Source: Ectothiorhodospiraceae bacterium (GTDB taxonomy: Bacteria; Pseudomonadota; Gammaproteobacteria; XJ16; Halofilaceae). From it: DNA of 64,000 bases. Location: assembly GCA_007134775.1 (NCBI GenBank), contig SLKC01000024.1, positions 62,001 through 126,000 on the forward strand, given 5' to 3'. Made by a program: the position numbers and the translations under genes. The notes beneath the pieces are model-generated. The model saw only the letters and a program-made list of their open reading frames with translations, searched no databases and had not been told where the DNA came from. Of the stretch, positions 1 through 64,000 are shown one piece after another (the stretch's first letter is position 1; the number at the start of each line of letters is the position of its first letter).

Positions 1-67
1 GTGGGCACGCTGGTCCGTCGCTGAGGCCGCAGCCCCGCGTCGAGCCGCCCAGCCGCAGCGCCCGGGC

Positions 68-709
68 TCAGGCACCCCAGGCGTCGCGATAGGCGGCGAT
101 CTCGTCGCGATACGGTTCAGCGCCCCCGACCTCGTCGAGAAAGGCGAGGATGTCGTCGAGGGCGACGATGCTGACGACGGGCGCACCGAGCGCTTCGGCG
201 GCCTCGCGGGTGGCCGATGTGCTGCCTTCGCCGCGTTCCTGGCGGTCGAGCGCGGTGACGACACCGGCGACCTCGGCCCCGGCGTCGCGGATGAGCGTCG
301 TCGCAGCGCGGATCGCGGTGCCGGCGGTGATGACATCGTCGATGATGACGACACGCCCGGCCAGCGGCGCGCCGACCACGCCGCCGCCTTCGCCGTGGTC
401 CTTGGCCGCCTTGCGGTCGAAGCACCAGGGCAGATCGCGACGATGGAGATCGGCGAGCGCAGCGGCGGTGGCTGCAACGAGCGGGATGCCCTTGTACGCG
501 GGGCCGAAGAGCATATCGCACTCGATCTCCGAGTCGATTAGGGCGGCCGCATAGGTGCGGCCGAGTTCGGCGAGGGCAGCACCGGTGTTGAGAGCACCGA
601 CATTAAAGAAGTAGGGGCTGACGCGGCCCGACTTCAGTTCGAAGCGACCAAAACGCAGGGCACCCCGCTCGATGGCGAGGCGGAGGAACTGACGCTGGTA
701 TTCACGCAT
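68..709 (-). CDS. pyrE: Orotate phosphoribosyltransferase
   Basis: The product converts orotate and PRPP to orotidine monophosphate, the fifth step of pyrimidine synthesis, in the cytosol. The protein is 213 residues, normal for bacterial PyrE. The PRPP-binding motif [13 protein letters not shown] lies at about residues 120-132. The N-terminal region with [10 protein letters not shown] (about 28-36) and the loop with [12 protein letters not shown] (98-109) match the family. The gene is divergent from the exonuclease III gene, with about 64 bases between them. Nothing in the sequence shows a pyrimidine attenuator. Identification is secure. Confidence 0.95.
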
Positions 710-773
710 CTTGGAGGCGCCTCGGCAGGGACGACTCCGTTATGATACCCGCCGCCCGACAGTCGGAGGAACC

Positions 774-1565
774 ATGCGCGTCATCAGCTTCAACGCCAAC
801 GGCATCCGCGCCGCCGCGCGCAAGGGCTTCTTCTCCTGGCTGGATGAGCAGGGGGCCGATTTCGTCTGCATCCAGGAGACCAAAGCGCAGGGACACCAGC
901 TCGAGGACCCGCTGTTTCACCCCGCCGGCTACTGGACCCGTTACGTCGATGCCGAGCGCAAGGGCTATAGCGGTGTGGCGCTCTACGCCCGGCACGAGCC
1001 CGATGAGGTGGCCACCACACTGGGCATTGACGAGTTCGACCGCGAGGGGCGGTGGTGCGCGGCGCGCTTCGGCAGGCTGGTCGTGGCCTCGCTCTACCTA
1101 CCCTCCGGCTCCGCGGGCGAGCAGCGACTCGCGGCGAAGATGCGCTTTCATGACCACTTTTTCGGCCATCTGCGCACGCTGGCGGCGAGTGGCCACGACG
1201 TCATCATCTGCGGTGACTGGAATACGGCGCATCGCCCCATCGATCTGAAGAACTGGAAGAGCAATCAGAAAAACTCCGGCTTCCTGCCCGAGGAACGCGC
1301 CTGGCTCGACCGTGTCTTCGACGAACTCGGCTTCGTCGACGGCCTGCGAGTGGTCCATCCCGACACGCCCGATCTCTATACCTGGTGGTCGAGCCGTGGC
1401 CGTGCCCGGGAGAAGAATGTGGGCTGGCGGATCGACTACCAGATTGTCACCCCGGGGGTTGCGCAGGTGATCCGTGATGCCTGGGTCTATACCGACGGCG
1501 CCTTCTCCGACCATGCGCCGCTGGTACTCGACTACAGCCTCGAACCGCCGGGTGCGCCGGCATGA
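774..1565 (+). CDS. Exodeoxyribonuclease III / AP endonuclease family protein
   Basis: This is a 263-residue Mg-dependent exonuclease III family enzyme (XthA/ExoA), acting on abasic sites and 3' ends in base excision repair. Visible family motifs are NANGIRAA near the N-terminus, IQETKAQ (catalytic Glu), GDWNTAHRPID (catalytic Asp/Asn) and the C-terminal SDHAPL (catalytic His). The ATG at 774 is chosen because GGAGG lies just upstream and the protein then begins with the family-typical MRVISFNANGIR. The frame stays open upstream to 711, but that extension does not resemble the family. Next to pyrE this gene is often the Crc homologue in pseudomonads. The intact catalytic residues argue for a real nuclease here. 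Confidence 0.9.
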   Translation: MRVISFNANGIRAAARKGFFSWLDEQGADFVCIQETKAQGHQLEDPLFHPAGYWTRYVDAERKGYSGVALYARHEPDEVATTLGIDEFDREGRWCAARFGRLVVASLYLPSGSAGEQRLAAKMRFHDHFFGHLRTLAASGHDVIICGDWNTAHRPIDLKNWKSNQKNSGFLPEERAWLDRVFDELGFVDGLRVVHPDTPDLYTWWSSRGRAREKNVGWRIDYQIVTPGVAQVIRDAWVYTDGAFSDHAPLVLDYSLEPPGAPA

Positions 1566-2953
1566 GCGCTGCAGGGGGGGGCAAGGCCTCCGGGGGGCCG
1601 GCCTGGAAGGTCTATCTCGACCGGCGTGTCATCGCCATGGCCTTCCTCGGCTTCTCCGCCGGCCTGCCCCTGTTGCTGGTGGGCGGTACCTTTACCGCGT
1701 GGTTGCGCGATATCGGTGTCGAACTGGCGGCGATCGGCTTCCTCAGCTGGGTCGGCATGGCCCACAGCATCAAGGTCCTGTGGGCGCCGATCGTCGATCG
1801 TGTGCCCCTCCCGGTGCTGTCACGCCTGCTCGGGCGGCGCCGAGCCTGGGTGCTCGCGGCGCAGGTGACCGTCGCAGTCTCTCTGGCCGGGATGGCCCTG
1901 CTCGATCCAACGGCGCAGCTGGGCCTGGTCGCGGCTTGCGCGGTCGCGGCTGCGTTCGGCTCCGCCACGCAGGACATCGCCATCGACGCCTATCGCGTGG
2001 AGGCGGCCGAGCGTGAGCGCCAGGGGGCGATGGCCGCGACCTACGTCTTCGGCTACCGCATCGCGATTCTCGTCGCGGGCGCGGGCGCACTCCACATCGC
2101 CGCTTTCGGTGGCTGGGGGCTTGCCTACACCGGCATGGCGGTGCTGATGGGCATCGGCATGGTGACGATCCTGCTCGTACGCGAGCCGCAGGTCAGCGTC
2201 ACGCGCGCTACCGCTGCGCTTGAGCAGCGCGTCGCCGACTACCTCGGCAACACGAAGCACACGGGCTGGCGACGCGACGCAACGGCCTGGTTCATCGGTG
2301 CGGTGATCTGCCCCTTCGCCGATTTCTTCCGGCGCTACGGAGTCGCCGCTATCGCCGTGCTGCTCTTCGTCGGCACCTTCCGCATCAGCGACATCTTTAT
2401 GGGGGTGATGGCCAACCCATTCTACCTCGATGTCGGTTTCACCAAGGAGCAGATCGCCAATGTCGCCGCCGCCTTCGGCCTCGCCATGACCCTGACCGGG
2501 GCTGCGCTCGGTGGGCTGCTGGTGGCGCGCTACGGGATCGCCCGGTTGCTGATCGTCACCGCCATCATGGCGCCCGTCACCAATCTCACCTTCTCCTGGG
2601 TGGCCACGCTCGGTCCGGAGGTCTATGGCCTGGTGATCGCGATCATTGCGGACAACATCACCGGCGGTATGGCGATCTCGGTCTTCCTCGCCTACCTGGC
2701 GAGTCTGACCAACACGCAATACACCGCCACGCAGTATGCGCTCTTCAGTTCGCTGATGACGCTACCGGGGCAATTCATGGGCGGCTTCACCGGCGTGGTG
2801 GCCGATCACGTGGGGTGGGTCTGGTTCTTCGTCTTCAGCGCCGGCATGGGGATACCGGCGGTAATGCTCGCGTTCCTACTCCTGCGCATCGCTCATCCCG
2901 ACCGGGTCGAAAGACCCGGTCGGGATGAGCAGCGCGGCGATGTCCAGGCCTGA
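1562..2953 (+). CDS. AmpG-like major facilitator permease
   Basis: A 463-residue inner-membrane protein with about 12 hydrophobic segments. It fits the AmpG group of the major facilitator superfamily, which imports anhydromuropeptides for cell-wall recycling. The N-terminal YLDRRVIAMAFLGFSAGLPLLL and the loop WAPIVDRVPLP resemble AmpG. ATQDIAIDAYRVE in the fourth helix region is a typical AmpG signature. Its start overlaps the exonuclease stop (ATGA), so the two are probably cotranscribed. The last 20 codons contain a perfect 18-base-pair inverted repeat (separate entry), which makes the tail sequence AHPDRVERPGRDEQ unusual. The substrate is inferred from family only. Confidence 0.85.
   Translation: MSAAGGGKASGGPAWKVYLDRRVIAMAFLGFSAGLPLLLVGGTFTAWLRDIGVELAAIGFLSWVGMAHSIKVLWAPIVDRVPLPVLSRLLGRRRAWVLAAQVTVAVSLAGMALLDPTAQLGLVAACAVAAAFGSATQDIAIDAYRVEAAERERQGAMAATYVFGYRIAILVAGAGALHIAAFGGWGLAYTGMAVLMGIGMVTILLVREPQVSVTRATAALEQRVADYLGNTKHTGWRRDATAWFIGAVICPFADFFRRYGVAAIAVLLFVGTFRISDIFMGVMANPFYLDVGFTKEQIANVAAAFGLAMTLTGAALGGLLVARYGIARLLIVTAIMAPVTNLTFSWVATLGPEVYGLVIAIIADNITGGMAISVFLAYLASLTNTQYTATQYALFSSLMTLPGQFMGGFTGVVADHVGWVWFFVFSAGMGIPAVMLAFLLLRIAHPDRVERPGRDEQRGDVQA
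2891..2930 (+). terminator. 18-bp perfect hairpin with GAAA loop in the 3' end of the AmpG-like gene
   Basis: Bases 2891-2908 are the exact reverse complement of 2913-2930, separated by GAAA. The whole structure is inside the coding frame and ends 20 bases before the stop codon. No T-tract follows. It may act as a terminator or as an mRNA 3'-end stabiliser. The role is inference; the symmetry is seen directly. Confidence 0.55.
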
Positions 2954-3018
2954 CGGGTGCGACGGGGCGCGTCGATGCCGATAGCGGCTCGCCGCGCCCG
3001 CGTGCCCCGCGGGGGATG

Positions 3019-3501
3019 TCAGTGCTCTTCCGAGCCGTCGTGGACGTGGCCGTGCTCGATCTCCTCGCTGGAAGCCTCGCGCACGCCGACGACGCTGACG
3101 TCGAAATGCAGGGGCTGACCCGCGAGCGGGTGGTTGGCGTCCACGGTGACCTCTTCGCCCTCGACCGCAGTGACCGTGACCACGCGGACGTTGCCCTGGT
3201 CATCGGTCGCCTGGAAACGCATGCCGGGCTCGACCTGGTCGACGCCGGCGAAGGCCTCCATCGGTACTGCCTGGACGAGGTCCTCGCTGCGCTCGCCATA
3301 GGCGTTCTCGGGCTGGACCGTGACCTGCAGCGAGTCGCCTTCGGTGGAGCCCTCGAGCGCCTGCTCGAGGCCGGGGATCAGGTTGCCGGCCCCGTGGAGG
3401 TAGTTCAGCGGCTCCCGGCCCTCGGAGGAATCGAGCACCTCGCCGTTTTCATCAGTGAGTGTGTAGTCGATAGCGGCGACGGTGTTCTGTTCGATCTGCA
3501 T
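3019..3501 (-). CDS. slyD: SlyD-like FKBP-type peptidyl-prolyl isomerase
   Basis: This 160-residue cytosolic protein is a peptidyl-prolyl cis/trans isomerase and chaperone of the SlyD type. The FKBP core starts with VAAIDYTLTDENGEVLDSS. An insert-in-flap chaperone domain lies between about residues 70 and 120, and NHPLAGQPLHFDV (123-135) is the family-typical return to the FKBP fold. The C-terminus carries only a short His-containing tail (HGHVHDGSEEH), not the long metal-binding tail of E. coli SlyD, so a nickel-delivery role is less certain. The start has GGAG six bases upstream, and a good sigma-70 promoter lies in front. Confidence 0.9.
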   Translation of the reverse strand: MQIEQNTVAAIDYTLTDENGEVLDSSEGREPLNYLHGAGNLIPGLEQALEGSTEGDSLQVTVQPENAYGERSEDLVQAVPMEAFAGVDQVEPGMRFQATDDQGNVRVVTVTAVEGEEVTVDANHPLAGQPLHFDVSVVGVREASSEEIEHGHVHDGSEEH

Positions 3502-3533
3502 CGGATGCTCCGGTTTACTGTTCTGAACCGTTC

Positions 3534-3562
3534 ATTATAGCGCGCATATTCGCGGCTATGAA
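3534..3562 (-). promoter_or_regulatory. Sigma-70 promoter of slyD
   Basis: On the minus strand a perfect -10 box TATAAT (3534-3539) is preceded by exactly 17 bases and then TTCATA (3557-3562, four of six matches to TTGACA). It points at slyD, with an expected transcript start about 25 bases before the ATG. It is the clearest consensus promoter seen in the window. Confidence 0.6.
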
Positions 3563-3584
3563 AGACGTGCCGACGCGCCCGCAC

Positions 3585-4745
3585 TCACGGGGAGCGGTTA
3601 TCGAAATAGCCGGGGACCGCCTTGGCCAGCTCCCCTTTCTCGCGGACCGCGCTGCCCGTGAGGGCGAACCCGCGCAGGCGCCCCTCGGTGTCGTGGAACA
3701 GGCTGCGGGTGCCGCCCTTGAGCGCCTCCTCCTGCCACTCGCCCGCGATGCTCGGCGACGGGCTGTAAAGTTGCACGGGGCAGCTCGCCGTCTTGACGAT
3801 GACCGGCATCACCGGATACTCGACCGCCGTCGGTGTCCCGGCGAGGGTGGCTCCAAGCGCCCGCGCGCACTGGTTGATCGGCATGATGAAGGGCAGGACC
3901 AGGCCGTCGACCTCGGCGCAGTCACCGAGGGCGTAGATACCCGCGGCGCCCGTTTGGAGGTGGCGGTCGGTGGCGATACCGCGGCCGACCTCGATCCCGG
4001 CCGCGCGGGCCAGTTCCGTGCGCGGTTGCAGGCCGATGGCGCGGACGACGACGTCGGCGGGGTAGGTCGTGCCCTGGTCATCGTGGACGATGAATGCGCC
4101 GTCGGCGCGTTCGACGCGTTCGGCGAAGCGACCGGTGGCGAGGGTGATGCCTTCGCTCTGCAGGGCGGCTGCCAGCGTGTTGCCTGCCAGTTCGGGCAGC
4201 ATCCGCCCGAGCGGGCGCTGCTGGGGTTCGATGATGGTGACGTGGTAGCCGGATCTTGCCCAGTCGTTGGCGAACTCGCAGCCGATCAGCCCGCCGCCGA
4301 TGATGACCACACGCTCGGCATGCGTCAGTTCGCCGCGCAGCGCACTGTAGGTCGAGAGATCGTTGACGGCGAAGACGTCGTCGGCACCGTCGCCGCCCAG
4401 GCCCGGATCCATCTGCTCTGCGCCCACTGCCAGAACGATGGCAGCCGCGCGCAGCTCGCTGCCATCGGCGAGCGCGACCGTGCGCTGTTGCCCGTCGATC
4501 GCCGTCACGCGCGTGTGGGTACGGACGTCCGCCTGGTACTGCGCCGCCATCTCGGTCGCCGAGGCTTGGGCCAGATCCGCCGGTGACTTGCCGCGCGCCA
4601 TCGCGGTGGAGAGCATCGGCTTCGAATAGCTGGTGCCGTCATCGGCACTGACGATAACCAGCGGCGTCTCATTGTCGTGGCGGCGGAATTCCCGCGCCGT
4701 GGTGTAACCGGCGAGGCCGGTACCGACAATCACAATCGGATCCAT
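3585..4745 (-). CDS. NAD(P)/FAD-dependent oxidoreductase, rubredoxin-reductase-like
   Basis: A 386-residue pyridine-nucleotide-disulfide-reductase-fold flavoprotein most like rubredoxin-NAD(+) reductases (AlkT/RubB group). The FAD motif is GTGLAG at the N-terminus. The NAD-binding motif is VVIIGGGLIGCEFA in the middle. GIYALGDCAEVDG near residue 270 is the second FAD contact. There are no redox cysteine pairs, which fits the rubredoxin-reductase group and not disulfide reductases. The ATG at 4745 is preferred because GAGGAG sits at a good distance. A GTG at 4754, overlapping the hemF stop, is the alternative. No rubredoxin gene is in the window, so the electron acceptor is unknown. Confidence 0.8.
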   Translation of the reverse strand: MDPIVIVGTGLAGYTTAREFRRHDNETPLVIVSADDGTSYSKPMLSTAMARGKSPADLAQASATEMAAQYQADVRTHTRVTAIDGQQRTVALADGSELRAAAIVLAVGAEQMDPGLGGDGADDVFAVNDLSTYSALRGELTHAERVVIIGGGLIGCEFANDWARSGYHVTIIEPQQRPLGRMLPELAGNTLAAALQSEGITLATGRFAERVERADGAFIVHDDQGTTYPADVVVRAIGLQPRTELARAAGIEVGRGIATDRHLQTGAAGIYALGDCAEVDGLVLPFIMPINQCARALGATLAGTPTAVEYPVMPVIVKTASCPVQLYSPSPSIAGEWQEEALKGGTRSLFHDTEGRLRGFALTGSAVREKGELAKAVPGYFDNRSP

Positions 4746-4750
4746 TGCCG

Positions 4751-5692
4751 TCACTCCTCGTCTGCGGCCTTCGGCTCGATACCGAGCCAGTCCTGGGCCG
4801 GCAGGAAATCCTCATAGAGACTCGCCTCGGGCGTGCCCTGCGCGGGGTGCCAGTCGTAACGCCACTGCACCAGGGGTGGCAGCGACATCAGGATCGACTC
4901 GGTCCGTCCCCCGGATTGCAGCCCGAACAGCGTGCCACGATCGTAGACGAGGTTGAACTCGACGTAGCGCCCGCGCCGATAGAGCTGGAAATCCCGCTCG
5001 CGCTCGCCCCAGGCGTGATCCATGCGGCGCTCCACGATCGGGCGGTAGGCGTCGAGAAAGCCGTCACCGACGTCGCGCGCAAACCCGAAACAGGTAGCGA
5101 AATCGGGCTCGTTGAGGTCGTCGAAGAACAGCCCGCCGACGCCGCGCGCCTCGCCGCGGTGCGGGATATAGAAATAGTCGTCGCACCAGCCCTTGTAGCG
5201 TCGGTAGGCGGAGTCACCGAGGCGGCGGCAAGCGTGACGCGCTGTTGCGTGCCACTCCCGGCAATCGTCGGTAAAGCCGTAATAGGGCGTGAGGTCGAAA
5301 CCGCCACCGAACCACCAGGCGGCGGGCTCGTCCGGTGTGCCCGCGATGAAGCAGCGTACGTTGGCGTGACTGGTCGGCACATAGGGATTGCGCGGGTGGA
5401 TGACCACGGAGACCCCCAGCGCGGTAAAGGGCTGCCCTGCGAGCTGGGGGCGGTTGGCGCTCGCGGAGGGCGGCAGCTCGTCGCCGCGGACGTGGGAGAA
5501 GTTGACGCCGGCGCTCTCGAACACGGGGCCGTCCCGCAGTACCCGGGAACGGCCTCCCCCGCCCCCCGGCCGCTCCCAGGTATCCTCGCGGAAATCGCTG
5601 CCGTCGAGTCCTTCCAGGGCGGCGCAAATCCGTTCCTGCAGTCCGGTCAGCCAGTCGTGCAGCTGCTGCAGCGGTATCGGGCCGTCGCTCAT
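4751..5692 (-). CDS. hemF: Oxygen-dependent coproporphyrinogen III oxidase
   Basis: The enzyme oxidatively decarboxylates coproporphyrinogen III to protoporphyrinogen IX in aerobic heme synthesis, in the cytosol. The 313-residue protein carries the family blocks [21 protein letters not shown] and [15 protein letters not shown], plus [21 protein letters not shown]. The ATG at 5692 has AGGAG ten bases upstream and gives the usual N-terminus. An in-frame ATG at 5719 overlaps the tsaC stop but has no ribosome-binding site. The gene lies in a tight tsaC-hemF-reductase run. Using the O2-dependent enzyme implies an aerobic lifestyle. Confidence 0.95.
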
Positions 5693-5715
5693 TGCGGTGT
5701 CGCTCCTGGCGGTTG

Positions 5716-6303
5716 TCATGCGCGGATTGTCGCCCCGGTGCGCGCGTCGCGGATTGGTGTCGGCCGGGCCGCGCCGCCGGTTGCACCGCCGACGATGAAG
5801 TCCACTTCCGTACCGAAGAGGGCCTCGACCTCCCCGGCGCTGCGCGCGGGCTCACCGCCCGCCCGGTTGGCGCTGGTGGAGATGAGCGCACCACCCCAGT
5901 GTCGGCACAGCGCTGCAGCCACGGGGTGGGCGGTTACCCGGGCCGCTACGGTGTCGTGTTCGCCGCGTACATGGGGCGGACAGTCCGGCGCAGCCGGCAG
6001 CAGCCAGGTCACGGGTCCGGGCCAGGTGTGAGTCAGGCGCGCCTCGACGGCGGCGTCGAAAGGGCCCAGCCAGGGCGCGAGCTGGGCCCTCTCGGCCGCG
6101 ATCAGGATCAGCCCCTTGGCCGGTGCGCGGCCCTTGAGCGCCAGCACGCGCTCGACCGCGGCCGGATTGGCGGGATCGCAGCCGAGGCCGAAGACCGCCT
6201 CGGTCGGATAGGCCACGACCCCGCCCCGGGCCAGTTCGGCGCAGGCGCTCGCATAGTCGGGGTACGCGTCGGGTTGCGTGTCGGACGTCACGGGCGCACG
6301 CAC
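5716..6303 (-). CDS. tsaC: Threonylcarbamoyl-AMP synthase (TsaC/YrdC)
   Basis: A 195-residue YrdC-domain protein that makes threonylcarbamoyl-AMP from threonine, bicarbonate and ATP for t6A37 modification of tRNAs. Recognisable blocks are [18 protein letters not shown] (KxR-type active-site region), [13 protein letters not shown] and [10 protein letters not shown]. The length fits the short TsaC form without the Sua5 C-terminal domain. The start shown is GTG at 6303, two bases after the topA stop. A GTG at 6291 is also possible. TsaC next to hemF, dprA and topA is a common gammaproteobacterial arrangement. Confidence 0.92.
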
Positions 6304-6305
6304 CC

Positions 6306-8855
6306 TCAGCCCGTGGTGGACTTGTGCGGGGCGCGGCTCGCCTCACCACCGGCCGCTGCGACCTTCTTGGCGGCGGTCTTCTTCGCAACGGCCTTCTTTT
6401 TCGTCGCGGTCTTCTTCGCCGCCGCTTTTTTCGCAACCGTCTTCTTCGTTGCGGCCTTCTTGGCAGAGGCCTTTTTCTTCGTGCTCTTCTTCTTGCTCGC
6501 GGTCGCTGCCGTCGCGCTTGCGGCCTGTTTCTTGGCCGCGGCCTTCTTCTTGCCGCGGCGCTTGCGCTCGGGCGCCGCGGCGAGGATCTCGCGGCACTCC
6601 TCAAAGGTCAGGCTCGCCGGCTCGCGCTCCTTGGGCACGCTGGCGTTCTTGCTGCCATCGGTGATGTAGGGGCCAAAGCGGCCGTTGAGGACCTGGATGC
6701 GCGTGCCGTCTTCAGCGTCGAAGGTGTTGATGATGCGATTGGCGTCGGCGATCTTCTTCTCGCGGACCAGTTCGCGCGCGCGTTCCGTGGTGACGGTGTA
6801 GGGGTCGTCCTCGCCACGCAGGGAGACGAAGCGGTCGCCGAAACGTACATAGGGCCCGAATCGGCCGATGTTCGCTTGCATCGGCTCACCCTCTTCAGTC
6901 GCGCCCAGATCGCGCGGGAGCTGGAACAGCGCCAGCGCTTCGTCGAGCGTGATCGTGTCGAGCTTCTGGCCGGGGCGCAGTCCCGCGAAGCGCGGCTTCT
7001 CCTCGTCCTCGCGCGTGCCCATCTGTACCAGCGGGCCGTAGCGACCCATGCGCGCGCTGATCGGGCGCCCACTCTTCGGGTCATCGCCGAGATGGCGGGC
7101 CTGGATCGCCTCCTCGCGCGAGACGCTCTCCTCTTTCTCCGCGATGCGCTCCTTCAGCGGTTGCCAGAACCGCTCGAGCAGCGGCACCCAGTCCTGCTCA
7201 CCGCGGGCGACGGCGTCGAGTTCGTCCTCAAGTCGCGCCGTGAACTCGTAGTCGACGTAGGGGGAGAAGTGCGCCGAGAGGAAGCGCGCGACGACCCGGC
7301 CGATATCGGTCGGGAAGAAGCGCCGGCTCTCGATCTCGACATAATCGCGATCCTGCAGCGTCGAGATGATCGCGGCGTAGGTCGATGGGCGGCCGATGCC
7401 GTACTCCTCCAGCGCCTTGACCAGGCTGGCCTCGGTGTAGCGCGGTGGCGGTTCGGTGAAGTGCTGGTCGAGCCGGATATCGCTCAGCGGCAGGCGCTCG
7501 CCCTCGGCAATCTCGGGGAGTTGCCGGTCCGCATCGGGATCGGCGCCGGCATCGTCGCGGCCTTCGCGGTAGACGGCGATGAAGCCCGGGTGGCGGATGA
7601 CCGAGCCGTTCGCCCGAAAGGCGTGCTCACGGCCCGCAGTGAGTTCGACCGCGACCGTGTCCATCGTCGCATGGATCATTTGGCAGGCCACGGTCCGTTT
7701 CCAGATGAGTTCGTACAGGCGGTGCTGCTCACTGGTGAGGCGCTGCTTGAGCGCTTCCGGCAGGCGCCGCGCCGAGGTCGGGCGTATCGCTTCGTGCGCC
7801 TCCTGGGCGTTCCTCGACTTCGTCTTGTAGCGCCGGGCCTGGCTCGGGAGGTTGTCCCCGCCGTAGCGTTCCGCGATCAGGCCGCGGAGTTCTTCGAGGG
7901 CGTCGTCGGCGAGCGTGACCGAGTCGGTCCGCATGTAGGTGATCAACCCCACCTGGCCCTCGCCGGTATCGATGCCCTCGTAGAGCTGCTGGGCGACGCG
8001 CATCGTGCGTGATGCGGAAAAGCCCAGCTTGCGCGATGCCTCTTGCTGCAGCGTCGAGGTGATGAACGGCGGAGCCGGGTTGCGCTTGCGCTGTTTCTTC
8101 TCCACCGACGCGGCGACCAACTCGCCGCCAGCGGCCGCGAGGATGCGCTCGCGTGCGGCGTGGGCCGTCTCGCCATCGGTAAGCGTGAACTGTTCGACCT
8201 TCTGGCCATCGAGGCGGACCAGCTTCGCGGTGAAGGGCTCCTCCGCCTTGCTCAGATCGGCCTCCGCGCTCCAGTACTCCTGCGGCACAAAGGCCTCAAT
8301 CTCGGCCTCACGCTCGGTGATCATGCGCAGCGCCGGGCTCTGGACCCGGCCGGCCGACAGTCCCCGGCGGATCTTCTTCCACAGCAGGGGCGAGAGCTTG
8401 AAGCCGACGAGGTAGTCGAGGGCGCGGCGCGCCTGCTGCGCGTTGACCAGCTCCATCGACAGCTCGCGCGGGTGAGCCGCGGCGTGCTGAATCGCGCGCT
8501 TTGTGATCTCGTGGAAGACGACCCGGTCGACCGCCTTGCCGTCGAGCGTGCCGCGTTCGCGCAGCAGCTCGGTCAGATGCCAGGAGATGGCCTCACCCTC
8601 GCGATCCGGGTCCGTCGCCAGCACCAGCCGCTCGGCCTTCTGCAGGGCGCGTTCGATCGCCTGGACATGCTTCTCGTTGCGCTCGATCACGGTGTAGTGC
8701 ATGCGGAAGCCGTTGTCGGGCTCGACCGCGCCCTCCTTCGGTATCAGGTCGCGCACATGCCCGTACGAGGCCATGACCTCGTAGTCGCGACCGAGATACT
8801 TTTTGATCGTCTTGCCCTTCGCCGGGGACTCGACGATGACCAGGTTCTTGCCCAT
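6306..8855 (-). CDS. topA: DNA topoisomerase I (type IA) with lysine/alanine-rich tail
   Basis: An 849-residue type IA topoisomerase that relaxes negative supercoils. The Toprim domain is at the N-terminus (VIVESPAKGKTI; TDPDREGEAI at about 81-90). The catalytic tyrosine is in LITYMRTDS, Tyr307 by my count. The C-terminal third has no Cys4 zinc ribbons such as E. coli TopA carries. Instead it has topoisomerase C-terminal repeats of the form GRFGPYVRFGD and GRFGPYITDGS. About the last 85 residues are almost only Lys, Ala and Thr (KKKAAAKK, KKATAKK-like units), a histone-H1-like basic tail. The gene is upstream of tsaC and downstream of dprA. Confidence 0.96.
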   Translation of the reverse strand: MGKNLVIVESPAKGKTIKKYLGRDYEVMASYGHVRDLIPKEGAVEPDNGFRMHYTVIERNEKHVQAIERALQKAERLVLATDPDREGEAISWHLTELLRERGTLDGKAVDRVVFHEITKRAIQHAAAHPRELSMELVNAQQARRALDYLVGFKLSPLLWKKIRRGLSAGRVQSPALRMITEREAEIEAFVPQEYWSAEADLSKAEEPFTAKLVRLDGQKVEQFTLTDGETAHAARERILAAAGGELVAASVEKKQRKRNPAPPFITSTLQQEASRKLGFSASRTMRVAQQLYEGIDTGEGQVGLITYMRTDSVTLADDALEELRGLIAERYGGDNLPSQARRYKTKSRNAQEAHEAIRPTSARRLPEALKQRLTSEQHRLYELIWKRTVACQMIHATMDTVAVELTAGREHAFRANGSVIRHPGFIAVYREGRDDAGADPDADRQLPEIAEGERLPLSDIRLDQHFTEPPPRYTEASLVKALEEYGIGRPSTYAAIISTLQDRDYVEIESRRFFPTDIGRVVARFLSAHFSPYVDYEFTARLEDELDAVARGEQDWVPLLERFWQPLKERIAEKEESVSREEAIQARHLGDDPKSGRPISARMGRYGPLVQMGTREDEEKPRFAGLRPGQKLDTITLDEALALFQLPRDLGATEEGEPMQANIGRFGPYVRFGDRFVSLRGEDDPYTVTTERARELVREKKIADANRIINTFDAEDGTRIQVLNGRFGPYITDGSKNASVPKEREPASLTFEECREILAAAPERKRRGKKKAAAKKQAASATAATASKKKSTKKKASAKKAATKKTVAKKAAAKKTATKKKAVAKKTAAKKVAAAGGEASRAPHKSTTG

Positions 8856-8940
8856 AAGGATCGCGTCACCACTGCCTCAAAGCCGCGGCCAGTCTAGCAA
8901 CCTGCGGCAATTTATCCACGCCGATGCGCTCGGCAGGCCT

Positions 8941-10053
8941 CTATCGGCGCTGGTAGAGCCCACCTGGAGCGGCATGGATGACGCCGTCGAGCTCCAGGCG
9001 CAACAACACCGAGGCCACGGCCCCGGGCGCCAGACCGCTGCGCGTCGCGATTTCGTCGACGCCGCGGGGGTCCCAGTCCAGCGCCGCGAGCACGCGGGCA
9101 TCGTCGGGGTCATCCGCCGGTTCACCCGCCGCACCGGTCGCCGCCTCCGTGTCGCTCGCCGCGGGCGCGGGCGGCCGGGTCAGCAGGGGGGCGATCTCCT
9201 CGAGGATATCGTCCGCGGTTTCGACCAGTTTTGCCCCTTCCCGGATGAGTTGGTGGCAGCCGCGGGCGAGCGGGTTGTGGATCGAGCCGGGGATGGCGAA
9301 GACCTCCCGGCCCTGCTCGAGGGTGTGGCGTGCGCTGATCAGCGAGCCGCTGCGCGGGGCGGCTTCGACCACGAGGGTGCCCAGGCACAGGCCGGTCACG
9401 ATCCGGTTGCGGCGGGGGAAGGCCGTGCGGCTGGGGCGCGTGCTGAGGGGCAACTCGGAGACCATCGCCCCCTCCGCGGTGAGACGGCGGGCAAGATCGG
9501 CATGGCGAGCGGGGTAGACCCGGTCGAGTCCCGTACCGGCGACCGCGACGGTCAGTCCGTTGGCGGCAAGCGCGCCTTCGTGCGCGGCCCCGTCGATGCC
9601 GAGCGCGAGCCCGCTGACGATCACCAGTCCCGCTGCGGCCAGGTGGCGCGCGAGTTCCAGCGCCGTCTCCGCGCCTGCGGGGGTGGGATGTCGGCTGCCG
9701 ACAATGGCGAGGGCGGGTTGGTCGAGCACCTCCGGGTCGCCGCGGACATAGAGTAGGGCGGGTGGATCGGCCAGTGCTGCTAGGTTGCCTGGCCAGCTGG
9801 GATTGTCCGGCGTCAGCAGATGGCAGTCCTCCGCCTCGGCCCAGGCCAGTTCACGGGCGATGGCGGCGGGGCGCTCCTCGCCGTGGATTACAGCGATGCC
9901 GGCGCTGTCCAGCCCCAGCTCCCGGAGTTCGGTGTGCGGCGCCGACGCGATGCTGCGGGCATCGCCATAGCGCGCCAGCAGCCGCTGACGGCGGGCGCTG
10001 CCGACCCCCGGTGCGTGGACAAGCCGCAGCCACGGTTCCGGGTCAGTTGCCAT
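8941..10053 (-). CDS. dprA: DNA processing protein DprA (Smf)
   Basis: The protein binds single-stranded DNA and loads RecA during natural transformation. The 370-residue product has a helix-hairpin N-terminal domain (LRLVHAPGVGSARRQRLLARYG) and the Rossmann-like DprA core (LAIVGSRHPTPAGAE, VSGLALGIDGAAHEGAL, FPRRNRIVTGL, GSLISARHTLEQGREVFAIPGS). It ends in a winged-helix domain (ALDWDPRGVDEIATRSGL). It lies 23 bases downstream of the LysM lipoprotein gene, the usual order. Presence of DprA and a type IV pilin in the same window is compatible with competence but does not prove it. Confidence 0.95.
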   Translation of the reverse strand: MATDPEPWLRLVHAPGVGSARRQRLLARYGDARSIASAPHTELRELGLDSAGIAVIHGEERPAAIARELAWAEAEDCHLLTPDNPSWPGNLAALADPPALLYVRGDPEVLDQPALAIVGSRHPTPAGAETALELARHLAAAGLVIVSGLALGIDGAAHEGALAANGLTVAVAGTGLDRVYPARHADLARRLTAEGAMVSELPLSTRPSRTAFPRRNRIVTGLCLGTLVVEAAPRSGSLISARHTLEQGREVFAIPGSIHNPLARGCHQLIREGAKLVETADDILEEIAPLLTRPPAPAASDTEAATGAAGEPADDPDDARVLAALDWDPRGVDEIATRSGLAPGAVASVLLRLELDGVIHAAPGGLYQRR

Positions 10054-10076
10054 TAGCGGCCGGGACGCGGACGGCC

Positions 10077-11312
10077 TCAGGGGGTAACGACACGGTCGTG
10101 CATGCCGACCGTACGCGTTGTCGACATAATCAGCGCGTAGCTGACCCGGTCGAAGGGGCGGAAGACCATCAGTGAGCCGATGCGCTCGGGTGGAAGCTCG
10201 ACCTCTTCGCCAGGCGGGTCCGAATAGGGGTCCTCGATGGTTCGTGTCGCGCGGTCGATGCCGAGCACCACGCCCGTTTGCATGCCGTCGGCCGCGCCCT
10301 TGTTGATGACCACGATCTGATTGCGGGCTACCTGCGAGATGGCGTCGAACAGGCCGATGATGTGGCCTTCGACGTCATCCTCGGGCACCTGCGGAATATA
10401 GCGAGTCGGCGACACGACGTCGTCGATCGGAAGCAGCCGATCGCCCTCACGGATCTCGCGCTCGTTCGCGGTGATCCGGACCCGGGCCGGGTCACCGTGC
10501 TCGATCACGCGCGCTTGACCGGTCTCGATGGCCTCCCAGGCCAGGGTCTCGCCCGTACCCGGGTCGATCAGCGGATCGCCCATGCGGTAGACCATGTAGT
10601 GGCCGAAGGCGTCCGGATCGATGCCGCGCGCGAATACCTCGTCGCCGCGCGACATCAGTACGCGGTCGTCGCGCGCTGCGAGGAGGTAGGGTGCCTCATC
10701 CATCTGCTGCGGCGTGACCACGCGCGGTCGGTTGAGAAAACTCCGGATCGCTTCCGCCGGGATCGTCGGAATCGCCTCCTCGAGAGGCAGGCGCCGGATT
10801 TCGGGCTCGAGGCGGCGGACACCGGGGCGTTCCTCGGCGACGGGGGGTTCCTCGGCGACGGGGCGTTCGACCTCGAGTTGCGGGGTGTCGTCATCCCAGG
10901 TCAGGCGGATCACGTCGCCGGGGAAGATCAGGTGGGGATTGGTGATCTCGGGGTTGACGTTCCAGATCTCCGGCCATACCCAGGGGTCACGGAGGAAGCG
11001 ATCGGCTATATCCCAGAGGGTGTCGCCCTCGCGCACGGTGTAGCGGGTGGGGTGGTCGGACTCCAGAGCCTCCGCCGTCACCGAGGCGTCTGGATTGTCC
11101 ACCGCCGCGGCGGACGTGGAGTCGTTGGCGGCCGCGGCCTCACTCCCCGTGGTTACCGAGGCCGTCGTGCCCGTTGTCTCGGAGGCCGCCGTGCCTTCGT
11201 CGGTGCCCGGCGGGTTGTCTTGGCTCGCGCAGGCGGCCAGGAAAAGCGCTGCCGCGAGCAGGCAGGCCAACGTAGCGATTGTGCGGTGCGGGTCGTGCTG
11301 ATGCGTCCTCAC
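10077..11312 (-). CDS. LysM-domain lipoprotein
   Basis: A 411-residue predicted lipoprotein. The N-terminal segment TLACLLAAALFLAAC gives a lipobox with Cys28. An acidic, low-complexity Ser/Thr/Ala/Glu linker follows. One LysM domain is at about residues 90-140 (YTVREGDTLWDIADRFLRDP...PHLIFPGDVIRL) and should bind peptidoglycan. The remainder is a conserved beta-rich region of unknown function found in LysM proteins next to dprA. It starts with GTG, supported by GGAGG five bases upstream. It is divergent from def; the AT-rich stretch at about 11400-11460 probably contains both promoters. Confidence 0.85.
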   Translation of the reverse strand: MRTHQHDPHRTIATLACLLAAALFLAACASQDNPPGTDEGTAASETTGTTASVTTGSEAAAANDSTSAAAVDNPDASVTAEALESDHPTRYTVREGDTLWDIADRFLRDPWVWPEIWNVNPEITNPHLIFPGDVIRLTWDDDTPQLEVERPVAEEPPVAEERPGVRRLEPEIRRLPLEEAIPTIPAEAIRSFLNRPRVVTPQQMDEAPYLLAARDDRVLMSRGDEVFARGIDPDAFGHYMVYRMGDPLIDPGTGETLAWEAIETGQARVIEHGDPARVRITANEREIREGDRLLPIDDVVSPTRYIPQVPEDDVEGHIIGLFDAISQVARNQIVVINKGAADGMQTGVVLGIDRATRTIEDPYSDPPGEEVELPPERIGSLMVFRPFDRVSYALIMSTTRTVGMHDRVVTP

Positions 11313-11472
11313 CGATTCCTCCCTCGCGCCGTGAATTCGTGCGCATTATTGTCCAGAATGGGCCCTAGGCGCAGGGGTAGTGACCCGCGGTACGTGCCCT
11401 GGACACTTGTTTGCGTCATCATAATGTTGGCTTTGTAACTTGTAAATTTACCCGAAAAACGGCGCGGAACCC

Positions 11473-11997
11473 ATGGCCATAATGGAAATTTTGCAGTATC
11501 CCGATGCGCGGCTGCGTGAACGGGCCGAGCCGGTGGCGGCCGTCGACGCTGCGGTGCGTGCCTTCATCGATGACCTTTTCGAGACGATGTATGCAGCGCC
11601 CGGGATCGGGCTCGCTGCGACGCAGGTCGGAGATCGGCGACGGATCGTGGTCATCGATGTCTCGCCCGAGGGCGATGACCCGCGCGTGCTGATCAATCCC
11701 GAGATCGAATCCGCGGCGGGCGAGCAGGTCCAGGAGGAGGGCTGCCTCTCGATTCCCGGTGTCCAGGAGCGCGTGCGCCGTTTGGGCGAAGTGCGCGTGC
11801 ACGCACTGGATCGTGACGGGGCGCCTTACCACTTTGAGGCCGACGGCTTGCTCGCCGCCTGTGTCCAGCACGAGATCGATCATCTCGATGGGCGCCTGTT
11901 TATCGATCATCTGTCCCTGCTCAAGCGCCAGCGCATCGAGAAACGCCTCGCCCGCGAGCGCCGCAAGGGGGGCGACGAAGGGCGCAAGGCCGGCTGA
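11473..11997 (+). CDS. def: Peptide deformylase
   Basis: The enzyme removes the formyl group from nascent protein N-termini. All three active-site motifs are present: GIGLAATQ (44-51), EGCLSIPG (89-96, metal ligand Cys91) and QHEIDHLDG (132-140, ligands His133 and His137, catalytic Glu134). At 174 residues it has normal length, with a basic C-terminal tail. The ATG at 11473 is used; a second ATG three codons later is possible. Followed after 69 bases by fmt, its functional counterpart, which adds the formyl group to initiator tRNA. Confidence 0.96.
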
Positions 11998-12066
11998 GTT
12001 GGCCGGCGTGCCGCCGCGGCCCGTCGCGGTGCTTTGTCTCGGTTCCGTTCAACCCAGAGGTGTCCG

Positions 12067-13011
12067 ATGAGTCGACCGCTGCGGATCGCCTTCGCCGGCA
12101 CCCCGGCTTTCGCGGTGCCCAGCCTGCAGGCCTTGATCGCTTCGGATCATGAGATCGTGACCGTGATCTCGCAGCCGGACCGGCCCGCCGGGCGCGGGCG
12201 CCGTCTCCAGGCCCCGCCGGTCAAGGAGGCTGCTGTCGCCGCGGGACTGCCCGTGGTCCAGCCTGAACGCCTTGACTGCGACGCATTTCGCGCGCTCGCC
12301 GGCGACTCGGCCGATGCCCTGGTCGTTGTTGCCTACGGCCAGTTGCTGTTACCGGAGCTGCTGGCCTTGCCCCGCTGGGGCGCGTTCAACGTCCACGCGT
12401 CGCTGCTGCCGCGCTGGCGGGGCGCAGCGCCGATCGCGCGCGCGATCCTCGCCGGGGATGCCGAGACCGGGGTGAGCATTATGCAGATGACGGCTGGCCT
12501 GGATGCTGGACCCGTGCTGGCGCGTGCGGCGACCCCGATCGGGGCCGAGGAGACGGCGGCGCATCTGCACGATCGCCTGGCCGAACTCGGTGCTCGGACG
12601 CTGCTGCCGGTGCTCGCCGATCCGGCAGCGCACTGCGCCGCTGCTGAACCGCAAGATTCCGCGACCGCCACTTACGCGCCCAAGCTCACACGGGCGGAGG
12701 CGTGGATCGACTGGTACCTGCCCGCGGAGCAGATCGCCCGCGCCGTGCGCGCCTTCCAGCCCTGGCCGGTGGCCCACACCGAGCTGGCGGGGACGGGCCT
12801 ACGCATCCACCGGGCCGAGCCCCTGTCGGGCGAGCCCGCTGCCGCGCCCGGGATGATCATTGGCGCCGGCGACCGGGGCATTGACGTCGCCACCGGCCGC
12901 GGCACGCTGCGCCTGCTCGAGGTCCAGCAGGCGGGACGGCGCGTGCTCCCGGCCGGTGAGTTCGCGCGCGCTCGGAGCCTGCGCGGCGAATACCTCGGGG
13001 CCGTCGCATGA
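12067..13011 (+). CDS. fmt: Methionyl-tRNA formyltransferase
   Basis: A 314-residue enzyme that formylates Met-tRNA(fMet) using 10-formyltetrahydrofolate. The formyl-transferase domain begins RIAFAGTPAFAVPSL. The active-site region is FNVHASLLPRWRGAAPI, with the catalytic Asn/His pair. The C-terminal OB-fold domain begins near EAWIDWYLPAEQIARAVRAFQPWP. The ATG at 12067 has GAGGTG upstream and gives the usual N-terminus; the frame stays open 11 codons further up. Its stop overlaps the rsmB start (ATGA). Confidence 0.96.
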   Translation: MSRPLRIAFAGTPAFAVPSLQALIASDHEIVTVISQPDRPAGRGRRLQAPPVKEAAVAAGLPVVQPERLDCDAFRALAGDSADALVVVAYGQLLLPELLALPRWGAFNVHASLLPRWRGAAPIARAILAGDAETGVSIMQMTAGLDAGPVLARAATPIGAEETAAHLHDRLAELGARTLLPVLADPAAHCAAAEPQDSATATYAPKLTRAEAWIDWYLPAEQIARAVRAFQPWPVAHTELAGTGLRIHRAEPLSGEPAAAPGMIIGAGDRGIDVATGRGTLRLLEVQQAGRRVLPAGEFARARSLRGEYLGAVA

Positions 13012-14294
13012 TGTCGGCTCGCGCTGCCGCGGCGCGCGCGGTTGCTGCCGTGCTCGCCGGCCGCGCCCTCGACGCGGCTGTCGACCACGCCCGCGGCCGC
13101 GCCGCAGGCGCCGAGGGGCCGCTGATCCAGCAACTGGCCTACGGTGCGGTGCGCTACTGGTTTCGCCTCGAGCCGCTCGTCGCGGCGCGTCTGCGACGCC
13201 CGCTCAAGCGCCGCGACAGCGATATCCATGCGCTGCTGGTGATCGCACTCTATGAGTTGCTCGACATGCGCACGCCCGATCATGCGGCCGTCGACGCTGC
13301 CGTCGAGGCCACGCGTGCGCTTCGCAAGCCGTGGGCGGGGAAGCTGGTGAATGCGGTGTTGCGCGGGGTGCTGCGCCAGCGCGAGGCGCTCGCGGCGACG
13401 GAGGAGCCGGTTCACGACCATGCCTGGCCGCAGTGGCTCGCGACGATGATCGCTGCCGACTGGCCCGCCGATTGGCCTGCGATCGCGGCGAGTGGGACGG
13501 CGCGTGCGCCGATGACGTTGCGCGTCAACACCCTCCGCATGGCGCGCGAGCGGTATCAGGAGCGACTGGCCGCGCTCGGTCACGAGGCGAGCGCGCATCC
13601 GAGCGTGGCGAGCGCTTTGACCCTGAGCCGTCCGTTGCCCGTGGAGGCACTGCCCGGCTTCGCCGAGGGCGATGTCACCGTCCAGGATGCCGCAGCGCAG
13701 CTCGCTGCCCCGCTCCTTATGCCGCTGAGCGGACTGCGTGCCCTCGATGCTTGCGCGGCGCCGGGCGGCAAGACCGGGCACCTGGCCGAGCTGGGCCCGC
13801 CAGCGAAGCTGGTCGCTCTTGAGCAGGATGCCGATCGGGCAGAAGACCTCAGGGCCACATGTCAGCGACTTGCGATCGCGGCGGATATCCGGGTCGCCGA
13901 TGCCAGCCGCCCCCGCGACTGGTGGGACGGGCGGGCCTTCGATCGCATCCTGCTCGATGCGCCCTGCAGCGGTACCGGCGTGATCCGGCGCCATCCGGAT
14001 ATTCGGCTGCTGCGCCGACCGAGCGATCTGGATGCACTCACCGTGCTGCAGGATCGGTTGCTGAGCGCATTGTGGTCCCTGCTGGCACCTGGCGGTATCC
14101 TGCTCTACGCAACCTGTTCCCTGTTGCGACGCGAGAACGCCGAGCGCATTGACCGTTTCCTCCAGCGTGAGCGGGACGCGGAGGTGATACCCATCGCGGC
14201 GGACTGGGGGCGGACCGAGGGCCCGGGACGGCAGATCCTGCCGGGAGAAGCCGACATGGACGGGTTCTTCTATGCTTGCCTGCGCCGGCACTGA
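13008..14294 (+). CDS. rsmB: 16S rRNA m5C967 methyltransferase (RsmB/Sun)
   Basis: The product methylates C967 of 16S rRNA with S-adenosylmethionine. The N-terminal NusB-like RNA-binding domain covers about residues 1-140. The methyltransferase domain has LDACAAPGGKTGHLAEL (SAM loop), LDAPCSGTGVIRRHPDI (PC catalytic motif) and ATCSLLRRENAERI (second conserved Cys). At 428 residues it has normal length. It overlaps fmt by four bases, and the next gene probably starts just after its stop. Confidence 0.95.
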   Translation: MMSARAAAARAVAAVLAGRALDAAVDHARGRAAGAEGPLIQQLAYGAVRYWFRLEPLVAARLRRPLKRRDSDIHALLVIALYELLDMRTPDHAAVDAAVEATRALRKPWAGKLVNAVLRGVLRQREALAATEEPVHDHAWPQWLATMIAADWPADWPAIAASGTARAPMTLRVNTLRMARERYQERLAALGHEASAHPSVASALTLSRPLPVEALPGFAEGDVTVQDAAAQLAAPLLMPLSGLRALDACAAPGGKTGHLAELGPPAKLVALEQDADRAEDLRATCQRLAIAADIRVADASRPRDWWDGRAFDRILLDAPCSGTGVIRRHPDIRLLRRPSDLDALTVLQDRLLSALWSLLAPGGILLYATCSLLRRENAERIDRFLQRERDAEVIPIAADWGRTEGPGRQILPGEADMDGFFYACLRRH

Positions 14295-14328
14295 TGCGAC
14301 CGCCTCCGGGCCGGAGCCACGTGTCGCC

Positions 14329-14916
14329 ATGAAGGTGACCCAGATGTTCCGGCGCCGTTTCGCTCGCGTCACAGTGGGCCTGCTGCTGCTCGCTCTGACC
14401 GGGATCGCGGCGGCCGAACCCCCGGCCAGCGGTCGCTTCGACCTCCGCAGCGTGGAGACCCGGCTTGTCGATGATGTCTACCGTCTCGACGCGATCGCCC
14501 GGCTCGAACTCAGTCCCCGTGCACGTGACGCCCTGGAGGGCGGAATCGCCCTGGTCATCGCGCTCGAAGTGGAGATCTTGCGGGAGCGTGCCTGGTGGCT
14601 GGATGCCGAAGTCGCAACGGTCCGGCGCCGTCTGCGTCTGGAACGGCACGAACTCAGTCAGCAGTACATTGTTATCAACCTGAGCACGGGGGAGCGGCGC
14701 AGTTTTCACCGCCCGCGCACGGCGCTCGATTTCATTGGCCGGGGACTCGACTTCCCGATCATCGATGCCGTGGTGATCGACGACCCCGAACGCTACTACG
14801 GTCGCGCCCGCATGCGCCTCGAGCGTGAGGCGTTGCCGTGGGCCCTGCGCCCTGCGGCACTCGCCTTCGGCGACTGGCGTCTCCAGACCGGATGGGTGAC
14901 ATGGTCGTTCGATTGA
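14329..14916 (+). CDS. DUF4390 domain protein, secreted
   Basis: A 195-residue protein of unknown function that commonly sits between rsmB and the NtrY-like kinase in gammaproteobacteria. A signal peptide is visible (RRRFARVTVGLLLLALTGIAAAEP), so the mature part is probably periplasmic. The rest is a beta-rich domain (FDLRSVETRLVDDVYRLDAIARLEL; PRTALDFIGRGLDFPIIDAVVI). The ATG at 14329 is chosen; 14344 is an equally possible start with AAGG upstream. No catalytic motif is visible. The fixed position beside the kinase suggests a link to its signal, which is inference only. Confidence 0.75.
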   Translation: MKVTQMFRRRFARVTVGLLLLALTGIAAAEPPASGRFDLRSVETRLVDDVYRLDAIARLELSPRARDALEGGIALVIALEVEILRERAWWLDAEVATVRRRLRLERHELSQQYIVINLSTGERRSFHRPRTALDFIGRGLDFPIIDAVVIDDPERYYGRARMRLEREALPWALRPAALAFGDWRLQTGWVTWSFD

Positions 14917-17099
14917 TGCAGCGCCTGGCCAACAGTGCCTGGCCGATGGTCGCGCTGTTCGTCCTGCTGTTGCTTTCACTGTATCTGCTCGCCGACTTCG
15001 CTGGCGATATCGAGCGCTTCGGTCGCTTCTACGTGCCGCTGCTGCTGCTCAATGCGGCCGGCCTGTTGTTCATCACCACACTGATCGGCATTAACACATG
15101 GCATCTGATCCGGCAGTTTCGCGCCCGTGCCGCCGGAGCGCGACTCACCGCCCGGCTCGTGCTCATGTTCGTGGTGCTCGCACTGGTGCCGGTGACCATC
15201 GTCTTCTACTTCTCCGTGCAGTTCATCCAGGCGGGCGTCGACTCTTGGCTCGACACCGAGGTCGAGCACGCGCTCGACGACGCGCTCAAGCTCTCGATGG
15301 AAGCGCTCGAGCTGCACGCCCAGGGGTTGGAGCAGACCACGGAGCAGGTGGCGCAGCGCCTCGACCCGGGCGAGGGGCGTGCCCGGATGAGCGTGCACCT
15401 TGCCGAGGCGAGCGCGGAGTTCGACGCGACGCGACTGGCGCTGTACAGCGAAAACAACTGGATGCTCGCGACGAGCGAGCATGCGGTACGAGGCCGCCTG
15501 CTGGATGACCGCCTGCCGCTGGATGTCGTCGAGCGGTTGCGGGCCGGCGAGTCCTACGCGGGTCTCGATCCAGAGCACGGCGAGCGCATGCATGTGCGTG
15601 TCGTCCTGCCGCTGGCGGCTGCCGATGAGGACAACGGCCTGCTGATGCTGGAGGCCCTGTATCCGGTCCCGGAGGCGATGGATACGCTGGCCGCCGAGAT
15701 CCAGGACGCCGTGGGCGGATATCGCGAGCTGATGTTCCTCCGTGAGCCGCTGCAGACCAGCTATATTCTGACGCTCTCCCTGGTCCTGCTGTTGTCCGTG
15801 CTCACGGCTGTCTGGGCCGCCTTTTTCTCCGCCCGGCGGCTGATGCTGCCGATACACAGCCTCGCCGAGGGTACGCGCGCGGTGGCGGAGGGGGATTACG
15901 CTACGCAGCTGCCGGTCAGTAGGCGCGACGAACTCGGTTTCGTCGTGCGTTCGTTCAACGAGATGACACGGCGTCTGCGTCAGGCTCGCGACCAGGCCCG
16001 GGTCAGCCGGCTGCAAGTCGAGAGCCAGCGCGCCTATCTCGAGGCGGTGCTCGAGCGCATCTCCACGGGCGTGCTGACCATCGACGCCCACGGCACCCTG
16101 CACACGGCCAATGACGCCGCCTCGCGCATCCTCGGCATCGCCCTCGGCCCCCGGACCGGCCAGCGCCTGGCCGATGTGGCCCGCGAGCACCCGCCGCTGG
16201 GGCAGTTCCTCAATGTGATCCTGCCGCAGATCGAGCAGGGCGCCCAGGAGTGGCGCGAAGAGCTGGAACTGCCGGCCAGCGTCGAGCGCTCGCAGGAGCG
16301 CCAGATCGTCGTCTGCCGGGGCGCGCGCCTGCCGGATCGCCAGGATCTTGCCTTCGGTTGGGTCATCGTCTTCGATGACGTCACCGCCATGGTGCGGGCA
16401 CAGCGCGAGGCGGCCTGGGCCGAGGTCGCGCGCCGGCTTGCCCACGAGATCAAGAACCCGCTTACGCCGATCCAGCTCTCTGCCGAACGCCTGCGCCACA
16501 AGCTGCTCGAGCAGCTGCCCGAGAGCGAGGCCGACATGCTGGATCGCTCGACCTGGACCATCATCCAGCAGGTCGATGCCCTCAAGGCAATGGTGCGCGC
16601 CTTCGCTGACCTGGCGGCTACCCCTGCGGCCGACTTTTCCGCGGTCGATCTCAACGCGCTTGTCACCGAGGTCGCCGACCTCTACGACGGCCATGCCGGT
16701 GGTTGTCGGGTGGATCTCGCGCTGGGTGAGGGGCTGCCCCCGGTATTGGCTGATCGCTCGCGTCTGCGCCAGGTCCTGCACAATCTGATCAAGAATGCCG
16801 TGGAAGCGCAGCGTGAACAGTCCGAGTGCGCGGTCGAGCTGGTGACAGGCGTTGCCACGGATCGGCGGGTGCGACTCGAGGTGCGCGACCGGGGGCCCGG
16901 CATCCCCCGTGAGCTTCTTGATCGGCTGTTCGAGCCCTACACCACCGGCAAGGCCCGGGGCAGCGGTCTCGGCCTGGCCATTGTGAAGAAGATCATCGAA
17001 GAGCACGGTGGCTTGGTCTGGGCCGCCAATCGGCAGGGCGGCGGGGCCTGTGTCACGCTCGAGCTGACGGTGACGCAAGAGTGGGAGAAGGGGTTGTGA
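14916..17099 (+). CDS. NtrY-like membrane sensor histidine kinase
   Basis: A 727-residue sensor kinase. Two hydrophobic segments near residues 10-30 and 40-65 and a third near 80-105 precede a periplasmic region of about 180 residues. A fourth membrane segment follows ([22 protein letters not shown]), then HAMP, a PAS domain ([22 protein letters not shown]), the dimerisation domain with [19 protein letters not shown] (His510 phosphorylated) and an ATPase domain ([29 protein letters not shown]). This order matches NtrY. The start could be 14892, 14901 or 14916; the last overlaps the previous stop as TGATG. The partner is the regulator encoded next. Confidence 0.88.
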
Positions 17100-17178
17100 T
17101 CAGGGGGGCAGTGCAGTTATGCCGTGCCTTGCGCGGCGTGAAGGGTGGGGTGATGCCGAACAGTGGAGGGGCGCAGCG

Positions 17179-18492
17179 ATGACGGGCAGCTCGATTCTGG
17201 TGGTGGACGACGAGCCCGATATCCGTGATCTGGTCCGCGAGATCCTCGAGGATGAGGGCTATATCGTCATGGTGGCCGCGGATGCAGACACGGCGCGGCA
17301 GAAGCAGCAGGAGAGCCGTCCCGATCTCGCGCTGCTCGATATCTGGATGCCGGGAACCGACGGTATCACCCTGCTGCAGGAGTGGCAGCAACAGCTGGAC
17401 GAGCCCTTTCCGGTGATCATGATGTCGGGTCACGGCACCATCGAGACGGCGGTTGAGGCCACGCGTCTCGGCGCCTACGATTTCGTCGAGAAGCCGCTCT
17501 CGCTGACGAAACTCCTGCTGACGGTACGGGGTGCACTCGCGCAGGAGGCCCGTCCCCCAGGGGGGGCAACGCGTTCGGCGGGAGGTGAGCCGGAACTGGT
17601 CGGCAGCAGCCGTTCCATCGCCGAACTCCGCGAGACCATCCGACGCGTGGCGGCGAGTTCATCGCCGGTGCTCGTGCGTGGCGAGAGCGGCAGCGGTCGG
17701 CGCACCAGTGCGCGTCTGATCCACGCCGGCAGCGCCCGCGCGGCGCAGCGCGCTCTTGAACTCGACATCGGGGGCGTCGGGGTCGACCACGTCGACAGCG
17801 CCCTGTTCGGCCGTGATGGGTATTGGGAGCGGGCCGCCGGCGGGACCCTGATCATCCATGATGTGGCCGAACTCGATCTCTCGGTGCAGGCGCGGCTCGC
17901 ACGCGACCTGCGTGCCTCGACCCCGGCGGACCAGCCGCGTTTGATCGGTGTCACCGGAGAGTCGCTCGAAACGCTGGTCGACAGGGGCAGCTTCCGCGGC
18001 GACCTGCTGCACCGCTTTGCGGTTGCCGTGGAGGTGCCCCCGCTGCTTGCGCACCCCGAAGACGTGCCCGATCTGATCGCGCACATCGTCGATCGCCTGG
18101 TCGAACACCACGGCCTGCCCTACCGCCATTTCCCGGTATCGGCCCAGAACCGGCTGCGCCACCATCTCTGGCCGGGCAACGTCGCGGAACTCGAGGCGGT
18201 GATTCAGAAGCTCCTGGTGCTCAGCGAAGCGCCCGAGGTCGATGTCGCTGAGGTCGATCGGGCGCTGGCGGCCAGCCAGCCGCCCGTGCCGCCGTCGACG
18301 ACGATGCGACTCCCGCTCGAGCTGCCACTGCGCGAGGCGCGCGATGCCTTCGAGCGCGCCTATCTCGAGCACCAACTCCGGGCCGTGGGCGGTCGCATCG
18401 GCGAACTCGCCCAGCGAGTGGGCATGGAGCGCACCCACCTCTACCGCAAGCTCAAGAGTCTCGGCATCGACTATTCCCGGCGCCGCCAATAG
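17179..18492 (+). CDS. NtrX-like response regulator with degenerate AAA+ domain
   Basis: A 437-residue regulator paired with the upstream kinase. The receiver domain is intact (VVDDEPDI at 8-15, phosphoacceptor Asp54, Lys105). The central domain aligns with sigma-54 activator ATPases but is degraded. Walker A reads GESGSGRR, with Arg174 in place of the essential Lys. The GAFTGA loop that contacts sigma-54 is absent: only about ten residues separate ALFG from GGTL. Walker B reads GGTLIIHDVAE, without the usual Asp-Glu pair. The C-terminal Fis-type helix-turn-helix (RIGELAQRVGMERTHLYRKLKSLGI) is intact. The ATG at 17179 follows GGAGGG. It is probably a DNA-binding regulator that does not activate sigma-54. 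Confidence 0.85.
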   Translation: MTGSSILVVDDEPDIRDLVREILEDEGYIVMVAADADTARQKQQESRPDLALLDIWMPGTDGITLLQEWQQQLDEPFPVIMMSGHGTIETAVEATRLGAYDFVEKPLSLTKLLLTVRGALAQEARPPGGATRSAGGEPELVGSSRSIAELRETIRRVAASSSPVLVRGESGSGRRTSARLIHAGSARAAQRALELDIGGVGVDHVDSALFGRDGYWERAAGGTLIIHDVAELDLSVQARLARDLRASTPADQPRLIGVTGESLETLVDRGSFRGDLLHRFAVAVEVPPLLAHPEDVPDLIAHIVDRLVEHHGLPYRHFPVSAQNRLRHHLWPGNVAELEAVIQKLLVLSEAPEVDVAEVDRALAASQPPVPPSTTMRLPLELPLREARDAFERAYLEHQLRAVGGRIGELAQRVGMERTHLYRKLKSLGIDYSRRRQ

Positions 18493-18621
18493 CGTGGCAG
18501 TCCACGCGGCGACCCCGTGTAGCGGTGCCAGCGATCGCGGCGCGCAGCGCCGGGCTGCAGTGGTGGATGTAAGGGCCTACAATTGCCGCACGCGTTATCC
18601 CCGGCGGATCCCGATTCCAGC

Positions 18622-19995
18622 ATGAAGATCATCATCCTCGGTGCCGGCCAGGTCGGCTCCTCGGTCGCACACAATCTGGCCGGGGAGGACAACGACATCA
18701 CGGTCGTCGACATCAATGCGCGCGTGCTGCAGCAGCTGCAGGACAAGCTCGACATCTCCACGGTCGCCGGGGTCGCCTCGCACCCCGATGTCCTGCGCCG
18801 CGCGGGCGCGGACGACGCCGACATGGTGCTCGCCGTGACCAGCAGTGACGAAGTCAACATGATCGCCTGCCAGATCGCCTACACCCTGTTCCACACGCCC
18901 ACCAAGATCGCGCGCCTGCGCCGTCAGGCCTATCTCAACGAACAGCGGCTGTTCGTCCAGGACGCCATCCCCGTCGATGTGCTGATCAGTCCCGAACTCA
19001 TTGTCACCGATTATGTGCGTCGTCTCATCGAGCATCCGGGTGCGCTGCAGGTCCTCGACTTCGCCGGCGGGCGGGTACGGCTTGTCGGTGTCCGCGCCTT
19101 CCACGGCGGCCCGCTGGTCGGCCACGAGCTGCGAACCCTGAAGGAGCACATGCCGAAGGTCGACAATCGGGTCGCGGCGATCTATCGCCAGGGTGCGCCG
19201 ATCATCCCAACCGGCAGCACCGTGATCGAGGCCGACGACGAGGTCTTTTTCGTCGCCGCACAGAAGGATATCCGGGCGGTGATGTCGGAGCTGCGCAAGC
19301 TCGACAAGCCGGTCAAGCGCATCATGCTCGCCGGTGGCGGCAACATCGGCAAGAACCTCGCGCAGCGCCTGGAGCAGCAGATCAATGTCAAGATCATTGA
19401 ACGCGATCCGGAGCGCGCGCAGTGGCTCTGCGAGCACCTCGAGCATACGGTCGTGTTGCAGGGCGACGCGGCTGATCGCGAGTTGCTGCTCGAGGAGAAT
19501 ATCGAGGACATGGATGTCTTCTGCGCGCTGACCAATGCCGACGAGGCCAACATCCTCTCGGCGATGCTGGCCAAGCGCATGGGCGCGACCAAGGTGATGT
19601 CGCTGATCAATCGGCCCGCTTATGTCGATCTGGTGGAGTCGGGCGTCATCGACATTGCGATTTCGCCGCAGCAAGTCACGATTGGCTCCCTGCTCGCCCA
19701 CGTCCGGCGTGGTGATGTGGTCGCGGTCCACTCGCTGCGCCGCGGTGCCGCCGAGGCGATCGAGGCCATCGCGCACGGGGATCGCAATACCTCCCGCGTC
19801 GTCGGCCGCCGCATCTGCGAGATCCCGCTGCCGAAGGGGGCGACGATCGGCGCCGTGGTGCGCGGTGACGAGGTCAAGATGGGACACGACGATCTGATCA
19901 TCCACGCCGAGGATCACGTGATCCTGTTCCTCGTCGACAAGCGCCGCATCCCGGAGGTAGAGAGGCTCTTCCAGGTCGGTGTGACCTTCATCTGA
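18622..19995 (+). CDS. trkA: Trk system potassium uptake regulator TrkA
   Basis: A 457-residue cytosolic NAD-binding subunit that gates the TrkH potassium channel. Two tandem RCK modules are visible. The first begins [14 protein letters not shown] (GxGxxG) with an Asp at the end of the second strand ([15 protein letters not shown]). The second begins [18 protein letters not shown] near residue 235. Each is followed by an RCK-C domain. The ATG at 18622 gives the standard N-terminus. It lies 13 bases upstream of trkH, forming an obvious operon. Potassium uptake by Trk is typical of salt-adapting bacteria. Confidence 0.96.
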
Positions 19996-20008
19996 GCCGG
20001 CAGCCACC

Positions 20009-21463
20009 ATGCACCTCAGCGTTGTCCAGAAAGTCCTCGGTCTGCTGCTGATGCTGTTCAGCATCACCATGCTGCCGCCCGTGGGGGTAGCCTGGTGGTA
20101 TGGCGACGGTACGGACCAGGCTTTCCTCGCCGCCGCGGCGATCCTGCTCCTGCTCGGATTCGCCGTCTGGCTGCCCGCGTGTCGCTCGCGCCAGGGCCTG
20201 CGCCTGCGCGAGGGTTTTCTCGTCGTCGCCCTGTTCTGGTCCGTGCTCGGCCTCGCCGGCGGCCTGCCGCTCTATCTCGCCGAGCATCCCGATATCTCGG
20301 TGACTGACGCCGCATTCGAGTCGGTATCCGGCCTGACCACGACGGGCTCGACGGTCCTGGTCGGCATCGGCGACCTGCCGGAGTCGATTCGATTTTACCG
20401 TCAGCAGCTACAGTGGATGGGCGGCATGGGGATCATCGTGCTCGCCGTGGCCATTCTGCCCATGCTCGGCATCGGCGGCATGCAGCTCTATCGCGCCGAG
20501 TTCCCCGGACCCGTCAAGGACAGCAAGCTCACCCCGCGCATTGCCGAGACGGCCAAGGCGCTGTGGAACATCTACCTGGGGCTGACCGTCCTGTGTGCCG
20601 TGGCCTACTGGTCGGCGGGCATGACGCCGTTCGACGCGATCGGCCACAGCTTCTCGACGGTGGCGATCGGCGGTTACTCGACCTACGACGCCAGCATCGG
20701 CCACTTCGACAGCGCGGCGATCGAGCTCATCGCCATTGTCTTCATGGTCCTCGGTGGCGCCAACTTCGCCCTGCACTTCGCCGCCCTGCGCCGCCGCAGC
20801 CTCTACCCCTACGCGATCGATGCCGAGTTCCGCACCTTCGTCGGCTTCCTCGGCGGCATTGCGGCGATCACCGTCGGCTATCTCCTGCTGCAGGGCACCT
20901 ATGGCAGCGACTGGTGGCGGGCGGTCCATGAAGGGCTGTTCCAGGCGGTGTCGATCGCCACGACGACCGGCTACGCCACGGCCAATTTCCATCTCTGGCC
21001 CGCTTTCCTGCCCGTGCTGCTCATCTTCGCCAGCTTCGTCGGCGGCTGCGCGGGCTCCACCGGTGGCGGGCTCAAGGTCATCCGGGTGCTGCTGCTGGCG
21101 AAGCAGGGTGCGCGTGAACTGGTCCGCCTGGTGCACCCGAATGCCCGCGTCGCCGTGAAGATTGGCGGCAAGGCCCTGGACGACCGCATCATCCAGGGTG
21201 TGTGGGGCTTTTTTGCCGCCTATGTCCTCTGCTTTGCCCTCGGCATGCTCGTGGTCATGGCCACGGGCCTCGACCAGGTCACTGCCTTCTCGGCGATGGC
21301 CGCGACCATCAATAACCTCGGGCCCGGGCTCGGCGATGTCGCCCCCCACTTCCGTGATATCCCCGACACGGCGAAGTGGGTCCTCGCTTTTGCCATGGTG
21401 CTCGGGCGCCTGGAGATCTTCACCGTGCTGGTCCTTCTCACCCCGGCGTTCTGGCGCCGGTGA
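20009..21463 (+). CDS. trkH: Trk potassium uptake channel TrkH
   Basis: A 484-residue inner-membrane potassium transporter with four repeated membrane-pore-membrane units. The four pore-loop regions are recognisable: TTTGSTVLVG, FSTVAIGGYSTYD, TTTGYATANF and INNLGPGLGD. Each contains the Gly used for the selectivity filter. It works with TrkA encoded just upstream. The stop codon overlaps the GTG start of the next gene. Confidence 0.96.
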   Translation: MHLSVVQKVLGLLLMLFSITMLPPVGVAWWYGDGTDQAFLAAAAILLLLGFAVWLPACRSRQGLRLREGFLVVALFWSVLGLAGGLPLYLAEHPDISVTDAAFESVSGLTTTGSTVLVGIGDLPESIRFYRQQLQWMGGMGIIVLAVAILPMLGIGGMQLYRAEFPGPVKDSKLTPRIAETAKALWNIYLGLTVLCAVAYWSAGMTPFDAIGHSFSTVAIGGYSTYDASIGHFDSAAIELIAIVFMVLGGANFALHFAALRRRSLYPYAIDAEFRTFVGFLGGIAAITVGYLLLQGTYGSDWWRAVHEGLFQAVSIATTTGYATANFHLWPAFLPVLLIFASFVGGCAGSTGGGLKVIRVLLLAKQGARELVRLVHPNARVAVKIGGKALDDRIIQGVWGFFAAYVLCFALGMLVVMATGLDQVTAFSAMAATINNLGPGLGDVAPHFRDIPDTAKWVLAFAMVLGRLEIFTVLVLLTPAFWRR

Positions 21464-22380
21464 GCGCGGAGACTGCTCGCGCGGACCCCATCGCCGGCGT
21501 CGGCCTGGCCGTCGCCAGCTTCGGGCTGTGGGGGCTGCTGCCGGTCTATTTCAAGGCCGTCGAGATGCTGCCGGCGACCGAGGTCCTGGCCCATCGCGTG
21601 GTCTGGTCTCTGTTGTGGACCGGGCTGCTGCTGACCGTCGTGGTGCAGTGGAGCGCGGTGCGCGCCGCTTTTGCCGAGCGGCGCATGGTGGCGACCCTCG
21701 CGGGCTCGGCGCTACTGATCGGGATCAACTGGTTGATCTTCATCTGGGCCGTCGCCCACGATCGCGTGCTCGAGGCGAGCCTCGGCTATTTCATCACGCC
21801 GCTGTTCAATGTCCTGACGGGCCGCATCTTTCTCGGTGAGGCGCTCGGCCGCACCCGCGCCCTCGCGGTTGCGCTGGCCGCGGTCGGCGTCGGCTGGATG
21901 CTCTGGCAGGTCGGTGTCGTGCCGTGGGTTGGGCTCAGTCTCGGCGCACTGTTCGCTACCTACGGCCTCGTGCGTAAAATGGCGCCCGTGGCGGCCGCGC
22001 CCGGCCTGTTCGTCGAGACCGCGCTGCTCACGCCATTCGCTGCGGTCTATCTCGGTTGGCTCGCCTGGCAGGGCAGCGGTGCCTTTGGAACCGTCGGGCC
22101 GGCGTTCGACGGCCTGCTGGTTGCGGCGGGCTTGGTGACCGCGCTGCCGCTGATCCTGTTCGCCGGGGCAGCACGGCGTCTGCGCCTGACCACGGTCGGT
22201 CTGCTGTTCTACATGACCCCGACGATGCAGATGCTGTTGGCCGTGCTCGCCTTTGGCGAGCCCTTCACGGTCGACCATGCGGTCACATTCGCTTGCATCT
22301 GGCTGGCGCTGGCGCTTTACTCCGGGCGCAGCCTTTATCAGTACCGGGTCGATCGTGCCCGATTGGAGACACCGCATTGA
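21460..22380 (+). CDS. rarD: RarD-type EamA/DMT permease
   Basis: A 306-residue inner-membrane protein with about ten hydrophobic helices, of the RarD branch of the drug/metabolite transporter superfamily. The N-terminal VGLAVASFGLWGLLPVYFKAVEMLPATEVLAHRVVWSLL and the block ASLGYFITPLFNVLTGRIFLGE are typical of RarD. The substrate of RarD is not known with certainty. The GTG at 21460 overlaps the trkH stop (GTGA) and gives normal length. The upstream open frame belongs to the trkH shadow. Confidence 0.85.
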   Translation: MSAETARADPIAGVGLAVASFGLWGLLPVYFKAVEMLPATEVLAHRVVWSLLWTGLLLTVVVQWSAVRAAFAERRMVATLAGSALLIGINWLIFIWAVAHDRVLEASLGYFITPLFNVLTGRIFLGEALGRTRALAVALAAVGVGWMLWQVGVVPWVGLSLGALFATYGLVRKMAPVAAAPGLFVETALLTPFAAVYLGWLAWQGSGAFGTVGPAFDGLLVAAGLVTALPLILFAGAARRLRLTTVGLLFYMTPTMQMLLAVLAFGEPFTVDHAVTFACIWLALALYSGRSLYQYRVDRARLETPH

Positions 22381-22697
22381 GCCGTATCCGGCACTTCGAG
22401 GCGATGCTCGAGCGGGGGCAGGATGGCGCGCTGTTGCGCTTTTCCCTGGGCAACGAGTACCTCGCAGCGGGCGAGCCGGCGCGCGCGGTCGAGCATCTCG
22501 CCTGCGCCGTGGAGCACGACCCCGGCTATTCCGCTGCCTGGAAGGCGCTGGGGCGTGCCCATGAGCGTTGTGGTGATACCGCGGCCGCGATGGCGGCGTG
22601 GGATCAGGGTATCGAGGCCGCACAGGCGCGGGGCGACAAGCAGGCGGCCAAAGAGATGCAGGTCTTTCGCAAGCGCTTGCAGAAGGCGGGGGGATGA
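22377..22697 (+). CDS. Small TPR-containing protein
   Basis: A 106-residue protein built from tetratricopeptide-like helices: LLRFSLGNEYLAAGEPARAVEHLACAVEHDP, then AAWKALGRAHERCGDTAAAMAAWDQGIEAA. It should be a cytosolic protein-interaction module; the partner is unknown. The start is TTG at 22377, overlapping the rarD stop as TTGA, with GGAG eight bases upstream. The stop overlaps the start of the acyltransferase gene, so translation is probably coupled on both sides. Confidence 0.7.
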   Translation: MSRIRHFEAMLERGQDGALLRFSLGNEYLAAGEPARAVEHLACAVEHDPGYSAAWKALGRAHERCGDTAAAMAAWDQGIEAAQARGDKQAAKEMQVFRKRLQKAGG

Positions 22698-23674
22698 CGC
22701 AGGCAAGGCACGTTCGACACAGCCGCAGCGCGGTCCCCGCATTCCATCGCGGGCTTCTGGCGCCGCGCCACTGGGGTGCCTGGTGTGCCATCGGTCTGAT
22801 GAGCCTGCTGGTGCTGCTGCCGCAGCGCCTGCGCGACGGCATTGGCGCGGGCCTCGGCGAACTCAACTACCGCTTCGCCGAGCGCCGGCGCGCCATCGCC
22901 CGGATCAACATCGGGCTGTGCTTCCCGCATGAGGCCGCCGCCCAGCGCGAGGAGTTGGTCCGGGGCCACTTCCACGCCTTTGGCCGGACGCTGGTCGATA
23001 TGCCCCGGCTGTGGTGGGACTGGCGCGCCCGCTTTGGTCGGCGCGAATGCCGTTTCACCGGCCTGGACATCGTGCAGCGCCACGTCGCCGCCGGGCGCTC
23101 GGTCATCCTCCTTAATCCACACACGGTGGCGGTCGATTTCGGGGGGGCGGCGCTCACCCAGCACTTCTCGATGTCGACGATGTTCAAGCCGCTCGGCCAT
23201 CCGGTCGCCGACTGGCTTGTCGCGCGGACCCGTGCGCGCTATGGCGCCCTGTTCGCGCGCGAGGACGGGCTGCGCCCCGTACTTCGGGCCCTGCGCCGTG
23301 GGAGCGTGTTCTACTACATGCCCGACGAGGACCTCGGCGAGCGCGATAGCGTCTTTGCCCCCTTCTTCGGTCGCCAAAAGGCGACACTGTCGACGCTATC
23401 GCGGTTGGCACGCGGTGACCACGTGGTCGTCGTCCCCATGATCGCCTTCTATGATCCGGCTGCGCGGCGCTACGACATCAAGCTGTTGCCGGCGCTGGAA
23501 GATTTCCCCAGCGGGGATGCGCAGGCCGATGCCGCGGCCATGAATCGCGCCCTCGAGCGCGCGATTCGGCGGCGCCCGGAGGCCTACTTCTGGACCTTCC
23601 GCCTGTTCCGCACGACACCGTTTGGCGAGGTCTCGCCCTACAAGGGGCTCAAACGCCGTTCCGGCAGGGGATAG
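22694..23674 (+). CDS. Lipid A biosynthesis acyltransferase (LpxL/LpxM family), HX4D type
   Basis: A 326-residue inner-membrane acyltransferase of the HtrB/LpxL family, expected to add a secondary acyl chain to a lipid A precursor on the cytosolic face. A hydrophobic N-terminal anchor is present (GAWCAIGLMSLLVLLP). The catalytic motif is NPHTVAVDFGG, where His and Asp form HX4D. PEAYFWTFRLFRTTPFGE near the C-terminus matches the family's YxWxxRRF-like block. The ATG at 22694 overlaps the previous stop. A second family member follows after 4 bases. Donor chain and acceptor cannot be read from sequence. Confidence 0.85.
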   Translation: MTQARHVRHSRSAVPAFHRGLLAPRHWGAWCAIGLMSLLVLLPQRLRDGIGAGLGELNYRFAERRRAIARINIGLCFPHEAAAQREELVRGHFHAFGRTLVDMPRLWWDWRARFGRRECRFTGLDIVQRHVAAGRSVILLNPHTVAVDFGGAALTQHFSMSTMFKPLGHPVADWLVARTRARYGALFAREDGLRPVLRALRRGSVFYYMPDEDLGERDSVFAPFFGRQKATLSTLSRLARGDHVVVVPMIAFYDPAARRYDIKLLPALEDFPSGDAQADAAAMNRALERAIRRRPEAYFWTFRLFRTTPFGEVSPYKGLKRRSGRG

Positions 23675-23678
23675 TGGG

Positions 23679-24572
23679 GTGCTGTCCCGTCTCCTGCAAT
23701 GGTCCATCGGTGCCGTCGGGCGCCTGCCGTTGCCCGCGGCACAGGTGCTCGGTGCCGGTCTCGGTAGCGTGATCTGGCTGCTGCCAAACCGCGCACGCCG
23801 CACCGCCAGTGCCAACATTGCGCGTTGTTTTCCCGCGCTGACGCCAGCGGCGCACCGCCGCCTGTTGCGCCAGAGTCTGCAGCACCTCGGGCGCACGGTG
23901 ACCGATAGCGCCTGGGTGTGGACGCGCCCACCAGCGGCGCTCGAGTCGGTCGTGCGCGAGGTGCGGGGCTACGACGCGGTCGAAGCGGCGCAGACCGCTG
24001 GCCGGGGGGTCATCTTCGTCAGCCCCCACATCGGCTGCTGGGAGTTGGTTGGGACGTGGCTCGCCCGCCGGACGCCGTTGACGGCGCTGTACCGACCGCC
24101 CCGGCTGCGGGCGCTGGAGCCGATCATGATCGCGGGCCGCGAGCGCACCGGCGCACGTCTGGTGCCGACCGATGCACGCGGTGTGCGCACGCTGGCGCGG
24201 GCGCTGAAGGCGGGCGAGGCGATCGGCATCCTGCCGGACCAGGCGCCGCCGCCCGGTCGGGGCGTGATCGCGCCCTTCTTCGGGGAGCCCGCCCGAACCA
24301 TGATGCTGCTGTCGCGGCTTGCCCGCCAGCGCGAGGTAAGCGTGATCTTCTGCGTCATGGAGCGTCTGCCACGGGGCGCCGGCTTTCGCCTGCATCTGTT
24401 GCCGGCGATCGAGGAGGTCGGCGCCGCGGATGACATTGCCGCCGCGACGGCGGTGAATCGGGAGGTGGAGCGCTGTATCGCGCTGCGTCCGGAGCAGTAT
24501 ATGTGGAGCTACCGCCGCTTTCGGCGAGTGGGGAGCCGTCGTGGTGGGCAAAAAGAAGCCCGGCCCCGCTAG
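23679..24572 (+). CDS. Lysophospholipid/lipid A acyltransferase family protein, HX4E type
   Basis: A 297-residue second acyltransferase in tandem with the previous gene. The catalytic motif is SPHIGCWELVG (HX4E). The C-terminal PEQYMWSYRRFRR is the standard LpxL/HtrB signature. ILPDQAPPPGRGVIAPFFGEPA matches the substrate-pocket block. It starts with GTG at 23679, with no better in-frame start. The pair probably adds the two secondary acyl chains of lipid A (inference). The stop codon sits in the loop of a strong hairpin (separate entry). Confidence 0.85.
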   Translation: MLSRLLQWSIGAVGRLPLPAAQVLGAGLGSVIWLLPNRARRTASANIARCFPALTPAAHRRLLRQSLQHLGRTVTDSAWVWTRPPAALESVVREVRGYDAVEAAQTAGRGVIFVSPHIGCWELVGTWLARRTPLTALYRPPRLRALEPIMIAGRERTGARLVPTDARGVRTLARALKAGEAIGILPDQAPPPGRGVIAPFFGEPARTMMLLSRLARQREVSVIFCVMERLPRGAGFRLHLLPAIEEVGAADDIAAATAVNREVERCIALRPEQYMWSYRRFRRVGSRRGGQKEARPR

Positions 24573-24580
24573 GGCCGGGC
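24558..24580 (+). terminator. GC-rich hairpin overlapping the acyltransferase stop codon
   Basis: GCCCGGCCC (24558-24566) pairs with GGGCCGGGC (24572-24580) around a five-base loop holding the first two bases of the TAG stop. Flanking GGTGGG and CCCACC can extend the structure. There is no T-tract. It probably marks the end of the long def-to-acyltransferase run. Confidence 0.5.
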
Positions 24581-25048
24581 CCACCGCTCCCTGGCGTAGG
24601 GTGATGAAGATCTGGACGTTCCTGGTCCGGGGCGTCCCTGCCCCGTCGATCCTCCTGATCGCGTTCCAAGGGCGACATCCCGGTCACCTTGCGCCCCCTC
24701 CCCCGAGGGTTGATCCACCGGGTGGCCCTGCCTGGCGCCCGGCCGCTTCCCGCGATTGTCTGCTTCCGTGGTCCCTCCCTAGAACGTGACCACGATGACA
24801 TCGCACGACCGGTGGGGTCATTCGGGTGAGGTGGACAATCGGGTGTCCGTGATGCGGACACCGTTTGTCAGTCGCGACCGACAGATGTCGGTCCTCACTG
24901 ACAACAGATTGCACCAATGGAGTGCATCACGGAGGCTGGCCGTCTGACTCTTGCGCCCATGTCCGTGCTGGCCGAGGATGCGGAAGGCTGTAACGGCGCA
25001 CCGCCCCATGTTCAGGGACGCCCGGAACGGGAGCAACTGGGAGAATCC
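24581..25048. other. Long non-coding gap with clustered hairpins
   Basis: No convincing protein is encoded here. The left two thirds (24581-24835) is C-rich and shows no clear element except a weak promoter-like pair, TTGTCT (24756-24761), 18 bases, TAGAAC (24780-24785). The stretch 24842-24926 holds three successive inverted repeats (next entry). The last 40 bases lead to the iminopeptidase ribosome-binding site. The gap is unusually long for this gene-dense window. Confidence 0.6.
24842..24926 (+). promoter_or_regulatory. Three consecutive hairpins, possible structured leader or small RNA
   Basis: Hairpin 1 is GGTGTCCG-TGATG-CGGACACC (24842-24862). Hairpin 2 spans 24865-24904: outer arms TTGTCAGT and ACTGACAA, inner arms ACCGAC and GTCGGT, with a CGCG/CCTC internal loop. 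Hairpin 3 is TGCAC-CAATGGA-GTGCA (24910-24926). They lie 123 bases or more before the iminopeptidase start. They could form a leader RNA, a small RNA or binding sites for a dimeric protein. The strand is assumed from the downstream gene. No match to a known riboswitch was recognised. Confidence 0.4.
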
Positions 25049-26011
25049 ATGCGCGAGCTTTATCCACCGCTCGAGCCCTTCGTTCAGCACTCGATCGAGG
25101 TCGGCGATGGGCATGTGCTGCACGCCAGTGAATACGGTCGCCCCGACGGCCTGCCCGTGGTGGTCCTCCACGGTGGCCCCGGTGCGGGCAGTGCTGCCTG
25201 GCATGCGCGGGTGTTCGACCCCGACGTCTATCGTGTGGTGCTGTTCGATCAGCGCGGCTGTGGCCGCTCCACGCCCCATGCCTCGCTCGCGGCCAATACG
25301 ACGGAACACCTGCTGGCCGATATCGAGCAGATACGCGTACACCTGGGTGTCGATTGCTGGTGCCTCTTCGGCGGATCCTGGGGCGCCACGCTCGCGGTGC
25401 TCTACGCCGCGCGCCACCCCGAGCGTGTGCGTGGGCTGTTTCTGCGCGGTGTCTTTCTCGCCCGTGCGCGCGACATTGCATGGTTCTATGGCGACGGCGC
25501 CAGGCGATTCCTGCCCGATGCCTGGGAGGCCTTCGTCGCCGTGCTCCCGCCCGCCGATCGGGACCAGCCGCTCGTGGGATACCACCGCCGGCTCTTCGGT
25601 ACGGACGACATTGCCCGCATGGCCGCCGCGCGCGCCTGGAGCGGCTGGGAGGTGCGCGCGCTGCGCTGCGGGATCAGCTCCGAGGGGGCGGCGACTCCGA
25701 GTGCCTACCCCGGGGCCGTGCTCGCCCTCGCGCGCATCCAGGCGGAGTATCTGCTCAATGCCTGTTGGCTGGCGGAGGGCGAGGTCCTGGCGGCGGCAGA
25801 GAATCTAGCCGGGCTGCCCGGCACCATCGTGCATGGGCGCTACGATCTCGTCTGCCCCGTCGAACAGGCGCACGCGCTCGCCCGCGCTTGGCCGGACGCG
25901 ACGCTGGAGGTGGTCGAGGGGGCCGGCCATGGCGGCGCGGAGCCGGGGGTGATCGATGCCCTGGTGCGAACGACGGATCGGTTCGCGGCTCAGCAGGGGC
26001 AGCGGCGGTGA
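25049..26011 (+). CDS. pip: Proline iminopeptidase
   Basis: A 320-residue alpha/beta-hydrolase that releases N-terminal proline from peptides. Seen in the sequence are the oxyanion motif HGGPG (41-45), DQRGCGRSTPH (67-77), the nucleophile elbow GGSWGATLA with Ser110, an acid residue in GRYDLVCP and the catalytic His in EGAGHGG. Length and motif order match peptidase family S33 iminopeptidases. The ATG at 25049 has GGGAG five bases upstream and begins with the typical MRELYPPLEPF. The open frame continues 44 codons upstream but crosses the hairpin region. It overlaps dtd by four bases. Confidence 0.92.
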   Translation: MRELYPPLEPFVQHSIEVGDGHVLHASEYGRPDGLPVVVLHGGPGAGSAAWHARVFDPDVYRVVLFDQRGCGRSTPHASLAANTTEHLLADIEQIRVHLGVDCWCLFGGSWGATLAVLYAARHPERVRGLFLRGVFLARARDIAWFYGDGARRFLPDAWEAFVAVLPPADRDQPLVGYHRRLFGTDDIARMAAARAWSGWEVRALRCGISSEGAATPSAYPGAVLALARIQAEYLLNACWLAEGEVLAAAENLAGLPGTIVHGRYDLVCPVEQAHALARAWPDATLEVVEGAGHGGAEPGVIDALVRTTDRFAAQQGQRR

Positions 26012-26457
26012 TCGGGCTGCTCCAGCGGGTCAGCGAGGCGGGGGTGTCCGTCGACGGCATCGAGGTGGCTGCAATCGGACGCGGCCTGCTCGTGCTCGTA
26101 GGGGTCGAAGCGGGGGACGGGGCCCCGCAGGCGGAACGGCTCGCCGAGCGCATCCTTGGGTACCGGGTCTTCCCGGATGCGAATGGGCGCATGAACGCGA
26201 GCGTGACGGCCATCGGCGGGGAAGTCCTGCTGGTGCCACAGTTCACCCTCGCTGCCGATACCCGCAAGGGGACGCGGGCGAGCTTCACGCCCGCGGCGGC
26301 GCCCACGACGGGCGAGCAACGTTTTGGCGAGCTGGTGACCGCCGCACAGGGAGTGGGCGTGCGAGTCGCGACCGGCCGTTTCGGCGCTGACATGCAGATC
26401 CGCCTGGTCAACGACGGCCCGGTCACCTTCCACCTGCGCGTGCCGCCGCCGGCCTGA
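26008..26457 (+). CDS. dtd: D-aminoacyl-tRNA deacylase
   Basis: A 149-residue enzyme that hydrolyses D-aminoacyl-tRNAs, protecting translation from D-amino acids. The start is GTG at 26008, overlapping the iminopeptidase stop. The protein begins MIGLLQRVSEAGVSV. The two active-site motifs are present as VPQFTLAADT (normally SQFTL; Pro replaces Ser here) and LVNDGPVTF (GxPVT type). Length equals the E. coli protein within a few residues. It lies directly upstream of the histidine genes. Confidence 0.93.
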   Translation: MIGLLQRVSEAGVSVDGIEVAAIGRGLLVLVGVEAGDGAPQAERLAERILGYRVFPDANGRMNASVTAIGGEVLLVPQFTLAADTRKGTRASFTPAAAPTTGEQRFGELVTAAQGVGVRVATGRFGADMQIRLVNDGPVTFHLRVPPPA

Positions 26458-26463
26458 TATGAT
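26455..26463 (+). promoter_or_regulatory. Possible extended -10 promoter of the his genes
   Basis: TGATATGAT at the dtd stop matches an extended -10 element (TG, one base, then TATGAT, five of six to consensus). There is no good -35 hexamer 17 bases upstream. The position, 28 bases before hisB, is suitable for transcription of hisBHAF. Confidence 0.35.
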
Positions 26464-26490
26464 CGCGCTTTCGTCGGTGAGGATCCCGCA

Positions 26491-27084
26491 ATGAGCGCCC
26501 GCAAGGCCGAGATTACGCGCGAGACCCTGGAGACCCGCATCCGCCTGAGCGTCGATCTGGACGGCGCGGGCGTGGCATCGCTCGCCAGTGGCATCGGCTT
26601 TTTCGATCACATGCTCGCGCAGGTGGCGCGCCATGGCCTCATCGATCTTGCTGGGGAAATCGCCGGGGACCTCGATGTCGACGGTCACCACACCGTCGAG
26701 GACACGGGGATCGTGCTGGGTCAGGCTATCGATGAGGCCCTCGGCGAGCGCCGCGGTATACAGCGTTACGGCCACGCCTATGTCCCGCTCGACGAGGCGC
26801 TCTCACGCGTGGTGATCGATTTCTCGGGGCGACCGGGGCTCTTTCTCCACGCCCATTTCCCGCGACCGCACGTCGGCGCGTTCGATACCGAACTGGTCGG
26901 CGAGTTCTTCCGCGGCTTCGCTAACCACGCGCGCTGTACGCTCCATCTCGATGTCCTGCGTGGCGACAATGCCCACCACGTGATCGAGACCCTGTTCAAG
27001 GCCTTCGGTCGGGCACTGCGTTTGGCGGTAGAGGCTGATCCGCGAGCCCCCGCGCGTACGCCCTCGACCAAGGGCTCGCTCTGA
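26491..27084 (+). CDS. hisB: Imidazoleglycerol-phosphate dehydratase
   Basis: A 197-residue monofunctional IGP dehydratase, step six of histidine synthesis. It lacks the HisB-N phosphatase domain found in enterobacterial HisB. Metal-binding motifs are [30 protein letters not shown] and [12 protein letters not shown] lies before the ATG at 26491. It is the first gene of hisB-H-A-F; ten bases separate it from hisH. Confidence 0.96.
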
Positions 27085-27094
27085 GCGGGGCGGC

Positions 27095-27733
27095 ATGGGC
27101 ACGATCGCCGTTATCGACTACGGCATGGGCAACCTGCGCTCGGTGGCCCGTGCGCTTGAGCACGTCGTGCCCGGTGGGGTCCGCGTGCGGGTGACAGCGC
27201 AAGCGGCCGACGTCCTGGCGGCCGATCGCATCGTTTTCCCCGGGCAAGGGGCCGCACGCGATTGCATGCGGGCGCTCGATGCCCAGGGATTGCGCGACCC
27301 CCTGCTGAAGGTGGCACAGGATCGCCCGTTTCTGGGTATGTGCATGGGGCTGCAGGTCCTGCTCGACCACAGCGACGAGGGGGCGACCCCCTGCCTCGGT
27401 CTCATCGCCGGTCGCGTCCACCGCTTCGTCTCGGGAGAGCGGGCGGCAGACGGCGGACGCTGCAAGATCCCCCACATGGGCTGGAACGAGGTGTGGCAGG
27501 CGCAGTCCCATCCCCTGTGGGATGGCATTGTTGACGGTACGCGCTTTTACTTCGTACACAGCTACTATGCCGAGCCGGATGAGCCGGAGAGGGCGGCAGG
27601 TATAACCGAACACGGCCGGCAGTTTTGCAGCGCGCTCGCCTGGGCGAACCTGTTTGCCTGCCAGTTCCACCCCGAGAAGAGTTCGGCGGCGGGGCTGCGC
27701 CTGCTGGCCAATTTCGTGTCGTGGGACCCCTGA
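27095..27733 (+). CDS. hisH: Imidazole glycerol phosphate synthase, glutaminase subunit
   Basis: A 212-residue class I glutamine amidotransferase that supplies ammonia to HisF. It begins IAVIDYGMGNLRSV. The nucleophile is Cys83 in FLGMCMGLQ, and the catalytic His/Glu pair is in CQFHPEKSS near the C-terminus. KIPHMGWNEV is the standard HisH block. It forms a heterodimer with HisF, encoded two genes downstream. Confidence 0.96.
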   Translation: MGTIAVIDYGMGNLRSVARALEHVVPGGVRVRVTAQAADVLAADRIVFPGQGAARDCMRALDAQGLRDPLLKVAQDRPFLGMCMGLQVLLDHSDEGATPCLGLIAGRVHRFVSGERAADGGRCKIPHMGWNEVWQAQSHPLWDGIVDGTRFYFVHSYYAEPDEPERAAGITEHGRQFCSALAWANLFACQFHPEKSSAAGLRLLANFVSWDP

Positions 27734-27752
27734 GGAGGGAGGTCAGCCCATC

Positions 27753-28514
27753 ATGCTGATGATTCCAGCCATCGATCTGAAGGAAGGCCGGTGCGTGCGC
27801 CTGCGCCAGGGGCGGATGGACGACGACACCGTCTTCTCCGCCGACCCTGTAGCGGTTGCCGGTCGCTGGTACGACGCCGGCGCGCGCCGCCTCCATCTTG
27901 TCGATCTCGACGGCGCCTTCGCAGGCGTTCCGCGACATGCGGAGGTGATCGCCGCGATCCACGACGCCTATCCCGAGCTGCCGCTCCAGGTCGGTGGCGG
28001 CATCCGCGATCTGGCGACGCTGGAGGCCTACCTGGATGCCGGCGTGAGCTGGGGCATCATCGGCACTCAGGCCGTGCGCGAGCCCGCGCTGGTCGCGACG
28101 GCCTGTGAGCAATTCCCCGGACAAATCATTGTCGGCCTCGATGCGCGCGCCGGGCGCGTGGCGGTCGAGGGCTGGGCCGAATCCTCCGATCTGGATGCCG
28201 TGGACTTCGCCCGGCGCTTCGCCCGTTCCGGCGTGGCCGCCATCATCTATACCGACATCGGCCGTGACGGCATGCTGCAGGGCGTGAACGTCGAGGCAAC
28301 GGTGCGGATCGCGCGCGCGGCGGGTGTCCCCGTAATCGCCTCGGGCGGGATGAAGAGTCTCGATGACGTTCGTCGCCTGGCAGAAGCCGCCGAGCCTGGC
28401 ATCGTTGGCGCGATCATCGGTCGCGCCCTCTACGAGGGCGCGATCGAACTCGCCGAGGCGCAGCAGCTCGCCGACAACTACGCCCTGCAGTTCCGCCACT
28501 CGGGAGGGTGGTGA
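27753..28514 (+). CDS. hisA: ProFAR isomerase
   Basis: A 253-residue (beta/alpha)8-barrel enzyme that isomerises ProFAR to PRFAR in histidine synthesis. It begins MLMIPAIDLKEGRCVRL, with the first catalytic Asp. The second is in YTDIGRDGML, and QVGGGIRDL and IASGGMKSLDD are the phosphate-binding loops. The ATG at 27753 has GGAGG upstream; 27759 is a possible alternative. Three bases separate it from hisF. Confidence 0.95.
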   Translation: MLMIPAIDLKEGRCVRLRQGRMDDDTVFSADPVAVAGRWYDAGARRLHLVDLDGAFAGVPRHAEVIAAIHDAYPELPLQVGGGIRDLATLEAYLDAGVSWGIIGTQAVREPALVATACEQFPGQIIVGLDARAGRVAVEGWAESSDLDAVDFARRFARSGVAAIIYTDIGRDGMLQGVNVEATVRIARAAGVPVIASGGMKSLDDVRRLAEAAEPGIVGAIIGRALYEGAIELAEAQQLADNYALQFRHSGGW

Positions 28515-28517
28515 GCC

Positions 28518-29285
28518 GTGACCGTCGCTCGGCGCATCATCCCGTGCATGGATATCGATGCGGGGCGCATCGTCAAGGGCGTGCGCTTCGAGTCGATCCG
28601 CGATGCGGGCGACCCGGTCGAGGCCGCCCGCCGCTACGATGAGGCCGGCGCTGATGAGCTGACCTTCCTCGACATTACGGCCTCCGCCGACGAGCGCGAG
28701 ACGCTGGTTCATGTGGTCGAACGCGTGGCCGATCAGGTCTTTATCCCGCTGACCGTCGGCGGCGGCATCCGCAACGTTGATGACGTGCGGCGCATGCTCA
28801 ACGCGGGTGCGGACAAGGTCTCGATCAACACCGCGGCCGTGCGCGACCCCGATGTCGTCGCCCGCGCCGCGGACTGGGTCGGCTCGCAGGCCATCGTCGT
28901 CGCCATCGATGCCAAACAGGTCGAGGCCGATCCCCCGCGCTGGGAGATCTTCACCCATGGCGGGCGCCGCCCGAGCGGCCTCGATGCAATTGCGTGGGCG
29001 CAGCGCATGGCCACTGCCGGTGCCGGTGAGCTGCTGGTGACGAGCATGGATCGCGACGGTACCCGCAGCGGCTTCGATGTCGCACTCACGCGGGCGATCA
29101 GCGATGCGGTCGACGTCCCCATCGTCGCCTCTGGTGGTGTCGGTACGCTGGCGCATCTGTGTGCGGGCGTCACCGAAGGTGGCGCCGATGCGGTGCTCGC
29201 GGCCAGTATCTTCCATTTCGGCGAATACACGATCGCCGAGGCAAAATCCGCGATGGCGGCTCAGGGCATCGTGGTCCGTCTCTGA
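28518..29285 (+). CDS. hisF: Imidazole glycerol phosphate synthase, cyclase subunit
   Basis: A 255-residue barrel enzyme that combines PRFAR with ammonia from HisH to give imidazole glycerol phosphate and AICAR. It begins [21 protein letters not shown], with catalytic Asp in the first strand. The second catalytic Asp is in [24 protein letters not shown] and [11 protein letters not shown] bind phosphate. It starts with GTG at 28518, with GGAGGG upstream. hisI does not follow as it often does; a gap and hisE come next. Confidence 0.96.
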
Positions 29286-29293
29286 ATCGAGGT

Positions 29294-29327
29294 GCGCCCC
29301 TTGGTGGGCGCCCGCTTGTGCTACGAT
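29294..29327 (+). promoter_or_regulatory. Hairpin and extended -10 element between hisF and hisE
   Basis: GCGCCC (29294-29299) pairs with GGGCGC (29306-29311) around six bases. Immediately after, TGCTACGAT (29319-29327) resembles an extended -10 promoter, with TTGGTG at 29301-29306 but only 15 bases of spacing. Together they suggest that hisE-tatABC may be transcribed separately from hisBHAF. The evidence is weak. Confidence 0.3.
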
Positions 29328-29367
29328 GACTGTCTAATGATCGGATCAGCTACGGACACCGCCTGTC

Positions 29368-29685
29368 GTGAGTGAGAAGACGCTTGAACTGCTCGCTGAC
29401 GCCCTGGCCGAACGGGTGCAGGCCGACCCCAGTGTTTCCTATACGGCGGCACTGCTTGCCGGGGCGCCCGACAGTATCCTGCGCAAGATTGCCGAGGAAG
29501 CGGGCGAGACGATCATCGCCGGCAAGGGCGGTAGCGATGCCGAGGTCGTGCATGAGATCGCCGATCTCTGGTATCACACCCTGGTGCTACTCGTCGCGCG
29601 CGGGCTTTCGCCCGCCGATGTGCTCGCCGAGCTCGACCGGCGCAGCGGCACGTCTGGGCACGCCGAAAAGGCCGCCCGTGGCTGA
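29368..29685 (+). CDS. hisE: Phosphoribosyl-ATP pyrophosphatase
   Basis: A 105-residue all-alpha MazG-like enzyme that removes pyrophosphate from phosphoribosyl-ATP, the second step of histidine synthesis. Metal-binding residues are in KIAEEAGETIIAGK and VVHEIADLWYHTLVLL. It is a stand-alone HisE; the HisI cyclohydrolase that is fused to it or adjacent in many species is not in the window. It starts with GTG at 29368. Next to tatA, as in many gammaproteobacteria. Confidence 0.93.
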   Translation: MSEKTLELLADALAERVQADPSVSYTAALLAGAPDSILRKIAEEAGETIIAGKGGSDAEVVHEIADLWYHTLVLLVARGLSPADVLAELDRRSGTSGHAEKAARG

Positions 29686-29723
29686 CCGAATCTTTCGATC
29701 CACCCTGCAGGGGGTAGCGTAGA

Positions 29724-30005
29724 ATGGGCATCAGTATCTGGCAGCTCCTGATCATCCTTGCGATCGTCATCGTGCTCTTCGGGGCGAAGCGCCTGCGTAC
29801 ACTCGGAACGGATCTCGGTACTGCGGTCAGCGGCTTCCGTGATGCGGTGCGCGAAGGCGAAAGCGAATCCGAATCCGGCAGTAAGGAGGACGATCGCGAA
29901 CAGCGGGTAGGCGGACACCTGGGCAGCAACGAGGGTGCCGACGAGGATTTCGCCGACAACAGTGACTCGACGCGCGAAGGCACGGACGCGCGCTCCCGCG
30001 ACTAG
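29724..30005 (+). CDS. tatA: Twin-arginine translocase subunit TatA
   Basis: A 93-residue pore-forming Tat subunit. One N-terminal membrane helix ([16 protein letters not shown]) is followed by the FGAKRL hinge and an amphipathic helix ([17 protein letters not shown]). The C-terminal half is a very acidic, Ser-rich tail. First of tatA-B-C, 38 bases after hisE. Confidence 0.93.
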
Positions 30006-30056
30006 TCCCGTACGCGCTCGCCTCTGGGTTCGCGCACCTATCCTCGGATCCGGTTC

Positions 30057-30644
30057 ATGTTCAGCTTCGGCTTCTGGGAAATCCTGGTCATCGGCACGAT
30101 CGCGCTGTTGGTCGTGGGCCCCGATCGGCTACCCGGACTCGCGACCTTCGTGGGCCAGTGGGTCGGTCGGGTACGCGGCATGGTCCGGCACATGAAGCGC
30201 GAGATCCAGCAGGAGCTGGAGGCCGAGCATCTCAAGAACATGCTCGCCGAGCAGAACCAGGAGATCAGCGAACTGCGCCGTGAGGTCGACAGCGTGCGTC
30301 AGGGGGCCGAAAAGCAGGCGCGGGAGGCGGGCGAGGAGATCAAGGAGGTCGATCGGGCCGCCGAGCGCCAGGCTCGCCGGGCAAAGCAGCGGCAGAACCT
30401 GCGTAATCCCCGCCGTGTGTCCAGCTCCGATGCGGGCGCCAAGCCCGAGAGCCTGGGGCGTGCGGAGCACGCTGCGACGCAGGAGGCCGATGAGGCGGCG
30501 GAGGCGACCGCCGATGCGGATCGTTCGGGGGGCAGCGATGACGCGCAGGGGGCGAACCGTGTCGCCGACGAAGAGCGCGAGGATCGGGGGCGTGCGTCCA
30601 CAGTGGACGGCGAGGACCAGGGCGACGATGATTCACGGCGATGA
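30057..30644 (+). CDS. tatB: Twin-arginine translocase subunit TatB
   Basis: A 195-residue Tat receptor component. The N-terminal helix [25 protein letters not shown] has the TatB-specific Glu and the PDRLP motif. A long charged helical region follows (residues 45-120). The last 70 residues are acidic and low in complexity. It forms the substrate-binding complex with TatC. Its stop overlaps the tatC start (ATGA). Confidence 0.93.
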
Positions 30645-31486
30645 GTAATCGCGACGACGAGCAGCACGACGCCGCGGGCGCGGACGAACCGGCCGACGCG
30701 GGTCGACAGGAGGAGACGGGGCCGCAGGAGGACGCCTCCAGCGGCGGCTTTCTGTCCCATCTGGTGGAGCTGCGCAACCGCGTGCTGCGCATGGTCCTGT
30801 GCGTGCTGGTCTTCTTCGCCGCGCTCTTCCCCTTCCGCGACACGCTCTACAGCTGGCTGGCCGGGCCGCTGATGGCGCATCTGCCCGAAGGCAGCAGCAT
30901 GATCGCCATCGACGTGGCCTCCCCCTTCCTCATCCCGGTCAAGCTGGCTTTGATGCTGGCGATCTTCCTCTCCGCGCCCTATATCCTGTACCAGGTTTGG
31001 GCCTTTGTCGCACCGGGGCTGTACACCCACGAGCGCCGCCTCGTGCGCCCATTGCTTGCCGCCAGTGTGCTGCTGTTCTACACGGGCATGGCCTTCGCCT
31101 ATTTCGTGGTTTTCCCGCTCGTCTTCGGCTTCTTCACCGCCGTCGCCCCAGTCGGTGTCGAGGTCATGACCGATATCTCGCGCTACCTGGGCTTCGTCCT
31201 GCTGCTCTTTTTCGCCTTCGGCATTGCCTTCCAGGTGCCCGTCGCAACCATCTTGCTGGTCATGATGGGCACGACCACGCCGGAAGCGATGGCGAGCAAG
31301 CGGCCCTACTTCATCGTCGGGGCCTTTATCGTCGGCATGGTACTCACCCCGCCCGACGCGATCTCGCAGACGTTGCTCGCGCTGCCCATGTGGCTGCTGT
31401 TCGAGATCGGGCTCTGGCTCGCGCGCATCATGCAGCGACGGCAGGCGGAAGCGGGTCTTGGGGAGGAGACGCCACCGGATCGCTAA
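30641..31486 (+). CDS. tatC: Twin-arginine translocase subunit TatC
   Basis: A 281-residue inner-membrane protein with six hydrophobic helices that recognises twin-arginine signal peptides. A 40-residue acidic N-terminal extension precedes the core. Diagnostic blocks are [30 protein letters not shown] and [38 protein letters not shown]. With TatA and TatB it completes a full Tat system. Confidence 0.96.
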
Positions 31487-31616
31487 TGCCGCTGCCGGCG
31501 CGGGCGCTGGTGGGTAGCACGTCGGCTCGACGCGGTAACGATGGTGGACTGGACAATGGTCAGGGGTTTCACAGGCACCTGGCCCGAGTGCCAACCGACT
31601 GAAGGAGAAGGACACG

Positions 31617-32369
31617 ATGCCGACCCTCGTGCTGTTGCGCCATGGCGAGAGCGAGTGGAACCGTACCAACCGTTTCACGGGCTGGACCGATGTGGATCTG
31701 ACCGAGAAGGGCCGCAACGAGGCCGCTCAGGCTGCCGTGGCGCTCCGCGAGGCCGGGCTCGATTTCGACTACTGCTATACCTCGGTGCTCAAACGTGCGA
31801 TCCGCACGCTATGGATCACGCTCGATGGGCTCGACCGGATGTGGTTGCCCGTCACGCGCCACTGGCGACTGAACGAACGCCATTACGGTGCGCTGCAGGG
31901 ATTGAACAAGGCCGAGACGGCAGAGCAGTACGGCGACGAGCAGGTCCATGTCTGGCGCCGCAGCTATAATGTCCGCCCGCCGGCCCTTGAGCCGGATGAC
32001 GAGCGCCATCCAGGCCATGATCGGCGTTACGAACATCTCGCGCGCGAGGAGCTGCCGCTGACCGAATGCCTGGCCGACACCGTCGATCGCTTCCTGCCCT
32101 ACTGGCACGAGGAGATCGCGCCGCGCGTGGCGGCGGGTGAGCGGGTCCTCGTCGTCGCGCACGGCAATTCACTGCGCGCCCTAGTCAAGCACCTCGATGG
32201 TCTCGATGACGACGCGATCATGGGCGTCAATATCCCCACCGGTCTGCCCCTGGTCTACGAACTCGATGGCGCGCTGCGCCCGACCGACTGGCGCTATCTC
32301 GGTGATCCCGAGGCCGTCGCCGCGGCGATGGCGGCCGTGGCCAATCAGGGGCGTTCCGGCGGGCGTTGA
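31617..32369 (+). CDS. gpmA: 2,3-bisphosphoglycerate-dependent phosphoglycerate mutase
   Basis: A 250-residue glycolytic enzyme interconverting 3- and 2-phosphoglycerate. The histidine-phosphatase signature is [20 protein letters not shown], with the phosphorylated His in RHGE. The second catalytic His is in [37 protein letters not shown] is specific to dPGM. A strong ribosome-binding site (AAGGAGAAGG) precedes the ATG. The 3' end overlaps the convergent permease gene by 25 bases. Confidence 0.96.
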
Positions 32370-33451
32370 TCGGGCTCGCTCTCGGGCATTTCCGCGCTGG
32401 CCGCAAAGAGCGAGCTGCCCTTGTAGAGGTCGTGGGTATGGCGTAGCAGCACCATCAGCACCGCGGCGATGGGCAGTGCGAGCAAGATGCCGACAAACCC
32501 GAAGAGCTGGCCGCCCGCGAGCACGCTGAAGATCACGGCGACCGGGTGGAGGCCGATGCGGTCGCCTACCAACCACGGCTGTAGCACCATGGTCTCGAGG
32601 GCGTTGCCGATGCCGAAGACCAGCAGGATGAGCAGCAGCGGTAGCCACTCGCCGAACTGGAACAAGCCCGCGATCAGGCCGATGGCGATGCCGACGATCG
32701 TGCCCAGGTAGGGGACGATGCTCAACGCCCCCGCGATCAGTCCAATCAGCAGCGCCAGCTCCAGGCCGACGATCCAGAGGCCCACGGCGTAGATCGTGCC
32801 CAGTGCCAGCATCACCAGCAGCTGGCCGCGCAAGAAGGCGCCGAGGACCTCGTCGCACTCACGGGCGAGGGCCACGGCGGTGGGCTCGACGCGCCTCGGT
32901 AGGAGTTCGCGCACGCCGGCGAGGAGGCGGCGCCAGTCGCGCATCAGGTAGAACGCCACCACGGGCGTAAGCACGAGGTTGAGCAGGAAGGCAGCGAATG
33001 CGATGCCGGAGCGGGTGACATGCTCGGCCACAGTGCGTGCGACATCCCCGGTCTCCTGCCAGTGAGCGGCGATCAGTTCGCCGACACTGGCGAGGTCGAA
33101 CATGCCCTCGAGTTCGAGGCCGAAACGCTCCTCGACCCAGGGCACGATCGCCGCCTGGAGCCATTCCAGCAACTGGGGAAGCACGCGCTGCAGGTAATCG
33201 ATCTGGCTCGCGATCAGCGGGATCAGCAGCAGCACCAGGCCGACGACGAGCAGCACGATGACGGCGAATACGGCCGCGACACCGGCGGCCCGGGGCAGGT
33301 TGAGGCGTTCGAGCCGGTCGACGAAGGGGCTTCCCAAGTAGGCCAACAGCGCGCCGGCGAGGAAGGGAGCGAGCACCGACTGCAGCAGGTAGACCAGTAG
33401 TGCGGTTCCGGCGATGCCGGCAAGGATCATCCAGCGCTGTGAAGTGCTCAT
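32345..33451 (-). CDS. AI-2E family (PerM-like) membrane permease
   Basis: A 368-residue inner-membrane protein of the AI-2E/TqsA/PerM family. Hydrophobic helices lie near the N-terminus ([32 protein letters not shown]). The family signature region [29 protein letters not shown], followed by [31 protein letters not shown], is clear. The substrate is not known; a role in quorum-signal export or ion movement should not be assumed. The ATG at 33451 has AGGGG upstream. It overlaps gpmA tail to tail. Confidence 0.85.
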
Positions 33452-33567
33452 CGGCGATGACCCCTGGTGGGTGCGGTTGGAAGTTGCCGCGGCACGCCTG
33501 CGCACAGCCGCGGTCGGAATGATACGCTACGTGCGTCGCGCAACCGCAGGCTACCGGAACATCCGTG

Positions 33568-33771
33568 ATGAAGCGATTCGGCATCCGCAAGACGCTGGCC
33601 CCCGACCACCCCCGCCGCCAGTCCCATCTGCTCGGGCCCGACTGGGAGGCCTTCGAGTGGTACGAGAGCAAGGCGGAACGAGAACGTGCCTACGCGGCCA
33701 TGCTGCACGAGCATAGCTACTCCCGCCGGGGTGATGTGCCGCGCCTGGAGCTGGAACGCGTTGAGCGCTGA
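33568..33771 (+). CDS. 67-residue conserved-looking hypothetical protein
   Basis: A small, highly charged protein (begins MKRFGIRKTLAPDHPRR; contains LLGPDWEAFEWYESKAERERAYAAML). It has no membrane helix and no signal peptide. I do not recognise a family. The reading frame is supported by its tight coupling: the next gene starts inside its last codons. The basic N-terminus followed by an acidic helix suggests a small binding protein, but no function can be assigned. Confidence 0.5.
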   Translation: MKRFGIRKTLAPDHPRRQSHLLGPDWEAFEWYESKAERERAYAAMLHEHSYSRRGDVPRLELERVER

Positions 33772-34156
33772 GCCGTCGAGCTGGATCGTTGCCGCGGTGG
33801 GACTCAGCGGCGCGCTCGCGGTCCTCCTCGGCGCCTTCGGCGCGCACGGGCTGGCCGAGCGCCTGACCCCGGATCAAGAGGCGATCTGGGCGACGGCGAA
33901 TCAGTATCACTTCGTCCATACCCTGGCGCTTGCGCTGGGGGCCGCCCTGCTGCGCGGCGATGCCAACCGGCGGCTGCTGCAGGGGCTCTGCGCAGCCTGG
34001 GTCGCCGGTATCGTGCTCTTCAGCGGGACACTCTACCTCCTCGCCGTGACCGGTATCGGTTGGCTCGGCGCGATCACCCCTGTTGGCGGCGTGCTCTTCG
34101 TCGCCGGCTGGCTCGCCTTGATGGTAGCCGGTTTGCGCTCGCGCCCGTCGATCTGA
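33761..34156 (+). CDS. DUF423 (YgdD-like) membrane protein
   Basis: A 131-residue protein with four hydrophobic helices of the DUF423 family. The first helix and motif WIVAAVGLSGALAVLLGAFGAHGL, and QYHFVHTLALALGA, match YgdD. Function is unknown. The best start is TTG at 33761, which gives the usual N-terminus and overlaps the preceding small gene by 11 bases. An ATG at 33734 would add residues unlike the family. Confidence 0.75.
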   Translation: MSAEPSSWIVAAVGLSGALAVLLGAFGAHGLAERLTPDQEAIWATANQYHFVHTLALALGAALLRGDANRRLLQGLCAAWVAGIVLFSGTLYLLAVTGIGWLGAITPVGGVLFVAGWLALMVAGLRSRPSI

Positions 34157-34161
34157 GCATG

Positions 34162-34179
34162 CTGTCGATTTTTCGACAG
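34162..34179 (+). terminator. Hairpin after the DUF423 gene
   Basis: CTGTCGA (34162-34168) pairs with TCGACAG (34173-34179) around a TTTT loop, five bases after the DUF423 stop. No T-tract follows. A terminator role is likely from position. Confidence 0.45.
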
Positions 34180-34259
34180 GGCTGAACCGGCCGCGACAAT
34201 CCTTGGACAGGCCGACCTCACGACGGCTCCGGATGCCGCGCTCAGGCGGATAGGGGGTT

Positions 34260-34281
34260 GCGCGCGTGTAATCACGCGCGC
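34260..34281 (+). terminator. Perfect 9-bp GC hairpin before the pilin gene
   Basis: GCGCGCGTG (34260-34268) pairs perfectly with CACGCGCGC (34273-34281) around TAAT. It lies about halfway between the DUF423 gene and the pilin. It could terminate upstream transcription or be part of the pilin leader. Weaker hairpins follow at 34349-34363 and 34380-34395. Confidence 0.4.
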
Positions 34282-34417
34282 GGTACCGTGCGGTCTATTG
34301 CTAGCCCCGGCGTCTCCGTTCACCCGCTTTGGCATGGACCTTGCTGATCCCCATGGTGTGGGGTCCGAAACGGTCCCGCTCCCCGTTGATGGGGAAGGTT
34401 TGCGGCAAGGGGGCGAC

Positions 34418-34843
34418 ATGCGAGCAGTGCGCGGATTTACGCTGATCGAACTGATGGTGGTGGTGGCGATTATCGGCCTCCTCGCTTCCCTCGCCATACC
34501 GGCCTACATCGACCATGTCCGCCGGGCGCAGGCCTCTGAGGCCTTTCCCGCATCCGCCGACATGCGCTCCGGCGTGGTCATGTACTACAGCCAGCATGGT
34601 CAGCTCCCCGATGGGGGCGACGCCGACAACGCCTACGTCGAGGAGCTGGACAATGTCGGCCGGTACGTCGACACGGTGGAATGGGGGGGAGACCAGCAGA
34701 TCGTCGTGACCTATGTAGATGAGCCCTTCGAGGGCACGCAGATCGTGCTCGAGCCCGTGGTGGACGGTGGCGGCATCGTCGGCTGGCGCTGCGAGACCAA
34801 CGGCACCTTTGCTTCGCGCCACCTGCCGAACTCGTGCGACTAA
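34418..34843 (+). CDS. Type IV pilin
   Basis: A 141-residue type IVa pilin. The short leader MRAVRG is followed by the prepilin peptidase site G/FTLIEL, with Glu at +5. The hydrophobic helix [26 protein letters not shown] is typical. The globular domain ends with two cysteines (WRCETNG...PNSCD) that can form the D-region disulfide. It is preceded by AAGGGGG. The gene stands alone, with no other pilus gene in the window. It may be a major pilin (PilA) for twitching, adhesion or DNA uptake; sequence alone does not separate these. Confidence 0.88.
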
Positions 34844-34853
34844 ACGATCACCG

Positions 34854-34883
34854 GCCACTGCGCTCCCGCATCAGCGCCGGCCC
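34854..34883. terminator. Hairpin between the pilin and the convergent epimerase gene
   Basis: GCGCT (34863-34867) pairs with AGCGC (34876-34880), flanked by CCGG and CGG that extend it. It lies between two converging genes. The structure is modest and without T-tracts. Confidence 0.3.
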
Positions 34884-34898
34884 ATGTTGCGCTACCCC

Positions 34899-35906
34899 TC
34901 AGGTGCCGTAGTAGTCGCGATACCACTCGACAAACCGCTCGATGCCGGTGGCCAGCGGTGTCGCCGGGGCGAAACCGACGTCGCGCTGCAGATCGTCAAC
35001 ATCGGCGAAGGTCGCGGGCACGTCTCCGGGTTGTAGCGGCAGGAGGCGGCGTTCGGCCTCGCGTCCCAGCGCCCGCTCGAGTGTCGTGATCAGTGTGTCG
35101 AGTTCCACCGGCGTATGGTTGCCGATATTGTAGAGCCGATAGGGGGCGTAGCTTGTGCCAGGATCCGGTGTGTCGCCGCGCCAGTCCGCATCGCCATCGG
35201 GGATGCGATCGGCGGTGCGGATCACGCCCTCGACGATATCGTCGATATAGGTGAAGTCCCGGCGCATCTGGCCGTGGTTGTAGACATCGATGGGCTTGCC
35301 AGCCAGGATCGCGCGGGTGAACAGGAACACCGCCATGTCGGGCCGGCCCCAGGGCCCGTATACCGTGAAGAAGCGTAGGCCGGTCATCGGGATGCCGTAG
35401 ATGTGGGCGTAGCTGTGCCCCATGAGTTCGTTGGCCTTCTTCGTCGCGGCATAGAGCGAGACCGGGTGGTCGACGTTGTGGTGGACCGAGAAAGGCATCT
35501 GGGTATTGGCGCCGTAGACGGAGCTCGACGAGGCGAACACGAGGTGCTCGACGCCGTGGTGGCGACAGCCCTCGAGGATGTTGAGAAACCCGGTCAGGTT
35601 GCTGTCGACATAGGCGTGCGGGTTGATCAGGCTGTAGCGTACCCCGGCTTGTGCGGCCAGGTGGATCACGCGGGGGAAATCGTGCTGCTCGAATAGCTTG
35701 GCCACGGCCGCGCCGTCCTGTAGCCGGATGCGGGCCTCGGTAAACCCGGACTGGTCGCGCAGGCGCGCAAGGCGATCTTCCTTGAGCTGGGGGTCGTAGT
35801 AGTCGTTGACGTCGTCGAGGCCAACGACGGTGTCGCCGCGGGCGAGCAGGCGCTCCGCGACGAAGCTGCCGATGAAACCGGCCGTTCCCGTGACCAGGTA
35901 GTGCAT
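34899..35906 (-). CDS. UDP-glucuronate 4-epimerase-like NAD-dependent epimerase
   Basis: A 335-residue short-chain dehydrogenase/epimerase. The NAD motif is GTAGFIG at the N-terminus. The catalytic Ser/Tyr/Lys are in ASSSSVYG and YAATKKANE. VVGLDDVNDYYDPQLKEDRLARL and RPDMAVFLFTRAILAGKPIDVYN are characteristic of UDP-glucuronate 4-epimerases of the CapI/LpsL group. It would supply UDP-galacturonate for surface polysaccharide. No other polysaccharide gene is adjacent. Confidence 0.85.
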   Translation of the reverse strand: MHYLVTGTAGFIGSFVAERLLARGDTVVGLDDVNDYYDPQLKEDRLARLRDQSGFTEARIRLQDGAAVAKLFEQHDFPRVIHLAAQAGVRYSLINPHAYVDSNLTGFLNILEGCRHHGVEHLVFASSSSVYGANTQMPFSVHHNVDHPVSLYAATKKANELMGHSYAHIYGIPMTGLRFFTVYGPWGRPDMAVFLFTRAILAGKPIDVYNHGQMRRDFTYIDDIVEGVIRTADRIPDGDADWRGDTPDPGTSYAPYRLYNIGNHTPVELDTLITTLERALGREAERRLLPLQPGDVPATFADVDDLQRDVGFAPATPLATGIERFVEWYRDYYGT

Positions 35907-36027
35907 GCGATCGCCGCTCCGTTATCGTTGACAGACCAGTGTACCGCTGTCCTTGGAGGGGCGCGACGAGTTTCCGGTGCTGTGGTCCAGCGCTATTGGC
36001 GTAACGCCGGTCGAGATGGAGGACACC

Positions 36028-36786
36028 ATGTCCGCACTGAATGTCCTGATCTACCCACTGCCGGTCGCGCTCGTGCTCTTGCTGCTCGGCTTCGTGTTGC
36101 GAGCGCGCGCCCCACGCGTCGGCCTTGTGCTGATCACCGTCGCGGTCGCCGGTCTTTGGCTGCTCGCCACTGAGCCGGTCTCGCACCATTTGCGTGCCCA
36201 GCTGGAGGGGCAGCACGCGCCGCTCGCCCCGACGGAGGCACCGAGCGCCGATGCGATCGTGATCCTCGGCGGTGGTACGGTCCCCACCATCCCCCCGCGG
36301 CTCACGCCCGGACTGGGTCATGCGGGAGATCGCGTGCGCATGGGCTACGAGCTGCACGCCGCGGGCCGCGCGCCGCTGGTGATCACCACCGGTGGCGCCC
36401 ATCGCGAGGATCCGATGGGGCAGAGCGAGGCGGCAGCCGCGGCCGAGCTGCTCGAACGCTGGGGCGTGCCGCGTAATGCGATCGTGGCACGAGGCAATAG
36501 CGAGACCACGCGCGAGGACGCGCTGACCGTGCGCAGCGCGATCGAGGGCGTGCCAGTCGAGCGGCTGCTGCTGGTGACCTCGGCGATGCACATGCCGCGC
36601 GCCGTCGCGCTGTTCGAGCACCTCAACATGGAGGTGATTCCGGCCCCCGCCAACTTTGAGCTGCGGGAGACGCGGCCACTGCACTGGAGCGACTGGGTCC
36701 CGTCGGCGCGAAGCCTGTGGCTGAGCACGCGCGTCTGGCACGAGTATGTGGGGCGGTGGTACGCGGGGTGGCGTGACTGGTTGTAA
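36028..36786 (+). CDS. YdcF/ElyC-type DUF218 protein
   Basis: A 252-residue protein with two N-terminal membrane helices (YPLPVALVLLLLGFVLRARAP; VGLVLITVAVAGLWLLA) and a DUF218 domain. AIVILGGGTVP, GRAPLVITTGGAHRED and VTSAMHMPRAVALFEHL are the conserved blocks. Members such as ElyC affect envelope assembly, but the biochemical function is not settled. GGAGG lies five bases before the ATG at 36028. Confidence 0.82.
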   Translation: MSALNVLIYPLPVALVLLLLGFVLRARAPRVGLVLITVAVAGLWLLATEPVSHHLRAQLEGQHAPLAPTEAPSADAIVILGGGTVPTIPPRLTPGLGHAGDRVRMGYELHAAGRAPLVITTGGAHREDPMGQSEAAAAAELLERWGVPRNAIVARGNSETTREDALTVRSAIEGVPVERLLLVTSAMHMPRAVALFEHLNMEVIPAPANFELRETRPLHWSDWVPSARSLWLSTRVWHEYVGRWYAGWRDWL

Positions 36787-36801
36787 TAGCGGGGCGCGCG
36801 G

Positions 36802-36860
36802 GCGCAGCGCCGCTGTCGGCGGCGTGGGCAAGGCGGCGGGTACCTACCCCGGCGCTGCGC
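36802..36860. terminator. Long-loop inverted repeat between convergent genes
   Basis: GCGCAGCGCCG (36802-36812) is the exact reverse complement of CGGCGCTGCGC (36850-36860), with 37 bases between. It lies between the YdcF-like gene and speB, which converge. It could serve as a terminator for both. Confidence 0.4.
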
Positions 36861-36869
36861 ACGCGGGGG

Positions 36870-37817
36870 CTAGCGGCGTCGGCGCTCGGCGAGCAGGGCG
36901 AGGTAGTCGTGGCCCAGCGTGGCGGCGAGCAGGGCGGTGATCTCGCTGTGGTCGTAGGCGGGCGCGACCTCGACGATGTCCATGGCGACCGGATCCAGCT
37001 CGCCGAGGCCGCGCAGCAGGGCTAGCGCCTGGGCGCTGGTGAGACCGCCGCAGACCGGCGTGCCGGTCCCGGGGGCGTAGGCCGGATCGACGCTGTCGAT
37101 ATCGAAGCTCAAGTAGACGGGGGCACCGCGTACGACCTCGTGGATGCGCTTCAGGGTCGCGCGCACGCCCTGTTCATGGACCCAGGGTGCGGTGAGCACG
37201 TTGAGGCCGCGGGCGGGCGCCTGCGTGCGGATGCCGACCTGGATCGAGCGCCCGGGATCGATCAGGTTGTCGTCGATCGCGCGCGTGATCATCGTGCCGT
37301 GGTCGAGGCGCTTGCCGTCGTCCTCCCAGGTGTCGGGGTGGGCGTCGAACTGCACCAGGGCGAGGGGGCCGTAGCGCTCGGCGTGGGCCTGCAGCAGCGG
37401 GTAGGTGATGAAGTGGTCGCCACCCAGGGTGAGCATGCGCGCTCCCGCTGCCAGGATGTCGCGGGCGTGGGCGTGGATCTGCTCGGCGGTGCTCATCGGG
37501 TGACCGAAGTCGAGATAGCAGTCGCCGTAATCGGCCACGGCGAGATGCTCGAACGGGTCGAAGCCCCAGGGGAAGGCGTCGAGTTCGGCGAGCTGCGCCG
37601 AGGCCGCGCGCACGGCCTGTGGCCCGAAACGCGTCCCCGGACGGTGGCTGACGGCGCTGTCGAAGGGAATACCGTTGACGATCACGTCGGCCTCGCCGAT
37701 CTCCCGCGTGTAGCGGCGGCGGAGGAAGCTCAGGGCGCCGCCGTAGTTCATCTCGGGTTGGCGGCCGTAGAGGCTGTCCGCGCGAAACGCCTGATCACCG
37801 TGGCTGTGGTCGGTCAT
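36870..37817 (-). CDS. speB: Agmatinase
   Basis: A 315-residue ureohydrolase that converts agmatine to putrescine and urea, using two Mn ions. The metal ligands are all visible: LGGDHF (His135), FDAHPD (Asp158, His160, Asp162) and SFDIDSVDP (Asp239, Asp241), followed by APGTGTPVCGG. GAGGAG precedes the ATG. It is the last gene of a puuA-puuB-speB operon, so putrescine made here is probably fed into the gamma-glutamyl pathway encoded upstream. Related guanidino substrates cannot be excluded. Confidence 0.85.
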   Translation of the reverse strand: MTDHSHGDQAFRADSLYGRQPEMNYGGALSFLRRRYTREIGEADVIVNGIPFDSAVSHRPGTRFGPQAVRAASAQLAELDAFPWGFDPFEHLAVADYGDCYLDFGHPMSTAEQIHAHARDILAAGARMLTLGGDHFITYPLLQAHAERYGPLALVQFDAHPDTWEDDGKRLDHGTMITRAIDDNLIDPGRSIQVGIRTQAPARGLNVLTAPWVHEQGVRATLKRIHEVVRGAPVYLSFDIDSVDPAYAPGTGTPVCGGLTSAQALALLRGLGELDPVAMDIVEVAPAYDHSEITALLAATLGHDYLALLAERRRR

Positions 37818-37829
37818 GCCCGCTCCTCG

Positions 37830-39149
37830 CTACAGGCCCAGCTTCTCCCGGGCGCGATAATACCAGGCACCGGCGACGGTCAGCGGCACCCGCAGCCTGC
37901 GCCCGCCCGGGAAGGGGTAGTTACGCAGCCGGGCGAAGGCCTCGAAGCGCTCGGGCTCACCGCTGATCGCCTCGGCGAGGAGGCGCCCGGCGAGGTGCGT
38001 CGTGGTCACGCCGTGGCCGCTGTAGCCGTGGGTGAAGTAGATGCCCTCGTTCAGTCTGCCCATGTGCGGGATGCGGGTCAGCGTTAGCGCGAAGTTGCCG
38101 CTCCAGGCGTAGTCGATCCGGCAGTCGGCGAGCTCCGGGAAGGTGCGCGCCAGATTCGGCCGGAGCTTGCCGATGATGTCTGCGGGTTCCGTGCCTCCGT
38201 AGATCGTCCCCCCGCCGAAGAGGATGCGATTGTCTTCGGTGGGGCGGTAGTAGTCGAGGATGTAGTTGCAGTCCTCGACACAGGTCTGCGCCGGCAGCAG
38301 GCGTTCCAGGCGCTCCGAGGAGATCGGCTCGGTGGTGATGACCTGCGTGCTCACCGGCATCACCCGATCACGCAGGCGCGGCTCGGTATCACCGAGATAG
38401 GCGTTGCCGCAGAGCACGACCCAATCGGCCCGCACCGTGCCCCGCGGCGTGTGCACGACCGCGGGGCTGCCCGGCTCGACCCAGGTGACGGGCGTCTGCT
38501 CGTGGATGGTGCCGCCCAGGCGCTCGATCGCCGCGGCCTCTCCGAGGCAGAGATTGAGTGGATGGAGGTGGCCACCACGGCCGTCGTAGAGGCCGCCGAC
38601 GTAGAGATCCGTGGCGACGTGGTTGCGCATGGTCTCCGCGTCGAGCATCTCGAGTTGGCCGTGGCCGAACGCCTCCCAACTCGCCCTCTTCTCCTCGAGT
38701 TCGGCGAGTTGGCGCCGGGTCATCGCGGCGAAGACGCCGCCGTCGCGCAGCCCGCAGGCGATGTCGTAGCGGGCAACGAGTTCGCGGATGATCGCGGCGC
38801 CCTCGAACGCCATGGCACCGAGGTCGCGTGCGGCCTGCTCGCCGTAGCGCTTCTCGATGACGTCGAGATCGCGGCTGTAGCCGTTGACCAGCTGCCCGCC
38901 ATTGCGCCCCGAAGCGCCCCAGCCGACCCGGGCCGCCTCGAGCACGGTGACATCGAAGCCGCGCTCAAGCAGGTGGAGCGCCGTCGCCAGACCGGAGAAG
39001 CCGGCACCGACGATGCAGACCTGGGTCCGTTGGTCGCTGGGCAGCGCGGGGCGTTCGGGGGCGGGGTGTGCGGTCGCGGCGTAGTAGGAGCGGACGTGCT
39101 CTGTCGCGCCGTTGGCGACGGTTTCGGTCGGTGCCGGGTTCGCGGTCAT
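37830..39149 (-). CDS. FAD-dependent gamma-glutamylputrescine oxidase-like protein (copy 1)
   Basis: A 439-residue DAO-type flavoprotein like PuuB, which oxidises gamma-glutamylputrescine to the aldehyde, releasing ammonia and H2O2. The FAD motif is CIVGAGFSGLATALHLLERG. GWGASGRNGGQLVNG and ILDYYRPTEDNRILFGGG are PuuB-like. THGYSGHGVTTTHLAG is near the C-terminus. The ATG at 39149 lies two bases after the puuA stop, so translation is probably coupled. The N-terminal SYYAATA block is shared with the copy at 54187-55515. Confidence 0.85.
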   Translation of the reverse strand: MTANPAPTETVANGATEHVRSYYAATAHPAPERPALPSDQRTQVCIVGAGFSGLATALHLLERGFDVTVLEAARVGWGASGRNGGQLVNGYSRDLDVIEKRYGEQAARDLGAMAFEGAAIIRELVARYDIACGLRDGGVFAAMTRRQLAELEEKRASWEAFGHGQLEMLDAETMRNHVATDLYVGGLYDGRGGHLHPLNLCLGEAAAIERLGGTIHEQTPVTWVEPGSPAVVHTPRGTVRADWVVLCGNAYLGDTEPRLRDRVMPVSTQVITTEPISSERLERLLPAQTCVEDCNYILDYYRPTEDNRILFGGGTIYGGTEPADIIGKLRPNLARTFPELADCRIDYAWSGNFALTLTRIPHMGRLNEGIYFTHGYSGHGVTTTHLAGRLLAEAISGEPERFEAFARLRNYPFPGGRRLRVPLTVAGAWYYRAREKLGL

Positions 39150-39151
39150 GA

Positions 39152-40522
39152 TCAGATGGCGCCTAGGTAGGTGGCATACTCGGCCTGCGGGACCTGGCGG
39201 CGGAAGGCCGCCTGCTCCTGCTCCTTGCAGGCGGTGAACATCTGCTGATACGGCTCGCCGAGACAGGTGGCGATGAAGGGCGACGAACGAAAGGCGTCCA
39301 GGGCGCGTTCCCACGTGTCCGGTAGCGCCACCGTCCCGGGCGGATCGCGGTCGCCCTCGGCCTGCGGCGGCGGCTCGATGTCGTTGTCGATGCCGTGCTC
39401 GATGCCGCCGAGCACAGCGGCAAGCACCAGGTAGGGGTTGGCGTCGGCGCCGGCGACGCGGTGCTCAATGCGGGTCTCAGCGGCCTTCGCCAGCGGCACC
39501 CGCACCGCGGTCATGCGATTGTCGAAGCCCCAGGTCGCGGTCAGCGGCATGTGGCAGTTGGGCTGGAATCGACGCTGCGAATTGGCGTGTGGCGCAAACA
39601 GGGCGGTGGCGTCACGCATCGAGTCGATGACGCCGCCCACGGCCCGATACAGCAACGGGGAGGGCGAGTCCGCGGTACTGAAGCGATTGCGGCGCTGCGC
39701 ATCGACCAGGCTGACGTGGACATGCTGGCCGTTGCCTGCCTGATCGCCGAACGGCTTCGCCATGAAGCTCGCCAGCAGCCCGTGGCGCCGCGCCACCGCC
39801 TTGATCGTGCGCTTGAGCAGCACGGCCTGGTCGGCGGCGAGCACGGCATCATCGACATGCAGTAGGTTGAGTTCGAACTGCCCTTCGCTCTGTTCGGCGA
39901 TCAGCGTGTCCGCGGGCAGCCCCTGCGCGTGGCAAGCCGCCTCGATCTCCGCGAAGAGTTCGGATCGCAGGGCGATGTCGTCGAGGCCGTAAAGCTGCGC
40001 GGGGCCGTTGCTTGTCGGCCGGGGCGCCGGTGCAGGTGTGCCGTCGACCGCCGATTCCGCGGCGAACAGGCGGAACTCGATCTCGCTGGCGACCACGGGT
40101 CGGTAGCCCCGGGCGATGAGGCGATCACGCGCGCGGATGAGGATGTTGCGCGGGTCCGCCTCCCAGGGGGTGCCATCGGGGGTCTGCATCTGCAGCAGCA
40201 CCTGGGCCCCGGGGCGTGGGCTCCATGGCACGGGCCGCAGGCTGCCGGCCACCGGGGCGCATTCGTGGTCGGCGTCACCGGTGCGCGCAACCAGTCCGGT
40301 CCCTTCGACCTCGTTGCCCCAGATATCGAGCAGGAGGGTCGAGGCCGGCAGGCAGAGCCCCTTGGTGTAGAGCCGCGCCAACGCCTCGCCGGGGAGTCGC
40401 TTGCCGCGGGCGATGCCGTTGCAGTCGAAGATCACTGCATCGACAAAGGCGGGGGCCGGATGGTGCGCCAAGTAGGCCTCGACCTCCGGCGGTGTCGATG
40501 TCGCAGTCCCCGGTTGATTCAT
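39152..40522 (-). CDS. puuA: Gamma-glutamylputrescine synthetase-like protein (copy 1)
   Basis: A 456-residue glutamine-synthetase-fold ligase that joins glutamate to putrescine with ATP. The catalytic blocks are present: EIEFRLF and EQSEGQFELNL (metal Glu), KPFGDQAGNGQHVHVSL (His) and NSQRRFQPNC...WGFDNRMTAVRVP, then ETRIEHRVAGADANPYLVLA. Length fits PuuA. It is the first gene of puuA-puuB-speB. An operator palindrome lies 56 bases upstream. The ATG at 40522 is used because the upstream frame crosses the operator. Confidence 0.85.
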   Translation of the reverse strand: MNQPGTATSTPPEVEAYLAHHPAPAFVDAVIFDCNGIARGKRLPGEALARLYTKGLCLPASTLLLDIWGNEVEGTGLVARTGDADHECAPVAGSLRPVPWSPRPGAQVLLQMQTPDGTPWEADPRNILIRARDRLIARGYRPVVASEIEFRLFAAESAVDGTPAPAPRPTSNGPAQLYGLDDIALRSELFAEIEAACHAQGLPADTLIAEQSEGQFELNLLHVDDAVLAADQAVLLKRTIKAVARRHGLLASFMAKPFGDQAGNGQHVHVSLVDAQRRNRFSTADSPSPLLYRAVGGVIDSMRDATALFAPHANSQRRFQPNCHMPLTATWGFDNRMTAVRVPLAKAAETRIEHRVAGADANPYLVLAAVLGGIEHGIDNDIEPPPQAEGDRDPPGTVALPDTWERALDAFRSSPFIATCLGEPYQQMFTACKEQEQAAFRRQVPQAEYATYLGAI

Positions 40523-40577
40523 GCGCGGCGGTATCCTGTATCCAGCAGGGGAGGTGCGGCCGGGCGGGGCCGCTCGT

Positions 40578-40589
40578 TTGTGATCACAA
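40578..40589. promoter_or_regulatory. Palindromic operator in the puuA-gntR intergenic region
   Basis: TTGTGATCACAA is a perfect 12-base palindrome between the divergent puuA and gntR genes. On the minus strand a promoter TTGCGC (40611-40616), 17 bases, TAGCTT (40588-40593) would place the palindrome at the edge of the -10 box of puuA. The motif recurs at 41481 and 48557. It is the probable binding site of the GntR protein encoded next to it. Confidence 0.65.
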
Positions 40590-40671
40590 GCTAGCAGCGG
40601 CGATCGAGCGGCGCAACCGAAGCGAGCGGATCTGCTACGCTGCGACCAGGCGGCGCAGGGAGTCGACGACG

Positions 40672-41379
40672 ATGACCGACGAGGCGATGGTGCCGGAATC
40701 GACAGCGGCGACACCGGTTACGGCGCATGAACGGGTCTACCGCGAGCTCAAGGAGGCGATCCTTACGGGCCACTTTGTGCCCGGGCGTAGCGTCACGCTG
40801 CGGGGTATTGCCAAGATGCTCGACGTGAGCCCCACGCCGGTACGCGAGGCACTGCGGCGGTTGGCGAGCGAGCGCGCGCTTGAGGTGCATGGCAATCGCC
40901 GCGTCAGCGTACCCCGGATGACGCGCACCAAGTTCGATGACCTCTGTGCGGCGCGCGCCGCGCTCGAGTCGCTGGCCGCCGAACGCGCCATGCCGCGGAT
41001 CGAGGCCGCCTGTCTGGAGCGCCTGCGCCAGCTCGATGCCGAAGTCGACGCCGCGATTGCCGCGGCCGACGTGCCGCGCTACCTACGCAAGCACCGCGAA
41101 TTCCACTTCACGCTCTATCGCGCCGGCGACAGCGGCGTGCTGATGCCCCTGATCGAGAGCATCTGGCTGCAGTTCAGCCCGTTCCTGCGCTGGGCGATCC
41201 ACCACGTGGGGGTCGATTACCTGGTCGACCGCCACGCCGAGGCGCTGCACGCGATTGAACGCCAGGACGTCACCGCACTACGTTTCGCCATCGAGGCGGA
41301 CGTGCGCGAGGGGCTTGGCTCGCTCACTGAGGCCGAGTGGCGGGATCTCGCCGGCGAGGATGCTGTGGTGGCGCGGTAG
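40672..41379 (+). CDS. GntR-family (FCD) transcriptional regulator
   Basis: A 235-residue regulator. A winged helix-turn-helix is at about residues 20-85 (ERVYRELKEAILTGHFVPGRSVTLRGIAKMLDVSPTPVREALRRL). An all-alpha FCD ligand domain follows, with Asp and His residues positioned for metal or ligand binding (HREFHFTLY and YLVDRHAEALHAIE). AGGGAG precedes the ATG at 40672. It is divergent from puuA and upstream of the aldehyde dehydrogenase. It probably represses the polyamine genes and responds to a polyamine or a gamma-glutamyl intermediate (inference). Confidence 0.85.
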   Translation: MTDEAMVPESTAATPVTAHERVYRELKEAILTGHFVPGRSVTLRGIAKMLDVSPTPVREALRRLASERALEVHGNRRVSVPRMTRTKFDDLCAARAALESLAAERAMPRIEAACLERLRQLDAEVDAAIAAADVPRYLRKHREFHFTLYRAGDSGVLMPLIESIWLQFSPFLRWAIHHVGVDYLVDRHAEALHAIERQDVTALRFAIEADVREGLGSLTEAEWRDLAGEDAVVAR

Positions 41380-41474
41380 CGCCCCGGCTCACGGCTCGCT
41401 GCACCGTTCAAGCATGCGCGCGCGGCCGCCGCCGGTGTTGTCGGGGCACCCCCTCTTGCGCGCTCGCGGCGGCC

Positions 41475-41493
41475 GATCTATTGTGATCACATT
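41475..41493 (+). promoter_or_regulatory. Operator/promoter element before the aldehyde dehydrogenase gene
   Basis: GATCTATTGTGATCACATT contains the palindromic core TTGTGATCACAT (41481-41492). The same 19 bases occur at 48551. TTGCGC at 41456-41461, 17 bases, then TATTGT (41479-41484) form a plausible promoter whose -10 box shares TTGT with the operator, a layout that suits repression. Confidence 0.6.
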
Positions 41494-41549
41494 CTGCGCC
41501 GACGGGGTTAGCAGCACGGCGGCGCGATGGCATCGACCACGGGGGTTTG

Positions 41550-43049
41550 ATGAGCACCGTACCCACCACCCGCGAGGGCTGGCACGAGCTGGCGAGTGGC
41601 CTTGCATTCCGGACCCGGCCCTTCATCGATGGGCGCTTCGTCGACGCCGTTGGCGGCCGTGTGTTCGATACCATCAATCCCGCCACCGGCACAGTGCTCG
41701 CCCAGGTCGCCGAGTGCGACCATGACGATGTCGACGCCGCGGTGGCCGCCGCGCGGCGCGCCTTCGAGGATGGTCGCTGGGCCAGCCGCCATCCGCGCCG
41801 GCGCAAACAGGTGCTACGGCGGCTCGCGGAGCGGGTGCGCGAGCACGCGGTCGAGCTCGCGCTGCTCGAGACGCTCGATATGGGTAAGCCGATCCGCGAC
41901 GCACACGGCGTCGACATTACCCTGGTCGAGCGCACGTTCGAGTGGTATGCGGAAGCGGTAGACAAGCTCTACGGCGAGACGGCGCCGACGGGCGACGACG
42001 TGCTCGCGACGATCACCCGCGAGCCCATCGGTGTCGTCGGTGCGGTCGTGCCGTGGAACTTCCCCCTGATGATGGCCGCATGGAAGCTCGCGCCGGCGCT
42101 GGCGATGGGCAACTCGGTGGTGCTCAAGCCCGCCGAGCAGAGTCCCCTGTCCGCGCTGCGTCTCGCCGAGCTGGCCGTCGAGGCGGGGCTGCCCGAGGGC
42201 GTGCTCAGCGTGGTCCCGGGCTACGGCCCGACGGCGGGCAAGGCGCTCGGGCTGCACCCCGATGTCGATCTGCTCACCTTTACCGGCTCGGCCGAAATCG
42301 CGAAGCGGTTCATGGAGTACTCGGGCCAGTCGAACCTCAAGCATGTCGCCCATGAGTGCGGGGGCAAGTCGCCCAATATCGTGCTCGCCGACGCCCCCGA
42401 TCTCGACGCCGCCGCCGAGGCCGCGGCCGAGGGGATTTTCTTCAACCAGGGCGAGGTCTGCATGTGCGGCTCGCGGCTGATCGTCGAGGCGAGCATCCGC
42501 GACGAACTCCTCGAGCGCATCGCCGAACATGCGCGGGCACGCCAGCCCGGCGATCCGCTCGATCCGGAGACACGCCTCGGGGCGATGGTGGACCGCGAGC
42601 AGATGGAGCGCGTGCTCGGCTACATCGAGGCGGGGCAGCAAGAAGGGGCGGAGCTGCGCGTCGGCGGCCAGCGCGCCCGCGCGGACTCGGGTGGCTACTA
42701 CATCGAGCCGACCGTGTTCTCGGGCGTGAGCAACGACATGCGTATCGCACGCGAGGAGATCTTCGGCCCCGTACTGGCGACGATCACCGTGGCCGACGCG
42801 GATGAGGCGGTGACAGTGGCTAATGACTCCATCTACGGGCTGGCTGCCGCGGTCTGGACGCGCGACATGAGCCGCGCGCATCGCATCGCCCGCGAGCTGC
42901 GCACCGGCCTCGTCTGGGTGAATTGCTTCAACGACGACGACATCACGGTGCCCTTCGGCGGCTACAAACAGTCCGGCAACGCCCGCGACAAGTCGCTGCA
43001 TGCACTCGACAAGTATGCGCAGATCAAGACGACCTGGTTCAAGTTCTGA
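41550..43049 (+). CDS. Aldehyde dehydrogenase, PuuC-like
   Basis: A 499-residue NAD(P)-dependent aldehyde dehydrogenase, expected to oxidise gamma-glutamyl-gamma-aminobutyraldehyde to the acid. Catalytic residues are Asn170 in VVPWNF, Glu269 in HECGGKSPN and Cys304 in GEVCMCGSR. FTGSAEIAKRF is the coenzyme loop. VPFGGYKQSGNARDKSLHALDKYAQIKTTW is typical of the PuuC/betaine-aldehyde group. The ATG at 41550 immediately follows a TTG that could also serve. It is followed after three bases by a PuuB-like oxidase. Confidence 0.87.
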   Translation: MSTVPTTREGWHELASGLAFRTRPFIDGRFVDAVGGRVFDTINPATGTVLAQVAECDHDDVDAAVAAARRAFEDGRWASRHPRRRKQVLRRLAERVREHAVELALLETLDMGKPIRDAHGVDITLVERTFEWYAEAVDKLYGETAPTGDDVLATITREPIGVVGAVVPWNFPLMMAAWKLAPALAMGNSVVLKPAEQSPLSALRLAELAVEAGLPEGVLSVVPGYGPTAGKALGLHPDVDLLTFTGSAEIAKRFMEYSGQSNLKHVAHECGGKSPNIVLADAPDLDAAAEAAAEGIFFNQGEVCMCGSRLIVEASIRDELLERIAEHARARQPGDPLDPETRLGAMVDREQMERVLGYIEAGQQEGAELRVGGQRARADSGGYYIEPTVFSGVSNDMRIAREEIFGPVLATITVADADEAVTVANDSIYGLAAAVWTRDMSRAHRIARELRTGLVWVNCFNDDDITVPFGGYKQSGNARDKSLHALDKYAQIKTTWFKF

Positions 43050-43052
43050 GTC

Positions 43053-44339
43053 ATGCAGCAGGCCAGCGCGCACAGCGAATCCCTCTACCGCGACACAACG
43101 CAGGTCACGCTCGCGGCCGCGCCCCCTCTCGACGGCAGTCATCGCGTCGATGTCTGTGTTGTCGGTGGCGGTGTCACCGGCTGCTCGGCCGCGCTCCATC
43201 TCGCCGAGCGCGGCTATCGAGTGAAGCTGCTCGAGGCGCGGCAGATCGGCTGGGGGGCTTCCGGGCGCAGTGGTGGCCACGTCCTCCCCGGTCTCGGTGT
43301 CGGCATGGACCTGGTCAAGCGCGAGCTCGGCCTGAAGACGGCCCAACAGATCTGGGAGATGACCCGAGAAGCGGTCGATCTGACCGAAGATCGAATCCAG
43401 CGCCATGCGATCCCCTGCGACTGGAAGAGCGGTTACGTCCATGCGGCGATCACCCGACGCCACGTCCGCGGCTATCGCGAATGGATCGAGGAGATGGCGC
43501 ACGACTACGGCTACGACGAGCTGCACTGGCTCGAGGGCGAGGCGTTCCGCGCACACGTCAACAGCGGCTACTACGTCGGCGGGGTCCACGAGCCCGCGGG
43601 TCGTCACTTCCATCCGCTGAACTACACCCTCGGGTTGGCGCGGGCTGCGCAGGAGGCGGGCGTGGAGCTGCACGAGGAGACCCCGGTCAGCGCCATCGAG
43701 CATGGCGATCCCGTGTGCGTGCGAACGCCCACCGCAACGGTTGAGGCCAATTTCCTCGTCCTCGGCTGCAACGCCTATCTCGAGGAGCTCGATCCGGGGC
43801 TGCGATCGAAGATCATGCCGGTTGGCAACTACATGATCGCCACCGAGCCCCTGACCGCGGCGCAGGTGGCGGCGACTCTGCCGCAGGACGACGCGGTTGC
43901 CGACGCGAACTTTGTCCTCGACTACTACAAGCTCTCCGGGGACAAGCGCCTCGTCTATGGGGGGCAGGTCAGCTACAACGGCCGCGAGCCCCCGAGGCTG
44001 CGCCAGCGCATGGAGGCGAAGATCGCCCACCTCTTCCCCGCGCTGCGCACTGCCCGCATCGACTATACGTGGGGCGGATGGGTCGGCATCACGCTGAATC
44101 GCTTCCCGCATTTCGGTCGCCGCCACGGCAACGTCTACTTTGCGCACGGCTACTCGGGGCAGGGCATGGCCCTGGCAGGCCTCGCTGGCCGGCTTGTGGC
44201 CGAGGCGATCTCGGGACAGGCTGAGCGCTTCGACCTGTTCGCGCGCATGCGCCATCGCGATTTTCCGGGGGGACGCCTTCTGCGGACCCCGCTGCTGGTC
44301 CTGGCGACGACCTTCTACCGCTTGCGGGATCTGATATGA
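43053..44339 (+). CDS. FAD-dependent PuuB-like oxidase (copy 2)
   Basis: A 428-residue DAO-type flavoprotein related to gamma-glutamylputrescine oxidases. The N-terminal FAD motif is CVVGGGVTGCSAALHLAERGY. GWGASGRSGGHVLPG and VLDYYKLSGDKRLVYGGQ correspond to PuuB blocks. HGYSGQGMALAGLAG is near the C-terminus. It lies three bases after the aldehyde dehydrogenase and so is cotranscribed with it. It lacks the SYYAATA N-terminal block of the other two copies, so it may prefer a different amine. Confidence 0.82.
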   Translation: MQQASAHSESLYRDTTQVTLAAAPPLDGSHRVDVCVVGGGVTGCSAALHLAERGYRVKLLEARQIGWGASGRSGGHVLPGLGVGMDLVKRELGLKTAQQIWEMTREAVDLTEDRIQRHAIPCDWKSGYVHAAITRRHVRGYREWIEEMAHDYGYDELHWLEGEAFRAHVNSGYYVGGVHEPAGRHFHPLNYTLGLARAAQEAGVELHEETPVSAIEHGDPVCVRTPTATVEANFLVLGCNAYLEELDPGLRSKIMPVGNYMIATEPLTAAQVAATLPQDDAVADANFVLDYYKLSGDKRLVYGGQVSYNGREPPRLRQRMEAKIAHLFPALRTARIDYTWGGWVGITLNRFPHFGRRHGNVYFAHGYSGQGMALAGLAGRLVAEAISGQAERFDLFARMRHRDFPGGRLLRTPLLVLATTFYRLRDLI

Positions 44340-44340
44340 G

Positions 44341-44369
44341 GTGGCACCGGTGTATGCGCACGCCATAAT
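44341..44369 (+). promoter_or_regulatory. Possible promoter of the first pot operon
   Basis: GTGGCA (44341-44346), 17 bases, CATAAT (44364-44369) match sigma-70 hexamers at four and five of six positions. They begin just after the oxidase stop. No copy of the TTGTGATCACA motif is present here, so this operon may be controlled differently from the second one. Confidence 0.3.
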
Positions 44370-44429
44370 AGGCGACGGTCGGTCACGGCAGCGGATGGTC
44401 GTGTCCGGAGCAAGAAAGGAGGTGTTCGC

Positions 44430-45586
<1,157 letters not shown>

Positions 45587-45587
<1 letters not shown>

Positions 45588-46534
45588 TGGCTACCGACGC
45601 AGCCACCGTCGCCAGCGGCGAAGAGCGTCGTGCACGCCGGCGCGAGGGCTGGCGTCGCTTCGTCCTGATCAGCCCGGCCATGGCGATTATCGCCGCGATC
45701 ATGCTGATCCCGCTTGGCTTGATGCTGACCTATTCGTTCCTGGAATCGGGGCGGTACGGCGGCGTGGTCTGGGAGTTCTCCACCGAGGCCTATATCGGCT
45801 TCCTCTTTGAGCGCCAGCTCGACGAGAGCCTCGCCTTTACCGATTCCTACATCCGTATCTTCGGGCGCTCGTTTGGGCTGTCGTTCGCCACGATGGCGAT
45901 TGCCCTGTTGCTGGCGTTCCCGGCGGCAATGTTCATGGCCCTGCAGCCACCGAAGTACCGCGCCATCCTGATCTTCCTGGTCACGATCCCGTTCTGGACC
46001 AATCTGCTGGTCCGCAACTACGCCTGGATCCTGCTGCTGCGCGACTTCGGCCTGATCAACAACACCCTGCTCAATCTCGGGCTGCCGCAGCTACCGCTGA
46101 TGTATAACAACTTCGCCATTACGCTGGGGCTGGTGTACTCGTTCATCCCGTTTATGGTGCTGCCGATCTACGCCAGTCTGGAGAAGCTCGACTGGCGCTT
46201 GGTCGAGGCCGGGCAGGACCTCGGTGCCAACCGGCTGCAGTCGCTCAGGCGCATCATCCTGCCGCTGGCCAAGCCGGGCATCATCGCCGGTTGCATCCTC
46301 GTGTTCGTACCCTCACTGGGCGCGTACATTACCCCGGAGCTGCTCGGTGGCGGCCAGCGGCTGATGATCGGCAACCTCATCCAGCTACAGTTCGGCGCCT
46401 CACAGAACTGGCCATTCGGCTCGGCGCTGGCCTTCATCCTGCTCGCGACGGTGTTACTGTTCCTCATGCTGTGGGCGTGGCGGGCGAAAAAGCGGGGCGA
46501 GGCGGCTGCCCTGCGGGAGGCGGCCGTTGGCTAG
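45587..46534 (+). CDS. Polyamine ABC transporter permease (PotB/PotH-type, system 1)
   Basis: A 315-residue inner-membrane permease with six main hydrophobic helices. The EAA loop that contacts the ATPase is EAGQDLGANRLQSLRRIILPLAKPGI. ITPELLGGGQRLMIGNLIQLQFGASQNWPFG is diagnostic of PotB/PotH. It starts at the base overlapping the previous stop (TGATG). It pairs with the PotC-type permease encoded next. Confidence 0.9.
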
Positions 46535-47327
46535 GGCGAATACGCGCAACACGAGTCGTCACTTCCCGGGGCTGGCGACGCATGCGGCGTTCTTCTTCGC
46601 CTACCTGTATATCCCGATACTGGTCGTGGTGGCGCTGTCGTTCAACGAGAATCGCCTGACCACAATCTGGACCGGCTTCAGTACCGATTGGTATTGGGCC
46701 GTGCTCAACAACTCCGATGTCCTGCGCGCCGCGCGCAACTCGTTGATCGTCGCGACGTTCGCCTCGCTGATCGCCACCGCGGCGGCGACGCTGGCGGCGC
46801 TGGGCATGGCGCAGGGACGCTCCTTCCGCCAGCAGAATACGATCAACGCCACGCTCGCGCTGCCGCTGTTGATCCCCGAGATCGTCACCGCCGTAGCCAC
46901 GCTGATCTTCTTCGTCGCCATCGGCGTGCAGCTTGGCCTGCTCACGATCACGGCCGCGCACACGGTTTTCTGTATTCCGTTCGCCTATCTGCCGATCCGC
47001 GCCCGGATCGAGGGCATGGACCCGGCGTTGCGCGAGGCGGCCTTCGATCTCTACGCGAACGAGCGACGCACGTTTCTGCGCGTGACGATGCCCCTGCTTT
47101 GGCCGGGTATCCTCTCGGGCGCGCTGCTGGCCTTCATCGTCTCGCTCGACAATTTCGTGATCACGTTCTTCGTCTCCGGGGCCGGCTCGACCACCCTGCC
47201 GGTCTATATCTTCGGCATGATCCGAACGGGGGTTACCCCGGCGGTGAATGCGGTCTCGGCGCTGCTGTTGCTGGTGTCGTTGGTCCTGGTGACGATATCG
47301 CTGCTCATCTCCCGGAAGGATGTATAG
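46527..47327 (+). CDS. Polyamine ABC transporter permease (PotC/PotI-type, system 1)
   Basis: A 266-residue second permease. It has about six membrane helices; YIPILVVVALSFNENRLTTIWTGFSTDWY is the typical first-helix region. The EAA loop is EAAFDLYANERRTFLRVTMPLLWPGI. SLDNFVITFFVSGAGSTTLPVYIFGMIRTGVTP is diagnostic of PotC/PotI. The start is TTG at 46527, overlapping the previous gene by eight bases, with GGGAGG upstream. Confidence 0.9.
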   Translation: MARANTRNTSRHFPGLATHAAFFFAYLYIPILVVVALSFNENRLTTIWTGFSTDWYWAVLNNSDVLRAARNSLIVATFASLIATAAATLAALGMAQGRSFRQQNTINATLALPLLIPEIVTAVATLIFFVAIGVQLGLLTITAAHTVFCIPFAYLPIRARIEGMDPALREAAFDLYANERRTFLRVTMPLLWPGILSGALLAFIVSLDNFVITFFVSGAGSTTLPVYIFGMIRTGVTPAVNAVSALLLLVSLVLVTISLLISRKDV

Positions 47328-47444
47328 TGGTCACCAGCCTTCCGGGCTGTGGAGTGCGTTCCGGCCTCCGGGCAGGGCGCACCGGTCCCGAGCGGGCCAC
47401 AGGGACACGAGGCGCAACCCACGACAACCGGGGAGGACCCGCAT

Positions 47445-48494
47445 ATGCGCAAAGCACCCCTCGCAACCGCCATTGCAGCGGCAACCGGCCTCGCCGCCGC
47501 CACGGGCGCGGCCCAGGCCGACGAGCTGTTCATCTACAACTGGACCAACTACACCTCGCCCGAGGTGATCGACAAGTTCGAGGAGGAGTACGGCATCGAT
47601 GTCACGCTCGATGTCTATACCTCGAACGAGGATCTGATGGCACGGCTGCACGCCGGTGATACCGGTTTCGATATCGCCATGCCGTCGGACAGCTACGTCG
47701 CACGCATGATCGAGGAGGACATGCTCCACTCCTTCGATGCGACGCAGCTGGAGAATTTCGGCAACGTCATGGCACCGCATGACGCGCCCTTCTTCGATGA
47801 GGAGCGGATGTACTCGGCGCCCTACATGTGGGGCACCACAGGTATCGGCTACCGCACCGATGTCCTGCCCGAGGGGGAGGAGCCGGAGCACTCGTGGGCC
47901 GAAGTCTTCGAGCCGCGCGAGGCCTTCCAGGGTGAGGTCGCCATGCTCAACGAGATGTCCGACGTCATGGCCGCCGCCGCCTTCTACCTGGGGTACGAGC
48001 CCTGTACCGAAGATCCGGCGGAGTGGCAAGACATCCAGGATCTTCTCGAGGACCAACAGCCCCATGTGAAGCAGTACAACGCCACGGGGACGGACGAGTC
48101 GCTGGTCTCCGGCGAGATCCTGATCCACCAGATGTGGAACGGGGCCGCGCACCGTGCGTGGCGCGAAGACAAGGCCATCGGCTACCTCTATCCGGAAGAG
48201 GGCACGGTCTTCTGGTCCGATAACATGGTCATCCCGCGCGGTGCCAATAATGTGGAGAACGCGAAGAAATTCATCAACTTCATGATGGACCAGGAATCCG
48301 CAGCGATGACCTCGAACTTCACCGGCTATGCCAGCGCGATCCGGGATACCGAGCCCTATCTCGACGCTGAACTGGCCGAATCACCGGCGGTGAACGTCCC
48401 GGAGGCGTTTGCGGACCGGCTCACCGCGGTCGAGGCGTGCAGTGAGCGTTCGGATGAACTGCGCGACCGGGTCTGGACCCGGATCATGCAGTAG
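47445..48494 (+). CDS. Periplasmic polyamine-binding protein (PotD/PotF-type, system 1)
   Basis: A 349-residue extracytoplasmic solute-binding protein. A signal peptide ends at about AAQA-DE. The mature protein begins ELFIYNWTNYTSPEVIDKFEEEYGIDVTLDVY, the standard PotD/PotF start. It is rich in Asp and Glu, as expected for polyamine binding and for proteins of halophiles. GGAGG lies eight bases before the ATG at 47445. A strong hairpin follows the gene, ending the operon. Putrescine or spermidine preference is not readable by eye. Confidence 0.88.
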   Translation: MRKAPLATAIAAATGLAAATGAAQADELFIYNWTNYTSPEVIDKFEEEYGIDVTLDVYTSNEDLMARLHAGDTGFDIAMPSDSYVARMIEEDMLHSFDATQLENFGNVMAPHDAPFFDEERMYSAPYMWGTTGIGYRTDVLPEGEEPEHSWAEVFEPREAFQGEVAMLNEMSDVMAAAAFYLGYEPCTEDPAEWQDIQDLLEDQQPHVKQYNATGTDESLVSGEILIHQMWNGAAHRAWREDKAIGYLYPEEGTVFWSDNMVIPRGANNVENAKKFINFMMDQESAAMTSNFTGYASAIRDTEPYLDAELAESPAVNVPEAFADRLTAVEACSERSDELRDRVWTRIMQ

Positions 48495-48504
48495 GGGCGC
48501 GTAG

Positions 48505-48535
48505 GCAACCGCCCCGCCCGGGGTGGGGCGGTTGC
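48505..48535 (+). terminator. 11-bp perfect hairpin between the two pot operons
   Basis: GCAACCGCCCC (48505-48515) pairs perfectly with GGGGCGGTTGC (48525-48535). It begins ten bases after the binding-protein stop and ends 22 bases before the next operator. No T-tract follows. Position and stability support a terminator. Confidence 0.6.
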
Positions 48536-48550
48536 ACTGCGCCTGGCGGC

Positions 48551-48569
48551 GATCTATTGTGATCACATT
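48551..48569 (+). promoter_or_regulatory. Operator/promoter element before the second pot operon
   Basis: The 19 bases GATCTATTGTGATCACATT are identical to those at 41475. The palindromic core TTGTGATCACAT is at 48557-48568. TTGCAC (48532-48537), 17 bases, TATTGT (48555-48560) repeat the promoter layout of the aldehyde dehydrogenase site. The -35 box would fall inside the terminator hairpin of the preceding operon. Confidence 0.6.
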
Positions 48570-48652
48570 TCGCGGGCTGCGGCTCGTCGGTACAGTCCCC
48601 TGAATTGCTTGCCGGCAGCGGGTCGGCGCCACTGGAGAGGAGAGCCCGACAC

Positions 48653-49786
48653 ATGACGGCCGAACCGGCTTCTCCCGTGCCGCGCCGCGAGGCGGGCGCG
48701 GAGGCTGAAGGGGCAACGGAAGCGTCGGCCGGCGCCCCCCGGGCGGCGTCGTCGATCACACTGCGGGGAGTACACAAGACCTTTCCCGGTGACGTAACCG
48801 CCCTCGAGCATGTCGACCTCCAGATCGAACCGGGGGAGTTCTTCACGCTGCTCGGCCCCTCGGGCTGCGGCAAGACGACGCTCCTGCGGATCATCGCCGG
48901 GCTGGAGCAGGCCGACGCGGGCGTCCTCGAGGTCGGTGGCCGCGATATCCTCGACACACCGCCCCACCGCCGCAGCGTCAACACTGTATTCCAGTCTTAC
49001 GCCCTGTTCCCGCATCTGACGGTGCGCGAAAACATCGGGTTCGGCCTGCGCATGCGGGGGGTGGATCCGGCCGAGAACAGGCGTCGCGTCGATGAGACCG
49101 CGGCCTTTATCCGCATCGGTGACCTGCTCGCGCGGAGTGTCGAACAGCTCTCGGGTGGCCAGGCGCAGCGCGTGGCGCTGGCGCGCGCTTTGATCAATGA
49201 GCCGGACGTGCTGCTTCTCGACGAACCCCTGTCGGCGCTGGACGCGGGGCTGCGTAGCGAGCTCCAGCTCGAGCTGCTGCGCATACAGCAACGTCTCGGC
49301 ATGACCTTCGTCTTCGTCACCCACGACCAGGGTGAGGCGATGGTCATGAGCGACCGGATCGCGGTGCTCAATGATGGCCGCATCCAGCAGCTCGACAGTC
49401 CGGATAGGGTCTACGAGCGCCCGAGCAACCTCTTCGTGGCCCGTTTCATGGGGCACACGAATATCTTCCCGGTCGAGCCGGAAGGCGACGGACGCTATGC
49501 CTCGCCCTTCGGCACGCTCGCGATCGAGGCGGCGCGGTCCGGCAGCCATGTGCTGGTCCGGCCCGAAAGTCTCGATCTGGTCGCTGCCGACGTCCGCGGC
49601 GCCAATCACTTCCCGGCGCGTATCCAGGAGCGCTTCTACCGCGGCGCGACCGTCGAGTATCGCCTGGTCTGCGGCCGCGAGGGCGTGACCGTCTCGCTGA
49701 CCAACCGGGGCCAGACGCACTGGCGCGCCGGCGATGAGGTGACCCTCGTCGTCGATCCGCAGAGTCTCGTCTTCCTCGATCCATGA
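48653..49786 (+). CDS. Polyamine ABC transporter ATP-binding protein (PotA-type, system 2)
   Basis: A 377-residue ABC ATPase. Walker A is GPSGCGKTT (68-76), the signature LSGGQAQR begins at 166, and Walker B is VLLLDEP. A C-terminal regulatory domain is present (VRPESLDLVAADVRGANHFPARIQERFYRGATVEYRL). A 35-residue Ala/Glu-rich N-terminal extension precedes the core. The ATG at 48653 has AGGAG ten bases upstream. It is clearly diverged from the system 1 ATPase, so this is not a recent duplication. Confidence 0.9.
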   Translation: MTAEPASPVPRREAGAEAEGATEASAGAPRAASSITLRGVHKTFPGDVTALEHVDLQIEPGEFFTLLGPSGCGKTTLLRIIAGLEQADAGVLEVGGRDILDTPPHRRSVNTVFQSYALFPHLTVRENIGFGLRMRGVDPAENRRRVDETAAFIRIGDLLARSVEQLSGGQAQRVALARALINEPDVLLLDEPLSALDAGLRSELQLELLRIQQRLGMTFVFVTHDQGEAMVMSDRIAVLNDGRIQQLDSPDRVYERPSNLFVARFMGHTNIFPVEPEGDGRYASPFGTLAIEAARSGSHVLVRPESLDLVAADVRGANHFPARIQERFYRGATVEYRLVCGREGVTVSLTNRGQTHWRAGDEVTLVVDPQSLVFLDP

Positions 49787-50700
49787 GCCACCCCGTCGCC
49801 TCGTCTTCGCTTTGGGGCCGTCTCCTGCGCCGCTGGCACGCCTGGGCCACGATCGGGCCGGGGGTCGGCTTCATAATCCTGTTCCTGGTCATCCCCAGTT
49901 TCATGCTCATGGCCGTGGCCTTCATGACCCAGGGCCCCTACGGGCTGGCGCAGATGCCGCTCTCCCTGCAGTCCTTCCGTGAGCTCGCCGGTTTCGGTTT
50001 TTTCGGCTGGAGTCCCGGCAACCTCTACACGCTGTGGCGCTCGGTGTGGCAGACGACCATTGCCACCGCGCTGGTCATCGTAATCAGTTATCCGATTGCC
50101 TATTACATCAGTACGCGACCGGCGCATCTCCAGCCCCTGCTCCTGCTGATCGTGATCGTCCCGTCCTGGACGAATCAGGTCATCCGGGCGTTCGCATGGA
50201 TGAATATCCTGGCACCGGGGAGCGCGCTGACGAACTTTGCTTACAATCTCGGCTTCCTGTCCGAGTACATGGGCCTGTTCCCGTCGACCTTCGCTGTCGT
50301 CCTCGGTCTCGTCTACAACTTTCTGCCGTTCATGGTGCTGCCGCTCTACGCCTCGTTCCAGAACCTCGATCACCGGTTGATCCACGCCGCACGCGATCTC
50401 TACGCCCCGCCGGTGAAGGCCTTCTTCCAGGCGGTATTCCCGCAGACCCTGCCGGGGTTGATGGCAGGCACCGTGCTCGTGTCGATCCCTGCCTTCGGCA
50501 TGTATGTTATCCCGGACCTACTCGGGGGCGGGCGTTCGCAAATGATCGGCAACCTGGTCGCCCGCCAGTTCGCCGAGTCGTCGAACTGGCCGTTGGGCGC
50601 GGCTGCGGCGATGCTGATGATCGTCGCCACACTGGTCGGTCTGCTGATACTGCGCCGCATTGGCCGTCGTGCCGGCGGCGGCAAGGAGGTCGTTCTGTGA
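49783..50700 (+). CDS. Polyamine ABC transporter permease (PotB-type, system 2)
   Basis: A 305-residue permease with six main hydrophobic helices. ARDLYAPPVKAFFQAVFPQTLPGLMAG corresponds to the EAA loop. VIPDLLGGGRSQMIGNLVARQFAESSNWPLGAA is the PotB/PotH signature region. It overlaps the ATPase gene by four bases (ATGA) and the next permease by four (GTGA). Confidence 0.9.
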   Translation: MSHPVASSSLWGRLLRRWHAWATIGPGVGFIILFLVIPSFMLMAVAFMTQGPYGLAQMPLSLQSFRELAGFGFFGWSPGNLYTLWRSVWQTTIATALVIVISYPIAYYISTRPAHLQPLLLLIVIVPSWTNQVIRAFAWMNILAPGSALTNFAYNLGFLSEYMGLFPSTFAVVLGLVYNFLPFMVLPLYASFQNLDHRLIHAARDLYAPPVKAFFQAVFPQTLPGLMAGTVLVSIPAFGMYVIPDLLGGGRSQMIGNLVARQFAESSNWPLGAAAAMLMIVATLVGLLILRRIGRRAGGGKEVVL

Positions 50701-51518
50701 AGCGCCGCATCCCGTGGTTCCAAGTCGGCCTGCGCGGATTCTGGTATCTGACGCTGCTCTTCCTCTATGTGCCTCTGGTTTATGTGGTGCTGTACTCGTT
50801 CAACGCGGCCAACAGCTACGCCCGGTTCCCGGGCTTCTCGCTGCGCTGGTACGAGACCATGCTGGCGAACCCCTACCTGATGGGTGCGTTGTACAACAGC
50901 GTCGTGCTGGCACTGACTTCGGCCGTTATCGCGACTGCGATCGGTGCGGTGCTGGGTTACGGCATGTACCGCTACCGCGAGATGAAGCTGGGCTGGCTGA
51001 TCTGGTTTATCTACCTGCCTATCGTCATGCCTGACATCGTCTATGGCATCTCGCAGATGACCTTCTTCGTGACGATCCACGATCTTACGGGCCTGCTGCG
51101 TCCGAGCCTGACGACGATGATCATCGCCCATGTCAGTTTCCAGGTGCCATTCGTCGCCCTGCTGATCTATTCTCAGCTTGTACGGATGGACCCGCTGCTG
51201 TTCGAGGCGACGCAGGACCTCTATGCCGCGCCGCTACAGCGGGCGTGGTTCTTTGTTTTGCCGGCGATCAGGGCTTCGCTGATTTCCGGATTCTTCCTCT
51301 CGATCACGCTGTCGATCGACGATTTCGTGATCAGCTTCTTCACCTCCGGTCCGGACAGCACGACGTTGCCGATCTTTATCTGGAGTGCGATCAAGCGGGG
51401 AGTAACACCCGAGATCAACGCGATCTCGGCCCTGATGATCTTCGCCGTGTTCTCTGCGGCCCTGATCATCTATGTCTTCCAGCGGGTCCGTCCTTCACGC
51501 GACCCGGGAACTGCGTAA
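50697..51518 (+). CDS. Polyamine ABC transporter permease (PotC-type, system 2)
   Basis: A 273-residue permease. The start is GTG at 50697, with AAGGAGG seven bases upstream, overlapping the previous stop. LTLLFLYVPLVYVVLYSFNAANSYARFPGFSLRWYETM is the first helix and loop. The EAA loop is EATQDLYAAPLQRAWFFVLPAIRASL. SIDDFVISFFTSGPDSTTLPIFIWSAIKRGVTPEINA is the PotC/PotI block. Sixteen bases separate it from the binding-protein gene. Confidence 0.9.
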   Translation: MKRRIPWFQVGLRGFWYLTLLFLYVPLVYVVLYSFNAANSYARFPGFSLRWYETMLANPYLMGALYNSVVLALTSAVIATAIGAVLGYGMYRYREMKLGWLIWFIYLPIVMPDIVYGISQMTFFVTIHDLTGLLRPSLTTMIIAHVSFQVPFVALLIYSQLVRMDPLLFEATQDLYAAPLQRAWFFVLPAIRASLISGFFLSITLSIDDFVISFFTSGPDSTTLPIFIWSAIKRGVTPEINAISALMIFAVFSAALIIYVFQRVRPSRDPGTA

Positions 51519-51534
51519 CAGGCGAGGTAATCTC

Positions 51535-52611
51535 ATGAGCACACAAAGAACTGCCCTTGCATCGGCCGTCGCGCTCACCGCCGTTGTCGGCGGTGCAGGC
51601 GCACAGGCGCAGGCCGACACGCTCTATATCTTCAACTGGTCCCAGTACATGGACCCGGAGATCATTGAGCAATTCGAGGCGGAGTACGACGTCGATGTCG
51701 TCGAGAACTACTACAACTCGCTATCGGAGATGTTCTCGCAACTGCAGGCGGGTGGGGCCTCGCAATACGATATCATCGTGCCGTCGAACTACTTCATCCC
51801 GCGCCTCGCAAACAGCGATCTGATCCAACCGCTCGACCACGAGCAGATCCCGAATATCGAGAATCTCGACGATACGTTTGTCGACCCCGACTTCGATCCG
51901 GGCAATACGTACTCGGTAGCCTATCAGTGGGGGACGACGGGGCTGCTATACAACAAGGATCTCGTCGATGACCATGACGGCGTGAGCTGGGAAGTGTTGT
52001 TTGATCCCGACTACAACCCGGACCGGCCCTTTGCCGTGCTCGGCGGTGACGGGCAGGTGACAATGGGCTCGGCCGCGGCCTATCTCGGGTATGACTACGA
52101 CACGACGGACCACGATGAGTGGCTCGAGGCCGGCCAACTCCTCGCCGAGACACGCGACCGCAACAACTTCGTCGGCTTCGAGGCGGGTACGCCGATGCTG
52201 CGCCAGATCGCGCAGGGCGTGATCCATGCCGGCATGACCTATAATGCCGATTACGTCTTCTTCGCCCTCGAGGATCCCGAAGACTACGAGAACATCGGCT
52301 ATGCCATCCCGGAGGAGGGCGCCGAGCTGTGGATCGATACCATGGCGATCCCGGCCGACGCACCGAACCCGGAGCTGGCGCACAAGTTCATCAACTACAT
52401 TCTCGATGCGGAGATCGGGGCCCAGCTGTCGAACTGGACCTACTACCCCAGTCCGAACAAGGCCGCGGAGCCGATGCTCGACGAGATCCTCCTGGAGGCG
52501 CCGTCGACGCCGACCGATGAAGAGATGGAGCGTCTCTACTTCACGCCCAGCCTCTCGGGCGAGGATCTGCGGGTGTTCCAGCAGATCTGGTCGGACGTGC
52601 GGCAGCGCTGA
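51535..52611 (+). CDS. Periplasmic polyamine-binding protein (PotD/PotF-type, system 2)
   Basis: A 358-residue solute-binding protein. The signal peptide ends at about AQAQA-DT. The mature part begins TLYIFNWSQYMDPEIIEQFEAEYDVDV. Acidic residues are abundant, and the last third carries NWTYYPSPNKAAEPMLDE, like PotD. AGG lies seven bases before the ATG at 51535. It completes the second importer and shares limited similarity with the system 1 protein, suggesting different polyamine specificity. Confidence 0.88.
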   Translation: MSTQRTALASAVALTAVVGGAGAQAQADTLYIFNWSQYMDPEIIEQFEAEYDVDVVENYYNSLSEMFSQLQAGGASQYDIIVPSNYFIPRLANSDLIQPLDHEQIPNIENLDDTFVDPDFDPGNTYSVAYQWGTTGLLYNKDLVDDHDGVSWEVLFDPDYNPDRPFAVLGGDGQVTMGSAAAYLGYDYDTTDHDEWLEAGQLLAETRDRNNFVGFEAGTPMLRQIAQGVIHAGMTYNADYVFFALEDPEDYENIGYAIPEEGAELWIDTMAIPADAPNPELAHKFINYILDAEIGAQLSNWTYYPSPNKAAEPMLDEILLEAPSTPTDEEMERLYFTPSLSGEDLRVFQQIWSDVRQR

Positions 52612-52629
52612 GCGCGGTCGATGGTTTGC

Positions 52630-52660
52630 GCGTGGCCCGGGTGTAGCGTCCGGGCCACGC
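52630..52660 (+). terminator. 11-bp perfect hairpin after the second pot operon
   Basis: GCGTGGCCCGG (52630-52640) pairs perfectly with CCGGGCCACGC (52650-52660) around nine bases. It lies 18 bases after the binding-protein stop and 23 bases before the next gene. A short ATTT follows. It may end the operon or reduce read-through into the ligase gene. Confidence 0.55.
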
Positions 52661-52683
52661 ATTTGGGCAACGCAAGGTGATCT

Positions 52684-54045
52684 ATGACCGAGGATGCTGA
52701 CCTAGACGCACTGATGCAGGATTGGTTCCGCGAGCGGAATATCGATGAAGTCGAGTGCATACTTCCCGACATGACCGGCACCCCCAAGGGCAAGATCATG
52801 CCCGCAGGCAAGTATCTGCAAAGCGGGTGGCCGCGGATGCCCGATTCCATCTTCATTCAGACCGCGGCGGGGGACTATCCCGATGATCAGGATCGGGTAT
52901 GGAATCCGATCGACCAGGATATGGAACTCGTCCCCGACCCCTCGACGTTGCGCCTCGTGCCCTGGGCGGATGAGCCAACCGCGCAGGTGATCCACGACTG
53001 CCGTTATCTCAATGGCGATCCCGTCGACCTCGCGCCGCGGTATGTCCTGCGCCATGTGCTCGACCTGTTCGAGGCGCGGGGCTGGCGCCCCGTGGTTGCC
53101 CCCGAGGTCGAGTTCTTCTTGGTGCGCAAGAATACCGACCCGGACTATCCGCTCGAGCCGCCGCTTGGGCGTTCCGGGCGACCCGGCGTCGCGCACCAGG
53201 CCTACAGTATCGATGGCCTCAACGAGTTCGATCCGCTGTTCGAGCGCATGTACGACTACTGCGAGGCCCAGGAACTGGACATCGACACGCTGGTGCAGGA
53301 AGAGGGTTCCGGGCAGATGGAGATCAATTTCCAGCACGGTGCCCCGATGGACCTCTCCGACCAGGTCTTCCTATTCAAGCGCACCCTGCGCGAGGTGGCG
53401 CTGAAGGCCGGAATTTACGGCACGTTCATGGCGAAGCCGATGGAGGGGCAGCCGGGCAGCTCCCTGCACATCCATCAGAGCTTGGTGGACACAACGACGG
53501 GCGAGAACGTCTTCGCCGGCGAGGATGGCCGCCCGAGTCGGCTGTTCAATCATTACATCGGGGGGCTACAGCGCTACCTGCCCGATGCGCTCGCCTTCCT
53601 GGCACCGAACGTGAACTCCTACCGGCGCCTGATGCCGGGTAACGACGCCACACCGATCAACACGGAGTGGGGCTACGACAACCGCACCGTGGGCCTGCGT
53701 GTCCCCCACGGCTCGCCGGAGAGCACGCGCGTGGAGATGCGCATCGCGGGTGCCGACGTCAATCCCTATATCGCGATGGCCGCCTCGCTCGCCTGCGGCT
53801 ATCTGGGCATGATGGAGCAGATCGAGCCGCGACCACCGATGCGCGACTCCGGCTACAAGGCCGGCCATCAGCTGCCCAGCGAACTGGGTCGTGCGGTCGA
53901 GGCGCTGGCCGATTGCGCGCCCCTGCGCAATATCATGGGCGAGCGCTTTGTCGCCGCCTATGTCGCCGCCAAGCGGGCCGAGCATATCGCCTATTTCCGC
54001 GTGATCAGCTCGTGGGAGCGTCAGTACCTGCTGCTGCGCGTGTAA
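52684..54045 (+). CDS. Gamma-glutamylpolyamine synthetase-like protein (copy 2)
   Basis: A 453-residue glutamine-synthetase-fold ligase. VAPEVEFFLV, QEEGSGQMEINF, KPMEGQPGSSLHIHQSL, NSYRRLMPGNDATPINTEWGYDNRTVGLRVP and STRVEMRIAGADVNPYIAMAA are the active-site blocks. It is clearly diverged from the copy at 39152-40522. GSSLHIHQ replaces the GNGQHVHV of that copy. Its location right after a polyamine importer suggests it glutamylates the imported amine. Whether that is putrescine, spermidine or another amine is unknown. Confidence 0.82.
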   Translation: MTEDADLDALMQDWFRERNIDEVECILPDMTGTPKGKIMPAGKYLQSGWPRMPDSIFIQTAAGDYPDDQDRVWNPIDQDMELVPDPSTLRLVPWADEPTAQVIHDCRYLNGDPVDLAPRYVLRHVLDLFEARGWRPVVAPEVEFFLVRKNTDPDYPLEPPLGRSGRPGVAHQAYSIDGLNEFDPLFERMYDYCEAQELDIDTLVQEEGSGQMEINFQHGAPMDLSDQVFLFKRTLREVALKAGIYGTFMAKPMEGQPGSSLHIHQSLVDTTTGENVFAGEDGRPSRLFNHYIGGLQRYLPDALAFLAPNVNSYRRLMPGNDATPINTEWGYDNRTVGLRVPHGSPESTRVEMRIAGADVNPYIAMAASLACGYLGMMEQIEPRPPMRDSGYKAGHQLPSELGRAVEALADCAPLRNIMGERFVAAYVAAKRAEHIAYFRVISSWERQYLLLRV

Positions 54046-54118
54046 TCCGGGCGGCCCGGTTGCCCTCGGCGGGCCATCGCTCCGTGCACAGGCCACGCCG
54101 GCCCAACACCGCTGGGGC

Positions 54119-54156
54119 GGCGTCCCCTGGATCGCCGTGGCATATCCGGGGACGCC
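54119..54156. terminator. Bidirectional hairpin between convergent genes
   Basis: GGCGTCCCC (54119-54127) pairs with GGGGACGCC (54148-54156). An inner GGAT/ATCC extends the stem past one bulged T. It lies between the ligase gene (+) and the oxidase gene (-). It probably terminates both. Confidence 0.55.
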
Positions 54157-54186
54157 AGGGGTGCTGGCGCCGCCGCCCGCTCGAGA

Positions 54187-55515
54187 CTAGAATTTGTCGA
54201 GCAGGCGGTAATAGAGCATGCCGAGGGCGACAACTGCGCTGCCTGCCGTGCGGCCCACCGGCAGGCGCTTGTGGCGGATCCGGGCGAACTGCTCGAAACG
54301 CGCGGTGTCCCCATCGACGGCATCGGCAAGCGCCTCGCCCACAATGTGCGTGAGGCAGATGCCGTGACCGGAGTAGCCCTGCGCGTACCACACGTGCGGG
54401 CTAATCCGTCCGAGCTGTGGGACGCGGTTGAGCACGATGCCGATGCGCCCACCCCAGCGGTAGTCGATCCTGACATCACGCAGCTGCGGGAAGACGCCGG
54501 CGAGCAGGGGGCGCATGGCGGCGTCGATGTCCGCGGGATCCCGGCCAGTGTAACTGCAGCCCGCACCGAACAGCAGGCGGTTGTCCGGTGTCACGCGGTA
54601 GTAGTCAATGATGTGATTGCAGTCGTAGACGGCGAGCCGGTGCGGATTGAGTGCGCGGATGCAGTCGTCGCTCAGGGGCTCGGTCACCACGATGTGGCTG
54701 CTGGCGGGGAAGAGCATGCCGCGCAGCGCCCGTTGCTCGAGTTCGTGGTAGGCGTTGCCGGCCAGGATTACGGTGTCCGCCGTCACCCGACCGGCGTCGG
54801 TGACGACCGCTGGGCGCGGGCCGTATTCGACCCGTCGCACGGGGGAGTGCTCGAAGATGCGTGCGCCCAGGCTGCGTGCGGCTTCGGCCTCTCCGAGGCA
54901 GAGATTGAGCGGATGCAGGTGCCCATTGCGCCAGTTCACCAGTCCGGCGACATAGGCCTCACTACCGATCCAGTCCCGCAGCTCCGCGCCCTCGACCCAT
55001 GCAACCTGATCCCCCAGCCCGCGGCTTGCCAGCGCCTCGTAGTCGGCGCGCAGCCCCGGGACTTGCCGCCGCTTCTTGGCGGCGCGCAGGTGACCGTGGC
55101 GGAGGTCACAAGCGATCGCGTAGCGCCGAACGCGCTCCTCAATCAGCTCATGTCCCGACCAGCGCAGATGCCATAGGAACGCCTCCGCCTCGGCCCCGAG
55201 TTGGCGGCGCAGTGTCGCCTCCCCGGCGATGCTGTCGGTGAACTGGCCGCCGTTGCGCCCCGACGCCCCCCAACCGACCCGATCGGCCTCGACCACGACG
55301 ACCGCATGACCGCGCTCCGCCATTGATAGCGCCGTCGCGACCCCCGTGAATCCGCCACCGATGATTGCGACATCGGCGTCCGCCTCTCCGCTGAGTGGCG
55401 TCGGCGGTGGCGCCGAGTTCGCGGTCGCCGCGTAATAGGTGGCGGGATAGCCCTCCACGGCAGTGGCGGGGGCATCGGTGGCGTCCGCAGCGGCTTGGGC
55501 GGGTGCCTGCGTCAT
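54187..55515 (-). CDS. FAD-dependent PuuB-like oxidase (copy 3)
   Basis: A 442-residue DAO-type flavoprotein. VAIIGGGFTGVATALSMAERGH binds FAD. GWGASGRNGGQFTDS and IIDYYRVTPDNRLLFGAG match copy 1 at the corresponding positions. YAQGYSGHGICLTHIVGEALAD is near the C-terminus. It is on the opposite strand from the adjacent ligase, nine bases downstream of the secretin gene. It probably oxidises a gamma-glutamylated amine, by similarity to PuuB. Confidence 0.82.
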   Translation of the reverse strand: MTQAPAQAAADATDAPATAVEGYPATYYAATANSAPPPTPLSGEADADVAIIGGGFTGVATALSMAERGHAVVVVEADRVGWGASGRNGGQFTDSIAGEATLRRQLGAEAEAFLWHLRWSGHELIEERVRRYAIACDLRHGHLRAAKKRRQVPGLRADYEALASRGLGDQVAWVEGAELRDWIGSEAYVAGLVNWRNGHLHPLNLCLGEAEAARSLGARIFEHSPVRRVEYGPRPAVVTDAGRVTADTVILAGNAYHELEQRALRGMLFPASSHIVVTEPLSDDCIRALNPHRLAVYDCNHIIDYYRVTPDNRLLFGAGCSYTGRDPADIDAAMRPLLAGVFPQLRDVRIDYRWGGRIGIVLNRVPQLGRISPHVWYAQGYSGHGICLTHIVGEALADAVDGDTARFEQFARIRHKRLPVGRTAGSAVVALGMLYYRLLDKF

Positions 55516-55524
55516 GTGTCGCCT

Positions 55525-57420
55525 CTACGAGCCCTCGGGCTCTCCGACCTCCAGCTCCAGCTCCGGCAGCGTCGGCAGCTCGCCCGTGCCTAGCCCCCGC
55601 CGGCGGTCTTCACCCCACTCCTGCTGTTGTTCGCGCATGGCATCGTAGGGCTCGCGGGTGAGTGCGGTGCCGTCGCGGGCATCGCGCAGGATCGACGGGT
55701 TGAGGAAGACCATCAGGTTCTGCTTGACGGATTCCGTGCTGTCGTAGCGAAAGAGTTGACCGAGGACCGGGATGCTGCCGAGCAGCGGCACCTGCTCGCG
55801 CGACGTGCGCACGCTCTCGTCGACCAGGCCGCCGAGCACCAGTGTCTGGCCGTCCTCGACGAGCACGGTCGTCCGGATCTCCCGCGTGTTGGTGATCAGA
55901 TCGGCTGCCTGTGCGGTCCCGGCGATGTCGGAGACCTCCTGTTCGATCTCGAGCTGGACGGTGTCGCCCTCGTTGATCTGCGGCGTAATGCCGAGGCGGA
56001 TCCCGATGTCCTCGCGTTCGATCGTCTGAAACGGCGACTGCCCGCCCACATCGCCGACTTCCTGGCCAGTGAACTGGCCCGTGATGAAGGGCACGTTCTC
56101 GCCGACGAGGATCTCCGCCTCCTGGTTGTCCATCGTCACCAGGCTCGGGGTCGACAGGATGTTGTTCTCGGCGTCGGCCGCTACAGCCCGCAGTAACGCT
56201 CCGAAGTCGGTGCCGTTGCGATCCGTGAGCGCTCCGATGCTCAAACCCGAACCAATGGTCTCGGGGCTGGTGGCGATACTGACGATATCACTGCCTTCTC
56301 CAGCGAAGCGCGTGAGCCCCGCCAGCGTCTCGTCGTCCGCCGCCGCGAACTGGATACCCAGTTCGCGCGCCTGGTCCATGCTCAGCTCAGCGATCAGGGC
56401 CTCTACATGGACCTGCGCACGCCGGATGTCGAGCTGGCGGATGAGTGATTCCAGGCTCGCGAGGATTTCGGGGCGGCCACTGAGCACCAGGGCGTTGCTG
56501 CTGCCGTCGGCCTGGACCACCGGCTCGGCCCGCTCGCCTTCCGCACCTTCCTCGGCCCCGAGTTCGGTCTGCGCGCGGCCTGCCTCGGCGATGATCTCGA
56601 CAAGATCCTCGGCATTGGCGTGGCGTAGGTGGATTACCCGTGTATCGTCCTCAAGGTCGGTCGGCTGATCGAGATCAGCGATCAGGGCGCGGAGCTCGAT
56701 CCGAGTCTGCTCGCCGCCGCGGATCAGCACCCTGTTGGTCCGCGGGTCGGCGGCCACGCGCGCCTCTGCCGCCTGTTCCTCGGTGGCCATCTCGCCCAGG
56801 ACGCGGACCATCTCCTCGGCACTGGCGTGTTCGAGGCGTACGGTCTCGATATCGCGCTCGATCGGTTGATCGACACGGTTGATGATTCGCCGCAGTCGCC
56901 GTACGTTCTGGGCGTTGTCGGTGACGATCAACCGATTGGTCGGGCCGTAGGCGGCGAGCTGTCCGTCTCCGCCGAGAAGCGGCTGCAAGACCGGTACGAG
57001 CTGTTCGGCCGCCACATTCTCCACGGTCAGAACCCGGGTCACCATCGCCGAACTCACCGGCTCGTCATCGTCGTCAGTTACCGGGATCGGCCGCTGCGGT
57101 GCCGTCGACGCGGGGATGATCATGGCCATCTCGCCCAGGTCAACGGCCTCGTAGCCGTGCACGGCGAGCACGGCGCGGAAGACCTCGTAGAGTTCGTCGT
57201 CCTCGACCGGTACCGCGGAAATGACCGTGACCCGGGCGTCAACGCGTGGGTCGACGATGAACTGGCGTCCCGTGCGTTGCGCCACGGTCTCGATCAGTGA
57301 CTGCAGTTCGGCCTCCTTGAGATTCAGTGTGAAGGGCTCGCTCTCGGCGCCCGCAACCGGGGCGGCGAGCAGGAGGGCGAGGAGTGGGCCAATTAACGAG
57401 CGCCGAACTCTGGGCAGCAT
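55525..57420 (-). CDS. gspD: GspD-type secretin
   Basis: A 631-residue outer-membrane secretin of the type II secretion GspD class. The signal peptide is RRSLIGPLLALLLAAPVAGAE. An N0 domain is at about 30-100, followed by N1-N3 modules (VTRVLTVENVAAEQLVPVLQPLL; ETVRLEHASAEEMVRVLGEM; TRVIHLRHANAEDLVEIIAEAG). The secretin core spans about 345-590 and contains VPLLGSIPVLGQLFRYDSTESVKQNLMVFLNPSILRD. No other secretion gene lies in the window, so it is either separated from its cluster or serves another system. The next gene downstream is an unrelated oxidase. Confidence 0.88.
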   Translation of the reverse strand: MLPRVRRSLIGPLLALLLAAPVAGAESEPFTLNLKEAELQSLIETVAQRTGRQFIVDPRVDARVTVISAVPVEDDELYEVFRAVLAVHGYEAVDLGEMAMIIPASTAPQRPIPVTDDDDEPVSSAMVTRVLTVENVAAEQLVPVLQPLLGGDGQLAAYGPTNRLIVTDNAQNVRRLRRIINRVDQPIERDIETVRLEHASAEEMVRVLGEMATEEQAAEARVAADPRTNRVLIRGGEQTRIELRALIADLDQPTDLEDDTRVIHLRHANAEDLVEIIAEAGRAQTELGAEEGAEGERAEPVVQADGSSNALVLSGRPEILASLESLIRQLDIRRAQVHVEALIAELSMDQARELGIQFAAADDETLAGLTRFAGEGSDIVSIATSPETIGSGLSIGALTDRNGTDFGALLRAVAADAENNILSTPSLVTMDNQEAEILVGENVPFITGQFTGQEVGDVGGQSPFQTIEREDIGIRLGITPQINEGDTVQLEIEQEVSDIAGTAQAADLITNTREIRTTVLVEDGQTLVLGGLVDESVRTSREQVPLLGSIPVLGQLFRYDSTESVKQNLMVFLNPSILRDARDGTALTREPYDAMREQQQEWGEDRRRGLGTGELPTLPELELEVGEPEGS

Positions 57421-57753
57421 CGCTCCATCCCGTAATCCACAGGAACAAGCGGGTAGTGTACAAGCCCCTCCCCCTGCGCGGACAGTCGCCGGGGGCGCCG
57501 CGCGATTTCGCCGCGGGCTGGCTCGGCTGATGTGCGCAGCCGGCGCTCAACAGGGAACGGATCCCGCATCACAGGTGTCGCACTCCCAGGGGTGCGCGCG
57601 CGATGTGGCGCAATTTGTTACGCTAATTGCTGTTGTGGATGCGTTGGATCGGCGTGGTGGTGTAGCCATCGTGCCGGCGATGCGCACTCGAATAGCCAAT
57701 CGACGAAGAACAAGAAGGAGGGGCACAACCACTCATCGCTCTGGAGGATTTCC
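57421..57753. other. Divergent intergenic region between gspD and a binding-protein gene
   Basis: This 333-base gap lies between outward-facing genes. No protein-coding frame with a convincing start is present. A relatively AT-rich patch around 57605-57635 (CAATTTGTTACGCTAATTGC) is the most likely promoter or regulator site. No consensus promoter could be fixed. GGAGG before 57754 is the ribosome-binding site of the plus-strand gene. Confidence 0.4.
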
Positions 57754-58539
57754 ATGTTCTTGTCCTGCAGTCGGCGGTCGCTGGCCGTCACCGCGGCCGT
57801 CCTCACCGGCTCACTCGCATGGGCTGTGGCCCATGCCGAGGATCGACAGATCACAACCGCTACGCTCAACTGGGAGCCCTTCTACGCCGAAACGCTCGAG
57901 CGCTACGGCTTCTTCACCGCCATTACCAACGCGGCCTTCGAGCGCGCCGGCTACGAAGTGCACAACGACTTCATACCCTGGGAACGCGCGATGAAAGACA
58001 CGCGCGAAGGCTACCGCGACGTGCTCCAGGGCGCCTACTATAGCGACGAGCGCGCCGCAGAGTATTACGTCAGTGACGTCGTTTATGAGGCCGAAGTCGG
58101 ACTGGTCGCGCGGGCCGATTTCGACCTTGATGAGTACAGCAATCTGCGCCAGCTCGCGGACTACACCATCGCGGTCGGTCGCGGTTTCGAGCACAGCGAG
58201 GCATTCGATGAGGCGGCATTCCTCGACAAGCAGGAGAACGACGATCATCCACAGCTCGCCGTGCGCCAGCTCTTCGCCGATCGTATCGATCTGATCGCCG
58301 GGGGAATCCCCGCGATTCTCCACGAGATCACGGCGCAGGGGCATAGTCTGGAAGACGTCAAGGTCATCCAGCCGCCGCTTGTCGTCAATCCGCTCCACAA
58401 CATGGTCTCGCACGACCATCCGCGTGGCGAGCAACTGATCGAGGATTTCAATCAGGGCCTCGCAGCCATCCGCGAAGACGGTACCTACGAGCAGATCCTG
58501 CTGGAGATGGATGTGCTCGACCCTGACGAGGTCGACTGA
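57754..58539 (+). CDS. Orphan periplasmic substrate-binding protein (family 3-like)
   Basis: A 261-residue secreted protein. The signal peptide ends near AVAHA-ED. The mature part begins QITTATLNWEPFYAETLERYGFFTAITNAAFERAGYEV, then FIPWERAMKDTREGYRDVLQGAYYSDERAAEYYVSD. This is the pattern of small bilobed amino-acid/polar-solute binding proteins (SBP family 3). No permease or ATPase is adjacent, so it may act as a sensor or use a distant transporter. GGAGG lies six bases before the ATG. A hairpin follows the gene. Confidence 0.78.
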   Translation: MFLSCSRRSLAVTAAVLTGSLAWAVAHAEDRQITTATLNWEPFYAETLERYGFFTAITNAAFERAGYEVHNDFIPWERAMKDTREGYRDVLQGAYYSDERAAEYYVSDVVYEAEVGLVARADFDLDEYSNLRQLADYTIAVGRGFEHSEAFDEAAFLDKQENDDHPQLAVRQLFADRIDLIAGGIPAILHEITAQGHSLEDVKVIQPPLVVNPLHNMVSHDHPRGEQLIEDFNQGLAAIREDGTYEQILLEMDVLDPDEVD

Positions 58540-58554
58540 TCGACGCGACGATGA

Positions 58555-58581
58555 GCCCGCCCGGCCGGCGTTCGGGCGGGC
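58555..58581. terminator. 9-bp perfect bidirectional hairpin
   Basis: GCCCGCCCG (58555-58563) pairs with CGGGCGGGC (58573-58581) around nine bases. It lies between the converging binding-protein and enoyl-CoA hydratase genes. It probably ends both transcripts. Confidence 0.6.
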
Positions 58582-58589
58582 GGCACCGC

Positions 58590-59348
58590 TCAGCGGGTCA
58601 ACCGGTCACGTACGCGCGCCCTGCTGGCGGGGTCGACGAGACCGGCGACGGTTGCCTCGCTCTCTTGCGCCATGGCCTCGTCGACCGATGCGCGGAAGGC
58701 GTGGTTGAGCAGATGCTTCGCATTGCGCCTGGCGGTGGCGGGGAGGCTGGCCACACGCTGCGCGATCTCCTCGGCGCGGGGGAGCAAGTCCTCAACGGGG
58801 ACGACCCGATTGGCGAGCCCCAGCGCGTGTAGCGCCTCGGCATCGAAGCGCTCGGCGAGCAGCAGCATCTCCTTCGCCTTGTGCAGACCGACCCGCGCGG
58901 GGAGGAGGCTGCTCGCCCCGCCGGTGACGAAGAGGCCGAGCTCGATCTCGGGGAAGAAGGCGCGTGTATCGTCGGCGAGCAGCACCAGGTCACACCCGAG
59001 CAGCCACTCCAAACCCCCGCCCACGGCCCAGCCGTGTGCTGCGCCGATGACGATCTGGTCGCCGTTGAGCAGCAGCTGCGTGATCGCCTGTAGGTCATCG
59101 ATGAACGCCCGAGCCTGCTCCTCGCTCTCGGCCTGCGCCCCGAAATCCTTCAGGTCATCCCCCGCACAGAAGGCGCGCCCCGCGCCGTGGAGGATGATTA
59201 CAGCCACGTCGCGATCGGCCTGGACCTGCTCGAGCGCCGTGATGAAGTCGCGGAGCAGCTTGTGGTTGATCGCATTGAGGCGCTGGGGGCGATTCAACTC
59301 GATGTGCGCAATGCCACGTTCGATGGTCAGCCGGACAGTTGCCGCCAT
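58590..59348 (-). CDS. Enoyl-CoA hydratase/isomerase family protein
   Basis: A 252-residue crotonase-fold enzyme. The oxyanion-hole segments are GRAFCAGDDLKDF and GWAVGGGLEWLLGCDLVL. The two hydratase glutamates appear conserved (GGGLEW and FFPEIELGL). It is the second gene of a two-gene operon, three bases after an acyl-CoA ligase. It probably hydrates or isomerises the CoA thioester made by that ligase. The exact substrate is unknown. Confidence 0.83.
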   Translation of the reverse strand: MAATVRLTIERGIAHIELNRPQRLNAINHKLLRDFITALEQVQADRDVAVIILHGAGRAFCAGDDLKDFGAQAESEEQARAFIDDLQAITQLLLNGDQIVIGAAHGWAVGGGLEWLLGCDLVLLADDTRAFFPEIELGLFVTGGASSLLPARVGLHKAKEMLLLAERFDAEALHALGLANRVVPVEDLLPRAEEIAQRVASLPATARRNAKHLLNHAFRASVDEAMAQESEATVAGLVDPASRARVRDRLTR

Positions 59349-59351
59349 GGT

Positions 59352-60653
59352 TTACTCCTCACGGATGACGCGGCGGGTCTTGCCCGCGGTGCGGGGCAGT
59401 GTGCCGTAGGCCAACAGCCGCACCTCGGCAGTGACCCCTAAAGTGTGCTTGATGCGGGCAGCGATCCAGTCGGCCAGCTCGGTGCTGTCCTCGGCAGCGG
59501 CTGCCAGCTCGATTTCGAGTGGCAGGCGGTCATGCGGACCCGCGCCGGCGAGGCGGATCCGGTATTCGCCGGAAAACGCCGGCTCGGCGTTGATTTCGGC
59601 TGCGACCTGCGTCGGGAAGACGTTGATGCCGCGCACCACGACCATATCGTCGGTGCGCCCGCGCGCACGGAACCGCGGGACCTCGCGCCCGCAGCTGCAA
59701 GGACCCGTTGCCTCGATAGCGATGACATCGCCCGTACGGAAACGCACCAGGGGCTGGCATTCGCGTGCGAGATGGGTGATGACCAGTTCACCCGTAGTGC
59801 CCGCCTCGAAGGGCAGCACTGCACCGCTGTCCGGGTCGATGATCTCGGGGTAGAGGACGTCAGCGGCGACAAAGTGCAGGGCGGAATCATGCTCGCACTG
59901 CGCCGCCATGTTCGACAGCACGTCGGTAACGCCGTAATTGGCGTTACGGGCCGTCATGCCCCAGATCTGATACAGGCGCTCGCCGAAGGCGGGATCGTCG
60001 ACACCGGCCTCACCGCCGAAAAAACCGAACTCCAGGCCGAGATCGGCGGGTCTTAGGTCCGGTATCTCCTCCTCGATGAGCTTGGCCAGTACGGCCGGGT
60101 AGGAGGGTGTGCAGGATATCGCGTTGATGCCGAGTTCGCGGATTGTGCGGATCAGTCGGTGGCTGTCGCCGACGCCGAAGGGGATGACCGTCGCACCCGT
60201 TCGCTCCAGCGTGAGGTGATCGGTGACACCGCCCATCCAGAGCTGGTAGTTGAGGCAGTGCACCACGCGATGCCCGGGGCCAAGCCCCGCTGCGGCGTGC
60301 GCCCGCCCGCCGACGACCTCGGTGATGCGGGCGTCCTCGGCCGACAGCGCCAGATTCATCGCCGTACCGGTGGTACCGCCCGTGCGGTGTACGCGGTTGA
60401 TGCGCTCCGGCGCTGCTGCAAGGTAGTCGCCGAATGGCGGGGCCGCGCGTTGGTTCGCCCGTAGCGCTTCCTTGTCGCAGAGGGGGAGCTCGGCCAGCTC
60501 GGTAAGCCGCTCCGGCGGCTTGGCACCATTCCAGAGTCGCTGCAGGAAGGGGGATGTCTGGGCTACATAGGTGCGCTGCTGCGACCACGCCTGTTGCTGC
60601 AACGTGGCGATTTCGTCGGGCGCGAGGAAATCGGCGCCTTCGGTCGGTCCCAT
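59352..60653 (-). CDS. Phenylacetate-CoA ligase family protein
   Basis: A 433-residue adenylate-forming CoA ligase of the PaaK group. The phosphate-binding loop is HRTGGTTGTAMNL. FFGGEAGVDDPAFGERLYQIWG and NANYGVTDVLSNMAAQCE form the adenylate pocket. PLVRFRTGDV and GRTDDMVVVRGINVFPTQV are the conserved C-terminal blocks. The ATG at 60653 is preferred because GGAGG lies eight bases upstream; an ATG at 60677 is weaker. The ring-oxygenase genes of a true phenylacetate pathway are absent, so the substrate could be another aromatic or short carboxylic acid. Confidence 0.83.
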   Translation of the reverse strand: MGPTEGADFLAPDEIATLQQQAWSQQRTYVAQTSPFLQRLWNGAKPPERLTELAELPLCDKEALRANQRAAPPFGDYLAAAPERINRVHRTGGTTGTAMNLALSAEDARITEVVGGRAHAAAGLGPGHRVVHCLNYQLWMGGVTDHLTLERTGATVIPFGVGDSHRLIRTIRELGINAISCTPSYPAVLAKLIEEEIPDLRPADLGLEFGFFGGEAGVDDPAFGERLYQIWGMTARNANYGVTDVLSNMAAQCEHDSALHFVAADVLYPEIIDPDSGAVLPFEAGTTGELVITHLARECQPLVRFRTGDVIAIEATGPCSCGREVPRFRARGRTDDMVVVRGINVFPTQVAAEINAEPAFSGEYRIRLAGAGPHDRLPLEIELAAAAEDSTELADWIAARIKHTLGVTAEVRLLAYGTLPRTAGKTRRVIREE

Positions 60654-60728
60654 GCCTACTTCCTCCCCCTGCCCCATGGTAATCTCGGCCGAGTTTGTAG
60701 CCGGTTGTAGACCATGCTAGCCTCTTTT

Positions 60729-60748
60729 TGAAAGTGACGCCAGTTTCA
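60729..60748. promoter_or_regulatory. Candidate TetR operator
   Basis: TGAAAGTG (60729-60736), ACGC, CAGTTTCA (60741-60748) form a 20-base dyad with one mismatch per arm. It lies between the CoA-ligase and the divergent TetR gene, 18 bases before the tetR start. Size and position fit a TetR-family operator controlling both genes. Confidence 0.45.
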
Positions 60749-60765
60749 GTTTTGGGAGGGATTCC

Positions 60766-61485
60766 ATGAACGCATCCGCCCCTGACGAAAACGAATTCCC
60801 GCCGCGCGCGGGCTCATCCCGCTTTGACCGGCCCTTCTGCGATGAGCTCGCTGCCCTCGCTTCAGGGCCGGGTATCCGCAAGGGCGAACGCACGCGTTTG
60901 CGGTTGTTGAGCGCCACCGCGCAGCTGCTGCAGGAGCAGTTCGTCCACACCGTACGGGTGGGCGACATCTGTGCGACGGCCGGGGTGGCCCCGGGCACAT
61001 TCTACCAGTACTTCAGCGACAAGCTGGATGTGACCACGGCGATGCTGGCCGGCTTCGTCCACCACCTCTTCGCCCACCTCGGTAAGGCGGCCGAGGGCGC
61101 CGAAGGCCTGGGTGCCTCCGTCCACGCCACCACGCTCGCCTACGTCCGCGAATTCGAGATGAACCGTGGGCTCTTCCGCGCGCTGATGCAGATGACGGAG
61201 GAGTCCGAGCGCATCGAAGCGATCTACCAGGGCTTCAACAACCGCTGGAACCGGCGGACGGCACGCGTCATAGCGCGCTGCCGCGGGGTTGAGGGGCCAC
61301 CGGAGGAGGAAGACATCCTGCGGGCGTTCGCCCTCGGCGGGATGGTCGACGAGTTCCTGGCCAACGTCTACGTCCGGCGTGATCCCGCGCTCACGGAGCG
61401 ACTGACGACGTCCGAGGAGACCGCTCGCCTGCTGGCCGATCTCTGGCTCGATGCCCTGCCGCGGGGGGCTGGCGCGTCGCACTAA
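60766..61485 (+). CDS. TetR-family transcriptional regulator
   Basis: A 239-residue regulator. After a 37-residue disordered N-terminus comes the TetR DNA-binding domain (RTRLRLLSATAQLLQEQFVHTVRVGDICATAGVAPGTFYQYFSDKLDVTTAML). The remainder is an alpha-helical ligand domain. GGGAGGG precedes the ATG. It is divergent from the CoA-ligase/hydratase operon and probably represses it until the acyl-CoA or acid is present (inference). Its stop overlaps the convergent GGDEF-EAL gene by four bases. Confidence 0.87.
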   Translation: MNASAPDENEFPPRAGSSRFDRPFCDELAALASGPGIRKGERTRLRLLSATAQLLQEQFVHTVRVGDICATAGVAPGTFYQYFSDKLDVTTAMLAGFVHHLFAHLGKAAEGAEGLGASVHATTLAYVREFEMNRGLFRALMQMTEESERIEAIYQGFNNRWNRRTARVIARCRGVEGPPEEEDILRAFALGGMVDEFLANVYVRRDPALTERLTTSEETARLLADLWLDALPRGAGASH

Positions 61486-64000
61486 GATGTCTGGGCCGCT
61501 ACCGATGTCGACGTCGGCAGGATGTCGGCGTCCTCCGGCTCCAGCGCCGGCGCCACGCAGTGTCCCTGGACAAAGTCGACGCCGCACTGGTTCAGTAGTT
61601 TCAGTGCCTCCGGGGTTTCGACGAATTCCGCGACGGTTCGCTTGCCCAGTGCATGGGCGATCTGGTTGATCGCCAGGACTACCTGCTTGTCGAGCGGATC
61701 GGAAACGAGTCCCTGGATGAACAGCCCATCGATCTTCACATAGTCGACATCGAGGTGCTTCAACTGGCCGAAGGAGCAGAAGCCGCTGCCAAAATCGTCG
61801 AGCGCAAAGCGACAGCCGGCGTGCGAGAGCTGGCCGATGAGCCGGCGAGTCGCGCTGAGATTGGTAACGGCGGTCGTCTCGGTGATCTCGAAAGCGAGCC
61901 GGCTGGCCTCGATACGGTAGTGCTCGATCAGCTCGAGGATTTCGTCGCCGATCCCCTCGTCGGCCAGGCTCTCCGCGGACAGATTCACCGCCAGGGAGGG
62001 CGGCTGTGAGCCATTGGCCGTTGCCTCCGCCAGTAGGCGCATCGCCGCGTTGATGGTCCAGCGGTCGATCTCCGGCATCAGGCTGAAGCGTGCCGCCGCG
62101 GGCAGGAAGGCGCCCGGCAGGATCCACTCGCCGCTGGTACTGCGCAGACGCAGCAGGGCCTCGTACTGCCAATCGTCGGCCTCCTCCAGACTTGCACGCA
62201 GCGTATGCCAGCGTTCGAGCACATCCGTTGCCTCCAGCAAAGTGGTTTCGATGTTCGACGGCACAATCGGCTGGAGCACGAGCTCGAACTCGTCGTGGGC
62301 GAGGGCGTCGCTCAGGCGCGATGACCAGCTCAGTTCGTGATCCATGCTGCCGCGGTCATCGTCGTCGGGGCCGAATACGTGGGTCTGATTGCGCCCCTGG
62401 TTCTTCGCCATGTGGGCGGCGAGATCCGCGTGGGCCATGACCTCGCCCGCGGACGGCAGCCGCGGATCGATCGCCGCTACGCCGACCGAGGCGGTGATCT
62501 TGTAGGGCTTGCCGGCATAATTGAAGTGCGTCTCCGCCACGATCTGGCGATAGGCATCGGCGACATCGAAGAGTGCCTCGCCCTCGATCTCGCTGAGGAT
62601 GATGGCAAACTCGTCGCCACCGAGCCGGGCGAGCAGATCGGAGCTGCGCACGCGCGAGGCAAGGCGCTGGGCGATGGTGACCAGCAGCTCATCACCGGCG
62701 GTGTGTCCGGCCGTATCGTTGATGTACTTGAACTGATCGAGATCGAGATACACCAGGGCGCTCGAGCAGCTCCGGCGCTCGACCCGCGCACACTCCTGGC
62801 GCAGCTCCTGTTCGAAGAAACGGCGGTTCAACAGGCCGGTCAGGGCATCATGGTTGGCCTGCCAGCGCATCTGGTCCTCAAGCAATCGGCGCTCGGTGAC
62901 ATCGCGAAAGGCAACCACGGATCCCTGCCGTCGCCCATCCACCGTCAGCGGATAGACTGTGCCCTCGACCGGTATGCAGCGCCCATCGCTTGCCCAGAAC
63001 ACGGCCTGCCAGTCGTCCAAGCGTTCGCCCGTGTCGTAGGCGCGGGCGAGGAAGTCCTGTTCGCGGGTGTACCCCTCGCCATGTCGGCCGGCGTAGTGGA
63101 ACAGCTCGTGCGCGTCCAGCCCGTTGAGCCGCTCGTTCTCCGAAAAGCCCAGGATCGAACGCGCAACGGGGTTGATGAATGACAGGCGACCGTCGTTGTG
63201 CACGCCATACACGCCGTCACCCACGGAGTTCAGGATGCCCTCAAGGTAGCGCCGCTCGCGTTCGACCGATCGCCGCGTGCGCACCGCCCGGCTCATCGCC
63301 GCCACCCGCGCCAGGAAGAGCTCGTTGGCTTCGTTCTTGAACATGCATTCGACCGCACCGGCTGCGAGGCTGTCGGCAATGACCTGATCCAGATAAGTCC
63401 CGGTGAGTATAGACATGACCATATCGCGGGTGGCGTGGTTTTCCCGCAGGCGCCGGCAGAGGCAATCACCGGTCTGACCGGGCATGAAGTAATCGATAAT
63501 GGCGATGTCGAAGTCGCCATTCACGGCCAGCTCATAGCCCTCGTCCACCGAGGCCGCGAGTTCCACGGTGTAGCCGTTATCCGTCAACAGGTTGCGGTAG
63601 GTCAGTCGCGACGTCGGCGAATCGTCCACCAGGAGGATGTGGATGCCCGGGTGATCGGTGATGTCGCCGGGGATGCTCGACTGTTCATTCGTGATGTCCG
63701 GCAAGGTGCGCTGGACCCGTTCGAGTGCGGCGCGGATCTCGCGATACTCCTCCCACATCAGTAGGGCCGTGCCGGGACGTTGGCGCAGCCAGCTCAGCTG
63801 CCCCGGATCCGAGTCCTCGCTGAGGATGATCACAGCCGCGTGACAATAGGCCGGTTTTTCCAGCAGCACCAGTAGTTCGTCCGTGATCGACGCCGTGCGT
63901 GACGGCCAGCCCAGAACGACGGCGTCGAAGTGCTCGCCGGGCTCCTGCAGGCGGCTCAGTCCCTCCTCGTACGTTGCGACGGTCTGTGTCTCGAAACGCT
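61482..64000 (-). CDS. Response regulator with PAS, GGDEF and EAL domains (5' end outside the window)
   Basis: At least 839 residues are visible; the frame stays open to the right edge, so the true start lies beyond it. In order: a degenerate receiver-like domain (HFDAVVLGWPSR...CHAAVIIL), a second receiver (HILLVDDSPTSRLTYR; IAIIDYFMPGQ), a PAS domain (ILNSVGDGVYGVHNDGRLSFINPVA), a GGDEF domain and an EAL domain. RLGGDEFAII and the inhibitory RSSD five residues before it are intact. The EAL domain keeps YEALLRL, AVNLSAESL, EITET, LDDFGSG, VKIDG and VQGHCVAP. Both synthesis and breakdown of cyclic di-GMP are therefore possible. Confidence 0.88.
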   Translation of the reverse strand, partial: RFETQTVATYEEGLSRLQEPGEHFDAVVLGWPSRTASITDELLVLLEKPAYCHAAVIILSEDSDPGQLSWLRQRPGTALLMWEEYREIRAALERVQRTLPDITNEQSSIPGDITDHPGIHILLVDDSPTSRLTYRNLLTDNGYTVELAASVDEGYELAVNGDFDIAIIDYFMPGQTGDCLCRRLRENHATRDMVMSILTGTYLDQVIADSLAAGAVECMFKNEANELFLARVAAMSRAVRTRRSVERERRYLEGILNSVGDGVYGVHNDGRLSFINPVARSILGFSENERLNGLDAHELFHYAGRHGEGYTREQDFLARAYDTGERLDDWQAVFWASDGRCIPVEGTVYPLTVDGRRQGSVVAFRDVTERRLLEDQMRWQANHDALTGLLNRRFFEQELRQECARVERRSCSSALVYLDLDQFKYINDTAGHTAGDELLVTIAQRLASRVRSSDLLARLGGDEFAIILSEIEGEALFDVADAYRQIVAETHFNYAGKPYKITASVGVAAIDPRLPSAGEVMAHADLAAHMAKNQGRNQTHVFGPDDDDRGSMDHELSWSSRLSDALAHDEFELVLQPIVPSNIETTLLEATDVLERWHTLRASLEEADDWQYEALLRLRSTSGEWILPGAFLPAAARFSLMPEIDRWTINAAMRLLAEATANGSQPPSLAVNLSAESLADEGIGDEILELIEHYRIEASRLAFEITETTAVTNLSATRRLIGQLSHAGCRFALDDFGSGFCSFGQLKHLDVDYVKIDGLFIQGLVSDPLDKQVVLAINQIAHALGKRTVAEFVETPEALKLLNQCGVDFVQGHCVAPALEPEDADILPTSTSVAAQTS

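Follow-up and report, generated by a model that had tools for sequence, protein, structure and literature searches.

How might a response regulator with the frame of a sigma-54 activator work when its central AAA+ domain has lost residues on which such activators depend? The question is raised by an ntrX-like gene (17179..18492, plus strand; open frame, recognised by Pfam and NCBIfam) that encodes 437 amino acids and a stop codon in a window of 64,000 nucleotides, i.e., the whole stretch of DNA analysed, from an Ectothiorhodospiraceae bacterium (GCA_007134775.1, contig SLKC01000024.1). A sequence-only reading had described the product as an NtrX-like regulator with a broken ATPase that may act at sigma-70 promoters, perhaps those of trkAH just downstream.

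The NtrX-like protein and its locus

The protein carries a receiver domain (residues 6-116, 17194..17526) with phospho-acceptor D54, a central AAA+ domain, and a Fis-type helix-turn-helix (HTH) at about residues 389-430 (18343..18468) with GMERTHLYRKLKSLG, both ends being placed by Pfam and alignment; these and the other parts of the gene and its cluster given below lie on the plus strand. Every Pfam match exceeds its cut-off (receiver 104.6 bits, Sigma54_activat 69.6-70.8, AAA_lid_14 54.1, HTH_8 32). The receiver and the HTH are thus intact, as had been claimed, the receiver of an intact paralogue scoring 105.8 bits. Receiver residues D10, D11, D54, S83, and K105 are identical in all 130 gammaproteobacterial orthologues compared.

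Among NCBIfam models, NtrX ranks first (344.5 bits; NtrC reaches 229.8), although its score stays short of the NtrX equivalog cut-off of 600. NtrX is the nearest family for this receiver, central domain, and Fis-type HTH, the closest PDB match is Brucella abortus NtrX, and the protein clusters with beta/gamma NtrX in a tree (node support 0.89). The locus agrees with the assignment. Immediately upstream lies the presumed partner, an ntrY-like sensor histidine kinase gene with HAMP, PAS, HisKA, and HATPase domains (14838..17099; Pfam, longest frame), preceded by a DUF4390 gene (14272..14916; PF14334, 128.3 bits) homologous to plrP, whose role is described in the available part of PMC13001219. 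The gene neighbourhood further includes rsmB (13008..14294) as the conserved upstream neighbour and trkA (18622..19995) and trkH (20009..21463) as the downstream ones. Among gamma loci with enough flanking sequence, ntrY is found in 117/122, plrP in 110/122, rsmB in 109/120, and trkA downstream in 94/122.

Erosion of the AAA+ domain

Alignment with intact members locates the losses. Walker A reads GESGSGRR (residues 168-175, 17680..17703), with Arg in place of the essential Lys at position 174, as the sequence-only reading had stated, and with a second Arg next to it where intact members have Glu. The GAFTGA loop is indeed missing: loop 1 is reduced to the remnant GRD (residues 211-213, 17809..17817), three residues where the intact paralogues of the same genome have 15-16. 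The claim that Walker B lacks Asp-Glu holds in part, since Asp is replaced by His (H227-D228 in LIIHDV, 17857..17862), but the Glu position is occupied by Asp, so that an acidic residue stays. Two further losses had escaped that reading: loop 2, the second sigma-54-facing loop, also described as the pre-sensor I insertion, is cut to 10 residues instead of 19 (244-253, 17908..17937), and the sensor II Arg is replaced by Ala (A336, 18184..18186). The protein therefore lacks four of the features expected of a sigma-54 activator, namely the GAFTGA loop, the Walker A Lys, the Walker B Asp-Glu, and the sensor II Arg, while it retains the AAA+ fold and the RxDxxxR Arg-finger motif (FRGDLLHR, within FRGDLLHRF at residues 272-280, 17992..18018). 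The P-loop glycines are kept as well, and, together with RxDxxxR, they count against the interpretation preferred below.

The same genome encodes eight proteins that match Sigma54_activat with 224-240 bits, against 69.6 bits for the window NtrX. Their Walker A reads GESGTGKE or GETGxGKE, the loop 1 segment bears GAFTGA in six and GAYTGA in two, loop 2 has 19 residues in all eight, and the Walker A Lys, Walker B Asp-Glu, both Arg-finger Arg residues, and the sensor II Arg are present in 8/8. The sensor I Asn and the position of PspF-N64 were dropped as markers, being variable even within this intact set. These eight strong matches speak against a genome-wide decay of enhancer-binding proteins. 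One other protein is degenerate nonetheless (L024:598-2376, G000:C196): it has 592 residues comprising a PF09370 phosphoenolpyruvate hydrolase-like domain (189.6 bits), an AAA+ domain, and a Fis-type HTH. Its AAA+ domain matches Sigma54_activat with 26.1-29.5 bits and has Walker A GPAGTQRH, no GAFTGA, and no Walker B Asp-Glu; judged by its sequence, it appears to be a second, unrelated-looking enhancer-binding-protein frame with a dead motor. Five further Sigma54_activat matches in the genome are weak and partial (20.6-26.5 bits).

What the substitutions may mean for nucleotide chemistry can be judged from PspF. According to Table 1 in the available part of PMC3419264, ATPase activity is undetectable in PspF K42A and below 1% of the wild type in D107A, E108A, and E108Q. 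The equivalents of Lys, Asp, and Glu are all replaced in the window NtrX, by residues other than those tried in PspF. Such data make ATP hydrolysis by this protein very unlikely, and nucleotide binding would also be unlikely.

Conservation within the genus

In the two other genomes of the genus, the sole other members of its order in the collection, NtrX shares the loop deletions, loop 2 being 10 residues long in each of the three genomes, and likewise has Ala at the sensor II position, while its Walker B reads Asn-Asp. It follows that the loop deletions are no sequencing artefact, and the possibility that an error hides intact motifs, which the sequence-only reading had named among its refutations, can be dropped. 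Both congeners keep the Walker A Lys (codon AAA; CGG in the window gene), so Lys-to-Arg is confined to the window species and the other losses are genus-wide. RxDxxxR shows the opposite distribution: its second Arg is present in the window species and missing from both congeners. The loops were probably lost before the genus split, and the Lys was replaced later.

When the two congeners are compared with each other, dN is 0.011 and dS 0.737 for the receiver, the corresponding values being 0.101 and 0.553 for the AAA+ domain, 0.049 and 0.334 for the lid, and 0.009 and 0.457 for the HTH, i.e., quotients of 0.015, 0.18, 0.15, and 0.02, respectively. The quotient of the AAA+ domain is thus about twelve times that of the receiver, which indicates a relaxed domain that is still by no means unconstrained. 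In comparisons of the window gene with either congener, where dS is near saturation, dN/dS amounts to 0.20-0.21 for the receiver, 0.46-0.53 for AAA+, 0.47-0.48 for the lid, and 0.08-0.13 for the HTH. The AAA+ domain of this genus is thus relaxed but still under some constraint, and it has not been deleted. Eight other close pairs gave variable results. AAA+ is under tighter constraint than the receiver in the pair L069/L097, which keeps five of six ATPase elements, and some pairs with an altered Walker B also have a well constrained AAA+, for instance L071/L082 (about 0.05). Pairs of the latter kind count against the preferred interpretation and mean that motif erosion is not always accompanied by relaxation.

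The predicted structure has a mean pLDDT of 87.8, with the AAA+ part mostly above 90, and its AAA+ domain superposes on those of NtrC1 and FleQ at 1.8 A over 224-226 residues; the model was built from an alignment of relatives. In prediction, the fold is therefore intact, which shows that the sequence is compatible with the fold and not that the pocket works.

Erosion across the NtrX family

Is the window protein an outlier among NtrX proteins? A class-wide sample gives no support for this. An NtrX match at E <= 1e-60 is present in 172 of 274 genomes, and 130 of those 172 were aligned, the genus trio included; they were taken mainly by E-value order among the matches listed, with some second family members and all matches weaker than 4.9e-98 left out, so that the census leans to better conserved proteins. 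A GAFTGA-like loop occurs in none of the 130, which answers the proposed check of whether its loss is lineage-wide. The Walker A Lys is present in 110/130 (in 103 together with the scored P-loop glycines), the Walker B Asp-Glu in 36, the first and second Arg-finger Arg in 111 and 24, respectively, and the sensor II Arg in 102. Only nine orthologues have all six scored ATPase elements; 32, among them the window NtrX with two, have two or fewer. The window protein stands towards the eroded end of a family in which such losses are widespread. Loop 2 keeps 19 residues in 118/130, with the loop alignment uncertain in those domains that are eroded furthest.

A second set, drawn from a public genome collection, holds the best 80 of at least 588 loci. 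By record titles and tree place, 27 of them are gamma, 33 alpha, and 12 beta NtrX, and eight are outgroup rows set apart by possession of a GAFTGA loop. The titles of the latter are Rokubacteria, Nitrospiraceae, Thermodesulfovibrionia, Deltaproteobacteria (two), Acidobacteria, Pyrinomonadaceae, and one alphaproteobacterium; a locus titled Arenimonas (L249) is placed among the alphas. Within these best 80 loci, all six elements are present in 8/8 GAFTGA rows and in 29/33 alpha NtrX, which have the Lys in 33/33 and GAFTGA in 0/33. The 12 beta proteins of the same set have four residues in loop 1, nine in loop 2, and the Lys in 0/12. Altogether, GAFTGA is found in 0/173 beta/gamma sequences possessing an AAA+ domain.

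The beta domain is still recognisable, scoring 112-157 bits with PF14532 in the five proteins scanned, and this remnant qualifies the statement in the available part of PMC13001219 that beta NtrX lack AAA+. In these five (L207, L218, L202, L216, and L205), PF14532 (Sigma54_activ_2) is a far better match than PF00158; despite its name, "Sigma-54 interaction domain", this family may represent the eroded form that lacks the loops. The end point of erosion was met among 16 loci found via NtrY, eight of which were dropped since ntrX was cut or missing in a short locus (L161-L163, L165-L167, L173, and L176). Four of these NtrY-found loci encode proteins of 191-230 residues with a receiver and an HTH only, in two lineages (221-230 and 191 residues), and a Pfam scan of all four gave no AAA+ family. 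The family is thus able to work without the ATPase. In L167 and L173, ntrY-like genes occur with no ntrX detected in the short surrounding locus.

Mean pairwise identities of the receiver, AAA+, lid, and HTH are 0.685, 0.480, 0.558, and 0.625 in the 130 gammas; 0.663, 0.607, 0.540, and 0.800 in the 33 alphas; and 0.751, 0.393, 0.475, and 0.624 in the 12 betas, the last two groups being drawn from the best 80 of at least 588 loci. The AAA+ core is the looser part in gammas and betas. The HTH is also less uniform there than in alphas, and its lower identity in gammas (0.625 vs. 0.800) counts against the preferred interpretation.

Repeated losses on the tree

A tree of 218 sequences (207 with NtrY and 11 without) was built from receiver, HTH, and NtrY columns, with the AAA+ columns excluded. 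Node supports are mixed, from 1.0 for the window genus and 0.89 for beta plus gamma to below 0.2 for some deep gamma nodes, and the following counts are therefore approximate. The Walker A Lys changes 15 times under either counting rule, or 16 times with nodes below 0.9 collapsed. The tree shows nine losses of loop 2, and at seven of these loop 1 is likewise down to six residues or fewer, so that both loops are cut together; the entire AAA+ domain is absent in two places. For the Walker B Asp-Glu, the two rules give 24 and 40 losses, and because they diverge both here and for the second Arg finger, no loss number is put forward for either. One NtrX-like protein with GSFTGA, on a contig titled Alphaproteobacteria (L244), stands among the loop-less alphas; it is either a retained ancestral form or a misplaced sequence.

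The order of the erosion steps can be inferred from this tree. On balanced odds, beta/gamma NtrX form a natural series of a motor being dismantled in a transcription factor: the sigma-54 loop would be lost first and the catalytic residues next, on many occasions; the joint removal of both sigma-54-facing loops would follow, and complete loss of the AAA+ domain would come last, with the sensor and DNA-binding ends retained throughout. In this series, the window genus would be one step short of complete loss and would use its remnant as a module for assembly that needs no ATP.

Sigma-54 and possible target genes

The sequence-only reading had also advised checking whether the genome encodes RpoN, and rpoN is present. 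RpoN is found in 223/274 genomes of the class sample, and its co-occurrence with NtrX is strong (163/172 NtrX genomes vs. 60/102 others), which does not favour sigma-54 independence, although the association may stem from genome size and descent. RpoN was not matched in nine NtrX genomes; of these, G042, G089, and G181 are at least 93% complete and speak for the interpretation preferred below.

As to the targets, the suggestion that NtrX regulates trkAH is unsupported, though such regulation stays possible. The ntrX-trkA gap has a median of 35.5 bp in 114 loci (94 gamma, 13 alpha, and 7 beta); in 54 it is 30 bp or less or the genes overlap, and in 15 the overlap is 4 bp. An overlap by four bases is also given for Bordetella plrR and trkA in a figure legend of PMC13001219, available in part. 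Such short or absent gaps suggest shared transcription of ntrX and trkA in relatives rather than a target promoter. The gap is longer in the window genus (129 bp in the window, about 450-470 bp in congeners), where a promoter is therefore possible; a consensus scan of 18450-18660 found no promoter-like or terminator-like site. The congener gaps (L025 and L026, about 2820-3290) hold similar GC-rich stretches.

The published NtrX pattern GCA-N9-TGC occurs at 17108-17127 in the ntrY-ntrX gap, as two overlapping copies, and at 18544-18558 in the ntrX-trkA gap, with 36 matches in the whole window against 30.2 expected. It is enriched in relatives neither in the 150 bp upstream of ntrX (7/155 loci vs. 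8.9 expected) nor downstream of ntrX (3/154 loci vs. 8.1 expected). Other high-scoring dyads near ntrX were discarded, the stretches in question including ntrY coding ends and trkA starts.

According to the available part of PMC7240162, the sites to which NtrX binds in R. sphaeroides lie in front of NtrX's own operon and of genes for the cell envelope, which makes envelope genes at least as good target candidates. Two adjoining lipid A biosynthesis acyltransferase genes lie in the window at 22598-23674 and 23622-24572 (PF03279, 227 and 185 bits; their longest frames overlap). By analogy with the envelope link in R. sphaeroides, this pair may be regarded as candidate NtrX targets.

Proposed mode of action and alternatives

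Taken by sequence, both sigma-54-facing loops and the catalytic residues are lost, the receiver and HTH are kept, and the domain between them is eroded or removed repeatedly in relatives. We consider it probable, with some margin for error, that the window protein, a beta/gamma (PlrR-type) NtrX of the rsmB-plrP-ntrY-ntrX-trkA-trkH cluster, is a phosphorylation-switched DNA-binding regulator at housekeeping-polymerase promoters, which keeps the AAA+ fold as a scaffold. NtrY, tuned by the periplasmic DUF4390 protein, would phosphorylate D54 of the receiver; phosphorylated NtrX would assemble, bind DNA through the Fis-type HTH, and activate or repress promoters of the housekeeping polymerase, presumably with sigma-70. 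The AAA+ fold would serve as a linker and assembly scaffold that neither hydrolyses ATP nor touches sigma-54. The earlier proposal of sigma-70 regulation survives to the extent that a sigma-54-independent mode appears likeliest, the contact loop and catalytic residues being gone.

The alternatives differ mainly in what they ask of the AAA+ remnant. It could bind a nucleotide, ATP or another, without hydrolysing it, binding being needed for activity as reported for R. capsulatus NtrC at sigma-70 promoters. This would account for the kept P-loop glycines and for the Lys of the congeners, and the presence of Lys with the glycines in 103/130 gammas, against the Walker B Asp-Glu in 36/130, is the pattern expected if binding outlasts hydrolysis; moreover, ATP and ADP are named in the titles of structures of Brucella NtrX (5m7n and 5m7p), another protein that lacks GAFTGA. 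It is nevertheless unlikely, given that the window species has Arg for Lys, His for the Walker B Asp, and Ala for the sensor II Arg, and that a defect in ATP binding is ascribed to PspF K42A (PMC3419264, available in part). That the remnant is instead a pocket for another ligand, e.g., c-di-GMP, as in FleQ and VpsR, is a very slight possibility. The fold matches do include VpsR and a FleQ structure with c-di-GMP, and the domain persists without catalytic motifs; such matches, however, are expected for any family member, and the LFRS motif of FleQ is not seen ahead of the AAA+ domain.

An equally slender chance is left to a role of the window NtrX at sigma-54 promoters, for instance as a competitor or by entering mixed rings together with an intact paralogue. 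In its favour are the presence of rpoN and of eight intact paralogues in the genome, the co-occurrence of NtrX with RpoN, and the RxDxxxR retained in the window species; the second Arg of this motif, however, is lost in both congeners and kept in only 24/130 gammas, which leaves no conserved role of this sort, and homologues without any AAA+ domain exist. Finally, several motif losses and in-frame deletions in a single domain might be taken for a decaying pseudogene. This is next to incredible, as the frame is open and three genomes share the gene with its receiver and HTH conserved, and it was rejected since dN/dS is below 1 in every part in all three genus pairs and the cluster is conserved. 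The phosphorylation-switched regulator with an ATP-free scaffold is hence the interpretation retained.

Relation to known regulators and significance

The R. capsulatus NtrC named as precedent by the sequence-only reading gives way to nearer ones, namely Brucella, Caulobacter, and Thioalkalivibrio NtrX, all without GAFTGA, and Bordetella PlrR. PlrR of the PlrPSR system shares the cluster rsmB-plrP-ntrY-ntrX-trkA-trkH, with a partner histidine kinase and a DUF4390 protein, and its phosphorylated form is essential in vitro, as its authors conclude; it is described as a receiver plus a DNA-binding domain, whereas the eroded AAA+ domain stays in the window NtrX (PMC13001219, available in part). 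Alpha NtrX (Brucella abortus 5m7n/o/p, Caulobacter, R. sphaeroides) likewise lack GAFTGA, give the best sequence and fold match, and have a related HTH; they differ in keeping the Lys and, mostly, all six elements, as noted above for the best 80 of at least 588 loci. Caulobacter NtrX is already listed without GAFTGA in the available part of PMC10274813. A gamma NtrX so listed is that of Thioalkalivibrio thiocyanoxidans (Table 2 of PMC5744179, available in part), though the Thioalkalivibrio row L200, unlike the window NtrX, keeps all six elements.

More distant parallels come from the same part of PMC10274813. The NtrC proteins of R. capsulatus and Caulobacter are GAFTGA-less and reported at sigma-70 promoters, but they are NtrC, and ATP binding (R. 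capsulatus) or the Walker residues (Caulobacter) are reported to matter; the window NtrX differs by changes in both Walker motifs and by its shortened loop 2. Vibrio cholerae VpsR is GAFTGA-less, acts with sigma-70, and is reported there as ATP-independent. Structure titles give VpsR as c-di-GMP-binding, whereas the window NtrX has a phospho-acceptor and a neighbouring kinase gene.

NtrX without GAFTGA and beta NtrX without AAA+ have thus already been reported, and what is added here is the graded, repeated erosion between them. No earlier description of it was found in the literature searched; since four classes of NtrX proteins are mentioned in the available part of PMC12697260, part of the series may already be in print, perhaps in the gonococcal NtrX study by Atack et al. 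2013 (PMC3676050). Because erosion is common in the family, the single protein becomes less surprising and the family pattern more interesting. Database names that refer to sigma-54, such as the Pfam "Sigma-54 interaction domain", probably mislead on the mode of action of the beta/gamma NtrX compared here. Intermediates on the way from a functional AAA+ activator to a regulator of two domains exist in this family, and these natural relatives allow tests of the role of an AAA+ domain after hydrolysis stops and of the shift from sigma-54 to the housekeeping polymerase.
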